Shown here: positions 1-49,749 of the stretch, piece by piece | Layout: each line of letters starts with the position of its first letter | How positions within the stretch are numbered: position 1 is the stretch's first letter | Assembly (NCBI GenBank): GCA_017627955.1 | Contig: JAGAFU010000044.1 | Coordinates: 1 to 49,749, forward strand | Direction: 5' to 3' | From: Bacteroidales bacterium | Lineage (GTDB): Bacteria; Bacteroidota; Bacteroidia; Bacteroidales; UBA932 | Length of the DNA: 49,749 nucleotides | The notes under the pieces: model-generated | Database searches by the model: none | Told to the model about the DNA's origin: nothing | Seen by the model: the letters and a program-made list of their open reading frames with translations, nothing else | Position numbers and translations under genes: made by a program

Positions 1-2
1 GA

Positions 3-89
3 GCAAGCTATCGAATGGAAAACAGACAAACAATACTGAAAAAAGAAGTTAAACGAGGACGACCGAGGAAAAATCCTGCAACCGTATGA
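3..89 (+). CDS. possible C-terminal end of a gene entering from the left edge, basic AT-hook-like tail
   Basis: One forward frame is open from the window edge and stops at 87-89. Its 28 codons end in a strongly basic stretch, KRGRPRKN, which resembles an AT-hook. Such tails occur at the ends of DNA-binding proteins, including some recombinases and transposases. Nothing upstream is visible, so the identity is unknown. It faces the truncated minus-strand reading frame that ends at 122, with only 32 bases between the two stops. It could be noncoding by chance; the length alone is not convincing. Confidence 0.25.
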   Translation, partial: ASYRMENRQTILKKEVKRGRPRKNPATV

Positions 90-121
90 AACAGGGAAAT
101 AACTTTGCGAAAAAACTGCCA

Positions 122-262
122 TCAGCATGTTGCAAATAACACAAACGAGGAGTAACGTTTTTTAGCCTTCATATTAGCCTCAAACATCTCCCAATCATCA
201 ACAGGCAACGGCACCTGGGCTTCCCGTAACCGCTCTCCTATTATCTCCAGCCATTCGTCCAT
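122..262 (-). pseudogene. truncated partner gene of the ECF sigma factor (anti-sigma/outer-membrane-barrel type N-terminus)
   Basis: This 46-codon frame starts with ATG at 262, five bases after the sigma factor stop, so the two look co-transcribed. The product begins MDEWLEIIGERLREAQ and continues with a PVDDWEMFEAN segment and a basic KAKKR before a hydrophobic start. In Bacteroidetes the gene after an ECF sigma factor often encodes a protein with this kind of Trp-rich amphipathic N-terminus, followed by a membrane segment and a large periplasmic or beta-barrel part. Here the frame stops just where the hydrophobic segment should begin. I infer that the gene was cut, perhaps by whatever lies to the left (3-89). 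It could instead be a genuinely short regulator. Confidence 0.5.
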
Positions 263-267
263 TAGTT

Positions 268-831
268 CTACCTATGTTTTTCGTTATATTCCTTTATCAT
301 CCAGGCCAATGTCTTCTTTGCCTTGGCCAAAGTAGAAGATGAGGTCTTTTCTGTTATTCCAAGCTTTTCGCCTATCTCCTTATGGGAGAATCCGTCAATG
401 CAGAACATATTAAAAACCAATCTCTTTGAACCAGGCAAGCTGGAAACCATTCTCTGCAAAACATCAAGAGGTACTCCTCGTGTCTCTTCCTGTGACGGTG
501 CTGTTTGGTCAGGTATCTCAAAAGTCGTGTCGCTAGTTTCTAACCTACGCTCCCGCTTGAACTTGTCAACGGACATATTAATAGCCAACCTGCACAACCA
601 CTTGAAAAGTGAACCTTCGCCCATGTAATGGTAGCGTCCGATCTGATGCAAAGCCTTTATCATCGCGTCATGCATCAGGTCCATACCCTCTGATGGTCCG
701 GCCGAGTATCTGGAACAGAGCGCAGTCAATCTGGTCGCATATCTTCTATACAACTCCCTTTGAGCTTCCCTGTCTCCTTCCGCACACAAAAGAGCCAGCC
801 TTTGCTCATTTATTTCAGACACATGCTCCAA
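268..831 (-). CDS. ECF-type RNA polymerase sigma-70 factor
   Basis: A 187-residue protein of normal ECF sigma factor length. Region 2 is visible around residues 20-95 (DLMHDAMIKALHQIGRYH, then KWLCRLAINMSVDKFKRE). Region 4 lies around residues 125-180 (LPGSKRLVFNMFCIDGFSHK and the helix-turn-helix IGEKLGITEKTSSSTLAKAK). It would direct RNA polymerase to a small regulon, usually under control of a co-encoded membrane protein. That partner appears to be the truncated frame just downstream. No ATG is available near the start: the frame is closed by a stop nine bases upstream of a TTG at 831, and a GTG lies at 822, so the start is TTG or GTG. The region is AT-richer than the genes that follow. 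Confidence 0.88.
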   Translation of the reverse strand: MEHVSEINEQRLALLCAEGDREAQRELYRRYATRLTALCSRYSAGPSEGMDLMHDAMIKALHQIGRYHYMGEGSLFKWLCRLAINMSVDKFKRERRLETSDTTFEIPDQTAPSQEETRGVPLDVLQRMVSSLPGSKRLVFNMFCIDGFSHKEIGEKLGITEKTSSSTLAKAKKTLAWMIKEYNEKHR

Positions 832-883
832 AACTTTCTACATTAATATTAACGCAGAAGTTTCGAGAATACGGCCCAAAAAA

Positions 884-2794
884 TCATTTTTCCATCAGAT
901 TGATGTACCCCAGAAGGGATCCCCAGTGATAGAAACGGTCACTGTTGTTGACGTCGTCGCCCTGGCCGGTGACAGCGTTCCAATTCTCATAGATGTAGCC
1001 TCTGGCAAGCCAGTCTTTCATCAGGAGCTTGTTGGACTTTTGGGCGAACTCCTTCCTGACATCTTCGAACCCATATTCCCGTAACCCAAGATAGACCAAG
1101 AAGTTGGTAGGGCCCCAGATGCGGCCGCGCCAATAATTGTTGTCCTTCAACGCGGGCGAGTTTCTCGGTGTGACCGGGACGATCCACTCGCCCCAGAACT
1201 CATTGTCATTGGTCAGATGCTCCTTAACCATGCGCCAGGCCTGCTCGGGCGAGGCCGCTCCGCAAAGCATCGGATAAAAGTTCGTCGCGTCCATCTTCTT
1301 GACCAGCTGGCCATCCCTTAAATCCTTGCAGAAGAACATTCCGTCCTCATCGCTCCAAAGCGACTGGAGGTTCTTTTTGTAATATTCCCCCCTTTGACGG
1401 ATCTCCCTGGCGTCCTTACGGCACCCCAGCTCATCTGCGATTTTCGCAAGGAACTCGCAGTCCATCACGTACATAGCGCTCAATCCGACATCATTGTAGC
1501 AAACGACATTCTTGTCGAGAAGGAACCTGGAGTCGTCATATACCCAGGTGTTGTCCAGTCCGCTCTCATAGATCGCCTGCTGACGTGCGGTAGGCTCATC
1601 AGTGTGGAAAGCTCCTCCCGCCGGTGTTGATCCCCAGCAAAGAAGACCCTCTTGGTCACGGTTGGCCGGCCACCACAGATTCCACCTCAAGAGTCTCGGA
1701 TAGAGTAGTTCAAGGAACCAACGGTCGTGGTAACGCTCGTATATTGTCCAAACGGCACGGGACCCAACAGGAGGTTGCGAGCGGTCCACCGAACAACTGT
1801 TGGATGTCGTGAAATTAGGGACAAACCCGCATTTATCGGCTGCCATCGTGATCTCAATAGCGTTACAGTAAGCAAGTTCCCGATTGTCCACCGAAAACAT
1901 CTCGCTGGCGAAATATGTGTCCCAATCGAAAAGCACGTATGCTCCCATTATGTCGCTGACCGTGGAATTGCTCATGTTCCAGTTCCGGCTCACCGGAGTC
2001 ACCACAATCCCGTCCATCGGGTCATAGACCGTGTCCCATGCGAGTATGCTCTGCATGGCGTGGTAGCTCTCGTATTTGTCACCCCACTTTGCCTTGCCTT
2101 CATTCACGAACTCTTCTTTGCGAGCCTTCATTAGAGCCTCGGCTTCCTCCAAAGAGATGTCGTCTCCGGTGTAAACCAAGACCGGGGCGTCGGAATCGCA
2201 CAGGTAATAACCATCGTTCTGGCCAGTCTGGACAAACCTCTTGCCCTTACCGACGACCTTGCCGCTCATCACGTTGGACCGGAATTGGGAAAAGAGGTCA
2301 AAACCCTCCTCTGAGACTTTCCAGCCGCCATAATAAGTCGGCATTCCTTCCCAGTTCTGCCCGGCGCGGATTTTAATCTGGCCACGGCTTCCTTCTTCCT
2401 TCGGAGTCAGCAACATGACCAGCCGGCGCCCTTCGGCGGAACAGCGGAGCTTGACGGAAATCCCATGCCAGGTGGCGTCCACCTCGCTGTAACGCCCGTC
2501 GTAGGTGTGGTCGTATGGGTGCACAACCGCGGCGTCATCGTTCATGTTTCCGATCCTTATCTGGTCGAATTCCTTGCCTGACTCATCGACAAAAGACATT
2601 CTGATTCCAAGTTTGTCGGCGCTCCAGACTTGGGTGAACACACTTCGGGTGTCCCATGTGTTCCACCCCTGGGTAAGCTCCTTCTTGATCTTGGAATACT
2701 CCCACTCAGGGTAGGCGGAAGAATCTTTCCTCGGCTCAACAGAACAAGATGCCAGCGTTATCAAAAAGACCGGCAACAATTCAGATAATCTCAT
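884..2794 (-). CDS. MGH1-like (GH63/GH37-related) glycoside hydrolase lipoprotein
   Basis: A 636-residue secreted protein with a lipoprotein signal (MRLSELLPVFLITLASCS, lipobox Cys 17). The N-terminal ~220 residues look like a beta-sandwich. From about residue 245 an (alpha/alpha)6-barrel-type catalytic domain follows, with motifs FDWDTYFASEM, GSRAVWTIYERYHD, ESGLDNTWVYDD, YWRGRIWGPTNFLVY and the C-terminal FYHWGSLLGYINLMEK. These are typical of the mannosylglycerate-hydrolase-like/GH63 group, which includes trehalase-, glucosidase- and glucosylglycerate-type enzymes. The exact substrate cannot be read from the sequence. It is the last gene of the minus operon that starts at ytxH, 15 bases after the aminopeptidase stop. 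The pairing with a peptidase gives no clear pathway. Confidence 0.8.
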   Translation of the reverse strand: MRLSELLPVFLITLASCSVEPRKDSSAYPEWEYSKIKKELTQGWNTWDTRSVFTQVWSADKLGIRMSFVDESGKEFDQIRIGNMNDDAAVVHPYDHTYDGRYSEVDATWHGISVKLRCSAEGRRLVMLLTPKEEGSRGQIKIRAGQNWEGMPTYYGGWKVSEEGFDLFSQFRSNVMSGKVVGKGKRFVQTGQNDGYYLCDSDAPVLVYTGDDISLEEAEALMKARKEEFVNEGKAKWGDKYESYHAMQSILAWDTVYDPMDGIVVTPVSRNWNMSNSTVSDIMGAYVLFDWDTYFASEMFSVDNRELAYCNAIEITMAADKCGFVPNFTTSNSCSVDRSQPPVGSRAVWTIYERYHDRWFLELLYPRLLRWNLWWPANRDQEGLLCWGSTPAGGAFHTDEPTARQQAIYESGLDNTWVYDDSRFLLDKNVVCYNDVGLSAMYVMDCEFLAKIADELGCRKDAREIRQRGEYYKKNLQSLWSDEDGMFFCKDLRDGQLVKKMDATNFYPMLCGAASPEQAWRMVKEHLTNDNEFWGEWIVPVTPRNSPALKDNNYWRGRIWGPTNFLVYLGLREYGFEDVRKEFAQKSNKLLMKDWLARGYIYENWNAVTGQGDDVNNSDRFYHWGSLLGYINLMEK

Positions 2795-2809
2795 ATTATT
2801 GAATATTAA

Positions 2810-4630
2810 TTACTTGGTTATTGGTAATGTTTTTTCTCGAAGCCACTGGGAGACCTCCGGTGAAAGACGTGGCGAGAGGGTCCGGAAGACCCGCTCATTG
2901 TAGTCGTTGAGCCACCTGATCTCGGACTCGTCAAGTAGTTCCGTCAACAGGACTGAAGTGTCAAAATGGCACAAGGTCAACGGCTCGAACCGGAGCCAGC
3001 GTCCGAAATCGTTCTCGCCGGCATCAACGCAAAGCAACACGTTCTCATGACGTACCCCATGTCGTTCCTCCCTGTATATTCCCGGCTCATCGGTGGTGAC
3101 CATCCCTGGAAGGAAGGCTTGCTTGTTGAAATTCTGCCTGATGTCCTGGGGCCCCTCGTGGACATTGAGATAAAAGCCTACGCCGTGGCCAGTCCCGTGG
3201 CCGAAATTCCTCTTCGAGTTCCAGAGCGGGGCCCTTGCCAGAACATCCAGCTGGCACCCGGCCGTACCTTTCGGGAACACTATCCTGGACAAAGCTATAT
3301 GCCCCTTGAGCACAAGGGTATAGTCCTCTTTCTCAAGCTGGGAGCAAGGTCCGAGAGGAACTGTGCGGGTTATGTCGGTGGTGCCGAAAAGATACTGCCC
3401 GCCGGAATCGCACAGGTACAGTCCGTTGGCATACAACTCCGCGGATCCGCTCTCCGGGGTCACATAATGGGGAAGGGCCGCGGAAGGGCCATAGGCGGAA
3501 ATGGTCTCAAAACTCTCGCCTCGGAAACCTTCTATCTCTGAACGGAACTCATGGAGTTTCAGTGAGCATTCATATTCATTGACCGGCTCCCCTCCCTTGA
3601 TCATGGTCTCAAGCCAGAAAAGGAAACGTTCCATGGCAAGGCCGTCCTCAAGATGGGCCTCCTTGAGCCCGGCGATCTCAACCTCATTCTTGACCGCTTT
3701 CCGAAGGGCGACAGGAGACTTTCCGGCGACCACACTGTCCTGCAGGGTGTTTTCCTTGAGAATTCCGTACAGATTGTAGTTGAGGGTGGATGAATCCACG
3801 AACAAGCGTTTGATGTAGTCGTCATCCACCATTCCGGCGAGAGCCATGGCTATGTCGGAATAGTCCTGGATATTGACTCCGTCGGCGGTAAGCTCATAGA
3901 AACTGTCGGAGGTCTCGCTGTCTTCCGAATCGGCAGGGCCCTTCCTTACGAACCACTGGGTCGTGTCCGAGGTGATAAGGAGATAAGATATGACCACCGG
4001 ATTGTAGGCCACGTCACTCCCTCGGACATTGAGCATCCATGCGATCTCGTCGAGAGCGGAGATCAAGATGGCATCGAACCCCTTGTCCGCCAACCATTTC
4101 CGAATCCAAACTATCTTTTGTTTCCGGGACCAGCCCACCGTTTCCGCCCCCAGGGTGATAACCGGCGTCCGGGGGATTTCGGGACGGTCAGTCCACAGCG
4201 GGGAGAGAAGGTCGGGGACATCGGCGACAGCGGTCCTGTCAACTCCGACAGCCTCCCTTATCTCATTCACCGAAGAAGCGCTCATCCCAAGTCCATCCAC
4301 GGCCACGACCACCTCGCCATAGCCTGCGAACTGGGCCGCAAGCCATTCCGGAATAAGCACCTGGTCCTGGACCCTTGTCTTGTGGAGTTCGATCCCGGTT
4401 CCTCTCAACTGCCTTTCAGCCTGGATGAAATAGCGGGTGTCGGTCCAAAGTCCGGCATGATCCTCCGTTATGACGAGATCCCCCTCCCCGGTGTAACCGG
4501 AGACCCAGGCGACCTGATGCCACCTCGGAGCGGAATATTCACTGGCATGGGGGTCATTCCCGGTCAGGACGACAGCGTCCCATCCCCGGGAGCGCATCAT
4601 GTCCCTGATGGCCTCGACTCGGTTTCTCAT
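2810..4630 (-). CDS. pepP: Xaa-Pro aminopeptidase, M24B family, three-domain type
   Basis: A 606-residue cytosolic metallopeptidase that removes N-terminal residues preceding proline. Two creatinase-like N-terminal domains (about residues 1-300, including GLWTDTRYFIQAERQL) precede the pita-bread catalytic domain. Metal ligands of the M24 fold are visible: Asp in YLCDSGGQYLFGTTDITRT (both Asp), His in GHGTGHGVGFYLNVHEGP, Glu in TDEPGIY and Glu in GVRHENVLLC. The length matches the long eukaryote-like form common in Bacteroidetes. Its ATG overlaps the stop of the upstream 81-residue gene (ATGA), so translation is probably coupled. The start is supported by that overlap and by the match to family N-termini (RVEAIRDMMRSRGWDAVVLT). 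Confidence 0.93.
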   Translation of the reverse strand: MRNRVEAIRDMMRSRGWDAVVLTGNDPHASEYSAPRWHQVAWVSGYTGEGDLVITEDHAGLWTDTRYFIQAERQLRGTGIELHKTRVQDQVLIPEWLAAQFAGYGEVVVAVDGLGMSASSVNEIREAVGVDRTAVADVPDLLSPLWTDRPEIPRTPVITLGAETVGWSRKQKIVWIRKWLADKGFDAILISALDEIAWMLNVRGSDVAYNPVVISYLLITSDTTQWFVRKGPADSEDSETSDSFYELTADGVNIQDYSDIAMALAGMVDDDYIKRLFVDSSTLNYNLYGILKENTLQDSVVAGKSPVALRKAVKNEVEIAGLKEAHLEDGLAMERFLFWLETMIKGGEPVNEYECSLKLHEFRSEIEGFRGESFETISAYGPSAALPHYVTPESGSAELYANGLYLCDSGGQYLFGTTDITRTVPLGPCSQLEKEDYTLVLKGHIALSRIVFPKGTAGCQLDVLARAPLWNSKRNFGHGTGHGVGFYLNVHEGPQDIRQNFNKQAFLPGMVTTDEPGIYREERHGVRHENVLLCVDAGENDFGRWLRFEPLTLCHFDTSVLLTELLDESEIRWLNDYNERVFRTLSPRLSPEVSQWLREKTLPITK

Positions 4631-4872
4631 TTGAGCAACTTGCGCTTGAAAATTCTAACGGTAGACAGAAGTAATTGATCGATAGGAATATAAGAAGAGA
4701 CGGACTTCAATCCGGACAGCAGCATATTGCCGGGAGAATAAGATTCCTTCACGTCGGCGAACGAATGTCTCACCGCCCCTTCCTGTTCGGAGATGCGTCT
4801 CTTGACCTGCTTTTGGGCTTCCTCAAGCTGGTCCATTGTCTTGATGTCTCTGTACTTCATGGTGCCCGTCAT
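4627..4872 (-). CDS. small conserved hypothetical protein
   Basis: An 81-residue protein with a predicted helical, charged N-terminal half (DQLEEAQKQVKRRISEQE) and a more hydrophobic C-terminal half ending in basic residues (FKRKLLK). I recognise no named family. The position between a holin-superfamily membrane protein and an aminopeptidase, with 4-base overlaps on both sides (ATGA type), shows it is a real translationally coupled gene. The set ytxH-like, holin-like and small hypothetical resembles membrane-stress modules seen in Bacteroidetes. A role as a membrane-associated accessory protein is an inference only. Confidence 0.7.
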   Translation of the reverse strand: MTGTMKYRDIKTMDQLEEAQKQVKRRISEQEGAVRHSFADVKESYSPGNMLLSGLKSVSSYIPIDQLLLSTVRIFKRKLLK

Positions 4873-5219
4873 TTGCCCTCCTCAAAGAAAAGGTCGATGA
4901 ATAATGGAACGAATGTGTTCCGGAACAACTTCTTCCTCAACAAGATAAGGACTCCAAGGACAAGCAGGAAGAACCCTGCCACGATCCCGGCCCCACCGGC
5001 GTAGCTGCCCACCATCTCGCCTATCCACATCACGCCACCGACCGCTATCGAGATCATGATGATGGACACGACGAAAAGGACCAGCAGCATGTATAGCAAC
5101 TTGCTGAGGGTCAAGGACAAGCCCTTGGCCGTCTTCAGCTTGAGCTCATCGATCCGAAGGTCGACGTACTCCGTGGTCTTCTGCCCGAGATCCTCAACCG
5201 GCCTTGTGAAATCGCTCAT
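4869..5219 (-). CDS. phage-holin-superfamily (holin-X-like) inner membrane protein
   Basis: A 116-residue protein starting MSDFTRPVEDLGQKTTEY. An amphipathic N-terminal helix of about 35 residues is followed by two long transmembrane helices: one rich in L/V/I with YMLLVLFVVSIIMISIAV, and one containing GIVAGFFLLVLGVLILL. A basic cap follows (RKKLFR). This is the layout of the PF07332-type 'putative actinobacterial holin-X, holin superfamily III' proteins, which in free-living bacteria are not phage lysis proteins. The frame remains open upstream to 5246, but the ATG at 5219 lies five bases after the ytxH-like stop and gives the family-like N-terminus, so I chose it. It sits second in the operon. 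Confidence 0.75.
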   Translation of the reverse strand: MSDFTRPVEDLGQKTTEYVDLRIDELKLKTAKGLSLTLSKLLYMLLVLFVVSIIMISIAVGGVMWIGEMVGSYAGGAGIVAGFFLLVLGVLILLRKKLFRNTFVPLFIDLFFEEGK

Positions 5220-5224
5220 GACCC

Positions 5225-5632
5225 TCAAGCGTCTTGCTCGTTCCACTCATCCTCCCTCTCATCGGGATCCTTGGACAGGGCTTTCTCAAGCTTGTCCAGC
5301 TGGGCGAGAATCTTCATACGGGCCTCGTCCTTAATTTCGGAAGCCTGATCGGTCAGAGTTTCTTTCAAGTCCTTGAGATCCCTGCGGGCCAGCCTCGCGC
5401 GGGCCTTGAGCCTGCTTGTCGCGCTTTCCGCGCCTTCCTTCACATCCTCATAGGCTTCCTTGGCCTTGTCTATGCCGTCTCCAGCCGCGTCGACGAACTC
5501 GTCCCAGCCTTCAGCCGCAGCCACTTTAACCTTGCGACGTGTCTCTTCTCCTTTCTCCGGAGCGAACAGCAGGCCGAGAGTCAATCCGGCGGCCGCTCCC
5601 GCTATCAAAGCGAATAATGAATCACCTTTCAT
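5225..5632 (-). CDS. YtxH-domain envelope-stress-type protein
   Basis: A 135-residue protein that opens with a glycine/alanine-rich membrane segment, SLFALIAGAAAGLTLGLLFAP, directly followed by EKGEETRRKV. That junction is the hallmark of YtxH (PF12732) proteins. The remainder is a long, highly charged, coiled-coil-like or LEA-like region with many Ala, Lys, Asp and Glu residues and few hydrophobic clusters. YtxH-family proteins are general-stress membrane proteins of uncertain mechanism. It is the first gene of the minus operon running to 884. A perfect -7 element (TATATTTG) lies about 30 bases upstream on the minus strand. Confidence 0.85.
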   Translation of the reverse strand: MKGDSLFALIAGAAAGLTLGLLFAPEKGEETRRKVKVAAAEGWDEFVDAAGDGIDKAKEAYEDVKEGAESATSRLKARARLARRDLKDLKETLTDQASEIKDEARMKILAQLDKLEKALSKDPDEREDEWNEQDA

Positions 5633-5662
5633 AACTTCGAATGTTTAATGTTTTGGTATTTA

Positions 5663-5670
5663 CAAATATA
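5663..5670 (-). promoter_or_regulatory. -7 element of the ytxH operon promoter in a divergent region
   Basis: On the minus strand this reads TATATTTG, a full match to the Bacteroidetes -7 consensus TAnnTTTG. It sits about 30 bases before the ytxH-like ATG. No TTTG at the expected 19-21 base spacing is visible, so the -33 half is weak or absent. The 134-base region 5633-5766 also has to carry the promoter of the divergent GH27-dnaE operon. The best plus-strand candidate there is the poor TAACTTGC at 5728-5735. Confidence 0.45.
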
Positions 5671-5766
5671 GCAAAATAGAGAGAAAACTACCACTTTCCA
5701 GCTCTTGCTTGGAATCCTTTTTTTCGATAACTTGCAAGACATTTCACTAGAAAAATACCAGTTATC

Positions 5767-7968
5767 ATGAGGAGATTCGTATTGTGCTTTGTTTCATTGG
5801 TTTTGCTGAGCATTTCAGCCAGCGCCCAGAGTGTGGAGGTAAAGAACGCCAAGTTCAGCGTCGGGGACTCTCCAGAGTGGAAAGCGCCGGGGTTTGACGA
5901 CAGCGCCTGGAAAATTCTTTCGTTGGATAAGACTTGGGACGATCAAGGGATCTCAAATGACGATTCTTACGCATGGTACAGGATCCATGTGACAATCCCA
6001 TCTTCGATAAAGAACGGCGCCGCATTTCCCGAGAAGGTCCTGCTGAATCTCGGCTCGATCGACGACTGTGACGAGACTTATCTCAACGGGAAGCTGGTCG
6101 GGAAGACCGGAAGGGCACCTGAAGAAGAAGGTGGTTATGAGGGTAAATGGGACACCCCCAGAAAGTACCTTGTGGATCCTAAGGATGTCCTTTGGGACAA
6201 GGAGAATGTGATCGCCGTCAGAGTCTATAACGGTGGCAATCCGGGAGGCTTTTTCGAGGGACCTGCCCGCATCGGTCAAGTAACTCTCGACGCTATCGCC
6301 GCCATGACCGTCACAAAGGGCGATAACGGCTGCGAGGTCAGCTTGAGCACGACAACCAAGCTGGATGGCAAACTTGAGGTGGACGCGACTGACCCGATGA
6401 CCGGCGAGAGATCCACCATCAGTTCCAAGGCCGTGAAGCTCAATCCCAAGAAAGGCCACACCGCCTTTGTGCCGGCCGTGGGGGAGAATACCCTCACCAT
6501 CACTTACCGGGACAATCGCTCCGGTGAGACCTTGAGCGGCACATTCTGCCCGGCTTATATCCTGACTCCGAAGGCTCCGGCCACTCCCCGTTACAACGGG
6601 CCGAAGGTGTTCGGAGTAAGGCCCGGATCTCCCGTTATCTTCCGTCTGGCATTCTCCGGAGAAAAACCCATGAAATATTCAGTTGAAGGCCTCCCTGAAG
6701 GTGTGAGCCTCGATCCAGAGAAGGGAGTCCTCAGCGGCAAGGTCCTTAAGGAAGGAGACTACAAACTCACCTTGAAAGCCATCAACTCGAAAGGTGCCGC
6801 CGAGGCGGATTTCACCCTCAAGGTGGGATCCAAGATCGCCTTGACGCCTCCCATGGGATGGAACTCCTGGAACTGCTGGGGCGTTAGCGTCTCGCAGGAA
6901 AAGGTCATGTCTTCGGCAACCGCGTTGATAAACAGCGGATTGGCCGATTATGGATATTCCTACATCAACATCGATGACGCCTGGGAAGCCGAAGAGCGCG
7001 ACTCCGAGGGCCGGATCCAGACCAACGACAAGTTTCCTGACATGAAGTGTCTGGGAGAGTGGCTCCACTCCAACGGCCTCAAGATGGGAATATATTCCAG
7101 CCCCGGCGACCGCACTTGCGGAGGCTACCTCGGCACCCTCGACCATGAGCGGCAGGACGCCGAGACCTGGAACGAATGGGGCGTGGACTACCTCAAATAC
7201 GACTGGTGCGGCTACAGTAAAGTCTTCGAGCCGAATCCCGACAAGTCCGTCGCCGCCTACGTGCGCCCTTACCTCAAAATGCAGCAGTTCCTCAGGGAAC
7301 AACCCCGCGACATATTCTATTCGCTCTGCCAGTACGGCATGGCGGATGTGTGGACTTGGGGACACGCTGTGGACGCTAACTCCTGGAGGACCACCGGAGA
7401 CATCACCGACACCTGGGAGTCTCTCTACGACATCGGATTCAAACGGCAGACAGATCTCTACCCCTATGCCGGGCCAGGCCACTGGAACGACCCCGACATG
7501 CTTGTGGTCGGAAAAGTCGGCTGGAGCGACAACCTCAGGGACAGCCGCCTGACTCCCGACGAGCAATATACCCACATCACACTATGGTCGCTCCTGGCCG
7601 CCAACATGCTGATAGGTTGTGACTTGGCCCAAATAGACGACTTCACCTTCAATCTTCTCTGTAACAACGAAGTGAACGCCGTCAATCAGGACATCCTCGG
7701 AGAACAGGCCCACAGGGACATCGACGAGGACAATGTGCAGATGTGGAGCCGCCGCCTGTCTGACGGCACAATCGCTATCGGAATATTCAATCTCAACGAC
7801 GCTCCCATGCCGACGTTCCTGAAAGGAGCTCTCGGGAAAATAGGTCTCGAGGATGTCACGACCGTCCGTGATCTCTGGCGCCAGAAAGACATCCCCACAG
7901 ACGCCACCTACATCATCCCCTCCCATGGAGTAAGATTCATCAAAGTCAAAGTCGAGGAGGAACTCTAA
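5767..7968 (+). CDS. secreted alpha-galactosidase, GH27, with N-terminal beta-sandwich and putative Ig-like domain
   Basis: A 733-residue exported enzyme with a signal peptide (MRRFVLCFVSLVLLSISASA, then Q). Residues about 25-180 form a jelly-roll galactose-binding-like domain of the kind seen in sialate O-acetylesterases (CDETYLNGKLVGKTG, FEGPARIGQV). Residues about 275-355 look like a putative Ig (He_PIG) domain (FRLAFSGEKPMKYSVEGLPE, TLKAINSKGAAEADFTL). The GH27 barrel starts at about 360 with TPPMGWNSWNCWGV, continues YINIDDAWE, the nucleophile motif LKYDWCGY (Asp 479) and the acid/base region GHWNDPDMLVVG. A small beta domain ends the protein. It hydrolyses alpha-galactosyl (possibly beta-arabinopyranosyl) ends. 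Its stop overlaps the dnaE start by one base (TAATG). Confidence 0.93.
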   Translation: MRRFVLCFVSLVLLSISASAQSVEVKNAKFSVGDSPEWKAPGFDDSAWKILSLDKTWDDQGISNDDSYAWYRIHVTIPSSIKNGAAFPEKVLLNLGSIDDCDETYLNGKLVGKTGRAPEEEGGYEGKWDTPRKYLVDPKDVLWDKENVIAVRVYNGGNPGGFFEGPARIGQVTLDAIAAMTVTKGDNGCEVSLSTTTKLDGKLEVDATDPMTGERSTISSKAVKLNPKKGHTAFVPAVGENTLTITYRDNRSGETLSGTFCPAYILTPKAPATPRYNGPKVFGVRPGSPVIFRLAFSGEKPMKYSVEGLPEGVSLDPEKGVLSGKVLKEGDYKLTLKAINSKGAAEADFTLKVGSKIALTPPMGWNSWNCWGVSVSQEKVMSSATALINSGLADYGYSYINIDDAWEAEERDSEGRIQTNDKFPDMKCLGEWLHSNGLKMGIYSSPGDRTCGGYLGTLDHERQDAETWNEWGVDYLKYDWCGYSKVFEPNPDKSVAAYVRPYLKMQQFLREQPRDIFYSLCQYGMADVWTWGHAVDANSWRTTGDITDTWESLYDIGFKRQTDLYPYAGPGHWNDPDMLVVGKVGWSDNLRDSRLTPDEQYTHITLWSLLAANMLIGCDLAQIDDFTFNLLCNNEVNAVNQDILGEQAHRDIDEDNVQMWSRRLSDGTIAIGIFNLNDAPMPTFLKGALGKIGLEDVTTVRDLWRQKDIPTDATYIIPSHGVRFIKVKVEEEL

Positions 7969-10900
7969 TGTCATTCGTACACCTGCACGTCCATACCCAG
8001 TACTCCATCCTCGACGGTTTCTCGTCGATAGCCACTCTTTTCGACCGGGCCGAGGCTATGGGAATGCCGGCCCTTGCCATCACCGACCATGGCAACATGT
8101 ACGGTGTCAAGGAGTTCTTCAAGTTCGCGGACAAGCATCGCGACAAGGAGACAAAAGAGTACAAAGTCAAGCCCATCATAGGCTGCGAGGTGTACGTCAC
8201 CAGGCATTACGACCCGAAGCTCAAGGACAATGAGCACAGGTCGTACTACCACCTGATTCTTCTGGCGAAGAACTACGAAGGCTACAAGAACCTTTCGAAC
8301 ATCGTCTCCCTCGGTCACATAGAGGGACTCTACTACGGAAAGCCCAGGGTCAGCCATGAGATAATCGAGAAATACCACGAGGGTCTGATCTGCTGTTCCG
8401 CCTGTCTCGCCGGAGAGATCCCGAAGGACATCGTGGCCGGAGACCTCACGGCCGCCCGCAAAGCTATAGAGTGGCACAAGAAGGTTTTCGGGGATGACTA
8501 CTACCTGGAGGTCATGCTCCACAAGACCGAAGTCCCCGGGCTCTCGCTGGAAGTATTTGAGCAGCAGCAGATAAGCAATGCCGGGATCTTCAAGCTGGCC
8601 GAAGAGACCGGAGTCAAGGTCGTGGCCACCAACGACGTGCATTTCGTGGACAAGGAGGATGGTCCGGCCCACGACCACCTGATCTGCCTGAACACCGGCA
8701 AGAAGATATTCGAGGAACCACGTCTCCATTACACTCAGCAGGAGTACCTGAAGAGCGAAGAGGAGATGGCAGCCCTATTCCCCGACCATCCGGAAGTCCT
8801 CGCCAACACCCTTGAGATAGCCGGCAAGGTCGAGGTCTACAGCATCGACCGGGACCATGTCCTTCCAAAATACGAGATCGATCCCGCCTTCCTGTCCGAT
8901 ATAGACAAATACCTTGAAGAGTATAAGGATGTCATCGACGCCGGAAGGAAGGACAAGAAAGGCAATTATCGTGGAGACGAGTTCTGCCGGTCGGTGGCTT
9001 ACCTTTGCCACCTCACCTACGAAGGAGCCAAGAGACGCTACGGGGACACCCTCAACGAGGAGCAGGCGGAAAGGCTTGATTTTGAGCTCAAGACCATCTG
9101 CCGAATGGGCTTCCCTGACTATTTCCTCATCGTCCAGGATTACATAGCCGCATGCCGCAGGATGGGCAGCCTCGTTGGCCCTGGACGTGGATCCGCCGCG
9201 GGATCCGCTGTGGCTTACTGCCTCGGGATCACCAATCTGGACCCGATCAAATACCAGCTCCTGTTCGAGCGTTTCCTCAACCCGGACCGAATCTCGATGC
9301 CGGATATCGACGTGGACTTCGAGGACTTGGGACTCGCCCACAAATATGTCGATGAGACTTATGGCAAGGACCATGTCTCGCGGGTGATCACCTTCGGTAC
9401 CATGCTCGCGAAGGGGGCGATAAAGGATGTCGCCAGGGTGAGGGACCTGCCTCTCGATGAGTCCAACCGGCTCTCGAGCCTGATTCCCGACCGCCTCAGC
9501 GAGAAAGTCGAGAAGGAATATCCATTCAACCCCAAACTGGATGAGTTGAAACCGGGATTCAAATCTTATGAGAAGGACGGACATTGGTTCCAGAAAGGCA
9601 TGGAGGAAACCGATGTCAAGATCACCCTTAAGAACTGCTACCGCCTTGTCCCTGAATTCAAGGATCTTCTCGCCAATGGCTCGGACCAAGTAAAGGATGT
9701 TCTGAAATACGCCCAGAAACTTGAGGGATGCATCCGCCAGGTAGGCCAGCACGCATGCGCCACCATCATCGGCCGGGGCCGTCTCACCGACTATATTCCC
9801 ATCTGCCTTTCGGTCGAGAAAGAGTCCGGCGAGCTTGTCTGGACCAGCCAGTACGACGGCCACTACATCGAGGATGTCGGAATGCTGAAGATGGACTTCC
9901 TGGGACTCAACACCTTGACCATCATCCACAAATGCCTGGACAACATCAAGCTTCGTCATGGGGTGGACATCGACATCGAGGCTATCGACATAAACGACAA
10001 GCCCACCTACGAGCTTTATAGCCGTGGCGACACCGACAGTGTGTTCCAGTTCGAGTCTCCCGGCATGAAGAGCAACCTGCAAAGGCTTCATCCCGAGCGT
10101 TTCGAGGACCTGATAGCGATGAACGCGCTCTACAGGCCGGGCCCGATGGATTATATTCCTAACTTCATCGACAGGAAACTTGGGCTTGAGCCCATCGACT
10201 ATGACCTCCCCGACATGGAGGAATTCCTGAGCGACACCTACGGGGTCACAGTCTATCAGGAGCAGGTCATGCTCCTCTCCCAGAAGCTTGCCGGCTTCAC
10301 CAAAGGTGAGGCTGACAAGCTGCGTAAGGCAATGGGAAAGAAACAGATAGCCATCCTGAACGAGCTCAAAGACAAGTTCATGAGCGGAGGAATGGCCAAC
10401 GGCCACCCGGAGAAGACCCTGGACAAGATCTGGAAAGACTGGGAGAAGTTCGCCCAGTACGCTTTCAACAAGTCCCACGCGACCTGCTACGCCTGGGTCT
10501 CCTACCAGACCGGCTGGTTGAAATGTCACTACCCCGCCGAGTTCTTCGCGGCCAACTTGTCCTGCAACTTGGGTAACACCGCCGAGATCCGCAAGATCCT
10601 CTCCGATTGCAAAGCCCATAAAATCAAGGTGAAAAGCCCTGATGTCAACGAGTCATATTCCCATTTCACGGTCAACAAAGACGGCGATATCCGCTTCGGG
10701 CTCAAGGGAATAAAAGGCTTCGGCACCAACGTGGCAGACGCGATCATCGCCGGAAGGGAAAGTGACGGACCCTACAAGGACGTGTTCGACTTCGTGGAAA
10801 GAATGGGAAGTGTCCTCAACCGTAAAGCCATGGAATGCCTGGTCTATTCAGGAGCATTTGATTCCTTCAAAATCAAGCGCAGACAATTCTACATGCCTTG

Positions 10901-11741
10901 CAAGAACGGCAACTTCTTCATTGACGAGCTGGCGCGCTATGCCACCCTCTACAGCCAGAACAGCGCCGACTCCGGGGCTTCCCTGTTCGGGGATATGGAG
11001 GAAATGAAGCCAGTACGACCGGAAATCCCTGAAAATGTGGAGGTTGACGATGAGCTGGAGATCCTTCAGAAGGAGAAGGAATATGTCGGGATGTACATAT
11101 CCTCCCATCCGCTGGAGAAATATTCCTTCGAGATGGAGACTTTCACCAACCAGGAGCTCGCCACCCTGGACAACCTGGTTGCCGAATGCGACAAGAACAA
11201 GAAAAAGATGAAAGTGGCTGTGGCCGGCCTTGTTACCGAGACGGCGACTCTGACCTCAAAGACTGGAAAACCCTATTCCCGGACAAAGCTGGAGGACTAC
11301 AGCGGCTCCTACGAGCTCTCCCTGTTCGGCAAGGATCATGAGACCTTCATGCGGTACCTCCAGCCACACGCCAGCCTTTACATAGAGGGCGACATCGAGG
11401 AAAAATATTCCATCAGGCAAGAGGAGAGGGCACAAGGCAAGACCGCCCCTTTCGGATTCAGAGTCAAAGGAATATCCTTACTCGGCAACATCAATGAAAG
11501 CAAGCTTGCCGGTTTCTCGATCAGTATCGGCACACCGATGCTGACAGAGAGATTCCGCAAAGAACTTGTAGAGCTTGTAAAAGCCAACAAGGGAAAGACT
11601 CCCTTGAAGATGTTTGTCTACGACCCAGGAACGAAGTACAACATAGAATTCCACTCCACGAAGTTTCAGGTAGCGGTCACTTCCGAATTTGTCTCCGCCC
11701 TCAAACTAATGGGAGTAAAATGCGCCCCTGTGTTGAGATAA
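7968..11741 (+). CDS. dnaE: DNA polymerase III alpha subunit
   Basis: A 1257-residue replicative polymerase subunit. The N-terminal PHP domain is intact, with HLHVHTQYSILDGF and ALAITDHGNMYG retaining the metal-binding His and Asp residues; such PHP domains can bind metal and may proofread. The palm carries PGRGSAAGSAVAYCLGI and the catalytic Asp motif PDIDVDFED at about residue 445. The fingers contain QFESPGMKSNLQRLHPERF and YRPGPMDYIPNFI. A helix-hairpin-helix segment (FGLKGIKGFGTNVADAI) and a C-terminal OB-fold region follow. The length fits Bacteroidetes DnaE. The start is fixed by the TAATG overlap with the alpha-galactosidase gene; the stop is one base before the GH51 start. An essential replication gene between two glycosidase genes is unusual. 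Confidence 0.97.
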   Translation: MSFVHLHVHTQYSILDGFSSIATLFDRAEAMGMPALAITDHGNMYGVKEFFKFADKHRDKETKEYKVKPIIGCEVYVTRHYDPKLKDNEHRSYYHLILLAKNYEGYKNLSNIVSLGHIEGLYYGKPRVSHEIIEKYHEGLICCSACLAGEIPKDIVAGDLTAARKAIEWHKKVFGDDYYLEVMLHKTEVPGLSLEVFEQQQISNAGIFKLAEETGVKVVATNDVHFVDKEDGPAHDHLICLNTGKKIFEEPRLHYTQQEYLKSEEEMAALFPDHPEVLANTLEIAGKVEVYSIDRDHVLPKYEIDPAFLSDIDKYLEEYKDVIDAGRKDKKGNYRGDEFCRSVAYLCHLTYEGAKRRYGDTLNEEQAERLDFELKTICRMGFPDYFLIVQDYIAACRRMGSLVGPGRGSAAGSAVAYCLGITNLDPIKYQLLFERFLNPDRISMPDIDVDFEDLGLAHKYVDETYGKDHVSRVITFGTMLAKGAIKDVARVRDLPLDESNRLSSLIPDRLSEKVEKEYPFNPKLDELKPGFKSYEKDGHWFQKGMEETDVKITLKNCYRLVPEFKDLLANGSDQVKDVLKYAQKLEGCIRQVGQHACATIIGRGRLTDYIPICLSVEKESGELVWTSQYDGHYIEDVGMLKMDFLGLNTLTIIHKCLDNIKLRHGVDIDIEAIDINDKPTYELYSRGDTDSVFQFESPGMKSNLQRLHPERFEDLIAMNALYRPGPMDYIPNFIDRKLGLEPIDYDLPDMEEFLSDTYGVTVYQEQVMLLSQKLAGFTKGEADKLRKAMGKKQIAILNELKDKFMSGGMANGHPEKTLDKIWKDWEKFAQYAFNKSHATCYAWVSYQTGWLKCHYPAEFFAANLSCNLGNTAEIRKILSDCKAHKIKVKSPDVNESYSHFTVNKDGDIRFGLKGIKGFGTNVADAIIAGRESDGPYKDVFDFVERMGSVLNRKAMECLVYSGAFDSFKIKRRQFYMPCKNGNFFIDELARYATLYSQNSADSGASLFGDMEEMKPVRPEIPENVEVDDELEILQKEKEYVGMYISSHPLEKYSFEMETFTNQELATLDNLVAECDKNKKKMKVAVAGLVTETATLTSKTGKPYSRTKLEDYSGSYELSLFGKDHETFMRYLQPHASLYIEGDIEEKYSIRQEERAQGKTAPFGFRVKGISLLGNINESKLAGFSISIGTPMLTERFRKELVELVKANKGKTPLKMFVYDPGTKYNIEFHSTKFQVAVTSEFVSALKLMGVKCAPVLR

Positions 11742-11742
11742 T

Positions 11743-13896
11743 ATGATGATCCACAAACAAATACTATCGGCCGCCGTAGCCATCTTGCCGGTGGTTAATG
11801 TCCTTGCGGCCGGACCAAAAAACGAAAAACCATTCATAGTCACTGCCGAGGAATATTCAAAGGCTCCCATAAGTCCGCTCCTGTACGGCAATTTCATTGA
11901 GTTGGGGTACGGGCGTCAAGTCGAGGCGATGTACAGCGAGATGTTCTTCAATCGCAGTTTCGAGCGTTTTCTCCCCTACCGTGACATCAACAAGTCCTGG
12001 TACGACCTTTATTTCGACGAGAACGACCACGAAAAAGGGTACGAAAAGGATTGGAGTTTGTTTGACTGGTACCACAGCGGTTATGAGCATAACAGCTGGT
12101 ACGCCGCGCCAGGGGATCCCGGAAAAGGAAGCGTTATCTTTGATGAGGAGACTTTCTTTCATGGTTTTACCCCCTCCGAGGGTGGCTCAGGCCACGGAAA
12201 GCAGTGTCTGACAATGAGTAACGAAGGAGATTCCGAGTGGACCGCACTGGCCCAGGACGGGAAATACCTCGTAAAAGGAAAAGCTTATTCTTTCAGCGGA
12301 ATGATTAAGTCCGAAGGAGGCCCTCTTGAAGCCCAGGTCCGCTTCTACAAGCAAGGGGAATGGGACAACCCGATAGCTGTGTTTCCAATAAAGGGTATCA
12401 ACTCCGAGTTTTCCCGGAAGGAATTCGTGTTCGAGAACAATTCTTTCGACGGCTACGCCACTTTCAGCCTGTGGATCCCCCCAAAGAGCTCCATAATGGT
12501 GGACGACTTTTCCCTGAAGCCTACAGACAACTACTATGGTTGGAGACCTGAAGTGGTAGAAGTATTCAAGAGGGTCAATCCTGGCGTTGTCAGGTTCCCT
12601 GGGGGTTGCTTTGCTTCTTTTTACGACTGGAAAGAAGGTGTAGGCCCTCTGTCAGAGCGTGTTCCGACGGATTCATATTTCTGGGGAGGCCAAAATTACA
12701 ACGATGTCGGGACGGCCGAGTTTGCGATGCTATGCAAGGCGGCAGGCTCCGAGATGATGTTCTGCGTCAATGTCTATCATCCCTCAAAACGCCACTACGA
12801 TGTGGATTTTGAGGAATGGCAGAACAAGCTGGACTACGAGTTCCCTAAGTTCATGAGCCTCACGGAGGGAGCTAAGGCCGCCGCTGACTGGGTGGCTTAT
12901 TGCAACCTTCCGGCCGGCTCACACCCGATGGCGGACCTTAGGGTCTCCCATGGATTCACTGAGCCCTTCGGAGTGAAGTTTTGGGAACTGGACAACGAGG
13001 TTTTCCGATGGTTTGAGGCGGAAGACTACGCATGGGCCGCGGTTGTCTACTCAAGGGAGATGAAAAAAGTGGATCCCACTATCCAGATCGGCCTTTCCTC
13101 GTACGGGGGCCGGCCTGGCAAGCCTGGCTACCATGCGGATCTGGCGAAGATGCTCCAGATCGCCGGGAAAGACATCGACTTCCTGGCCGACCGTGGAGAC
13201 GCCGGAGAGACAACAAGGACCATGATCGGAAAGCTTCGGGAATATAACGCCGCCAATGGCACATCAATCAAATACTGTGACACCGAGTGGCTGGCTTACA
13301 ACACCGACATCAAGCGCGACACCTACAACATGGCCACCGGAGAGGAAGCTACCAAGTCATTCATGTTCAGCAAATGGCTCTATGCGCTCAATCTTCTGAA
13401 GAATTTCATGAGTTTCCAGAGAATGGGCGAAGAGATGCTGTTCGTCAATGTCAACAACCTGGCGAACACCCACAGCCAATGCGTGATGGACACTCCTAAA
13501 GAAGGGGCTTACCTGACGGCCCCTGGCAAAGCGATGGAGTTTCTATCCCGTTCTCCAGCAGCCAGAGTCTTGAGAATCAAGGATTATGATCCAACCATGA
13601 AGGAGGATTTCCTGGTTCAGGCCGCATGGGACAAGGATCGTGAACGGCTTGTACTCTACATCTGCAACCGGACCGGGAATAAGCTCCCGGCCACTTTTGA
13701 CCTTGGTGCCCTCGGCAGGACATTCAAGACATACGACCTGACCCGGCTCCAAGCCGATAGCCCAGTAGCGATGAACACCTTGGAAAACCAAGACGCGATA
13801 AAGGTCTACAACACCAGCGGAAAGGCCCGTTTCAATAAAGGACTCTTCAAAGTTGAAGCTCCGGCTTGGTCATTTACCGAACTGATCCTGAAATAA
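11743..13896 (+). CDS. secreted alpha-L-arabinofuranosidase, GH51 type
   Basis: A 717-residue exported protein (signal peptide within MMIHKQILSAAVAILPVVNV, cleavage after LAA). The start of the mature protein, ISPLLYGNFIELGYGRQVEA and YSEMFFNRSFERF, is the typical opening of GH51 arabinofuranosidases. A carbohydrate-binding-like insert lies around residues 130-250 (SFSGMIKSEGGPLEAQVRFY). The catalytic barrel then shows VVRFPGGCFASFYDWKEGVG, the acid/base motif FWELDNEVFR and the nucleophile motif IKYCDTEWLAYNTD. The C-terminal beta-sandwich ends with APAWSFTELILK. It should release terminal arabinofuranose from arabinan or arabinoxylan. Two ATGs are adjacent at 11743 and 11746. It follows the dnaE stop by one base, so it is part of the same transcript. 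Confidence 0.93.
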   Translation: MMIHKQILSAAVAILPVVNVLAAGPKNEKPFIVTAEEYSKAPISPLLYGNFIELGYGRQVEAMYSEMFFNRSFERFLPYRDINKSWYDLYFDENDHEKGYEKDWSLFDWYHSGYEHNSWYAAPGDPGKGSVIFDEETFFHGFTPSEGGSGHGKQCLTMSNEGDSEWTALAQDGKYLVKGKAYSFSGMIKSEGGPLEAQVRFYKQGEWDNPIAVFPIKGINSEFSRKEFVFENNSFDGYATFSLWIPPKSSIMVDDFSLKPTDNYYGWRPEVVEVFKRVNPGVVRFPGGCFASFYDWKEGVGPLSERVPTDSYFWGGQNYNDVGTAEFAMLCKAAGSEMMFCVNVYHPSKRHYDVDFEEWQNKLDYEFPKFMSLTEGAKAAADWVAYCNLPAGSHPMADLRVSHGFTEPFGVKFWELDNEVFRWFEAEDYAWAAVVYSREMKKVDPTIQIGLSSYGGRPGKPGYHADLAKMLQIAGKDIDFLADRGDAGETTRTMIGKLREYNAANGTSIKYCDTEWLAYNTDIKRDTYNMATGEEATKSFMFSKWLYALNLLKNFMSFQRMGEEMLFVNVNNLANTHSQCVMDTPKEGAYLTAPGKAMEFLSRSPAARVLRIKDYDPTMKEDFLVQAAWDKDRERLVLYICNRTGNKLPATFDLGALGRTFKTYDLTRLQADSPVAMNTLENQDAIKVYNTSGKARFNKGLFKVEAPAWSFTELILK

Positions 13897-13907
13897 GTAT
13901 TGTTTTA

Positions 13908-15593
13908 ATGAGACCCTTCCGCTTCATCGCCACAACATTTGCATCGATCATCATCGTGCTTTTAGGTGCCTCATGCGCATCCAGGCAAGTCACGGCCCGC
14001 CTCTCCGAAATTGAGTCGTACATCGACTCCCGGCCGGACAGCGCCCTGGCTGCCATACGCCAGATCGACACGGCCGCCCTACGGGGCAGGGCCGTCAAGG
14101 CGAAGTACTCGCTCCTCCACGCCATAGCCCTCGACAAGAACTACATCGACACCGCCGACACACGCATCGTCCAACCGGCCGTCGACTGGTACGACCGTCA
14201 CGGCAGTGCCGAGGAGAAGCTCAAGGCGAACATGTACCTTGGCGTAGAGCAATACAACGCCGGCCAATTCAACCAGGCGATCGTCTCGTTCAGCAAGGCC
14301 GCGAAATTCGCTGAAAGTGTTGAAGACCAGAACCTTCTGGGAATCCTCTACTCGAGGATGGCGGACACGTTCACGAGAACCCGGGAGCATTCTCAAGCTT
14401 CGCGCTACATTAATGAATCGCTTAAATGCTTCCGTAAAAGTGGAAGGGTAGACCAAGAGAATAAGGAGCGTTTGAGAGAGGCAAGTAACCTCGCCCAATT
14501 AAGGAAATGGAATGAGGCGGATAGCTCATTCCGCAAAATCATAAACGACCCGACAATAGACACGAAATTGTTGTCGAATGCCAAACTTGATTACTCCATG
14601 TTCCTCATGACATCTCCATTTGCAGATGATGAGAAATCTTTCTGTTTGATATCTGATGTAATACATGATGGTGGATTATTTCGCTCTCAATACGAGCAAT
14701 GCGCTTACGCCTACTTACTAAATAAGTTTGGTCATTTTGATTCGGCCGATGCCATTTGGAGTAAAATAGATTCTTCTGAAAATGACCGTTCGAAGTATTA
14801 TTACAACTATTGGAAATATCGGGAAGCCGCCAACAATGGGGATCACAAAAAAGCCTTCCTGTATTTATCTTCCGCAATGGAATCCCATGAGTCTTTTATC
14901 ATTGAGGCGTATTCCAAATCCGCCGCACTTTCAGAAAATGACTTTCTTCAAGCTCTGAATGCGAAACAGGAGATAAGGTTAAAATACAATAGAGCCGCTG
15001 TGGCTGTTAGCGTATTATTATGCTTCTGTCTGGTTATGATGCTTTATATCCTGTATCTTTATCATCAGAGATATAAGCTTAAGAAAGAGGAAGACGAGGT
15101 GCGCTTTAACATGGCTATCGAGTCCTTAAAAGACACCATCCTTGAAAAGGATAATCGGATCAAAGAAATCTCGAAAGTAAACCAATTGAAAAATCATCGT
15201 AACCGTAATATATTTGTTTTTTTGTCTGATCTGTACGAGAAAGTGTACATTAAAACTGGTGACGATTCAGATTTTGAGAACAAACTCCAAGAGGCCTTAA
15301 AAGCATATATCGGCAATTTGAGGGCGGACCCTTCCGCAAGGAAGACCTTCCAGGAGATGGTGGATCGAAAGATGGGGGGATTGCTGAAAAAGTTCAAGCG
15401 AGATTTTCCTGATCTCTCGGAAAAAGAGTATGACATGGCAAGTTACTATTTCGCCGGATTCGACAACACTACCGTATCAATAATAATGGGCGATAAAAGC
15501 ACCGATTACATAAGGTTGTTGAAATACCGGCTCAGACAGAAAATCAAGGCCTCTAACGTAAAGGATGCCGCCTCTTATTTGGACCTTTTGTAA
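13908..15593 (+). CDS. TPR-rich transmembrane regulator with C-terminal helix-turn-helix-like domain
   Basis: A 561-residue protein beginning MRPFRFIATTFASIIIVLLG with a lipobox-like GASC. Residues about 30-350 contain TPR-type helical repeats (ANMYLGVEQYNAGQFNQAIV, GILYSRMADTFTRTREHSQA). A single transmembrane helix follows near residue 375 (AVAVSVLLCFCLVMMLYILY), then a basic, coiled-coil segment. The C-terminus has a conserved FPDLSEKEYDMASYYFAGFD and SIIMGDKSTDYIRLLKYRL block resembling a LuxR-like helix-turn-helix. This topology, with external TPR sensor, one membrane span and cytoplasmic DNA-binding-like end, is common among Bacteroidetes regulators; the signal is unknown. ATG at 13908 is preferred over the earlier in-frame GTG at 13866, which lies inside the GH51 gene. 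The second half is much AT-richer than the first. Confidence 0.8.
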   Translation: MRPFRFIATTFASIIIVLLGASCASRQVTARLSEIESYIDSRPDSALAAIRQIDTAALRGRAVKAKYSLLHAIALDKNYIDTADTRIVQPAVDWYDRHGSAEEKLKANMYLGVEQYNAGQFNQAIVSFSKAAKFAESVEDQNLLGILYSRMADTFTRTREHSQASRYINESLKCFRKSGRVDQENKERLREASNLAQLRKWNEADSSFRKIINDPTIDTKLLSNAKLDYSMFLMTSPFADDEKSFCLISDVIHDGGLFRSQYEQCAYAYLLNKFGHFDSADAIWSKIDSSENDRSKYYYNYWKYREAANNGDHKKAFLYLSSAMESHESFIIEAYSKSAALSENDFLQALNAKQEIRLKYNRAAVAVSVLLCFCLVMMLYILYLYHQRYKLKKEEDEVRFNMAIESLKDTILEKDNRIKEISKVNQLKNHRNRNIFVFLSDLYEKVYIKTGDDSDFENKLQEALKAYIGNLRADPSARKTFQEMVDRKMGGLLKKFKRDFPDLSEKEYDMASYYFAGFDNTTVSIIMGDKSTDYIRLLKYRLRQKIKASNVKDAASYLDLL

Positions 15594-15614
15594 CGACTTT
15601 TATTTTTGTTTTTT

Positions 15615-15654
15615 GAAAAAAACGCATTGCAGGTATTTCTGATGCGTTTTTTTC
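15615..15654 (+). terminator. rho-independent terminator after the GH27-dnaE-GH51-TPR operon
   Basis: Perfect 13-base-pair inverted repeat: left arm 15615-15627 (GAAAAAAACGCAT), 14-base loop, right arm 15642-15654 (ATGCGTTTTTTTC). The right arm supplies a run of seven T. It lies 22 bases after the stop of the TPR regulator gene. Because the left arm carries seven A, it could also stop transcription arriving from the right, although no minus-strand gene lies close by. Confidence 0.85.
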
Positions 15655-15713
15655 GTCTAAGATATGTAACGCTTTTGGAGGGCCTTTTTAGTGGCTGAAA
15701 ATGCTTTTCTTCC

Positions 15714-15721
15714 GAACTTTG
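15714..15721 (+). promoter_or_regulatory. weak -7-like element before the unknown lipoprotein gene
   Basis: GAACTTTG differs from TAnnTTTG at one position. It lies about 100 bases before the ATG at 15821, which would leave a long AT-rich leader. No matching TTTG is found 19-21 bases upstream. The lipoprotein gene stands alone behind a strong terminator, so a promoter must exist in 15655-15820, but I cannot place it with certainty. Confidence 0.25.
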
Positions 15722-15820
15722 CAGAAGAAAAAACGTTTTTAAATATTAGATTTTTGAAGCAAGATTTTCAAAAATCGGGGTTTATTATTTAGGGAATATT
15801 AATTATTAACACTTTATATC

Positions 15821-16501
15821 ATGAAAAAGATATTCTTTTATTTGGCGGCGATTGTCGTAGCGGTGTCATCCTGCAATATGGTAGATGACATGTTTGATGG
15901 CTCCGATGACCAGCAAAGCAAAGAGTTCACTTCTAATGACTGGTCTTCAGTGGTTAGGAACGTGTTCACCGTCGAGTCTCAAGAAGCCGGAAAAAACGAA
16001 TCCATGTCCGTTACTTTTCCTGACTCTGGCAATGTGACCGTTTACACGGACTACAACAATGGAAAAATGAGCCTTTTATTCAAATCTTTTCAAATCGTGG
16101 AACCGAGTGAAAAGCCTGATGACTGGCAAGAAAGAGGTCTGCCAACATGGGTGAAGAGCGCTTTTGAGATCTACCTGTTTGTAGATGATGTGCCGTATAA
16201 GATGACAGAGAACGGTGAGTTATCGTTTAGCCCCAAAACAGTCAAAGGCGTTTTGAAGTATTGCCATTATTCTTGTGATAATGCGGTATTCTACAAGACC
16301 GTAGAGAATTGCAAAGTGTCAATGACCGGTGAACTGGTTCAGGAGGCTTCCAAAGGTGCGATAATCGCCAATAATCCATTGAAGGGGAATTTGGAGATAA
16401 AGATCATTCCCCCCAAAGAGGATCGCAATATCTTATGTTTCAAGGAATTGAGCCCTTCTGTGGCATACAAAGGTTACCTTGATGAGATGAAAAAATACTG
16501 A
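15821..16501 (+). CDS. unknown lipoprotein
   Basis: A 226-residue protein with a clear lipoprotein signal, MKKIFFYLAAIVVAVSSCNM (lipobox VSSC, Cys 18), followed by an acidic linker (DDMFDGSDDQQ). The rest appears to be mainly beta-strand, with hydrophobic/polar alternation and no Cys pair or catalytic motif that I recognise. Segments such as PDSGNVTVYTDYNNGKMSLL and KGNLEIKIIPPKEDRN suggest a small beta-sandwich exposed at the cell surface or in the periplasm. It is not related to any named family I can recall. The gene is AT-richer than most of the window, like the second half of the TPR gene before it, and is transcribed alone between two terminator-like hairpins. Confidence 0.75.
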   Translation: MKKIFFYLAAIVVAVSSCNMVDDMFDGSDDQQSKEFTSNDWSSVVRNVFTVESQEAGKNESMSVTFPDSGNVTVYTDYNNGKMSLLFKSFQIVEPSEKPDDWQERGLPTWVKSAFEIYLFVDDVPYKMTENGELSFSPKTVKGVLKYCHYSCDNAVFYKTVENCKVSMTGELVQEASKGAIIANNPLKGNLEIKIIPPKEDRNILCFKELSPSVAYKGYLDEMKKY

Positions 16502-16503
16502 AT

Positions 16504-16535
16504 AATGTCACGGTAAAAGACTCACCGTCATTTTA
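16504..16535 (+). terminator. possible terminator after the unknown lipoprotein gene
   Basis: Imperfect inverted repeat starting two bases after the stop: AATG-TC-ACGGT (16504-16514), loop of nine, ACCGT-CATT (16524-16532), with a two-base bulge on the left arm. It is followed by TTA, only a short T-run. The convergent GH2 gene ends 70 bases farther on, so a terminator here is expected, but the structure is weak. Confidence 0.4.
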
Positions 16536-16604
16536 TCCCCACTTAGCATCCAATCGCAAGTTGCATGTTGGCGAACGGAGCTAAAGGAGAAACACGCTCT
16601 AATC

Positions 16605-18974
16605 TCAACGAACTTTATCCATCCAGTTGAGGTAAGAGTGGTAGTCGAAGGGCGGCTCTCCGTAGAGGTAATGATTACGGAGTTTCTGGCTCCGGGTCTC
16701 ATATTCAATGAGCAGGACTCCCTGACCCTCGGGGATCGGCAAGCCAGCGACAAGGGAATTGCCGTTCGCCGGAACATTGAACTTCCCTTTGTAGACGACC
16801 TTCCCACTCTCGACATCAGTCACCTTGACTTTTCCTTCAGCTGGTTCAAATGAATCATTGACAGCTCGCAGTGGCAGTGACCCGTCCTCTGGATCATTGA
16901 TCAGGACGCAAACCGTCCTTTGGCTGCGCCAGAGATAGTCGTAAGCAAGCTTTTTGGAATTGTAATAATCCACAATAGCATCCGAGACAATAGGCCAGCC
17001 GTCCCGGACGTTCCACCAGATAATGCCTGTACGGTCAAACTTAGCCCCCCGGAACTTCTCTACAAAGTACTTCATCGCCTCGGCCTGAGTGCTTTGGGAT
17101 GCCCCGATGAAATCTTCCAATGTTGTGGGGCGGAATCCGAAAAGAAGGTTTATCTGCTTGGTCATGAGGTCGTTCCTTCCCACGAACTCATCGAAGAAAG
17201 GTATAGGTCGGACTGATTTAGTCAGCCACTCCTTGTTCCACAGCCCTTCCTCTGTCCAAGGGAACCGGCAGTCCTTGGTGAACATCTTCTCAATCGACTC
17301 GATGTCCGGAGCGCCATGGTAACCGATTTCACTCACGAAAATCGCCTTGGCGTCCTTATAGAACGGATCCTTGTAGTAACCCCTTGGGCCCCAGAGATGG
17401 TCCTGCGGAAGATCTGATCGCTGGCAGCCGTTCTTGAAAGCCTCTTCGCTGAAATACGGAGAGCTCGGCAGATACGGCCGAGTCGGATCGAACTCATAAA
17501 GAACCTCCGGAATCATCTTCCGGCTGATCACATCCCTGTTAGGATCAATACGGAAAGTCGGCAAGGTCCAGAGAAGAGAGTTGTCGTTCTCGTTGTTGCC
17601 GGACCATATAGCCAGGGAAGGATGGCTCCTGAATTTCAGGACAACCTGCTTGACCTCATCCCGCACCTTGGACACAAAGGCTTGATCCTGAGGATAAATG
17701 ATACCGGCCATCGAGAAATCCTGCCAGACCATGATACCTTCACGATCGCAGCGATCATAGAACGGAGTGTCCTCATAGACATTGCCGCCCCAGCAACGGA
17801 TCATGTTGCAATTAAGGTCAACTACCATGTCAAGCGTGCTGTCCACCCACTGGGCATCCCTGCTATGGAAGCCGTCAAGCGGAACCCAGTTGGTTCCTCG
17901 GACAAATACTCTCCGGTTATTGACATAGAAACAGAATTCGCCTTTCCCATCCTTGTCGATCATTTCGCTCCGATCAAGCCTAACTGTCCTGAAACCGACA
18001 TTGCGGGTGTCTGAAGCCAGAATCGTTCCGTCCTCATCTATCAGACTGACGGTACCCTCGTACAAAGCCGGCTCACCATAACCTTTAGGCCACCAAAGCT
18101 CGGCGTTCTCAAGCTTGAATTCTGTCCTCCAGGCGTATGTGGGAAGGAGCCGCTCATCCTCATAGGCGACTTTCCCGTTTCTCTCAAGCTTCACGTTGAG
18201 TTTAATCTTGTCAATCTTGGAGGCCGGGTACTTGATCTGGATGTCCACAAAGGCCGAAACCTCCCTGGTGGCAGGATCAGCACTCACTGTCACCCAATGC
18301 ACATCGCTGATACTCACTGGATTCTGAATATTCAAAGACACTCCTCTCCAGAGTCCGGCGCTGACAAGCCGAGGCATTATGTCCCAACCATAGCAATGGC
18401 GTGGCTTCCGGATCCAGACTGACTCTGTGTAATGCCTGAAGCTATAGGTACCGACCAAATATTTTTGAGCCTCAAGGACAGCGGACCGGAGGATAACCTG
18501 AAGATTGTTCTCTCCCTTCCGGATCTTGGTGGTTATGTCATATTTGTGGGCGATCATGGCGTTCTCCGCTGATCCGACCCTCTCCCCGTTCAAGAAGATG
18601 TCCGCAAGGCAGTCTATCCCTTCGAAATCAAGAATAAGACGTTGTCCTTTAGATATTTCCGGCGCAATGAACGACTTTGAGTACATCCACTGGCAGAACT
18701 CGTAGGGACGCAGGTCGTAGATGTTGTTCCCGACCTGTGGATCTTTGATCATCCCTGCCGCCAGCAGATCCAACTCCACGTTGCCCGGCACGGTGGCGGA
18801 GATTTTTGTGGTTTTCATAGAGGCCACATCGGACGGATCCGTTACAGCCTCCCCTTCCTGCGGCCAGAATTCCAGATCCCACTTGCCGTTAAGGGATATC
18901 TTGTCCTGAGCCGGAACGCTCAAGCTTATGGCCATAAACAAAGCCACTGTGGAAAGGAAAATCTCTTTTCTCAT
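16605..18974 (-). CDS. secreted GH2 beta-mannosidase-like glycoside hydrolase
   Basis: A 789-residue exported enzyme (signal peptide MRKEIFLSTVALFMAISLSV, cleavage near PAQ). The N-terminal jelly-roll (ISLNGKWDLEF, SATVPGNVELDLL, FEGIDCLADIFLNGERVG) is of the beta-mannosidase kind rather than beta-galactosidase. An immunoglobulin-like domain follows, then the barrel with FVRGTNWVPLDGFHSRD, RCWGGNVYEDTPFYD and the acid/base motif WSGNNENDNS. The nucleophile region is FVSEIGYHGAPDIESIEKMF. Substrate is probably beta-mannosides or related beta-glycosides. It is the last gene of a five-gene minus operon, beginning two bases after the uvrC stop. Family assignment is sound; the precise substrate is inferred. 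Confidence 0.88.
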   Translation of the reverse strand: MRKEIFLSTVALFMAISLSVPAQDKISLNGKWDLEFWPQEGEAVTDPSDVASMKTTKISATVPGNVELDLLAAGMIKDPQVGNNIYDLRPYEFCQWMYSKSFIAPEISKGQRLILDFEGIDCLADIFLNGERVGSAENAMIAHKYDITTKIRKGENNLQVILRSAVLEAQKYLVGTYSFRHYTESVWIRKPRHCYGWDIMPRLVSAGLWRGVSLNIQNPVSISDVHWVTVSADPATREVSAFVDIQIKYPASKIDKIKLNVKLERNGKVAYEDERLLPTYAWRTEFKLENAELWWPKGYGEPALYEGTVSLIDEDGTILASDTRNVGFRTVRLDRSEMIDKDGKGEFCFYVNNRRVFVRGTNWVPLDGFHSRDAQWVDSTLDMVVDLNCNMIRCWGGNVYEDTPFYDRCDREGIMVWQDFSMAGIIYPQDQAFVSKVRDEVKQVVLKFRSHPSLAIWSGNNENDNSLLWTLPTFRIDPNRDVISRKMIPEVLYEFDPTRPYLPSSPYFSEEAFKNGCQRSDLPQDHLWGPRGYYKDPFYKDAKAIFVSEIGYHGAPDIESIEKMFTKDCRFPWTEEGLWNKEWLTKSVRPIPFFDEFVGRNDLMTKQINLLFGFRPTTLEDFIGASQSTQAEAMKYFVEKFRGAKFDRTGIIWWNVRDGWPIVSDAIVDYYNSKKLAYDYLWRSQRTVCVLINDPEDGSLPLRAVNDSFEPAEGKVKVTDVESGKVVYKGKFNVPANGNSLVAGLPIPEGQGVLLIEYETRSQKLRNHYLYGEPPFDYHSYLNWMDKVR

Positions 18975-18976
18975 GG

Positions 18977-20797
18977 TTATTGGTTTGAGTATTCTTTGTT
19001 AAGTTCTTCGAGGATGGTCTTGGCTAGAGCCGGCGAGACCATGGTGGAGAGGTCCTCCAGCGATGCGGCAGCTATGCGGGCCACCGATCCGTAATGCATC
19101 AACAGCCGGCTTTCAGTCTGCTCCCCGACCCCCTTGATGTCACGTAAAGCGCTATGAATCTGTCCTTTGCTTCGAAGTGAACGATGGAATGTGATTCCAA
19201 AGCGATGGGCCTCGTCCCGGATCTGCATGAGCACTTTCAGGGCATGGGAATTCCTGTCCAGGAAAAGGGGATAAGGATCGTTGATCCTGATCACCAGCTC
19301 CATCCTCTTGGCGAGTCCCACGACCATTAGACGATCCAGGAGACCAAGTTCAGCGAGAGCCTGCCTGGCAAACTCCAGCTGCCCTTCACCACCGTCTATA
19401 ACCACCAGCTGGGGAAGATCGTCAGGAGCCTCGGCTAGCATGCGGGAATACCTCCTGTTGACCACTTCTTTCATCGAAGCGAAGTCATTCGCCCCAATGA
19501 CTGTTTTGATTTTGAATTTGCGGTAGTCTTTTTTCGAGGGGACACCGTCACGGAACACCACACAGGAAGCCACCGGATTGGTACCTTGGATGTTAGAGTT
19601 GTCAAAACACTCGATATGCTTAGGTAAATCCTTCATCCCCAGCGCTTTCTGCAGATCCTCCATGACCATGCGCTTGTACTCGTCCGGGTCGGTGCGCTCT
19701 TTCTGCTTGAGAGTGTTGAAATGGTACTCCCGGGCATTCTTGGCGCTAAGTTCCAGAAGGGACATCTTGTCGCCTTTGACCGGAATTTTGAATTCAACAC
19801 CTTCTATCTCCACATCCGGAAGGAAGGGAACGATCACCTCTTTAGCCAGAGCTCCGAACTTTGACTCGATCTCCGCGATGAAGGCGCTAAGCACGGAAGC
19901 CCTCTCTTCCTCGATGTTCATCTTGAACCCTAGATTCAAAGACTGCACGACCGCTCCTCCCCTGACCCGCAAAAAGTTACCGAAGGCTTCAGAGCCATCG
20001 AAAACAAGAGAGAAAACATCACAGGAAACATCAGAGGACGAGGATATTATCGACTTTGAATAATGCTTTTTCAAAGCGTCTATCCTGCTCTTGAAAACCT
20101 GAGCATCCTCGAAACGAAGCTCCGAGGCAGCCTCTTTCATGGAGGCCTCATATTCCTTGATGATGTCGTTCACGCCTCCCTTTAGAAGGCGGGTTATCTC
20201 ACTGATCCAGGAGGCATACTCCTCCCGGCTGACGCTACCCACGCAACAGCCTTTGCAGCGTCCTATGTGCATCTCCAAGCACGGGCGGAACTTTCCCCTC
20301 AGGACAGCCTCGCCGGTGATTTTAAGCTTGCAGGAACGCAGAGGATAGTTCTTCCTGAAAAACTCGAGAAGATAGTTGGCATGTGTCACGGAACTATATG
20401 GTCCATAATAAGTTCCGCTTTTTCGGTCCACTCTCCTCGTAAGGAAGACCCTCGGGAACTCCTCATTCGTCACCTCGATCCAAGGATAGGTTTTCGAGTC
20501 TTTGAGGAGGATATTGTAATGAGGCTTGTACTGCTTGATCAGGTTGTTCTCCAAAAGCAGGGCATCGGCCTCCGTGTCGACCACCGAATACTTGGCGTCA
20601 GCTATCTTTGAGACCAGGATACGGGTCTTGACATTGAGCCTCTCCGGGGGGACGAAGTACTGCGCTACCCTCTTGTGGAGGTCCTTGGCCTTCCCGACAT
20701 AAATCACCTTCCCCGAGGAATCGTAATAGCGATAAACCCCCGGGGAATGTGGAAACAGGGATATTTTCTCCCTGATAGTTAGACTATTACCGTCCAA
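18977..20797 (-). CDS. uvrC: excinuclease ABC subunit C
   Basis: A 606-residue nucleotide-excision-repair nuclease that makes the two cuts in UvrB-bound DNA. The GIY-YIG domain opens the protein (SPGVYRYYD, GKVIYVGKAKDLHKRVAQYF). The UVR domain is near residues 205-245 (RFEDAQVFKSRIDALKKHY). The RNase H-like C-terminal nuclease contains HIECFDNSNIQGTNPVASC and PQLVVIDGGEGQLEFARQAL. Tandem helix-hairpin-helix motifs end it (IKGVGEQTESRLLMHYG). The start codon is TTG at 20797, two bases after the stop of the thioredoxin gene; no ATG exists before the GIY-YIG domain. Translation is probably coupled to the upstream gene. Confidence 0.96.
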   Translation of the reverse strand: MDGNSLTIREKISLFPHSPGVYRYYDSSGKVIYVGKAKDLHKRVAQYFVPPERLNVKTRILVSKIADAKYSVVDTEADALLLENNLIKQYKPHYNILLKDSKTYPWIEVTNEEFPRVFLTRRVDRKSGTYYGPYSSVTHANYLLEFFRKNYPLRSCKLKITGEAVLRGKFRPCLEMHIGRCKGCCVGSVSREEYASWISEITRLLKGGVNDIIKEYEASMKEAASELRFEDAQVFKSRIDALKKHYSKSIISSSSDVSCDVFSLVFDGSEAFGNFLRVRGGAVVQSLNLGFKMNIEEERASVLSAFIAEIESKFGALAKEVIVPFLPDVEIEGVEFKIPVKGDKMSLLELSAKNAREYHFNTLKQKERTDPDEYKRMVMEDLQKALGMKDLPKHIECFDNSNIQGTNPVASCVVFRDGVPSKKDYRKFKIKTVIGANDFASMKEVVNRRYSRMLAEAPDDLPQLVVIDGGEGQLEFARQALAELGLLDRLMVVGLAKRMELVIRINDPYPLFLDRNSHALKVLMQIRDEAHRFGITFHRSLRSKGQIHSALRDIKGVGEQTESRLLMHYGSVARIAAASLEDLSTMVSPALAKTILEELNKEYSNQ

Positions 20798-20799
20798 GA

Positions 20800-21861
20800 C
20801 TACTTGACGGGCTTGACATGCTTGGCCACTTCAGCCTCTATGTCATCACCGCGGAGATCCCTTTTGAGGATGGTTCCGTCAGGACCGAAGAGGATGATGT
20901 GGGGAATACCGTCTATTCCGTAAAGAGTAGTGGGTACACTCTGGGCATTGATGATCTGGTTCCAGGTGATACCAAGCTCTTTGGCGGCCTTTTCGGTATC
21001 CTTGGACTTATCCCAGACAGCGACGCTGAGAACATCGAAATCTGGTCCGGCGTATTTCTGGTAAACGTTCTTGATGTTCGGAAGCTCCGCCTTGCACGGA
21101 CCGCACCAGGAAGCCCAAAAGTCGACCAGGATGTACTTACCCTTACCGACATAGTCTGAAAGCTTTTGGTCATTGATCGTGAAATCAGTGAACTTCTGTC
21201 CTTCGGCTGTCCTCTTTCGCGCGGCGACTGTCTTGGTCAGACTCGAGATTGTCTTGACCTTGGCAAGAGCGGTGTCAAGCGTCGTGAGAACCGAATCCAT
21301 CTGGTCATTACTGAGAAGATACCGGAGGTTGTCAATAGCGGCTACAGCTGCGACATTGTTGTTGTTGTCTTTAACGGTGGCCAGGCAAAGGTTCTTCACC
21401 TCATTCTGGAAAGAGTCGTAGAGCTGATCCTCGGTGGCTTCATCGGTCGCGGCCTCAATCTGGGGCTGGAACTTGTTCTGGATGTCGATCATCGCCTTAT
21501 TGAAAGCGTCGAACTTGGCCTGGACCGACTTCTTGGGAACCTTCGACACGACGTTGAGACTCTTGTCCTCGTTGAAGGTGATTGTCAAGGGGGTTCCGTC
21601 AGAGACAAAACTTCCCGTGACGCTACCAGCCTTCAGCTGGGCCATATTGATAACGTCCTTCGGGATCTCCACTTTGAACTCGCCGTTCTGTACCGATACC
21701 CGTTTACTGAAATTGCTGGCTTTGATGATGATGTCCACAGACTCGGGGGCGTCATTTCCAAGACGTCCGGTGACCTCTGTGGTCTTGTCTGAGACTTTGG
21801 GGCCGCAGCTCGCTATCAAAAGCGAGGCGGCAGCCACAAGGATAATTGATCTTGTCTTCAT
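20800..21861 (-). CDS. TlpA/ResA-like thioredoxin-fold lipoprotein
   Basis: A 353-residue lipoprotein (MKTRSIILVAAASLLIASCG, lipobox Cys 19). The N-terminal ~120 residues resemble the DUF4369 beta domain commonly fused to thioredoxins in Bacteroidetes. A helical middle follows. The thioredoxin domain (about residues 210-353) has YILVDFWASWCGPCKAELPN with the redox-active CGPC pair, and GIPHIILFGPDGTILKRD with the cis-Pro loop. It probably reduces or rearranges disulfides of exported proteins in the periplasm. It lies between the DUF1080 protein and uvrC in a tight operon. Nothing in the sequence identifies its partner. Confidence 0.9.
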   Translation of the reverse strand: MKTRSIILVAAASLLIASCGPKVSDKTTEVTGRLGNDAPESVDIIIKASNFSKRVSVQNGEFKVEIPKDVINMAQLKAGSVTGSFVSDGTPLTITFNEDKSLNVVSKVPKKSVQAKFDAFNKAMIDIQNKFQPQIEAATDEATEDQLYDSFQNEVKNLCLATVKDNNNNVAAVAAIDNLRYLLSNDQMDSVLTTLDTALAKVKTISSLTKTVAARKRTAEGQKFTDFTINDQKLSDYVGKGKYILVDFWASWCGPCKAELPNIKNVYQKYAGPDFDVLSVAVWDKSKDTEKAAKELGITWNQIINAQSVPTTLYGIDGIPHIILFGPDGTILKRDLRGDDIEAEVAKHVKPVK

Positions 21862-21878
21862 TGTATTAGTTTAATAAT

Positions 21879-24323
21879 CTATTTCTTGTCTCCAAGGTCC
21901 AAAACCCTGACATTGCGAATCTTAAGTCCTTCGCCGTGGCCGCAGAAAGAGATGTATCCCTTCTTGTTGAACATCCCGGGGTGATTCCTGTGATCCACTG
22001 TGTAAGGATTATTTCCGCTTCCGTCAGGAGCCACATTGTGACCCTTGCAGGCAGTCCGGATATTTCCATCTACAATAACCTCGCCATTCACGGTGACTTT
22101 TATGCGATCGCCTTCAACACGGATCTCTTCGGTGCTCCACTGCCCGAGAGGTTTGTGGACAATCCTCTTGGCGGGAATCACTCCATAGACAGAGCCATGT
22201 ACCTGATATTCACGAAGATTGGCGTACATCGGAGCGTCATGATCCAGGATCTGGACCTCGCACATGGCATCATAGGCCGCGTCGACTCCCATCGGAGTAC
22301 GGATTCCGACTCCGTTGTTGACACCCTCGCGGAGGAAGCAGAACTCGAAGCGATAGACAAAATTGCGGTACTCCTTCTTGGTGTAAAGATTGCCGGTGCT
22401 ACCATAATTCGCGCTCACATAAAGGGTTCCGTTTATAGGAATATATCCTTCAAGATCTCCCTGCCACTTGTCGAGGCTGGTTCCGTCGAAGAGCATCTCG
22501 AAGCCCTGCTTCTTCTCCTCGGCTGTGAGCTGGGAAGGAGTGAAAGGCTCCGCCGCCTCGAGAATCTGGTCAATCTCGCTGACAGCATAACCGTCATCGG
22601 CATTACCGGTGCCCTTGAAAACATTAGCGGCTTTTGAAAGGAAGTTCTTGAGATCCGTGTAGTTAATCTCCTCTTCGGTCTTGGAAGCGATGGTCTTGAC
22701 AGCGTTTGCGGCGGCATAAGAAGCGTCCTTGTCGTCAAGGTACTTACCGGCAAGGAGGAAAGCCTTCATCGTGGGAACTCCGGCCAAGGCGTTCAGGGCT
22801 GTAGACTTCAGATCCTTGGTGTTGGCCAGCGAGAGAGCCTCTCCAAGATCCGCGCGCTTCTTTTCGAGATTGGTCTCATAGTCACTTATGAGGGATATGA
22901 AACGAGGCAGGACCTTGGCGATGTTGGAAGAATTGGCCTTCGCGGCTTTAAGGAGCACCGGAGCGGCCTTGAAGTTGTTGATCCCGGCAAGGCAATCAAG
23001 AGCCGCGGAACTGCCGTTATTGTAGGCGTTCTCAAGATCAGCCACGGCCTCGTCAGTACCGGTTGAAGCCAAAACAGGGTAGAAATTGGCGACATTCTTG
23101 GCGGTTTTGATCAGACCGCTCACTTTGTTATACTGATCGGCAGGAGCCATTGTGTGAATAGCGGCCTTGAGAGCTTCCTGGTAATCGCTGATAGCGGAAG
23201 CGTCCTTAGCGGCATCAAGAAGCCCACCGACCTTGGCGATGTCACCGGTGCCGGTAAAGCTGGAAAGAGAATTTACGGCCATATTGGCGAGATCCTTATC
23301 GGAGGATCCGATCATGGAATACACCAATGGGGCAACGTTCTTCATCTTCCTGGAAGAAGCCAGGCTGACCAGGTCGGCGATAGCGCTCTTATCAGTTCCG
23401 GCGGAGAGTTTTTCGGCCAAAACAGCGGCCACATCTTCCTTGATGTCACCCTTGAAAGATTTGAGAGCGGTGAGGGCTTCCTGTCCGAACTCGCCTCCGA
23501 GCAATCCGATGAGGCTCTTGACAGAACCCTTGGCACCGATTTTACCAGCGGCGGCGATGGCGGCCTTGGTGACCTCTCCACCATCTCCCAATGCGGAGTT
23601 AACAAGATTCGCGACAGAGGCTATCTTATTATTTCCAAACCAGTTAAGCACGTCAACCTTGGCATCAGGGGCCAGCTTCTTGAACTTACCGGTCAAGACC
23701 GGGACAAGAGCGGAGGCGCCGAGAATCTTGGTCGCGTTGCCAAGAACTGAATTCCTGAATATCTTGTCGTCACTCTTGAGAGCGGAGGCGACGGTCTTCA
23801 ATGCTTTCGCGGGCTGGGCCTTCATGATCTCATAAGCCGCAAGGCACTTCTCATGAGTCGCACCGGACTTGAGAAGGGACTTCGCTTCCTTCAGGGGCAT
23901 CGGTTCCTCGGCCTCGGGAGCCACATAGTCACCCAGCATCCTCTGCAGGGAGGTCAAAAGACCCTTGTTATAAGAATCCGAACAAGCGGCGGCGGCATCC
24001 TGGAGACCTTTCAGCACGTCCGCTTTCTTGGCGGAATGGGCGGGATCATTGACGTATGACACAAGGCCCTGGAGGGCATATTCATAAATAGCGTTCTTGA
24101 CTCCATTGCCGGCAGGTTTCATCAGCTTGGCCACCTCAACCACAGACTGGGGGGCGGCAGAAGCGAGGTCACCCATCTGGGTGGCGAAGTCAGCGCTGTT
24201 CTGGGCAGGCATCGCGGCCAGCACATCAGCGACTATGGTCTGGACAGTCCTTTGTCTCGCATCCTGGGCGTAAAGCGACACCGAAAGGGCGAGAAGAATC
24301 AGAATGGAATATATCTTTTTCAT
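21879..24323 (-). CDS. HEAT-repeat protein with C-terminal DUF1080 (3-keto-disaccharide hydrolase-like) domain
   Basis: An 814-residue exported protein (signal peptide MKKIYSILILLALSVSLYAQ). Residues about 30-590 consist of helical HEAT-like repeats rich in Ala, Leu and Lys (IAAAGKIGAKGSVKSLIGLL, DKDLANMAVNSLSSF). Residues about 600-814 form the DUF1080/PF06439 concanavalin-like domain: FEMLFDGTSLDKWQGDLEG, FCFLREGVNNGVGIRTP, CEVQILDHDAP, QVHGSVYGVIPAK and the terminal KGYISFCGHGEGLKIRNVRV. PF06439 members hydrolyse 3-keto-glycosides. The gene directly follows a Gfo/Idh/MocA oxidoreductase, the kind of enzyme that can produce 3-keto sugars, so the two probably act together. The very long HEAT part may be a protein-protein scaffold. 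Activity is inferred. Confidence 0.85.
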   Translation of the reverse strand: MKKIYSILILLALSVSLYAQDARQRTVQTIVADVLAAMPAQNSADFATQMGDLASAAPQSVVEVAKLMKPAGNGVKNAIYEYALQGLVSYVNDPAHSAKKADVLKGLQDAAAACSDSYNKGLLTSLQRMLGDYVAPEAEEPMPLKEAKSLLKSGATHEKCLAAYEIMKAQPAKALKTVASALKSDDKIFRNSVLGNATKILGASALVPVLTGKFKKLAPDAKVDVLNWFGNNKIASVANLVNSALGDGGEVTKAAIAAAGKIGAKGSVKSLIGLLGGEFGQEALTALKSFKGDIKEDVAAVLAEKLSAGTDKSAIADLVSLASSRKMKNVAPLVYSMIGSSDKDLANMAVNSLSSFTGTGDIAKVGGLLDAAKDASAISDYQEALKAAIHTMAPADQYNKVSGLIKTAKNVANFYPVLASTGTDEAVADLENAYNNGSSAALDCLAGINNFKAAPVLLKAAKANSSNIAKVLPRFISLISDYETNLEKKRADLGEALSLANTKDLKSTALNALAGVPTMKAFLLAGKYLDDKDASYAAANAVKTIASKTEEEINYTDLKNFLSKAANVFKGTGNADDGYAVSEIDQILEAAEPFTPSQLTAEEKKQGFEMLFDGTSLDKWQGDLEGYIPINGTLYVSANYGSTGNLYTKKEYRNFVYRFEFCFLREGVNNGVGIRTPMGVDAAYDAMCEVQILDHDAPMYANLREYQVHGSVYGVIPAKRIVHKPLGQWSTEEIRVEGDRIKVTVNGEVIVDGNIRTACKGHNVAPDGSGNNPYTVDHRNHPGMFNKKGYISFCGHGEGLKIRNVRVLDLGDKK

Positions 24324-24337
24324 GTCTTATCCGGTTT

Positions 24338-25639
24338 TTAAATTGACCAAGGGGCGCGCATAGGCTGGTTGATCAGCAGGTTAGCGGCATCGTCATTGAT
24401 GAACATCTGCTTCTCGGGATCGAAGTGGAGCGTCCTTCCGAGGCGGAGAGCGCAGGAGCCAAGATTAACAACTGTACAGCTGTAATGTCCGTTCTCCTCG
24501 TTAAGGGCGAATTTCTGGCGGTTCTTCACGCAGTCGAGGAAATCAGTCTGGCGAGGCTCGGGATCAGGAAGCTCATTGATCACATCCATCACATTGGGAA
24601 TAGTGCACTCAAAGCCCTTATAAACCTTTCCGTTAGGGCCCTCGATGTAAGGAACCTTGCCGGAGCTCTCGAAGCCTTCACCCTCAAGGATGATCTTGCA
24701 ACCGTCGGCATAGGTGTAGGTTATGCTTCTCCATATTCCGACAGCGTCCGGATGCTGCTGGGGAGCGTCGACCTCGACCTTGACAGGCAGGTCATTGTCT
24801 TTTCCGAGGAAGTACTGGACCGGGTCAATATAGTGCTGGCCCATGTCGCCCAGACCGCCGGACTCGTAGTCCCAGTAGCCGCGGAAGCTCTGATGTACCC
24901 TGTGGGGATGATAAGGCTTCTCCGGGGCCGGACCAAGCCACATGTCGTAGTCGAGTTCCTTCGGAACCGGCTGAGGCTCAAGATTTTCCCTTCCTGTCCA
25001 ATAGAATTTCCAAGCGAAACCGGTCGCACCGGAGATCCTGACAGTGAGTGGCCAGCCGAGAAGGCCGCTGTCCACGAGTTTCTTAAGAGGCTCCACCGTG
25101 GTTCCAAGGCCGTAGAAAGTGTCCTTGAAACGGAACCATGTGTCAAGACGGAATATCCTGCCGTACTTGTTGACGGCATCAACGACTTTCTGTCCCTCGC
25201 CGATGGTCCTGGTCATAGGCTTCTCGCAGAAAATGTCCTTGCCGGTCTTGGCGGCCTCAACCGCCATCAGTCCATGCCAATGGGAAGGCGTGGCGATGTG
25301 GACGATGTCGACATTGGGATCATGGACAAGATCCCTCCAGTCATGATAGGACTGGAGCTTTGTTCCGAACCTCTCCTGTCCTTTCTGGAGCGCGTTGTCC
25401 AGATGTTTCTGGTCCACGTCACAGACAGCGACAAGGCGGCAGCGCTCGTCACTGACAAAATGGAGGTTGCTCATTCCGATTCCTCCGACACCGATAATGC
25501 CTCGGGTCATCTGGTCGCTGGGAGCCACGAATTTGCTGGACGAATCACCCATCTTGCCGAAAACCTCGCGGGGAAGTATCGTCAAGGCGCCGATTCCAAG
25601 TCCGGCTTTCTTGATGAAATCTCTTCTGGATTGTGCCAT
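24338..25639 (-). CDS. Tat-exported Gfo/Idh/MocA-family oxidoreductase
   Basis: A 433-residue NAD(P)-dependent dehydrogenase. It begins with a twin-arginine signal, MAQSRRDFIKKAGLGIGALT, so it is exported folded with its cofactor. The Rossmann domain has GIIGVGGIGMSNLHFV and CRLVAVCDVDQKHLDNAL. The catalytic-site motif is FCEKPMTRTIGEGQ (the conserved EKP Lys). The substrate domain contains DYDMWLGPAPEKPYHPHRVH and GGLGDMGQHYIDPVQYFLG, typical of secreted Bacteroidetes members. It opens a five-gene operon with a HEAT-DUF1080 protein. In family terms this pairing suggests oxidation of a sugar to a 3-keto form followed by cleavage. Substrate unknown. Confidence 0.92.
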   Translation of the reverse strand: MAQSRRDFIKKAGLGIGALTILPREVFGKMGDSSSKFVAPSDQMTRGIIGVGGIGMSNLHFVSDERCRLVAVCDVDQKHLDNALQKGQERFGTKLQSYHDWRDLVHDPNVDIVHIATPSHWHGLMAVEAAKTGKDIFCEKPMTRTIGEGQKVVDAVNKYGRIFRLDTWFRFKDTFYGLGTTVEPLKKLVDSGLLGWPLTVRISGATGFAWKFYWTGRENLEPQPVPKELDYDMWLGPAPEKPYHPHRVHQSFRGYWDYESGGLGDMGQHYIDPVQYFLGKDNDLPVKVEVDAPQQHPDAVGIWRSITYTYADGCKIILEGEGFESSGKVPYIEGPNGKVYKGFECTIPNVMDVINELPDPEPRQTDFLDCVKNRQKFALNEENGHYSCTVVNLGSCALRLGRTLHFDPEKQMFINDDAANLLINQPMRAPWSI

Positions 25640-25673
25640 AATGTATTAATTATATGATATAATAACCTCTCAA

Positions 25674-25690
25674 GTCACCACAGCGGTGAC
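25674..25690. promoter_or_regulatory. small perfect dyad upstream of the oxidoreductase operon
   Basis: GTCACC-ACAGC-GGTGAC is a perfect 6-bp inverted repeat with a 5-base centre. It lies 35 bases before the oxidoreductase ATG and just beyond the ribosomal operon terminator. It could be an operator or a 5' leader hairpin. No consensus TAnnTTTG is seen on the minus strand nearby, so the promoter of the operon is not assigned. Confidence 0.3.
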
Positions 25691-25718
25691 AACTTGCTAA
25701 TTTAGAAAAAAACCACGG

Positions 25719-25754
25719 AAAAAAAAAGACCGGCGTCGAATGACTCCGGTCTTT
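25719..25754 (-). terminator. rho-independent terminator of the ribosomal protein operon
   Basis: Read on the minus strand, AAAGACCGG (complement of 25746-25754), a 12-base loop and CCGGTCTTT form a perfect 9-bp stem. It is followed directly by an unbroken T-run (nine A at 25719-25727 on the plus strand). It lies 21 bases after the rpsC stop and closes the operon before any L16 gene. Confidence 0.88.
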
Positions 25755-25775
25755 ATCATGTTGAATGGATTGACT

Positions 25776-26555
25776 TTACTCGGCGCTGCGGGAATCGCGA
25801 CGAGGGGCGCGGCCACCACGACGGTCGCCACGATCTCCATGACGGTCACCCCTGCGGTCTCCGCGGTCTCCCCTAGGACGTCCGCCGCCCTGGGCATTCG
25901 CCGCAGACGGGGCGTTGGGGGTAAGATCCTGCTTGCCATAGCGCTCGCCGTTGCAGATCCACACTTTGATTCCAAGGCAACCGACCTTCGTGCTGGCGAT
26001 AGCCAGAGCGTAGTCGATGTCAGCACGGAATGTGTGCAGAGGAGTACGGCCTTCCTTGAACATCTCGCTGCGAGCCATTTCGGCGCCACCGACGCGGCCG
26101 CTGATCTGGATCTTGATGCCTTCGGCACCAACCCTCATAGCGGAAGCGATGGCCATCTTGATAGCCCTGCGGTAGGAAACACGACCCTCGATCTGACGGG
26201 CGATGCTGTCAGCGACGATGTTGGCGTCAACCTCAGGCCTCTTGACCTCGAAGATGTTGATCTGGACATCCTTCTTTGTGACCTTCTTGAGCTCTTCCTT
26301 GAGCTTGTCAACCTCCTGTCCACCCTTACCGATGATGAAACCGGGCCTTGCGGCGTGGATAGTCACGGTGATGAGCTTAAGAGTCCTCTCAATGACGATC
26401 TTGGAGATGCTGGCCTTCGCGAGACGGTTGGTCAGGTACTTGCGGATCTCATAATCCTCGGCGATCTTCTCGGCGTAGTTGCCGCCACACCAGTTGGAGT
26501 CCCATCCACGGGTGATACCGATTCTGTTGGAAATAGGGTTAGTTTTCTGTCCCAT
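25776..26555 (-). CDS. rpsC: 30S ribosomal protein S3 with RGD/RG-rich tail
   Basis: A 259-residue ribosomal protein of the small-subunit head at the mRNA entry site. It begins [20 protein letters not shown]. The KH domain has the GxxG loop in [20 protein letters not shown]. The C-terminal domain includes [20 protein letters not shown] and [18 protein letters not shown]. After [20 protein letters not shown] the protein carries a disordered basic tail of about 37 residues containing four RGD triplets and several RGG/RR pairs, longer and more repetitive than the core needs. It is the last gene before the operon terminator; in most bacteria rplP follows rpsC directly, but here it does not. Confidence 0.97.
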
Positions 26556-26557
26556 AA

Positions 26558-26977
26558 TTAATTCTCCTCTACTGTAGCGGGTTTGACATCGAGAATGATG
26601 GTGACGTGGTTCGAACGCTTGCGGATCCTTCCGGCGCGGCCCTGAGGGCAGGGACGGATTCTCTTGAGCGTACGGCCTTCGCCGACCATGATGGTCTTGA
26701 CATAGACATTACCGTTGTCCAGCTCCTTGCTCTTGTCGGGATTCTTTGCTTCCCAGTTAGCGATAGCGCTGCGAAGAGCCTTCTCGAGCGGGATGGACGG
26801 ATGCTTCTTCGAAAAATGAAGAAGGTCAAGCGCGCGGTTAACTTCCACACCTCTCACAGTGTCGGCCACAAGGCGCATCTTGCGAGGTGATGTAGGCACG
26901 TCGTTAAGCTTTGTTATAGCGGTTTGCTTCTTGGCTTCCTTGAACTTCTCAGCCATAAGTCTTTTACGAGCTCCCAT
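26558..26977 (-). CDS. rplV: 50S ribosomal protein L22
   Basis: A 139-residue large-subunit protein lining the peptide exit tunnel. The N-terminus [18 protein letters not shown] and the conserved [17 protein letters not shown] are typical of Bacteroidetes L22. The beta-hairpin tip that reaches the tunnel lies in [20 protein letters not shown], and [10 protein letters not shown] follows. The core is intact. It starts 21 bases after the rpsS stop and ends two bases before the rpsC start, in the standard S19-L22-S3 order. Confidence 0.97.
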
Positions 26978-26998
26978 AACTTAAATCTCCTTTAATGA

Positions 26999-27268
26999 TT
27001 ACTTATTGTTGCCCGAATGGCCTTTGAATGTTCTGGTAGGCGCGAATTCGCCAAGCTTGTGTCCGACCATGTTCTCAGTAATATAAACAGGAATGAACTT
27101 GTTCCCATTATGAACTGCCACTGTATGGCCGACGAAGTCAGGAGAGATCATGCTGGCGCGGGACCAGGTCTTCACGACCTCCTTCTTCTTGCTACCATCA
27201 TTCATAGCAAGAATTCTCTTCTCCAGGGCTTCCTGGATGTACGGTCCTTTTCTTAATGAACGACTCAT
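26999..27268 (-). CDS. rpsS: 30S ribosomal protein S19
   Basis: An 89-residue small-subunit head protein next to the A-site and the intersubunit bridge. The sequence [20 protein letters not shown], then [20 protein letters not shown] and [20 protein letters not shown], matches the family over its whole length. It ends FKGHSGNNK. It sits between rplB and rplV in the standard order with short spacers. Confidence 0.98.
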
Positions 27269-27287
27269 AATCTTGATTTCTGTTTAA

Positions 27288-28115
27288 TTACTTCTTCTTT
27301 CTTCTTTCGATGATGAACTTGTTGGAGGAAGCCTTCGGATTGCGGGTCTTGTAACCCTTCGCAGGCATACCCTTACGTGAGCGAGGGTGTCCTCCAGAGG
27401 CGCGGCCCTCGCCACCACCCATCGGGTGATCATGAGGGTTCATGACGACACCACGGTTGTGAGGCCTGCGGCCCAACCAGCGGCGACGTCCCGCCTTACC
27501 ATGAGATTCAAGATTATGGTCTCCGTTACCGACCGTGCCGACGACGGCGCGGCAGGAAGTGAGAACCATCCTGGTCTCGCCCGAAGGGAGACGAAGAATA
27601 GCGTAGTTGCCTTCGCGGGCGGCCAGCTGGGCGAAAGTGCCAGCTGAACGGGCCATAGCGGCACCCTGGCCGGGACGAAGCTCGATGTTGTGGATGAGCG
27701 TACCGACAGGGATCTCGGCGAGAGGAAGGCAGTTGCCAAGGTCAGGGGAAATACCCGAGCCGGACACGATGATCTGGCCGACCTTCAGCCCCGCGGGGGC
27801 GATGATGTACTTCTTGACGCCATCCTCATACTCAACGAGAGCGATACGGGCGCTGCGGTTAGGATCATATTCGATGGTCAGCACGGTGGCGTTGACATTG
27901 TCCTTGTCACGAAGGAAGTCGATGATACGATACATCCTCTTGTGACCGCCGCCGCGGTAACGCACTGTCATCTGACCAGTGTTGTTCCTTCCGCCGGTGC
28001 TCTTGAGGGGCTCCAACAACGGTTTGTAGGGCCTTTTGGCGGTAATCTCGTCAAAAGCGCTGATAGCCTTGTTCCTTTGACCAGGAGTCGTGGGCTTGAA
28101 TTTTCTAATTGCCAT
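27288..28115 (-). CDS. rplB: 50S ribosomal protein L2
   Basis: A 275-residue protein of the peptidyl-transferase region, needed for subunit joining. The N-terminus ([20 protein letters not shown]), the RNA-binding OB and SH3-like domains ([40 protein letters not shown]) and the C-terminal loop [20 protein letters not shown] are present. The last contains the conserved histidine near the active centre. It ends [12 protein letters not shown]. Full length; order rplW-rplB-rpsS is standard. Confidence 0.98.
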
Positions 28116-28129
28116 TGCCTTGTCCCTCC

Positions 28130-28420
28130 TTAAATATTAGCGTAGAAATCAATCTTGTCCTCACCCTCAAGAGTGACATAAGCCTTCTTGAAGTGGTTGG
28201 TACGGCCGGTGAGCATCCCAGTCTTGCTGTAGCGGGATTTGCGCTTTCCGTGGTAGCTGATGGTGTTGACATCCTTCACGGTCACGTTGTACATCTGCTC
28301 GACGGCGGTCTTTATCTGAAGCTTGTTCGCTTCCTTGTCAACGATGAAGCCATAACGGTTGAACTTCTCAGTCTCCGCGGTCAGCTTCTCGGTTACTATA
28401 GGCTTGATTAAAATTCCCAT
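28130..28420 (-). CDS. rplW: 50S ribosomal protein L23
   Basis: A 96-residue protein at the tunnel exit, the docking point for trigger factor and SRP. It begins [40 protein letters not shown] and [12 protein letters not shown] match the family. The basic loop ([20 protein letters not shown]) is followed by [16 protein letters not shown]. It ends 14 bases before rplB. Confidence 0.97.
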
Positions 28421-28432
28421 TTCTGTTCTCTT

Positions 28433-29062
28433 TTAACGGTTGGCCCTTTCCGAGAGGACATCCTGGACTCCGTCAACCAGCACCATTGAATTGGCATTCA
28501 TGATGTTGTAGGTGTTGAGTTCGTTAACAGTGATGACTTTCACCTCGGGGAGGTTACGTGAAGAAAGGTAAATGTTGGTGGAATTCTCGGGCAGGACGAA
28601 GAGGACTTTGCGGCTTCCGGCCTTGAGGGCCTCGATAATGCGCATGAACTCCTTCGTCTTGGGAGCATCCATCGTGAAGGGCTCCACGAAAACGATAGCG
28701 TTCTCCTGAGCCTTGTATGTGAGAGCGGAATGGCGGGCGATAGCCTTGACCTTCTTGTTGAGCTTTGACCTGTAAAGGCGCGGCTTGGGACCGAACACGC
28801 GGCCACCACCGACGAAGATATTGGCTTTCAAGCTACCATGGCGAGCGCCACCGCCACCTTTCTGGCGGCCGAGCTTCTTGGTTGAATGAGCGATCTCGCT
28901 GCGATCCTTGGTCTTGGATGTGCCCTGACGCTGATTTGCGAGGTACTGGACGACATCAAGATAAATAGCGTGGTCGTTGGGCTCCACACCGAAGACCTTC
29001 TCGTCAAGGACAACCTTCTTTCCGGAATCAGTTCCGTCTATTTTCAATACTGGTAATTCCAT
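28433..29062 (-). CDS. rplD: 50S ribosomal protein L4
   Basis: A 209-residue tunnel protein. The signature region includes GTSKTKDRSEIAHSTKKLGR and QKGGGGARHGSLKANIFVGG, the extended loop that reaches the tunnel constriction. GRVFGPKPRLYRSKLNKKVK and AIARHSALTYKAQENAIVFV follow. In E. coli L4 represses its own S10 operon by binding the mRNA leader; Bacteroidetes are not known to share this. The 5'-terminal hairpin upstream of rplC would be the place to test it. It starts two bases after rplC. Confidence 0.97.
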   Translation of the reverse strand: MELPVLKIDGTDSGKKVVLDEKVFGVEPNDHAIYLDVVQYLANQRQGTSKTKDRSEIAHSTKKLGRQKGGGGARHGSLKANIFVGGGRVFGPKPRLYRSKLNKKVKAIARHSALTYKAQENAIVFVEPFTMDAPKTKEFMRIIEALKAGSRKVLFVLPENSTNIYLSSRNLPEVKVITVNELNTYNIMNANSMVLVDGVQDVLSERANR

Positions 29063-29064
29063 AA

Positions 29065-29688
29065 CTAAAACTCCAATGCTACGTATGAACCCTTGGCTCC
29101 GGGAACGGAACCCTTAATGACGAGAAGATTGTTCTCAGGGATGACCTTAACAACCTCGAGGTTGAAGACCTTTACCCTCTCATTGCCCATGTGGCCGCCC
29201 ATCCTCATTCCGGGGAAGACGCGTGAAGGCCATGAGGAAGCTCCCAGTGAACCAGGCTTGCGAAGGCGGTTGTGCTGACCGTGAGTGGCTCCGCCGACAC
29301 CGGCGAAGTGATAACGGTGGACAACACCCTGGAAACCCTTACCTTTGGAAGTACCGACAACATCAACATACTTGACATCGTTCATGATGTCACCGACTGT
29401 GATGGTGTCTCCGAGCTTGAGCTCACCCTCGAAGTCCGCCGGAAACTCGACGAGCTTACGCTTGGGGGTGGTCCCTGCCTTTTTGAAGTGCCCCTTGAGG
29501 GGCTCGCTGGCGTGTATCTCTTTGATTTCGTCATAGGCAAGCTGCACGGCTTCATAGCCATCTTTCTCAAGAGTGCGCAGTTGCGTGACAACACACGGAC
29601 CAGCCTCGATAACGGTGCATGGAATATTCTTTCCATCAGCACCGAAAACGGAAGTCATTCCGATTTTCTTTCCAATTAATCCAGGCAT
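29065..29688 (-). CDS. rplC: 50S ribosomal protein L3, first gene of the operon
   Basis: A 207-residue early-assembly protein. It begins [20 protein letters not shown]. The loop reaching the peptidyl-transferase centre contains [20 protein letters not shown] and [20 protein letters not shown], including the Gln that is methylated in many bacteria. It ends [15 protein letters not shown]. In most bacteria rpsJ (S10) lies just upstream. Here the upstream region holds a consensus promoter and then the divergent cdaA gene, so this gene opens the operon. Confidence 0.98.
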
Positions 29689-29728
29689 TGGTTTGGTTAA
29701 TTAATTGTATATAAATACTTTACGTTAT

Positions 29729-29746
29729 CCCGCACAAAATCGCGGG
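29729..29746 (-). promoter_or_regulatory. hairpin at the predicted 5' end of the ribosomal operon mRNA
   Basis: On the minus strand CCCGC-GATTTTGT-GCGGG forms a perfect 5-bp GC stem with an 8-base loop. Counting four bases from the -7 element puts the transcription start at about 29746, exactly the first base of the stem. The mRNA would therefore begin with a structured end, about 58 bases before the L3 start codon. It may protect the RNA or act in autoregulation; this is inference. Confidence 0.5.
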
Positions 29747-29749
29747 CTG

Positions 29750-29780
29750 CAAATGTACGAATATTTTTTTAATTAACAAA
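29750..29780 (-). promoter_or_regulatory. consensus promoter of the rplC operon
   Basis: On the minus strand TTTG (29777-29780) is followed after exactly 19 bases by TACATTTG (29750-29757). This is a full match to the Bacteroidetes primary-sigma consensus TTTG-N19-21-TAnnTTTG, with an AT-rich spacer. It drives the ribosomal operon leftward and lies back to back with the cdaA gene starting at 29849. For cdaA only a one-mismatch -7 (TATCTTCG, 29823-29830) is visible. Confidence 0.85.
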
Positions 29781-29848
29781 GTTTTCCACAAGCCTACGGC
29801 CTCATAATCAAATAGAAATCGTTATCTTCGCGGAGAGAAATAAATGTG

Positions 29849-30661
29849 ATGACCAACCATATCCACGCTATATTCGGCTTCCTTAACCTGTCCGCCGCTG
29901 ACTGTCTGGACATCCTGATGGTGGCCGCTTTGATCTACCTTGTGTTCCGTTGGATAAGAGGTTCCGCCGCGATGAGCATATTCATCGCGGTAATCCTTCT
30001 GTTCGTGTTGAGGGTCGTTGTGGCCGCGTTGAACATGAAGCTCATGAACGCCCTGCTCGGCACCTTCATTGACGTGGGTGTGCTGGCCCTGATCGTGATC
30101 TTCCAGCCGGAAGTCCGCCACTTCCTCATAAGGCTCGGATCCAGCTACGGGGCCGCCGGCAAAGGGGCCGACTTCCTCGGGAAGCTGTTCGGCAACAAGC
30201 AGCAAGACCTCGGCGGAGAGGCTGTCAACGAGATCGCGGAAGCCTGCAGGGCCATGTCTGAAGCCAAGACCGGCGCCTTGATCGTCCTCCCGCACAAGGA
30301 TCCCATCAACCAGATCGTCGAGACCGGGGATATCGTGGACGCGAAAGTGTCCAGGAGGCTCATCATGAACATATTCTTCAAGAACTCCCCTCTCCATGAC
30401 GGAGCCATGATAATTAAAGGTGACAGGATCGAGGCGGCCAGATGCACGCTCCCGATCACCCAGAGGACGGACATTCCCCCGAGCTACGGGATGAGGCACA
30501 AGGCCGCTATCGGGATCTCCGAGGAGACCGACGCGGACGTGGTGGTCGTCTCGGAGGAGACCGGCGGGGTGTCGTTCGTCAGGGGAGGCATGCTCACGAC
30601 AATAGGAAACATTAACGAGCTCAAGCTCAAACTCGGAACAAAAGAGGAGAAAACACAGTGA
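29849..30661 (+). CDS. cdaA: diadenylate cyclase, CdaA type
   Basis: A 270-residue membrane enzyme making cyclic di-AMP from two ATP. Three N-terminal transmembrane helices (DILMVAALIYLVFRWI, MSIFIAVILLFVLRVVVAAL, LLGTFIDVGVLALIVIF) precede the DisA_N domain. Catalytic motifs are present: SPLHDGAMIIKGDRI (DGA) near residue 180, and SYGMRHKAAIGISE corresponding to the RHR motif (here RHK). LPITQRTDIPPSYG is also typical. GTG at 29846 precedes the ATG; I use ATG at 29849. In many Bacteroidetes folP precedes cdaA, but not here. The gene overlaps mutS2 by one base. c-di-AMP controls potassium and cell-wall homeostasis. Confidence 0.93.
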   Translation: MTNHIHAIFGFLNLSAADCLDILMVAALIYLVFRWIRGSAAMSIFIAVILLFVLRVVVAALNMKLMNALLGTFIDVGVLALIVIFQPEVRHFLIRLGSSYGAAGKGADFLGKLFGNKQQDLGGEAVNEIAEACRAMSEAKTGALIVLPHKDPINQIVETGDIVDAKVSRRLIMNIFFKNSPLHDGAMIIKGDRIEAARCTLPITQRTDIPPSYGMRHKAAIGISEETDADVVVVSEETGGVSFVRGGMLTTIGNINELKLKLGTKEEKTQ

Positions 30662-33177
30662 TGGAGGAGAAAGGAATAGACCGCAGGCTTGAGATAAAAT
30701 TGGGATTCGACAAGGTCAGGAATATGATTTCTGACCGGTGCTCGACAGAATATGCCGTCTCCAAGGTGGCGGAAGAGACTTTCAGCTCCGACCCCGGAGT
30801 GATCTTCCACCGGCTTTCCCTGACCGACGAGATGAGACTCATCATGATGTTCGAGGAAAGCTTCCCGACCAATGGCTACATTGATTGCCTGTACTTCCTG
30901 AAGCCTCTCGGCGGGGAAGGATGGAACATAGACCTCGGGGCTCTCGGCAAGTTGCGCACAATGGTTGAGACCGTACGCAAACTGACCAATTTCTTCTCCT
31001 CGATCAAAGACGGGATTTATCCCAATCTCAAGAGAATGAGCTCCACGGTGATGAGTTTCCCCGAAGTTCACAGGAGGATAGATCTTATCCTGGACAAATA
31101 CGGAGATGTGAAGGACACAGCCTCAGACAATCTCCTTCAGATCCGGAAGTCATTGAAATCCAAGGAGGGAGCGATTTCCAAAAGAGCCAACGCGATCCTC
31201 GCTCAAGCAAAGGCGGACGGCCTCGTGGACGAGGATGCCGGACTCTCGGTCAGAGACGGGAAACTCCTTATTCCCGTAAGTAGCTCAAGCAAGAAAAAGA
31301 TCCAGGGCTTCGTTTACGACACTTCCGCGACAGGAAAGACGGCTTTCGTGGAGCCTGCCGAGATCATCGAGCTGGAGAATGAGATATTCACTCTCAAGGC
31401 CGAGGAAGCGCAGGAGATCCAGAAGATTCTCGCCGCGTTCAGCGACTTCGTCCGCCCCTATGTTCCCGAATTGATCCATGCCGCCGAATATGTGGGGGAG
31501 ATGGATTTCCTCGTGGCGAAAGCCCAGGTAGCCCTTGACTTCAAGGCAGGAATGCCAGTGATCTCCGAGGAAGGGGAGATGAATCTGCGTAAAGCCAGGC
31601 ACCCGCTTCTCGAAAAAGCGCTCGCGAGAGAAAAAAGGGAGATTGTGCCTGTGACGATCAAGCTCAACCAGGCCAAGCACATCCTTCTTATCTCCGGTCC
31701 CAACGCCGGAGGAAAGTCCGTCTGTCTCAAAACGACGGGACTGCTCCAGTACATGTTCCAGTGGGGAATGCTTGTTCCGACCTCCGAAAGCTCGGAACTT
31801 CCTGTCTTTGAGCGGATCATGGTCAGCATCGGTGACGACCAGAGCATCGAGAACGACCTCAGTACCTACAGCTCCTTCCTCGAGGACATGAAAGCCATGC
31901 TCAAGGAAGCCGACTCGAAGACCCTTATCCTGATCGATGAATTCGGGTCCGGAACAGAGCCTACAGCTGGAGGAGCGATCGCGGAAGCCATTCTGGGAGA
32001 GATGGATAAGAGGGGAGTGTACGGAGTTATCACAACCCATTACACCAACCTGAAGCTTTACGCGGCGAGCCCCGGAGCCGGAGTGATCAACGGCGCCATG
32101 CAGTTTGACGCGGCGAAGATACAGCCTCTATTCAAACTGGACATCGGGATGCCAGGAGGCTCATTCGCCTTTGAGCTGGCGAGGAAAATGGGACTCCCGG
32201 AAAACATCGTCAAGGATGCCGAGAACAGGGCCGGAGAGGAGTTCGTCGGCATGGAGAGGAACCTGAGGAAGATCGTTCGCAACCGCCGGGCCCTTGACGA
32301 GAAGCTCCTGAAGATCAAGAACACGGACAAGACTCTTGACAGCATCACGGAGCGTTACCAGAAGGAGCTCGAGGGCATCAAGCAGACCAAGAAAGAAATC
32401 CTTGACAAGGCGAAGAAGGAGGCAGAGGAGATAGTTCTCGGCGCCAACAAGACTGTCGAGAACACCATCCGCACGATCAAGGAGTCACAAGCGGACAAGG
32501 AGAAAACCACCGACGCCAGGAAAGATCTCCAGAAATTCCTCAGCGCCCTGCAATCCAAAAAAGAAAGCGACCAGAAAGACCACGACGACTACATCGACAA
32601 GAAGCTCAAGCAGTTGTCGGAGAGAAAGCGCAAGGCCGAGGCCCGCAAAGGCAGCGTCAAGCGGGAGATGTCGCCCCAAGAGCAGGACAAATTCAGGCCC
32701 GGACCGTTGCAAGTCGGGGAGAAAGTGCGGGTGAAAGACAACGGAATGGTCGGCGAGGTCACGAGGGTGTCCAACAAGGCCGTGACGGTGGCGATAGGGA
32801 ACATCACCAGCAAGATGCCTCTCGAAAAGGTGGAGAGGATCTCCTCCAATGAATATAAAGCGGCGATGAAAGAGTCTGTCAAGCCTTTCTCGACGGGGAT
32901 CGACAATTCCGGCTTGAGGGAGCGCAGGATGAGATTCTCTCCTGAGCTTGATGTCAGGGGCGAAAGAGTCTCCGACGCGCTTGACATCGTCATACACTAC
33001 ATTGACGACGCTGTCATGCTTGGTGTCGGATCCGTCCGGATTATCCACGGGAAAGGCACCGGAGCGCTGCGGGACGAGATACAGAAGTACATCAGGACTA
33101 TTCCCGGAGTGAGGGAGGTCCATGATGAGCACATACAGTTCGGTGGCTCCGGAGTCACCATAGTACAATTTGAGTAA
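30661..33177 (+). CDS. mutS2: endonuclease MutS2
   Basis: An 838-residue MutS-family ATPase with C-terminal Smr nuclease domain. It suppresses recombination or rescues collided ribosomes, depending on species. The lever/clamp region is rich in charged coiled coil. Walker A is at about residues 345-352 (ISGPNAGGKSVCLKTTG), Walker B in TLILIDEFGSGTEPTAGG, and the ATPase signature is in SIGDDQSIENDLSTYSSF. A long coiled coil (about 510-660) follows. A KOW-like segment (LQVGEKVRVKDNGMVGEVTR) precedes the Smr domain, which has LDVRGERVSDALD and IIHGKGTGALRDEIQ (about 763-838). I chose ATG 30661, overlapping the cdaA stop (TGATG). Confidence 0.96.
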   Translation: MEEKGIDRRLEIKLGFDKVRNMISDRCSTEYAVSKVAEETFSSDPGVIFHRLSLTDEMRLIMMFEESFPTNGYIDCLYFLKPLGGEGWNIDLGALGKLRTMVETVRKLTNFFSSIKDGIYPNLKRMSSTVMSFPEVHRRIDLILDKYGDVKDTASDNLLQIRKSLKSKEGAISKRANAILAQAKADGLVDEDAGLSVRDGKLLIPVSSSSKKKIQGFVYDTSATGKTAFVEPAEIIELENEIFTLKAEEAQEIQKILAAFSDFVRPYVPELIHAAEYVGEMDFLVAKAQVALDFKAGMPVISEEGEMNLRKARHPLLEKALAREKREIVPVTIKLNQAKHILLISGPNAGGKSVCLKTTGLLQYMFQWGMLVPTSESSELPVFERIMVSIGDDQSIENDLSTYSSFLEDMKAMLKEADSKTLILIDEFGSGTEPTAGGAIAEAILGEMDKRGVYGVITTHYTNLKLYAASPGAGVINGAMQFDAAKIQPLFKLDIGMPGGSFAFELARKMGLPENIVKDAENRAGEEFVGMERNLRKIVRNRRALDEKLLKIKNTDKTLDSITERYQKELEGIKQTKKEILDKAKKEAEEIVLGANKTVENTIRTIKESQADKEKTTDARKDLQKFLSALQSKKESDQKDHDDYIDKKLKQLSERKRKAEARKGSVKREMSPQEQDKFRPGPLQVGEKVRVKDNGMVGEVTRVSNKAVTVAIGNITSKMPLEKVERISSNEYKAAMKESVKPFSTGIDNSGLRERRMRFSPELDVRGERVSDALDIVIHYIDDAVMLGVGSVRIIHGKGTGALRDEIQKYIRTIPGVREVHDEHIQFGGSGVTIVQFE

Positions 33178-33179
33178 AC

Positions 33180-33240
33180 AGATTCTTCGCTTCGCTCAGA
33201 ATGACAATGTCATCCTGAGGAACGAAGTGACGAAGGATCT
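33180..33240. repeat. dispersed imperfect palindrome (GATTCTTCGCTTCGCTCAGAATGACA type)
   Basis: The left arm 33181-33206 (GATTCTTCGCTTCGCTCAGA then ATGACA) is matched by a degenerate right arm running to 33240 (TGTCATCCTGAGGAACGAAG then TGACGAAGGATC). The element fills the gap between mutS2 and yraN, starting two bases after the mutS2 stop. Related copies occur at 35556-35615 and, inside a gene, at 39693-39718. This is a REP-like element; sequences of this type are found dispersed in many bacterial genomes and have no agreed function. Confidence 0.85.
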
Positions 33241-33256
33241 AAAACCTATAAAAATT

Positions 33257-33664
33257 ATGAGAAACAAAAACAAAGAGAAGAAACCGACAGCAAGGATGCT
33301 GCTCGGCAGGAGAGGCGAAGACGTGGCGTGCGTTTACCTTGAGGGCATGGGTCACCAGATCATTGAAAGGAACCACCGTTCAGGACATCTGGAAATAGAC
33401 ATCATCTCCCTCGACGGGAACGGCGTGCATTTTGTAGAGGTGAAGAGCCGTGTAGCGCCTGTTGCGGCCGCCCCGGAAGAAAACGTTACTTCGTTGAAAC
33501 AGAAGAAGATAGCTAATGCAGCATTAAAATATCTCCACGGAAGCAAAGATCCTTTGATCGCTGGAGGAGCCGAAGTAAATTTCGACATAATAGCTGTAAC
33601 ATTCGATGGAGGAGAGACGAAAGTAGAGTGGTTTCCGAACGCTTTCTTCCCGATGTATTTGTAA
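33257..33664 (+). CDS. YraN/UPF0102 family endonuclease-like protein
   Basis: A 135-residue protein with the restriction-endonuclease-like fold of the YraN family. Motifs are LLGRRGEDVACVYLEGMGHQ, IIERNHRSGHLEIDIISLDG (catalytic-type Glu/Asp), VHFVEVKSRV (the ExK pair) and LKQKKIANAALKYL. The family's role is unclear, possibly in DNA processing or repair. The frame is open back to 33170, but its first 29 codons would translate the palindromic repeat. The ATG at 33257 (MRNKNKEKKPTARMLLGRRG) gives the normal family length, so I use it. It follows mutS2 in the same direction. Confidence 0.88.
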   Translation: MRNKNKEKKPTARMLLGRRGEDVACVYLEGMGHQIIERNHRSGHLEIDIISLDGNGVHFVEVKSRVAPVAAAPEENVTSLKQKKIANAALKYLHGSKDPLIAGGAEVNFDIIAVTFDGGETKVEWFPNAFFPMYL

Positions 33665-33689
33665 GACAATATTTACTGGACTTTATAAT

Positions 33690-34784
33690 ATGAAAGATAA
33701 TCGGTATTGCGTCATCATGGCTGGAGGAACGGCGAATCACTTCTGGCCAATAAGCAGGGAATCCCGACCCAAACAGTTCCTGGACATCGCCGGAAACGGA
33801 AAATCCTTTCTCCGGCAGACTTATGAGAGGTTTTCGGACATTGTCCCTAAGGAGAACATCCTGGTGGTGACTCTGGACAGGTTCGGAGAACTGGTGAAGG
33901 AACAGATCCCCCAACTGCAAGCCGAGAACCTCCTTCTTGAGCCTTACAGCCGTAACACCGCCCCCTGCATCGCCTACTCCACTCTCGAGATATTGAGGCG
34001 GGATCCGGACGCCATCATCGTCGCTACTCCGGCCGACCACCTGATCTATGATGAGGTGTCTTTTAAGAAATCGATGGAAGACATGATCTCCTATGCCACC
34101 GAGAATAAGGCCCTGATGACAATGGGAATATCTCCCACCGGCCCCGAGACTGGTTACGGCTACATTCAAGTCACCGGTGGAAAAACCGGCGCTATCTCCG
34201 GGAAACCAGTGAAAGTCAAGACCTTCACTGAAAAACCGGACAAGGAGCTGGCAAAGGTTTTCTTCAACAGCGGTGAGTTTTTCTGGAATTCGGGAATATT
34301 CGCATGGAAAGCTTCTGTCATCATGGAGGAGATGGCGAAATTCCTGCCCGACGTGGTGTCAGTCTTCAACGGCCTCGGTGAGTACGCCGGGACCCCCGGA
34401 GAGAAGGCCTTCCTTGAGAAAGCCTACTCCGTGTGCCCCAAGATCTCCATCGACTACGGCGTGATGGAGAAGACAGACCTCGCATGGCTTTACGCCGGCA
34501 ACTTCGGGTGGTCGGACATCGACAGCTGGGAATCCCTGTTCAAAGCTGTCTCGTCCAAGGATCCGGATGGGAACGCCACAAATTCAGGCAAACACCTGTT
34601 CAAAGGAGACCGGAACAACCTGGTCGTCACGGAGAACAAGAAGAAGATATATGCCGTAAAAGGCCTCTCCAATTATCTTGTGATAGACACCGATGACGCG
34701 CTTCTGATCTGCCCTAAAGACGACAAGCGGTTCAAAGAGTTTATCACATCCTTGGGGATGCCCGGTTACGAAGAGTTTCGTTAA
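33690..34784 (+). CDS. manC: mannose-1-phosphate guanylyltransferase (nucleotidyltransferase), atypical signature loop
   Basis: A 364-residue enzyme expected to make GDP-mannose from mannose-1-phosphate and GTP for glycan synthesis. It has the N-terminal nucleotidyltransferase domain (VIMAGGTANHFWPISRESRP then KQFLDIAG), LLEPYSRNTAPCIAYSTLEI, VATPADHLIYDE, TGYGYIQVTGG, FTEKPDKELAKVF and FWNSGIFAWKA, followed by GWSDIDSWESLF. The normal signature GGxGxRxWP reads GGTANHFWP here, lacking the second glycine and the arginine. Other binding motifs are intact, so the protein may still be active or may prefer another nucleotide. It is the last gene of the cdaA-mutS2-yraN-manC run. Confidence 0.87.
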   Translation: MKDNRYCVIMAGGTANHFWPISRESRPKQFLDIAGNGKSFLRQTYERFSDIVPKENILVVTLDRFGELVKEQIPQLQAENLLLEPYSRNTAPCIAYSTLEILRRDPDAIIVATPADHLIYDEVSFKKSMEDMISYATENKALMTMGISPTGPETGYGYIQVTGGKTGAISGKPVKVKTFTEKPDKELAKVFFNSGEFFWNSGIFAWKASVIMEEMAKFLPDVVSVFNGLGEYAGTPGEKAFLEKAYSVCPKISIDYGVMEKTDLAWLYAGNFGWSDIDSWESLFKAVSSKDPDGNATNSGKHLFKGDRNNLVVTENKKKIYAVKGLSNYLVIDTDDALLICPKDDKRFKEFITSLGMPGYEEFR

Positions 34785-34794
34785 TCCCGAAAAT

Positions 34795-35541
34795 CTAGCA
34801 ATTCATCGCGCCGCAGCAGTGGATGACCTGGCCGCTGACATAGCTGGAAAGGTCGCTGGCGAGGAAGAGAGCCACATTGGCCACATCCTCGGGAGTTCCG
34901 CCCCTGCGGAGAGGAATTTGTTTTGTCCAAGCGTCACGTACCTCCTGTGAGAGGGCGTTGGTCATGTCGGAAATGATGAATCCGGGAGCGATGCAGTTAG
35001 CCCTGATTCCGCGAGGACCCATCTCCTTTGCTATTGACTTCGCGAGTCCGATCATTCCGGCCTTGGAAGCGGAATAGTTGCACTGGCCGGCGTTGCCGGA
35101 AACTCCGACGACTGAAGACATGTTGATTATGCTGCCGCCTCTCTGACGAGCCATGATCGGAGTGATTGCGTGGATGAAGTTGAACGCTGACTTGAGGTTG
35201 ACTCCGATGACGGCGTCCCACTGCTGCTCGGTCATCCTCATCATGAGACCGTCCTTAGTGATACCGGCATTGTTGACAAGAATGTCAATCTTTCCGAAAT
35301 CGGCGAGAATCTGCTCGACGACCGTGTGAGTCTCCTCAAAATTAGCGGCGTTGGACGCATATCCCTTGACTTTGTGGCCGAAAGCCTCAAGCTCTTTGAT
35401 CGTCTGCTCGGCAGCCTCGTTGATCACAAGGTCAGTGAAAGCCACATCAGCTCCTTCGGATGCGAATTTAAGCGCGATCGCCTTTCCGATTCCTCTCGCG
35501 GCGCCCGTCACAAGGGCGACTTTTCCTTCCAATAATCCCAT
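34795..35541 (-). CDS. fabG: 3-oxoacyl-[acyl-carrier-protein] reductase
   Basis: A 248-residue short-chain dehydrogenase of fatty-acid synthesis, reducing 3-ketoacyl-ACP with NADPH. The cofactor loop is KVALVTGAARGIGKAIALKF. DILVNNAGITKDGLMMRM carries NNAG and IINMSSVVGVSGNAGQCNYS the catalytic Ser; YSASKAGMIGLAKSIAKE has the YxxxK pair. The C-terminal SGQVIHCCGAMNC replaces the usual GG near the end (INVDGGM in E. coli). The frame extends to 35583, but ATG at 35541 (MGLLEGKVALVTG) matches family N-termini. It converges on manC with a ten-base gap and no terminator. Its promoter region is duplicated (35618-35661). Confidence 0.95.
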   Translation of the reverse strand: MGLLEGKVALVTGAARGIGKAIALKFASEGADVAFTDLVINEAAEQTIKELEAFGHKVKGYASNAANFEETHTVVEQILADFGKIDILVNNAGITKDGLMMRMTEQQWDAVIGVNLKSAFNFIHAITPIMARQRGGSIINMSSVVGVSGNAGQCNYSASKAGMIGLAKSIAKEMGPRGIRANCIAPGFIISDMTNALSQEVRDAWTKQIPLRRGGTPEDVANVALFLASDLSSYVSGQVIHCCGAMNC

Positions 35542-35555
35542 AATTATATTTTGTT

Positions 35556-35615
35556 CATTTAATAGATTCTTCGCTGCGCTCATTTAATAGATTCTTCGCT
35601 ACGCTCAGAATGACA
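35556..35615. repeat. tandem copy of the GATTCTTCGCT repeat half-element
   Basis: Two adjacent 25-base units, 35556-35580 and 35581-35605, read CATTTAATAGATTCTTCGCT plus GCGCT or ACGCT and differ at one base. The second continues with CAGAATGACA, completing the same half-palindrome as at 33181. No right arm follows. It lies in the fabG 5' leader, between the predicted promoters and the start codon at 35541, so it would be transcribed in the fabG mRNA. Confidence 0.85.
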
Positions 35616-35617
35616 TT

Positions 35618-35661
35618 GTACTACATAAATGCAAACATAGTACTACATCAATGCAAAAATA
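35618..35661 (-). repeat. tandem 22-base duplication carrying a -7 element in each unit
   Basis: Units 35618-35639 and 35640-35661 are 20/22 identical (GTACTACATMAATGCAAAMA then TA). On the minus strand each contains a perfect TAnnTTTG: TATGTTTG (35632-35639) and TATTTTTG (35654-35661). The upstream one also has a -33-like CTTG at 35682-35685, 20 bases away. The downstream one has no TTTG at proper spacing. Together they should start fabG transcription at about 35650 and perhaps 35628. Confidence 0.7.
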
Positions 35662-35685
35662 AAGTTATTTGTCAAGTCGGGCAAG
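35654..35685 (-). promoter_or_regulatory. probable main fabG promoter
   Basis: On the minus strand CTTG (one mismatch to TTTG, 35682-35685), 20 bases, then TATTTTTG (35654-35661), a full match to TAnnTTTG. The predicted start is about 109 bases before the fabG ATG, leaving a leader that contains both tandem repeats. Confidence 0.55.
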
Positions 35686-35695
35686 AATAATTGGC

Positions 35696-35703
35696 TATAT
35701 TTG
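35696..35703 (+). promoter_or_regulatory. -7 element of the ahcY promoter
   Basis: TATATTTG is a full match to TAnnTTTG. The only TTTG upstream (35668-35671) is 24 bases away, longer than the usual 19-21. The predicted start near 35707 lies after the in-frame TTG at 35701 and so argues for the GTG start of ahcY at 35725. Confidence 0.5.
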
Positions 35704-35724
35704 CACTTCCAAAACGAAATTATT

Positions 35725-37020
35725 GTGTTTGCAAGTGAGATAAGAGACCCCGGACTCTGGGAGAGCGGGGAGCTGAAAATCAGCTGGGTACGGCATCACA
35801 TGCCGCTTCTGGACGGCCTTGACAAGGAGTTCAGGGAGAGCAAACCTTTCAAAGGCCTGAAGATCGCGCTTTCAGTCCATCTCGAAGCCAAGACCGCGCG
35901 GTTGTGTGAAGTGCTCGCCAATGGAGGAGCCGAAATGTTCATCACCGGAAGCAACCCGCTCTCAACCCAGGACGACGTCGCGGCCGCCCTCGCGCATGAA
36001 GGGCTTAATGTCTACGCTGTACACGGAGCTACTCCGGAAGAGTATGAGAGCGGCATCCGCAGGGTGATCGAGGCCGGCCCGAACATCATCATCGACGACG
36101 GTGGCGACCTTGTCTCCATGATCCACGACAACTACCCCGAGCTCATCCCGAACGTGATTGGCGGCTGCGAGGAGACCACCACCGGCATCCTGCGCTTGCA
36201 AGCCATGGACAAAGCCGGAAAGCTCCAGTTCCCCATGATGCTCGTCAACGACGCGGCTTGCAAGCATTTCTTCGACAACCGCTACGGAACAGGCCAGTCG
36301 GTCTGGGACGGGATCAACCGCACGACCAACCTTATCGTCGCGGGAAAGGACGTGGTCGTGGCAGGATACGGATGGTGCGGAAAAGGTGTGGCCATGAGAG
36401 CCAAAGGATTGGGCGCCAGGGTAATAGTCACCGAAGTAGACCCGATCAAGGCTATGGAGGCAGTGATGGACGGCTTCAGGGTAATGAGCATGGACGCGGC
36501 CGCGTCCATGGGTGATGTCTTTGTGACCGTCACAGGGTGCGAGGACGTCATCACAGCGAGGCATTTCCTCAACATGAAGGACGGAGCCATCTGTTGCAAC
36601 GCCGGTCATTTCGACTGCGAGGTCTCAGTCAAGGAACTGAAGGAAATGGCGGTCGAAGAGAAGCCTGCCCGTCAGAATATTCAGGAATATACTCTCAAGA
36701 ACGGGCGACGGATCTATGTCATTGCGGAAGGCCGCCTTGTCAACCTCGCCGCCGGAGACGGCCATCCGGCCGAGATTATGGACATGAGTTTCGCCATCCA
36801 AGCCTTGAGCGCCAAATTCCTGGCGGACAACAGGAAAACCCTCCGGCCCTTCGATCCTTCGACAAGCTCAGGACAGCGCTCCGCTCAGGGACCTGGAGCG
36901 ATGCTTCATAAAGTACCCGCGGAGATCGACAGGGAAGTGGCGCTCCGCAAACTCGCGGACTGGGGCGTCTCGATCGACACTCTTACTGAAAAACAAAGAA
37001 TCTATTTATACGGAGAATAA
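35725..37020 (+). CDS. ahcY: adenosylhomocysteinase, short (Thermotoga/archaeal-like) form with repeat-derived insert
   Basis: A 431-residue NAD-dependent enzyme splitting S-adenosylhomocysteine to adenosine and homocysteine in the methylation cycle. Motifs: LKISWVRHHMPLLDGL, VHLEAKTARLCEVLANGGAE, FITGSNPLSTQDDVAAAL, IIDDGGDLVSM, GGCEETTTGILRLQAM, NDAACKHFFDNRYGTGQSVW, the NAD loop VVAGYGWCGKGVAMRAKGLG and GHFDCEV. It ends LTEKQRIYLYGE. The layout follows the short form remembered from Thermotoga and archaea. No good ATG exists; TTG 35701 would fall at or before the predicted transcript start, so GTG 35725 is preferred. Between RKTLRP and MLHKVPAEID a dispersed repeat has added about 16 residues (FDPSTSSGQRSAQGPGA). 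Confidence 0.93.
   Translation: MFASEIRDPGLWESGELKISWVRHHMPLLDGLDKEFRESKPFKGLKIALSVHLEAKTARLCEVLANGGAEMFITGSNPLSTQDDVAAALAHEGLNVYAVHGATPEEYESGIRRVIEAGPNIIIDDGGDLVSMIHDNYPELIPNVIGGCEETTTGILRLQAMDKAGKLQFPMMLVNDAACKHFFDNRYGTGQSVWDGINRTTNLIVAGKDVVVAGYGWCGKGVAMRAKGLGARVIVTEVDPIKAMEAVMDGFRVMSMDAAASMGDVFVTVTGCEDVITARHFLNMKDGAICCNAGHFDCEVSVKELKEMAVEEKPARQNIQEYTLKNGRRIYVIAEGRLVNLAAGDGHPAEIMDMSFAIQALSAKFLADNRKTLRPFDPSTSSGQRSAQGPGAMLHKVPAEIDREVALRKLADWGVSIDTLTEKQRIYLYGE
36850..36891. repeat. dispersed repeat (CCTTCGACAAGCTCAGGACAG type) inside ahcY
   Basis: TTCGATCCTTCGACAAGCTC followed by AGGACAGCGCTCCGCTCAGG is a copy of the widespread element whose translation gives DPSTSSGQ. It lies in frame within ahcY, at a junction where related short-form enzymes have no corresponding residues. 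The second half (GCGCTCCGCTCAGG) is related to the first repeat family's arm. Confidence 0.8.
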
Positions 37021-37025
37021 CAATC

Positions 37026-38438
37026 ATGAGACTTTTTCCTATCTACACTTGGACTAAAGGCATCAGAAACTTCGACCATCGCAGACGCAAATTCTCCAAC
37101 CAGCCTTGGTCGCAGGGGGTGATCCTCCTCGGATGCGTCGTGATAGCCATGCTTCTTGCTAACCTTCCTTTCACAAAAGAGATATATCACGACATTCTCG
37201 AGACCAAGCTCTCCCTGTTTTTCAAGACACCTGGAGGCAAAGACATCTGGTTCCCGAAAGGAATGACTGTTGAAAGCTTCATCAACGACATCCTGATGAC
37301 CGTTTTCTTCTTTACCGTCGGGCTTGAGATCCGCCGGGAGATGAAGAACGGTGAGCTTTCAAGCGTTAAGAAAGCCTTGATGCCTGTCATCGCCGCCTTA
37401 GGTGGCGTTGTGGCCCCGGCATTGATCTTCACACTTGTCAACCACGGCACGGCCGCCGCCTCCGGATGGGGAATCCCAACCGCCACTGACATCGCCTTCG
37501 CCGTTGGAATACTTTCCATCCTGGGCGATAAAGTCCCTGTGTCCTTGAAAGTGTTCCTCACCGCCCTGGCCATCGCCGACGACCTCATCGCTATCCTCGT
37601 GGTAGCCCTTTTCTATGGCGGAACGATTAACTTCGGCCTGCTCAGCATAGCGGTCGTCTTGATCATTTTGATATTGATAATGAACAAGTTGGGAGAGAAG
37701 CGCAGCTGGTACTACTTCATCCCCGCAATGGTGATCTGGGCCCTGTTCTACTATTCAGGAATACACTCGACAATGTCCGGCGTGGTGATGGCGTTCCTTG
37801 TCCCGATGACTCCCCGCTACAACGAAGCATATTTCCACCGCAAGAGGATCCAGTACATCGACAGGCTCAACGAGTACAACGGCATCGCTTCCACCTCGGC
37901 TGAATTCCCCAATGGTCCCCAGAGGCATTGCCTGCGGAGAATGAGCGTCATCTCCAAGGGAGCGATCCCCATGAGCTACCGCCTCGAGCATGCCCTTGGA
38001 CCCTGGGTCAATTTCCTGATCATGCCTCTCTTCGCCCTGGCCAACGCCGGAGTGGAGATTCCTGACGTGTCATATTTCAACGTGTTCCACATCGATCCCG
38101 CTCTTGGCGGAGTCAGCATGGGAGTATTCTTGGGGCTCCTCCTTGGAAAGCCTCTCGGGATTTCCCTCGCCAGTTTCATCGCGGTTAAATTGAAAGCGGG
38201 AGAAATGCCCGCCAAGGCCTCATGGAAGATGCTCATCGCCGTGGCCTGCCTTGGTGGAATAGGCTTCACAATGTCGATCTTCGTTGACACCCTTTCGTTC
38301 GGCGACCAGACTCCGGAAGTCATGGCAAGACTCCGTGACATGGGCAAAGTCGCTGTCCTGATGGGCTCGCTCTGCGCCGGACTCCTCGGCAGCCTGCTCA
38401 TCACCATCATCAACAAACTGGAAAGCAAGCAACGGTAA
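37026..38438 (+). CDS. nhaA: Na+/H+ antiporter NhaA
   Basis: A 470-residue inner-membrane antiporter exchanging two protons for one sodium ion. About eleven or twelve membrane helices are visible. The cation site is in helix V (VFLTALAIADDLIAILVVAL, the paired Asp). FFFTVGLEIRREMKNGELSS and GWGIPTATDIAFAVGILSIL are characteristic, as is PLFALANAGVEI. A hydrophilic insert of about 45 residues after FLVPMTPRYNEAYFHRKRIQ is typical of longer family members. It starts five bases after ahcY and is probably co-transcribed. No plus-strand terminator follows: the hairpin at 38449-38483 has its T-run on the minus strand. Confidence 0.95.
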   Translation: MRLFPIYTWTKGIRNFDHRRRKFSNQPWSQGVILLGCVVIAMLLANLPFTKEIYHDILETKLSLFFKTPGGKDIWFPKGMTVESFINDILMTVFFFTVGLEIRREMKNGELSSVKKALMPVIAALGGVVAPALIFTLVNHGTAAASGWGIPTATDIAFAVGILSILGDKVPVSLKVFLTALAIADDLIAILVVALFYGGTINFGLLSIAVVLIILILIMNKLGEKRSWYYFIPAMVIWALFYYSGIHSTMSGVVMAFLVPMTPRYNEAYFHRKRIQYIDRLNEYNGIASTSAEFPNGPQRHCLRRMSVISKGAIPMSYRLEHALGPWVNFLIMPLFALANAGVEIPDVSYFNVFHIDPALGGVSMGVFLGLLLGKPLGISLASFIAVKLKAGEMPAKASWKMLIAVACLGGIGFTMSIFVDTLSFGDQTPEVMARLRDMGKVAVLMGSLCAGLLGSLLITIINKLESKQR

Positions 38439-38442
38439 TAGC

Positions 38443-38483
38443 AAAAAAAATGAGCGTCGACGCTTCCCGCGTGGACCCTCACT
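38443..38483 (-). terminator. rho-independent terminator of the candidate small RNA
   Basis: On the minus strand the left side AGTGAG-G-GTC-C-ACGC, loop GGGAA, and right side GCGT-C-GAC-G-CTCATT pair over 13 base pairs with two 1x1 mismatches (G/G and C/C). The stem leads directly into a run of eight T (38443-38450 as A on the plus strand). On the plus strand the hairpin is not followed by T, so it serves the minus transcript. Confidence 0.82.
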
Positions 38484-38559
38484 CTAACCACATAATTAAT
38501 AACACTAAAACTAATAACCAATCGGGTTGTCCGGGGAGAGAACCTCCTTGCTCAACCCG
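38443..38559 (-). ncRNA. candidate small RNA of about 117 bases, no known family recognised
   Basis: A complete minus-strand transcription unit without a convincing reading frame. A perfect promoter (38563-38593) predicts a start near 38559. The RNA begins with a stem pairing CGGGUUG with CAACCCG (dyad 38521-38529 and 38553-38561). Inside it a smaller GGAG-GUUCU-CUCC hairpin holds AAGGAGGU, the complement of the 16S rRNA anti-Shine-Dalgarno. An AU-rich single-stranded linker of about 37 bases follows. The unit ends in a strong terminator at 38443-38483. It lies between nhaA (antisense tail avoided by three bases) and comF. It is not recognisable as SRP RNA, 6S RNA, tmRNA or RNase P RNA. It could be an orphaned leader whose gene was lost. 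Confidence 0.6.
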
Positions 38560-38562
38560 ATG

Positions 38563-38593
38563 CAAAGGTACGGCTTTTTTTAATTAATGCAAA
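38563..38593 (-). promoter_or_regulatory. consensus promoter of the candidate small RNA
   Basis: On the minus strand TTTG (38590-38593), exactly 19 bases, then TACCTTTG (38563-38570): a full match to TTTG-N19-TAnnTTTG. It equals the ribosomal operon promoter in quality. No protein gene lies downstream on this strand before the terminator, and beyond it lies the antisense strand of nhaA. Confidence 0.82.
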
Positions 38594-38769
38594 TTTTTTG
38601 TAATAAATTTTTAATAATTTCTTTTTAAACTGGTTTAAGTCGCTGATTTTTCGGACTATAAACAATAAGAATATTTTAAAAACATTTTAATTCCCCTCAA
38701 AAGCATAGGCCTTCTACCCCTCTCAAAAACATTTTAAATTACCATTTAAACTGTTTTAATTATAATTTA
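38594..38769. other. AT-rich gene-free stretch between the small RNA promoter and comF
   Basis: About 175 bases, far AT-richer than the surroundings. A 15-base motif occurs twice, TTTAAACTGGTTTAA (38624-38638) and TTTAAACTGTTTTAA (38745-38759), and AAAACATTTTAA also recurs. I see no reading frame, hairpin terminator or RNA gene. It may act as an upstream activating region for the small RNA promoter, or simply be the 3' region of comF. Confidence 0.5.
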
Positions 38770-39528
38770 TCAATCACCGACACAAGCCAACGTCGCGACC
38801 GAAACTTTCACCCCAGGACTGATTATTTTCCGCAATTCCGAGTAACAGGCATGTACAGTTGACCCGGTAGTGAACACATCATCCACCAGAAGAATATGCC
38901 GGCACCCCCTGAGACGGCCCATATCCCTTACAGCAAAAGCCCCTGCCACATTAGCGGTCTTTTCCAAAAGCGACAAATGGGTCTGAGTCCTTGTCTTCCG
39001 CATTCGGACAAGAACATCTCCTCCGAAATCCGCCCCAAAGGCATCCGCCAGAACCCTTCCGATAATTTCAGACTGGTTATAACCCCTTGCCCAGCGCCTT
39101 GTCCAGTGCAAAGGCACCGGGACTACCAAGTCAACGTCGCCATATAAGGACGAGGACCGCATCTCCTCTGCCAACATCCTGGCGAAATAACGCCCGGCCG
39201 GGATATTCCCGCGATATTTAAGACTCTTCGTGATGTTCCTATAGCCAGTGGAGGCCCGGTAAAAGAACAAAGCGGCGGCATTGGCGTAAGGAACATAAAC
39301 CGGATTCGAGAGCCTGTCCAAATCTTTCTGGATCAACGCGTTCAACCGGTCAGCCATCCGGTTTCGGGGCATGATGGAATAGTAAGTACGGGGCAAGTCT
39401 GCCAGACAGTCCCCGCAAATATGATCCTCCTCCAGCGACAGTTTTTCCCCACAGACCAAGCAGACCCGGGGAATCATCAAGTCCAGAACGGACTTGAGAT
39501 AATCTGAAACAGTAATTCCAGCCAACAT
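38770..39528 (-). CDS. ComF-family phosphoribosyltransferase-like protein
   Basis: A 252-residue protein. An N-terminal zinc-finger-like segment has CLVCGEKLSLEEDHICGDC (four Cys). The phosphoribosyltransferase domain contains LVVPVPLHWTRRWARGYNQS, RTQTHLSLLEKTANVAGAF and the PRPP loop HILLVDDVFTTGSTVHACYS. ComF proteins take part in DNA uptake in competent bacteria, while in others the role is unknown. The start at 39528 gives a normal family N-terminus (DLMIPRVCLVCG). It is a single gene, divergent from the M19 dipeptidase with only 48 bases between the starts. Confidence 0.92.
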   Translation of the reverse strand: MLAGITVSDYLKSVLDLMIPRVCLVCGEKLSLEEDHICGDCLADLPRTYYSIMPRNRMADRLNALIQKDLDRLSNPVYVPYANAAALFFYRASTGYRNITKSLKYRGNIPAGRYFARMLAEEMRSSSLYGDVDLVVPVPLHWTRRWARGYNQSEIIGRVLADAFGADFGGDVLVRMRKTRTQTHLSLLEKTANVAGAFAVRDMGRLRGCRHILLVDDVFTTGSTVHACYSELRKIISPGVKVSVATLACVGD

Positions 39529-39576
39529 AGTTCAAGTTTTCGCGATATTAATAAAATTCAAACTAACTTCGCGTTA

Positions 39577-41109
39577 ATGAAAGGGGGTTTCTTATCGGTT
39601 TTCGCTGCCGCGGTCCTGTCTTTGACCGCCGCTGGGCAAGGCGTGAGTTATCCGGAGGTTGTTCGGAAGACTTTTGAGAGGGCGGATAGGGAGATTCTTC
39701 GCCGCACTCAGAATGACAGCCAGCGGAACGAAAACAGACTGAATGACAATCGGCGGAGTGAGAGTGAGAAGGGCTTGAGGCTAAGGGTCGCGATTCCGGA
39801 CTGCGAGAAGGCCGAAGTCCTCAGGGAGATGGTCCGGATCTGGGGAGGAGAGCCCGTGGACATGCCCCAGGAGGGATGCTCGGTCATCGCCCTCAGGACC
39901 GCCTCAAGGACATGGGACGGCGCCTTGATGCCGGACGATTGGGTCAGGGCCGACAATGAATATTCAATCATTGTTTACAAAACAATAACAGACTGGAATA
40001 TTCCTTATCTGGGAGTATCGCCCCTGACAAAAACAATCGACCAGGGCCTCAAGAGGCTCCCCTGCGGGATTTCCTCCATAGAAGAGCTTATGCGGAAAGC
40101 GAGAACCTACCGTAAAGCGGTCTCGATCATGGACGGAATATTCTCGATCGACACCCACTGCGACCTACCTGAAAACTATCCGAAAGGATGGTCCGTAGGT
40201 ACAAGGACGGTCAGTCAGGCCGGCGTAGCGAAGATGGATGAGGGACATCTGGCCTCGCAAGTCCTGGTCAGTTTCCTTTGGCAAGGTCCCAATGACGAGG
40301 CTTCGCTTGGAAGAGCATTTGAGAAGAATCTCGCCCAGATACGAAAGATAAGGGAAGACATCGGGAAATACCCCGCCCTTTGCGCCCAGGCGAAAACTCC
40401 CGCCGAAGCCGATTCCCTGTGGAAAGCCGGAAAGAAAGCCTTCATGATCGCCGTTGAAAACGGTTACGGCATCGGAAAAGACATCCGGAACCTAAAGACG
40501 CTCAAAGACTTGGGCGTTGTGTACATCTCCTTAAGCCATTTCCGGGACAACGCGATCTGCAACACGTCCTCCCGCCATGGCAGTGACCCTTCTAAAGGTC
40601 TCACCCAGGTCGGAAAAGAAGTCGTCAAGGAAATGAACAGGCAAGGGATACTCATCGATCTGTCCCACCCCTCTCCCGGCACTTTCTGGGACTGCGTAAG
40701 CCTCAGCGAGGCCCCTGTGATCTGCTCCCACTCCGGAGCCAAAGCCATCTACGGCCACGACAGGGGACTGGACGACAAGCAGCTCAAGGCCCTCGCGGAG
40801 AACGGAGGTGTCATCCAGGTCTACTCCGTTCCTGAATATCTCGGGAGGCCCAGAAGCACAATGACCATCGATGACATGATGGAACATTTCAATCATTGTG
40901 TGGAAGTCGCTGGCGCTGAGCACGTAGGGATCGGCAGCGATTTCGACGGCGGTGGTGGTGTCTGGGGATGCAACGGGGATAATGACCTGATCAACCTGAC
41001 TGTCAAAATGCTTGAACACGGCTATACCCCTGAACAGATCAGAGGATTTTGGGGCGGCAACTTCATGAGAGTCCTTTCCGAAGCCCAAGCTATCGCAAAT
41101 CGAGACTGA
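39577..41109 (+). CDS. secreted M19 (renal-dipeptidase-like) metallopeptidase with repeat-derived insert
   Basis: A 510-residue exported peptidase (signal MKGGFLSVFAAAVLSLTAAG). The M19 domain starts at about residue 190 with SIMDGIFSIDTHCDLP (HxD zinc ligands). It continues with FMIAVENGYGIGKD (bridging Glu), VYISLSHFRDNAICNTS, GILIDLSHPSPGTFWD, PVICSHSGAKAI (His ligands) and HVGIGSDFDGGGGVWG (Asp). These enzymes cleave dipeptides including those with D-residues. Residues about 38-63, rich in Arg, Asn and Gln (REILRRTQNDSQRNENRLND), translate a dispersed palindromic repeat at 39693 onward. The stretch 65-185 before the peptidase is of unknown nature. The gene's 3' end overlaps the convergent swivel-domain gene by 20 bases. 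Confidence 0.9.
   Translation: MKGGFLSVFAAAVLSLTAAGQGVSYPEVVRKTFERADREILRRTQNDSQRNENRLNDNRRSESEKGLRLRVAIPDCEKAEVLREMVRIWGGEPVDMPQEGCSVIALRTASRTWDGALMPDDWVRADNEYSIIVYKTITDWNIPYLGVSPLTKTIDQGLKRLPCGISSIEELMRKARTYRKAVSIMDGIFSIDTHCDLPENYPKGWSVGTRTVSQAGVAKMDEGHLASQVLVSFLWQGPNDEASLGRAFEKNLAQIRKIREDIGKYPALCAQAKTPAEADSLWKAGKKAFMIAVENGYGIGKDIRNLKTLKDLGVVYISLSHFRDNAICNTSSRHGSDPSKGLTQVGKEVVKEMNRQGILIDLSHPSPGTFWDCVSLSEAPVICSHSGAKAIYGHDRGLDDKQLKALAENGGVIQVYSVPEYLGRPRSTMTIDDMMEHFNHCVEVAGAEHVGIGSDFDGGGGVWGCNGDNDLINLTVKMLEHGYTPEQIRGFWGGNFMRVLSEAQAIANRD
39693..39718. repeat. dispersed repeat half-element inside the M19 dipeptidase gene
   Basis: GATTCTTCGCCGCACTCAGA followed by ATGACA matches the left arm at 33181-33206 with a few changes. 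The next ~50 bases (CGGAACGA and GAATGACAATCGGCGG) look like a decayed second arm. The insertion keeps the reading frame open and sits between the signal peptide and the first conserved part of the protein. Confidence 0.75.
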
Positions 41110-41488
41110 GCTGGGGATCGGATTCCCTTCTCAAACGGTCGAATTCCTCCAAGGTCGCGAGGTCTGGATTGACGATCACATCCAAGTTCCGGATAAGGAT
41201 CCTGTCGCCATTGAAAATATTCGCAAGGCACCCTTTGATCCCGACGATTGCCGGTATTCCAAGACCTCGGGCGAGCAGGTCGGCATGTCCGGTAAGATCC
41301 TCATCCTCAAGGACCATCGCCACCACATTGTTGAAATTGATCATCACTGAATCGGCCAGAAAGACCGTCCGGGCCACAAGGACACTCCCCGGAGGGATGT
41401 CCTCATAGGGATTACGCTGTCCGCGGTCTATGGCCACGAACGCCTTCCCTTTGGCGAATCCGCCAACTCCCGAACCTCTGATAGTCAT
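41090..41488 (-). CDS. free-standing PEP-utilising-enzyme mobile (phosphohistidine swivel) domain protein
   Basis: A 132-residue protein that consists only of the swivelling domain (PF00391-type) of PEP synthase, PPDK and enzyme I. The phosphohistidine motif reads DEDLTGHADLLARGLGIPAI, corresponding to the usual TSHAAILARxxGIP with the His kept. The start MTIRGSGVGGFAKGKAFVAI and DIPPGSVLVARTVFLAD are like the N-terminal strands of the family. No ATP-grasp or TIM-barrel partner domain is present or encoded nearby. It begins six bases after the glycerol-1-phosphate dehydrogenase stop, so the two are co-transcribed. Function unknown; a phosphocarrier role is inferred. Its end overlaps the M19 gene. 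Confidence 0.82.
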   Translation of the reverse strand: MTIRGSGVGGFAKGKAFVAIDRGQRNPYEDIPPGSVLVARTVFLADSVMINFNNVVAMVLEDEDLTGHADLLARGLGIPAIVGIKGCLANIFNGDRILIRNLDVIVNPDLATLEEFDRLRRESDPQLSLDLR

Positions 41489-41494
41489 GATCTC

Positions 41495-42835
41495 CTAAAC
41501 AATCTCCCAAACCCCTCCAGGAGCGAAAACAGGCTCTACAATCTGATCGTAAAACATGCCTCTCTTGGCCAGATCCAGAACATTCATCCTGTGACGCATG
41601 AGCTGGACGATGGGGAACATATCCTTGAGCTGCTGGCGTGTGACCCCGATCATCGAAGGGTCGTAGGGGGCGCCTGCGGTCTTGAAAAGGTCCCGCATCT
41701 TCCCGAAGGAATACACTTGTCCCTGAAGCTTCTTCTTGAATTCCGGCCAGGTGTCACGGACACGCGTGAGCTGCTCCCGAACCGTCTCGGCGTCATTGTA
41801 TTTCTTGGTGATGTTGTCATACCCCAGAGTCGGTGCCGGGAAGTCCTTGAATATCTCCGTCGCCCTCGCCTGCTCCTGCTCAAGAGTGGGCCATGCCTTA
41901 ACGCAAGCCTCCACATCAAGCTTGGAGAGATCCAGCTTGAACAACTCATCGAACACCGCGCACATGGTCAGGGTGCCGATCGCGACCTGGAAACCATGGG
42001 ACTGCAGCTTGCCATTAAACCTGTGATGGGTCATGTCAAGAATATGGCTGAAAAGGTGGTCGCAGCATGATGCCGGACGGCTGGACTGGGCTGCCTGCAT
42101 CGCGAAACCGCTGAGTGTCAAGCCTTCAAATAGATCAGCCACTGCCTCCGGCTTGCCCTCCGCGACACCTTCAGGGTCGGAGAGAAGGTCATCCAGATAA
42201 TCCTGGAGCACATGCCACGCGTCGGGCTTGATCGGAGCCGTGCCCATAAGGTCAGCGACCATCCATTCCGCCCCGGCAGGAACCTTGGCGGCGAGATCGG
42301 CATAACCGGCAGCGGTCATCTCCTTCGGAGCGGCCGCGATCACATCGATGTCAGCGATTATGGCGACAGGAGCGGGACAGGAAAAAGTCTGCTTGGAGTT
42401 CTGGTATGAGATTGAGGCTCCGAACGAGGAATATCCATCCACGGAAGCCGCGGTCGGCAAGGTCAGATACTGCTGCCCATGATGATGAGAACAAAGCTTG
42501 CAGAGGTCATTGATAACCCCGGAACCTACTGATACAGCGATATATCCACCGTCCAGTTCCTTGTCCACCATCTCCACATATTCCCACTCCGCATGAAACT
42601 CTTCCTCCATGATGATGAACTTCTCCGTCGGGATGCCGGCATTGACAAACAAGCCATAAACCTTCTCCCCGAGAGCCGGCCAGGTGTGGATGTCGGCAAT
42701 AATCTTTGCCTTCCTGCCGGGAAAATATTCCTTGAAGACCTTCGGAGCCAAAGAGCTGGCCCCTCTTCCCATCTCGAACAACTTGGTGTCGGTCGCCACC
42801 TTGAGAGCGTTCGCAATCCTCTGTTTAGAATCCAT
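41495..42835 (-). CDS. sn-glycerol-1-phosphate dehydrogenase (EgsA/AraM family)
   Basis: A 446-residue NAD(P)-dependent, metal-containing dehydrogenase of the iron-alcohol-dehydrogenase superfamily. The cofactor site includes VGSGVINDLCKLCSHHHGQQ and LTLPTAASVDGYSSFGASI. Metal ligands are in ADLAAKVPAGAEWMVADL (Asp) and HILDMTHHRFNGKLQSHGFQ (His). It reduces dihydroxyacetone phosphate to glycerol-1-phosphate, the stereoisomer used in archaeal lipids and in B. subtilis AraM products. The frame is open to 43168, but ATG at 42835 (MDSKQRIANALKVATDTKLF) gives the family N-terminus; the earlier part overlaps glycyl-tRNA synthetase on the other strand. No partner prenyl transferase is in the window. 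Confidence 0.87.
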   Translation of the reverse strand: MDSKQRIANALKVATDTKLFEMGRGASSLAPKVFKEYFPGRKAKIIADIHTWPALGEKVYGLFVNAGIPTEKFIIMEEEFHAEWEYVEMVDKELDGGYIAVSVGSGVINDLCKLCSHHHGQQYLTLPTAASVDGYSSFGASISYQNSKQTFSCPAPVAIIADIDVIAAAPKEMTAAGYADLAAKVPAGAEWMVADLMGTAPIKPDAWHVLQDYLDDLLSDPEGVAEGKPEAVADLFEGLTLSGFAMQAAQSSRPASCCDHLFSHILDMTHHRFNGKLQSHGFQVAIGTLTMCAVFDELFKLDLSKLDVEACVKAWPTLEQEQARATEIFKDFPAPTLGYDNITKKYNDAETVREQLTRVRDTWPEFKKKLQGQVYSFGKMRDLFKTAGAPYDPSMIGVTRQQLKDMFPIVQLMRHRMNVLDLAKRGMFYDQIVEPVFAPGGVWEIV

Positions 42836-42857
42836 TTGTTGATTGTTTACAGACCAT

Positions 42858-42885
42858 AAAGGTACTAAATTATTTTGTACCTTTG
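42858..42885. promoter_or_regulatory. divergent promoter elements within an inverted repeat (egsA-like / glyS)
   Basis: AAAGGTAC (42858-42865), 11 bases, GTACCTTT (42877-42884) form a perfect 8-bp inverted repeat. The right arm is part of TACCTTTG (42878-42885), a full plus-strand -7 for glyS whose predicted start is near 42889. The left arm is part of a minus-strand TACCTTTA, one mismatch from consensus, pointing at the dehydrogenase gene. No TTTG lies at the right spacing for either. Confidence 0.5.
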
Positions 42886-42925
42886 CAGGCGATAAAACAA
42901 TGGAACCAAAAAAGATCAAGATAAA

Positions 42926-44464
42926 ATGACACAGGAAGAACTCTTCAAGGTGCTGGTTGCGCATTGCAAGGAATACGGATTCATATTCCCCTCCAGTGAG
43001 ATTTACGATGGGTTGGCCGCGGTTTATGATTACGGCCAGATGGGCGTTGAGCTCAAGAATAACATCAAACGTTATTGGTGGGAGGCTATGACCCGCCTCA
43101 ACGAGAATGTGGTGGGCATCGACACTTGCGTGTTTATGCACCCGAAGACCTGGGTCGCCTCCGGTCATGTGGCCGCGTTCAACGACCCCCTCATCGACAA
43201 CAAGGACTCGAAGAAGCGCTACCGCGCCGACAACCTGATCGAGGACTACCTAGGCAAGATCGAGGAGAAGATCGAGAAAGAAGTCGCGAAAGGTCGCAAG
43301 AAATTCGGCGACGCCTTCAACGAGGAGCAGTTCAGGGCCACTAACCCCAATGTTCTCCGCGAGAAGAAGAAATACGACGAGGTACACGAGCGCTACAAGG
43401 CCGCCGAGGATGCCAACGACCTCAAGGCCTACCGTGACATCATCATCGACTGCGGCATCGTCTGCCCCATCTCCGGAACCGCCAACTGGACCGAAGTCAG
43501 GCAGTTCAACCTGATGTTCAGCACCCAGGGCTCCACGACCGGCAACTCAGACGACGTGCTTTACCTCCGTCCTGAAACCGCCCAGGGAATATTCGTCGAG
43601 TACCTTAACGTCCAGAAGACCGGACGCATGAAGATCCCCTTCGGAATCGCCCAGATCGGAAAGGCCTTCCGTAATGAGATCGTCGCCAGGCAGTTCATAT
43701 TCAGGATGAAAGAGTTCGAGCAGATGGAGATGGAGTTCTTCTGCAGGCCCGGAACCGAGATGGAGTGGTTCGCCAAGTGGAAGGAGAACCGCATGAAGTG
43801 GCATGTCAACCTCGGCATGGGCGCGGAGAACTACCGCTTCCACGACCACGAGAAACTGGCCCACTATGCCAACGCCGCCACCGACATCGAGTTCAACTTC
43901 CCGTTCGGCTTCAAGGAGCTTGAGGGTATCCACTCAAGGACCGACTACGACCTCGGTAACCACCAGAAAATCAGCGGAAAGAAGATCCAGTACTTCGATC
44001 CTGAGACAGGTGAGAGCTACGTGCCTTACTGCGTTGAGACCTCCATCGGTGTCGACCGCATGTTCCTCGCCGTCCTGAGCCATTCCTACAAGGTTGAGCA
44101 GCTGGAAGGCGGTGATACCCGCGTGGTCCTCAGCATCCCCGCTCCGCTCGCCCCGGTCAAGGTCGCCATCCTTCCCCTTGTCAAGAAAGACGGACTGCCG
44201 GAGAAAGCACAGGAAGTTGTTGATCTTCTTAAATATGACTTCGCCTACCAGTACGACGAGAAGGACTCCATCGGCAAGCGCTATCGCCGCCAGGATGCCA
44301 TCGGAACCCCGTTCTGCGTTACCATCGACAACGACACGATGAACGATGGCACCGTCACCGTCCGTGACCGCGACTCGATGGAGCAGGTTCGTGTTCCGAT
44401 CAGCGAGCTCCACGAGATGATAAATAAGAAGGTCAACATGGCCAACCTCCTCAGGAACCTTTAA
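42926..44464 (+). CDS. glyS: glycine-tRNA ligase, alpha2 (eukaryote/archaeal-like) type
   Basis: A 512-residue class II synthetase charging tRNA-Gly. It starts MTQEELFKVLVAHCKEYGFI with the family block SSEIYDGLAAVYDYGQMGVE. Motif 2 is in PFGIAQIGKAFRNEIVARQF, followed by RMKEFEQMEMEFFC. Motif 3 is in VETSIGVDRMFLAVLSHSY. The C-terminal anticodon-binding domain runs from about residue 405 (APLAPVKVAILPLVKKDG) to RVPISELHEMINKKVNMANL. The length suits bacteria that use this single-chain form. It is followed after four bases by a DUF1080 lipoprotein gene in the same direction. Confidence 0.97.
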   Translation: MTQEELFKVLVAHCKEYGFIFPSSEIYDGLAAVYDYGQMGVELKNNIKRYWWEAMTRLNENVVGIDTCVFMHPKTWVASGHVAAFNDPLIDNKDSKKRYRADNLIEDYLGKIEEKIEKEVAKGRKKFGDAFNEEQFRATNPNVLREKKKYDEVHERYKAAEDANDLKAYRDIIIDCGIVCPISGTANWTEVRQFNLMFSTQGSTTGNSDDVLYLRPETAQGIFVEYLNVQKTGRMKIPFGIAQIGKAFRNEIVARQFIFRMKEFEQMEMEFFCRPGTEMEWFAKWKENRMKWHVNLGMGAENYRFHDHEKLAHYANAATDIEFNFPFGFKELEGIHSRTDYDLGNHQKISGKKIQYFDPETGESYVPYCVETSIGVDRMFLAVLSHSYKVEQLEGGDTRVVLSIPAPLAPVKVAILPLVKKDGLPEKAQEVVDLLKYDFAYQYDEKDSIGKRYRRQDAIGTPFCVTIDNDTMNDGTVTVRDRDSMEQVRVPISELHEMINKKVNMANLLRNL

Positions 44465-44468
44465 TTTT

Positions 44469-45116
44469 ATGAATATCAAGTATTTCTTGGCCGCACTTTG
44501 CGCTGCGGCCATTTTTGTTTCCTGCTCTGACAAGGAAAAAACGGAAAGCCTTTTTAACGGTGAGGACCTCACCGGCTGGAAAGCCGTGCTTAAATCCGCC
44601 GAGGGCGAGACTTTCGAAGGGGAGACGTTCTTCGTCCAGGACAGCGTGCTCCATGTGACCGGCAAGCCGTTCGGCTATCTCCGTACCGAGAAAAAGTATT
44701 CCGACTACCGTCTGCATCTTGAATGGCGCTGGGCCGGCGCGGAGGCCGTGGACGGAGGTGTCTTCAACCGCCTGCAAGACGGGGACAAGGTCTGGCCGCT
44801 GGGTGTCCAGCTCCAGATGACCCCGAAGGACATGGGAGTCCTGATGGGTGGGATCAAGCTCGAAGGGATCGAGGGTCCTTTCTACAAGAAAGACAGGATC
44901 GTGGCTGAAAGCCCAGAGAAACCTCTCGGGCAATGGAATGAGATGGAATTTCTCTGCGAGGGCGGCTCAATCAAAGTCTGGCTGAACGGCGTACTCGTCA
45001 ATGAGGCCGTCTGCGACGCTCTCGACGGCTACATCGCCATCCAGTCCGAAGGCGGCCCCATGGACTTCAGGAATATATTCCTCTATTCAAACCTCACCTT
45101 GCAGACCGACAGGTAA
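44469..45116 (+). CDS. DUF1080 (3-keto-disaccharide hydrolase-like) lipoprotein
   Basis: A 215-residue lipoprotein (MNIKYFLAALCAAAIFVSCS, lipobox Cys 19) made of a single DUF1080 domain: SLFNGEDLTGWKAVLKSAEG, FVQDSVLHVTGKPFGYLRTE, YRLHLEWRWAGAEAVDGGVF, WPLGVQLQMTPKDMGVLMGG, LGQWNEMEFLCEGGSIKVWL and YIAIQSEGGPMDFRNIFLY. Compared with the domain at 21879-24323 it lacks the HEAT part. Members hydrolyse 3-keto-glycosides or bind sugars. Its position four bases behind glyS suggests it is translated from the synthetase mRNA. Its last 34 bases overlap the convergent GH43-like gene. Confidence 0.88.
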   Translation: MNIKYFLAALCAAAIFVSCSDKEKTESLFNGEDLTGWKAVLKSAEGETFEGETFFVQDSVLHVTGKPFGYLRTEKKYSDYRLHLEWRWAGAEAVDGGVFNRLQDGDKVWPLGVQLQMTPKDMGVLMGGIKLEGIEGPFYKKDRIVAESPEKPLGQWNEMEFLCEGGSIKVWLNGVLVNEAVCDALDGYIAIQSEGGPMDFRNIFLYSNLTLQTDR

Positions 45117-46099
45117 TACGTCGCGTTGAGCGACTCCTTTCCCTGGTAGAACAGGTACACCTGTCCATCATCATCCTGGAAAACCCCGGGGTGGCCGCTC
45201 TCGAAAGCGTTCCACGCACCCTCTGGGCCGTGCCTGAAGAACAATCCGTCAGGAGCGATCCTCTCGTAGTGATACCCGTCAGTGGAAGTGGCAAGCCCGA
45301 TCTGCTGACCCTCATGGTTGTACGCCCCGGCGTAGAACATGTACCAGACACCCTTGTGCTTAACGACGGTCGGAGCCTCGGTGCAGCTCATTTCCCATGG
45401 ATATACCGGAGTCATGAGCGGGCCGTCCACAGAAAGAAGAGTCCATTTATCTGGGCCATAATCACTTCCGTAAGGAGCCTCGGCCATACCCATAATCTGG
45501 TAGGTGGCGGTTTTGTCCCTGGTAGCGAACAACAAAATCAGCTTGTCCTTGACCTTGTACACCTCGGCGTCAATAGAGCGCTTGATTGACCATTTAGTCT
45601 CCGGGACTATTATCGGACGGTCACAGGTGTTGGTGAAAGTTATCCCGTCCTCACTCACGGCGTGCCAGATATTGGCCACCCCGTCGGTCCCGTCCCAAGC
45701 CATCTGGTAGAACATGTGGATCTTTCCGTCAAGCTTGCGGACACAGGGAGCCACGGCGCCACGGAGAGGATTGCCTTTGGAATCCCTAAGGTCCATGTCG
45801 CCTACCCTTGTCCAGTTCACGAGGTCCGTGCTGCTGGCTATAGCGGCGTGCCAGTCATTGAATTTCGGCGGTTTGCTGTTGTCCTGGGGAGTCGGGTCAA
45901 AAGGCATAAGGGAATAATACATAAAGTACTGATCCCCATGATGGATGACCGTAGGATCCTTCGCGAAAGGATATTCCTTGACCTTGGAATTGTCGCCATA
46001 TCGCATAGGAAGCGGTTCCAGAACCACTTTCATCGGTTTGGGCGCACAAGCCGAAAGGCAAACCGCCGTCGCCAGCGCGAAAAGTGAAAAGGCTCTCAT
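45083..46099 (-). CDS. GH43/GH32-like five-bladed beta-propeller lipoprotein
   Basis: A 338-residue lipoprotein (MRAFSLFALATAVCLSACAP, lipobox LSAC). It is built of propeller blades: YPFAKDPTVIHHGDQYFMYY, WHAAIASSTDLVNWTRVGDM, LRGAVAPCVRKLDGKIHMFY, SIDAEVYKVKDKLILLFATR, CTEAPTVVKHKGVWYMFYAG and SGHPGVFQDDDGQVYLFYQG. The Asp in AKDPTV, the Asp in the third or fourth blade and the Glu in SCTEAPTV match the usual catalytic trio of clan GH-F/GH-J propellers. Substrate not defined. It is the second gene after the GH43 enzyme, six bases downstream, and its 3' end overlaps the DUF1080 gene by 34 bases. Confidence 0.82.
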   Translation of the reverse strand: MRAFSLFALATAVCLSACAPKPMKVVLEPLPMRYGDNSKVKEYPFAKDPTVIHHGDQYFMYYSLMPFDPTPQDNSKPPKFNDWHAAIASSTDLVNWTRVGDMDLRDSKGNPLRGAVAPCVRKLDGKIHMFYQMAWDGTDGVANIWHAVSEDGITFTNTCDRPIIVPETKWSIKRSIDAEVYKVKDKLILLFATRDKTATYQIMGMAEAPYGSDYGPDKWTLLSVDGPLMTPVYPWEMSCTEAPTVVKHKGVWYMFYAGAYNHEGQQIGLATSTDGYHYERIAPDGLFFRHGPEGAWNAFESGHPGVFQDDDGQVYLFYQGKESLNATYYLSVCKVRFE

Positions 46100-46105
46100 C
46101 GTCTG

Positions 46106-47620
46106 TTATTTTTCCTGATAATCAAAATACTCAAAACTGGCCTGGCCGCCTTCAGCGAAGAGACCGAGCATCACTCCCGTAAAGCCTCCGACCACTTCGG
46201 AGCTAAGCAGGGACGTCTCAAACTCTCCGAGAGACTTTCCTCCGGCGAAGAACTCATACATGTTGCCATCTTTGGATTCCACTTTGAGGGCAGTCTCCTT
46301 CCCCTTGACCGGAACCTCTCCCAAGACAGTGTCAACGGACTTCAGCCTGAGCCTCAAAACAGCCTTGCCACCACTGACCTCAATCGCGGCGAAGCCATTA
46401 AAGTCCTGATAAACAACCAATCCGGCCTTTCCTGAACGGGAATCAAGTCGGACTTTCGTCTCAGCGACGATCCCGGGACTCTCCTGACGGACTCCGACGA
46501 AAGTCGGATGGTCACGATCGTCAAGGGGTTTGGCTCCCGCAAGGATAAGACGACCCTTATCCATCTTGTAACGAGACATTTCCGGATTCTGGATATAAAC
46601 CCACTCCGGACCCAGGGGAGAGTCAAACTCTTGCCTCCAGGCCTTCTTTTCAGGAGTCTTGGCGGTCCAGCTGGCGGGAACCTCCATGACAGCCTCTATC
46701 GGAGCCCCGTCGTTGATCACGGGCCACCCGGCTACCCAGGTCACTGGAGCGATAAACGTCTCGCGGCCAAGATGATGGAAATCCCCTCCGAAACGCCTGA
46801 AACCAAGGAAAACTACCCACCAGGACCCGTCAGGAGCTTGTACGAAGTCCCCGTGACCGGTTCCCTGAATCTGATGTCCCTGGGAAACCTGACGGAACTG
46901 CGTAAGAATAGGATTCACCGGATTGGACTCGTAAGGGCCCCAGATGTCACGGCTGCGGGCGACTGTAAGGCCGTGCCCCATCTCTGTACCACCCTCGGAA
47001 ATCAGCAGATAGTACCATCCGTCTTTCTTGTAAATATGCGGTCCCTCGGCATAGCGTCCACCTGTTCCGTACCACAGTACTTTGCTCTCTGTCAACTGTT
47101 TCCCAGTCACAGGATCAATCTCGCAAAGCACGATCCCATTAGGATTGGAGACCATGTAGCACTTGCCGTCCTCAAAGAGGAAAGAGGGGTCAATTCCTCC
47201 CTGCTTCAAATAGACAGGCTCCGACCAAGGTCCTTTCGGATCCTTAGCGGTCACAAAGAAATTGCCTCCCGTGGTGACATTCGTGGTGACCATGTAATAT
47301 GTCCCATCATTATAGCGGATCGTGGTGGCGAAGATTCCGCCGGAAGAATTCGCGTTCATAAGGGGAATCTGGCTCTCCCGGTCAAGGACATTGCCGATCA
47401 ATTCCCAGTTGACCAGGTCTGTCGAATGGTAAATCGGCACCCCGGGGAAATACTGGAAAGAGGAATTAACTATGTAATAATCGTTTCCGACCCGGCAAAT
47501 GGAAGGGTCCGGATGATACCCGGGGATAATCGGGTTGTGGATCTCAAGGTTGCCGTTCTGGGCAAACGAAAGCGCCAAAGAGAAAATGGCGATAAAGGCT
47601 GTGGTTATCAGACGTTTCAT
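46106..47620 (-). CDS. secreted GH43 beta-xylosidase/alpha-L-arabinofuranosidase with C-terminal beta-sandwich
   Basis: A 504-residue exported enzyme (signal MKRLITTAFIAIFSLALSFA). The propeller opens with NPIIPGYHPDPSICRVGNDY (catalytic Asp). It continues with GGIDPSFLFEDGKCYMV (pKa-modulating Asp) and GGRYAEGPHIYKKDGWYYLL (acid Glu); QIQGTGHGDFVQAPDGSWWV is also typical. From about residue 320 a concanavalin-like domain (RQEFDSPLGPEWVYIQNPEM, AGLVVYQDFNGFAAIEV) follows, as in beta-xylosidases. The frame extends upstream to 47728, but ATG 47620 gives the signal peptide directly. It should act on xylan or arabinoxylan oligosaccharides, complementing the GH51 enzyme. Confidence 0.92.
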   Translation of the reverse strand: MKRLITTAFIAIFSLALSFAQNGNLEIHNPIIPGYHPDPSICRVGNDYYIVNSSFQYFPGVPIYHSTDLVNWELIGNVLDRESQIPLMNANSSGGIFATTIRYNDGTYYMVTTNVTTGGNFFVTAKDPKGPWSEPVYLKQGGIDPSFLFEDGKCYMVSNPNGIVLCEIDPVTGKQLTESKVLWYGTGGRYAEGPHIYKKDGWYYLLISEGGTEMGHGLTVARSRDIWGPYESNPVNPILTQFRQVSQGHQIQGTGHGDFVQAPDGSWWVVFLGFRRFGGDFHHLGRETFIAPVTWVAGWPVINDGAPIEAVMEVPASWTAKTPEKKAWRQEFDSPLGPEWVYIQNPEMSRYKMDKGRLILAGAKPLDDRDHPTFVGVRQESPGIVAETKVRLDSRSGKAGLVVYQDFNGFAAIEVSGGKAVLRLRLKSVDTVLGEVPVKGKETALKVESKDGNMYEFFAGGKSLGEFETSLLSSEVVGGFTGVMLGLFAEGGQASFEYFDYQEK

Positions 47621-47648
47621 AACAAATGTAAAGTTAACATTATTTTCA

Positions 47649-47656
47649 TAAATTTG
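47649..47656 (+). promoter_or_regulatory. -7 element before the right-edge lipoprotein gene
   Basis: TAAATTTG is a full TAnnTTTG match. It predicts a start near 47660, about 20 bases before the ATG at 47681. A TTTG at 19-21 bases upstream is missing, so strength is uncertain. Confidence 0.4.
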
Positions 47657-47680
47657 CTTGATATAAAAGGTTGTGCATCC

Positions 47681-49749
47681 ATGAAAAGACATTTGACCGC
47701 CGCCATCCTTGTGATCCTGGCGCTTCACGGTTGCGGCTCACCCCGACCGGACATTCCCAAAACCACTTTTCAGACGAACGCCTCATGGAAACCCGTAACG
47801 GACATCAGGGCCGATGCCGTGATGGTCTATGGGACTGGTCCCGCCAAAGGCGCTGGAGGAAATGTGGAAGACCGGTTAAGCCGTTGGAAAGAAAAAGGTT
47901 ACAGGACAGACTTCATGACCGGAATAGCCTGGGGAGGCTATCAGGATTATTTCCTCGGACGTTGGGACGGACAACCTCACTGGGAAGACGGACAGGTCGA
48001 TTCTCAAGGAGACACTATTTGGCACGGAAAGAACATTCCCTACATCGTCCCGAGCCGGAAGTATCTTGAATATTTCAAGGAGACTCAAATCAAGAGGATC
48101 ATCGACGCCGGAGTTGACGCCATTTACCTCGAAGAGCCCGAGTTCTGGTCGCGGGCAGGCTACAGTGACACTTTCAAGAAGGAATGGGAAGACTTCTACG
48201 GAACTCCGTGGATGCCGCAGGACAGTTCCCCGGAAGCCACTTATCTGTCCAACAAATTGAAGTACCATCTCTATTACAGAGCCTTGGAAGACGTGTTCAC
48301 CTACGCCAAGGAATATGGCAGGGAGAATGGCCGCGAGATCAAATGCTATGTGCCGACGCATTCGCTGGTGAACTATTCAATGTGGGAGATCGTCAGTCCG
48401 GAGGCCAGTCTGGCCCTTCTTCCTTGCGTCGATGGTTACATCGCCCAAGTTTGGACCGGAACTTCCAGGGCCCCGACATATTACGACGGTCGCAGGGCGG
48501 AGAGAATCTTCGAGACAGCCTTCCTTGAATATGGCAGCATGGTCTCCATGACCGCTCCCACTGGACGGGACCTCTGGTTTCTCACAGACCCTATAGAGGA
48601 TGGGGTCCGGGACTGGGAAGACTACCGAAAGGGCTATCAAGCCACATTCACGGCTCAACTCCTTTACCCTGGAATAGCCGATTATGAGGTCATGCCATGG
48701 CCGGATCGGATCTACGAGAAATTGTACCCTGTGAGCGCTGGATCCTCTGAGATGAGTAATATTCCCGGACCTTACGCGACAATGATGGGCATCATGGTGA
48801 ATGCCCTTCAAAAGATGCCAAAGAGCTCGGAGAAGGTGGAGGGTTCGCGGGGAATCTCTGTCTTGATGGATAATTCATTGATGTTCCAGCGTTTCCCGGT
48901 TCACAGCGGTTATGATGACCCTCAATTGTCAGACTTTTTCGGGCTTTCCATGCCTCTTTTGAAAGCCGGAGTCCCCGTCAGAATAACCCACATCGAGAAT
49001 ATTCCCGGATCTTTGAAGAATGTGAAGGTCCTGCTGATGACATATTCCAACATGAAACCTTTGTCCGAGGATGCTCATGAGGCCCTCAAGGGCTGGGTCT
49101 CGGAAGGAGGAAAACTCATTTATTCCGGAAGGGATGAGGATCCTTTCCAGAATGTGAGTGAATGGTGGAACAGTGACGGACGTGCCTATAGGGCTCCTTC
49201 CTGTCACCTTTTCGAATTATTGGGCCTCGGTCAAGAACCGGAAGAGGGAAGGTACAAAGTCGGTAAAGGCGAGGTGATGGTCTTAAGAGCCGATCCGAAA
49301 GAATATGTGATGAATCCCGGAGGGGAAGCCGCTGTGTTGAAAGCGGTTGAGGATTTCTATGGTCCCTTGGACAAAAAGAATCACCTGAAACTGGAGCGGG
49401 GGCCGTACCTGGTCGCCGCCGTGATGGATGAGACTCCGGACCAGAATCCCCTGAAGCTGGATGGCTCATTCATTGACCTGTATGACCCCTATCTGCCTGT
49501 CCTGGATGGCATCACTTTGCTTCCTGGCTCCAGAAAACTGCTGTACGACCTCGCGAAGCGCCCCCGCGGAGCGGCCATCCTGGCGGAAGCCGGAAGATCA
49601 ACAGATTTGCGGAGCTCCAGAAGAAGCTTTTCCTACATCACGAAAGGACCCGCGGGAACCATGAACCGAAGCAGGGTCTCCATTCCCAGGAAACCTCTCA
49701 GCGTCGAGGCTGAGGGATGTTCCTGGACATGGGATGAGAACAGCCGGAC
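47681..49749 (+). CDS. large glycosidase-like lipoprotein of unrecognised family, cut by the window end
   Basis: The frame is open from ATG 47681 to the window edge (689 complete codons, no stop). It starts with a lipoprotein signal, MKRHLTAAILVILALHGCGS (lipobox Cys 18). Residues about 40-370 look like a TIM barrel: IRADAVMVYGTGP, IKRIIDAGVDAIYLEEPEFW (paired Glu after a beta strand, possible catalytic acid), CYVPTHSLVNYSMWEIV and DGYIAQVWTGTSRAPTYYDG. A region at about 430-500 (VKVLLMTYSNMKPLSEDAHE, LKGWVSEGGKLIYSG) resembles the glutamine-amidotransferase-like middle domain of GH42 enzymes. I cannot name the family. It diverges from the GH43 gene, with which it may share a function in plant-glycan breakdown. 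Confidence 0.75.
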   Translation, partial: MKRHLTAAILVILALHGCGSPRPDIPKTTFQTNASWKPVTDIRADAVMVYGTGPAKGAGGNVEDRLSRWKEKGYRTDFMTGIAWGGYQDYFLGRWDGQPHWEDGQVDSQGDTIWHGKNIPYIVPSRKYLEYFKETQIKRIIDAGVDAIYLEEPEFWSRAGYSDTFKKEWEDFYGTPWMPQDSSPEATYLSNKLKYHLYYRALEDVFTYAKEYGRENGREIKCYVPTHSLVNYSMWEIVSPEASLALLPCVDGYIAQVWTGTSRAPTYYDGRRAERIFETAFLEYGSMVSMTAPTGRDLWFLTDPIEDGVRDWEDYRKGYQATFTAQLLYPGIADYEVMPWPDRIYEKLYPVSAGSSEMSNIPGPYATMMGIMVNALQKMPKSSEKVEGSRGISVLMDNSLMFQRFPVHSGYDDPQLSDFFGLSMPLLKAGVPVRITHIENIPGSLKNVKVLLMTYSNMKPLSEDAHEALKGWVSEGGKLIYSGRDEDPFQNVSEWWNSDGRAYRAPSCHLFELLGLGQEPEEGRYKVGKGEVMVLRADPKEYVMNPGGEAAVLKAVEDFYGPLDKKNHLKLERGPYLVAAVMDETPDQNPLKLDGSFIDLYDPYLPVLDGITLLPGSRKLLYDLAKRPRGAAILAEAGRSTDLRSSRRSFSYITKGPAGTMNRSRVSIPRKPLSVEAEGCSWTWDENSR

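Follow-up and report, generated by a model that had tools for sequence, protein, structure and literature searches.

Anatomy of the gene in the window

The minus strand of the DNA analyzed here (49,749 nucleotides, referred to as the window) carries a predicted small-RNA gene between nhaA and comF (Table 1). The original prediction had described its promoter as TTTG-N19-TACCTTTG, which direct reading of the sequence confirmed, and the structured 5' end, the AU-rich linker, and the terminator running into eight U were all present in the sequence and the fold. The AU-rich stretch between the 5' hairpin and the terminator hairpin is 36 nt long and contains a 34-nt core. The transcript would be a small RNA in its own right, some 117 nt long. 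When positions 38561-38443 (119 nt) were folded, the minimum free energy (MFE) was -41 kcal/mol, as compared with -29.35 ± 3.36 kcal/mol in 200 dinucleotide shuffles (z = -3.47; 1 of 200 as good). The terminator hairpin was absent from the output of a simple terminator scan because its stem is interrupted, and ARAGORN reported no tRNA or tmRNA in the window.

Table 1. Features of the small-RNA gene and its flanks (window positions)
Feature	Positions	Strand	Basis or remark
Small-RNA gene, whole	38443-38593	-	Sigma-AB-type promoter, 5' hairpin, AU-rich core, and terminator, read from the sequence
-33 box TTTG of sigma-AB (Bacteroidota housekeeping) type promoter	38590-38593	-	Sequence
-7 box TACCTTTG	38563-38570	-	Sequence; 19-nt spacer to TTTG
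5' hairpin, 41 nt	38521-38561	-	Fold; stem pairing kept despite sequence change
Apical pentaloop GUUCU of the 5' hairpin	38539-38543	-	Recurrent GTTCT before the core in copies
Invariant 34-nt core GGUUAUUAGUUUUAGUGUUAUUAAUUAUGUGGUU, no C	38486-38519	-	Identity across genus copies
Intrinsic terminator hairpin	38447-38485	-	Fold; 15 pairs broken by single mismatches
Terminator U tract, eight U	38443-38450	-	Sequence
Equivalent of the phage/host shared block (TTAGTG to terminator end)	38443-38508	-	Assigned by position only for the window copy
nhaA	37026-38438	+	Flanks the small-RNA gene; convergent with the RNA
comF	38770-39528	-	Other flank of the small-RNA gene

An invariant core across one genus

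The 34-nt core, GGTTATTAGTTTTAGTGTTATTAATTATGTGGTT, was identical in 149 of 150 places, and variation was otherwise seen only in the two bases preceding it. Using a 36-base pattern with up to three mismatches, a search by which more diverged copies would be missed, we found the core in 121 of 151 genomes of the genus and in 56 of the 63 high-quality ones; one genome with no pattern match (G036) nevertheless carries a copy with one base deleted. Copies per genome ranged from one to three, with two or three core places in 26 genomes. One of these 26, G015, has an inverted pair at a contig end (L112, C17) that is probably an assembly fold-back. At the family level 9 of 119 genomes matched, and at the order level 2 of 295, all of them members of this genus, while none of 110 genomes from 24 other genera of the family contained the pattern. 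A longer, 211-base query matched 93 of 101 genus genomes, many of the weak matches covering promoter-like upstream DNA only.

An exact 25-mer scan of named species genomes, which by its nature cannot show variation of those 25 bases, returned at least 120 stretches. The labels among the matches listed were Candidatus Cryptobacteroides, mostly uncultured Bacteroidales, a few Rikenellaceae and Prevotellaceae, and one Bacteroides, and the hosts among them included deer, goat, sheep, yak, buffalo, reindeer, and horse. The carrier genus appears to be Cryptobacteroides, a genus of gut bacteria. It is a deep genus, as its ftcD proteins are 60-91% identical to that of the window genome (28 of 41 genomes matched, the window genome included). 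The core has stayed the same in 149 of 150 copies in spite of this divergence.

Compensatory change in both stems

RNAalifold, run on a plain MAFFT alignment, paired the core with itself and missed or misplaced the 5' stem. Because of this misplacement and self-pairing, we adopted a strand-swap permutation in which the pairing of each stem strand with its own partner was compared with 10,000 re-pairings. The 113 hairpin-type copies were dereplicated at 80% identity of their variable parts, leaving 38, or 37 after removal of a phage contig (L280). With the relatedness of these 37 copies uncontrolled, the 5' stem scored 6.11 of 7 with its own strand and 5.34 with foreign strands, and the terminator stem 5.91 and 5.11 of 7, respectively; for neither stem was any of the 10,000 permutations as good. 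Both stems thus change in sequence while keeping their pairing, which is compensatory change.

The loops recur as well. GTTCT occurred before the core 25 times in the 37 dereplicated copies, 22 of these between flanks that scored 3 or more of 4 for pairing, and it formed the 5' hairpin loop in 18 of 38 single folds. Of 38 folded copies, 26 had a terminator loop that was exactly GNRA, and nine more had one longer than GNRA by a single base. The original prediction had stressed the stems; they are indeed conserved by pairing, but conservation is highest in the 34-nt core, which it had regarded as a linker.

The structural state of the core is less clear-cut. The MFE fold of the window RNA pairs 38493-38520 with itself, whereas the centroid leaves most of the core open, and across 120 copies the mean unpaired probability along the core ranged from 0.08 to 0.92. 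Since the core is invariant, there is no covariation for or against its self-pairing, and these folding models suggest that the core may not be exposed.

One core, several promoters, many places

To describe how the core is expressed, 162 copies that were distinct in sequence (three of them viral; some genomes may be counted twice) were sorted by motif and distance. A -7 box of the form TAnnTTTG was present in 147 of them, and TACCTTTG in 126; in 113 of the 147, TTTG was found at a 19-nt spacer. The TAnnTTTG box lay 13-60 nt upstream of the core in 137 copies, leaving room for the hairpin (folding was checked on the dereplicated set only), and 5 nt upstream in seven. Hairpin-less copies L184, L239, L240, and L266 have GTTAAA-type direct repeats upstream of the promoter that, judged by eye, are perhaps an activator site. 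Seven further copies (L172, L187, L189, L216, L252, L258, and L278) have TTGGCAC...TTG boxes, which we take from the consensus to be sigma54-type promoters, four at 52-53 nt and three at 14 nt from the core. Yet another seven (L041, L043, L045, L200, L236, L268, and L270) have the core directly 3' of tRNA-Cys, confirmed by ARAGORN in all seven, and followed by a terminator; here the core could be released as a trailer. The remaining four comprise two copies with degenerate promoters and two viral ones. A run of at least four T within 70 nt 3' of the core was found in 155 of the 162 copies. This sorting indicates that the constant unit is the core with its terminator and that what drives it varies. 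In related genomes, the -7 box (147 of the 162 copies), the T run (155 of 162), and the pairing of the stems (37 dereplicated copies) are kept, and the compensatory changes that the original prediction had asked for were found in both stems.

The small RNA reportedly made in Escherichia coli from the tRNA trailer 3'ETS of leuZ resembles the seven tRNA-Cys copies, but here the same core would also come from stand-alone genes whose promoters are of two sigma types.

The proposed orphan gene between nhaA and comF occupies that position in the window, but this is not its fixed home. A relative of either gene was found in the examined stretch of only 20 of 224 core-bearing loci, several of them overlapping; because this position occurs only in some relatives and other copies lie elsewhere, the gene is not tied to the nhaA-comF gap. 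Around 120 named loci, 202 neighboring genes fell into 111 clusters, the largest with 17 members. Such differing neighborhoods are as expected of a trans-acting RNA, and we regard action in trans as likely.

Relation to known RNAs

Rfam 15 gave no match in the window at the gathering score, so that the covariance check proposed at the outset returned no family and the reported lack of a match to SRP, 6S, tmRNA, or RNase P RNA was upheld. Loose hits (L20_leader, CbSR9, and eukaryotic families) were all far below threshold. Membership in FopS (RF04319) was rejected, the window RNA scoring 14.9 bits against a gathering cut-off of 56, and no FopS match up to E 1 was obtained in 15 loci (the window locus and 14 from relatives). 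The likeness of the core to the FopS consensus (R1' seed) is weak, the best local alignment being equaled by 137 of 5000 shuffles. In the window genome, C38:105112-105184 (L033 1501-1573) is a separate FopS/GibS-like candidate with promoter-like boxes, at 34.6 bits against the cut-off of 56, and C40:15760-15835 (L034 1501-1576) is a weaker one at 22.7 bits that alone did not reach E 0.1; sub-threshold FopS hits were also present in 8 of 14 control genomes.

In design, the RNA resembles FopS. FopS of Bacteroides (PMC11697453) is multicopy and mostly intergenic, with an exposed seed, an intrinsic terminator, and a sigma-AB promoter; one member is derived from a 3' UTR, and the sequence was reported in a phage too. 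FopS blocks susC translation in vitro, at the mRNA start, and lowers susC mRNA in Bacteroides (PMC11697453). The window RNA shares with FopS the multiple copies, the sigma-AB promoter, the intrinsic terminator, and the occurrence in phages. FopS RNAs are about 65-70 nt long, begin with the seed, and lack a 5' hairpin, whereas in the window the core is preceded by a hairpin of some 40 nt, so that the order of a 5'-end seed followed by a terminator was not found in the window RNA; this layout is approached by only 10 copies, those whose promoter box lies 5 or 14 nt upstream of the core. GibS of Bacteroides thetaiotaomicron, with exposed seeds and a non-sigma-AB promoter according to the same source (PMC11697453), is another Bacteroidales small RNA that is alike by description, the comparison being made without alignment.

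No description of the present RNA was found in literature titles and the starts of abstracts. Among the papers searched, the sole mention of Cryptobacteroides together with small RNA was, by its title, a calf-feeding study, and RNA regulation in the genus accordingly looks unexplored.

Together, the lack of an Rfam match, the promoter, the compensatory stems, the terminator, and the genus-wide invariant core support the suggestion of a new regulatory-type RNA of Bacteroidales. We conclude, with a probability of about 0.97 for the existence of the RNA family, that this family of small RNAs is real and new, and that its core and its modularity are unusual.

Possible pairing of the core with mRNA starts

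As the core has no C, a pairing partner would need no G, and mRNA leaders of the phylum Bacteroidota are poor in G anyway. We searched 41 genomes for complements of each 20-nt half of the core with up to three mismatches. Of 16 non-self sites for the 5' half, 12 ended 0-26 nt upstream of an ATG that begins an open frame in the appropriate orientation, as did four of seven for the 3' half (a count that omits two sites located in a repeat, whose frames have 63 and 77 codons). Reversed patterns, counted irrespective of their position relative to ATG, gave eight and four matches, against 16 and seven for the true halves. No long complement recurred for either half in this search, and a single strictly conserved long antisense target was therefore rejected.

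Pairing scores were then compared with shuffles. Among the start regions of 1108 genes, a score of at least 26 was reached 22 times, whereas shuffles gave 8.7 (1 of 100 reached that count) and the reversed core gave six; at the same score and in the same gene set, upstream regions gave six against 3.0 (9 of 100 shuffles) and regions within genes none against 1.8. In the window genome (597 genes), score 30 was reached at seven starts versus 0.9 in shuffles (0 of 300) and score 26 at 12 versus 4.9 (2 of 300). There was no clear excess in another carrier, G016 (score 30, one versus 0.6; score 24, 12 versus 7.2, 29 of 300 shuffles), or in a close relative, G017 (score 30, one versus 0.2, 99 of 500 shuffles as many; score 24, four versus 3.2). 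Nor was an excess seen at score 30 among 679 genes beside other copies (one versus 0.8) or in G324, a genome without the RNA (none versus 0.9). The pairing excess was thus seen in the window genome and not in the two other carriers G016 and G017, and the support that it lends is weak.

Most individual target candidates did not hold up. At 18974-18993 (minus strand) of the window, 17 of 20 bases are complementary to the core, ending at the start codon of a GH2 beta-mannosidase-like gene, but the site survives only in part in one relative and is gone from three others, a fifth sequence (L286) stopping at a contig edge. The 15 orthologues of ftcD did not pair clearly above shuffles (89 of 1000 as good), and in 18 orthologue pairs the pairing scores correlated no more than shuffles. 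Tat-signal oxidoreductases, a class chosen after seeing the hits, had a mean of 21.4 versus 17.8 over 12 genes (0 of 500 shuffles), but this post hoc enrichment was not followed by G017, in which both of two new genes scored low. Three SusC-like genes scored 20.7 versus 17.2 (20 of 500 shuffles as good); among 20 SusC/TonB-type starts from the window genome, one leader (L075) pairs noticeably, which is suggestive, but a convincing set was absent. A search with five short motifs for rRNA as a possible target found no rRNA in the stretches examined.

With 34 invariant nt, the core would be unusually long for a pairing seed. We put the chances that the core pairs at mRNA starts at about even and keep this as the most likely mode of action because the design resembles FopS. 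The core could instead be a protein-binding site, the RNA titrating or serving an RNA-binding protein, such as an RbpB-related RRM protein, with the stems doing no more than stabilizing it. RRM proteins usually read few bases, so that 34 invariant nt would be unusual for such a site, and a core that lacks C is well suited to pairing with leaders that are poor in G, but 34 invariant nt without a recurrent long complement in 41 genomes and a pairing signal that was not reproduced in two other carriers both fit protein binding. RbpB, moreover, binds FopS and GibS (PMC11697453). On balance, we consider a protein-binding core rather unlikely.

The gene as a probable phage attachment site

Exact scans of IMG/VR identified 14 viral contigs with part or all of the core (L341 and L342 counted as one), while phage and plasmid record collections gave no match. 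In six of these contigs (L339, L340, L341, L343, L346, and L348, the last of which ends there), only the 3' half of the core is present, followed by a terminator, and an integrase-type gene lies 81-150 nt away. L280 has the full core, and L344 the full core with one extra base, both with an integrase-type gene at 34-50 nt. L281 and L282 carry the full core with its own terminator 3' of a ligA-like gene, and the integrase-type gene lies 161-262 nt off on the other side. Thus, part or all of the core was found less than 270 nt from an integrase-type gene in 10 of the 14 contigs. Two others (L337 and L338) have only the 5' half, 0.98 and 1.35 kb from such a gene, and two phage contigs (L345 and L347) have the 3' half with a different terminator and no integrase in the examined part. 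The integrase was confirmed by Pfam or PHROGs in L339, L281, L282, L346, L343, L338, and L280, which include six of the 10 near-core cases; the call rests on a like protein start in L340, L341, L344, and L348 and on inspection by eye in L337. Portal, endolysin, Erf, and DnaB proteins mark L340, L338, L346, and L343 as phage contigs. L340 also carries a reverse transcriptase gene (PHROG 1423) at 7625-8617.

The block shared by phages and hosts runs from TTAGTG inside the core through the terminator, leaving the promoter and the 5' stem outside. Over 65 nt, L341 and L343 are exactly identical to host locus L227, and over 63 nt L346 is identical to host locus L014; the integrase in these three contigs, confirmed for L343 and L346, lies 81-95 nt away. 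Identity with hosts was shorter elsewhere (28 nt in L339 and 35 nt in L340), and L280 and L281 share 40 and 42 nt with hosts around the full core (L282 was outside the comparison). At the core site, contig IMGVR_UViG_3300028805_000267 has a 126-nt overlap between its two ends, as in a circular genome.

tRNA, tmRNA, and other RNA genes serve as phage attachment sites, the phage carrying the 3' end of the gene beside its integrase. Judged from the sequences, the phage block with its adjacent integrase is arranged as in phages that integrate into RNA genes and restore them, and the small-RNA gene is probably a phage attachment site (attB). The phage copy of the 3' end of the gene, terminator included, beside an integrase is shared with tRNA and tmRNA sites; the differences are that the gene here is an uncharacterized small RNA and that the block begins inside its invariant core. 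An inserted prophage was recognized in none of the host copies, and all 3'-half-only sites among the examined sequences were viral. In L172 and L325, two inverted cores enclose a MATE gene together with a small gene resembling tyrosine recombinases, which in tblastn matched phage integrases at E of about 1e-6 to 1e-8.

These findings raise the question of whether the core is kept for its role as DNA, in recombination or attachment, and is spread by phages and related elements, with transcription being secondary. The proximity to integrase-type genes in the viral contigs, the occurrence of copies in many places, and the inverted core pairs around the MATE and recombinase-like genes would all suit such a site. 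However, TTTG at 19 nt, a pairing 5' stem, and the terminator are all kept, the promoter and the 5' stem lie outside the phage-shared block, and an integrase-like match was found in the examined flanks of only 3 of 195 host loci, some overlapping, with six query integrases. Phages also use RNA genes as insertion sites without being the purpose of those genes. We therefore judge it improbable that the core is primarily a DNA site.

Coding potential and leader function

The original prediction had seen no convincing reading frame, and this was borne out. The frame through the core, LVISFSVINYVV, starts with TTG and passes the terminator without a stop in the window, and as 149 of 150 cores are unchanged, no synonymous change is visible. 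A four-codon frame (ATG-TGG-TTA-GAG-TGA; 38479-38493, minus strand) starts inside the core. Although both frames are present in the sequence, the long one does not end before the terminator and the short one is lost in some copies (e.g. L014), and with no synonymous change in 150 copies a tiny protein is very improbable. Least probable is a cis-acting leader or attenuator of a neighboring gene: the RNA has a hairpin-then-terminator anatomy resembling that of a leader and scores 18.1 bits with L20_leader (threshold 58.7), but in the window it is convergent with nhaA, pointing at its end, and it has neighbors that differ between species.

Proposed mode of action and meaning

We favor a trans-acting small RNA that would be shielded and ended by its 5' hairpin and terminator and whose C-free core would pair with the G-poor start regions of several mRNAs and block ribosome entry, as FopS does in Bacteroides. 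The different promoters and the tRNA-Cys trailer would let different signals deliver the same core. Because one core would, under this proposal, serve many mRNAs, almost no base of it could change. More speculatively, and with considerable doubt, the invariant C-free core could be a genus-wide regulatory word with at least four expression routes (a housekeeping promoter with the hairpin, a bare promoter, a sigma54-type promoter, and the tRNA-Cys trailer), acting on many mRNAs at once; temperate phages that insert and carry full cores with their own terminators, behind ligA or integrase genes, would speak the same word during infection.

A 34-nt core without variation across more than 100 species is unusual for a small RNA and raises the question of what constrains each base. 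Its occurrence in several contexts lends itself to testing how a single seed is coupled to different signals. To our knowledge, there is little or no genetics for Cryptobacteroides, and the link to phages could provide this genus with an integration site and integrases.
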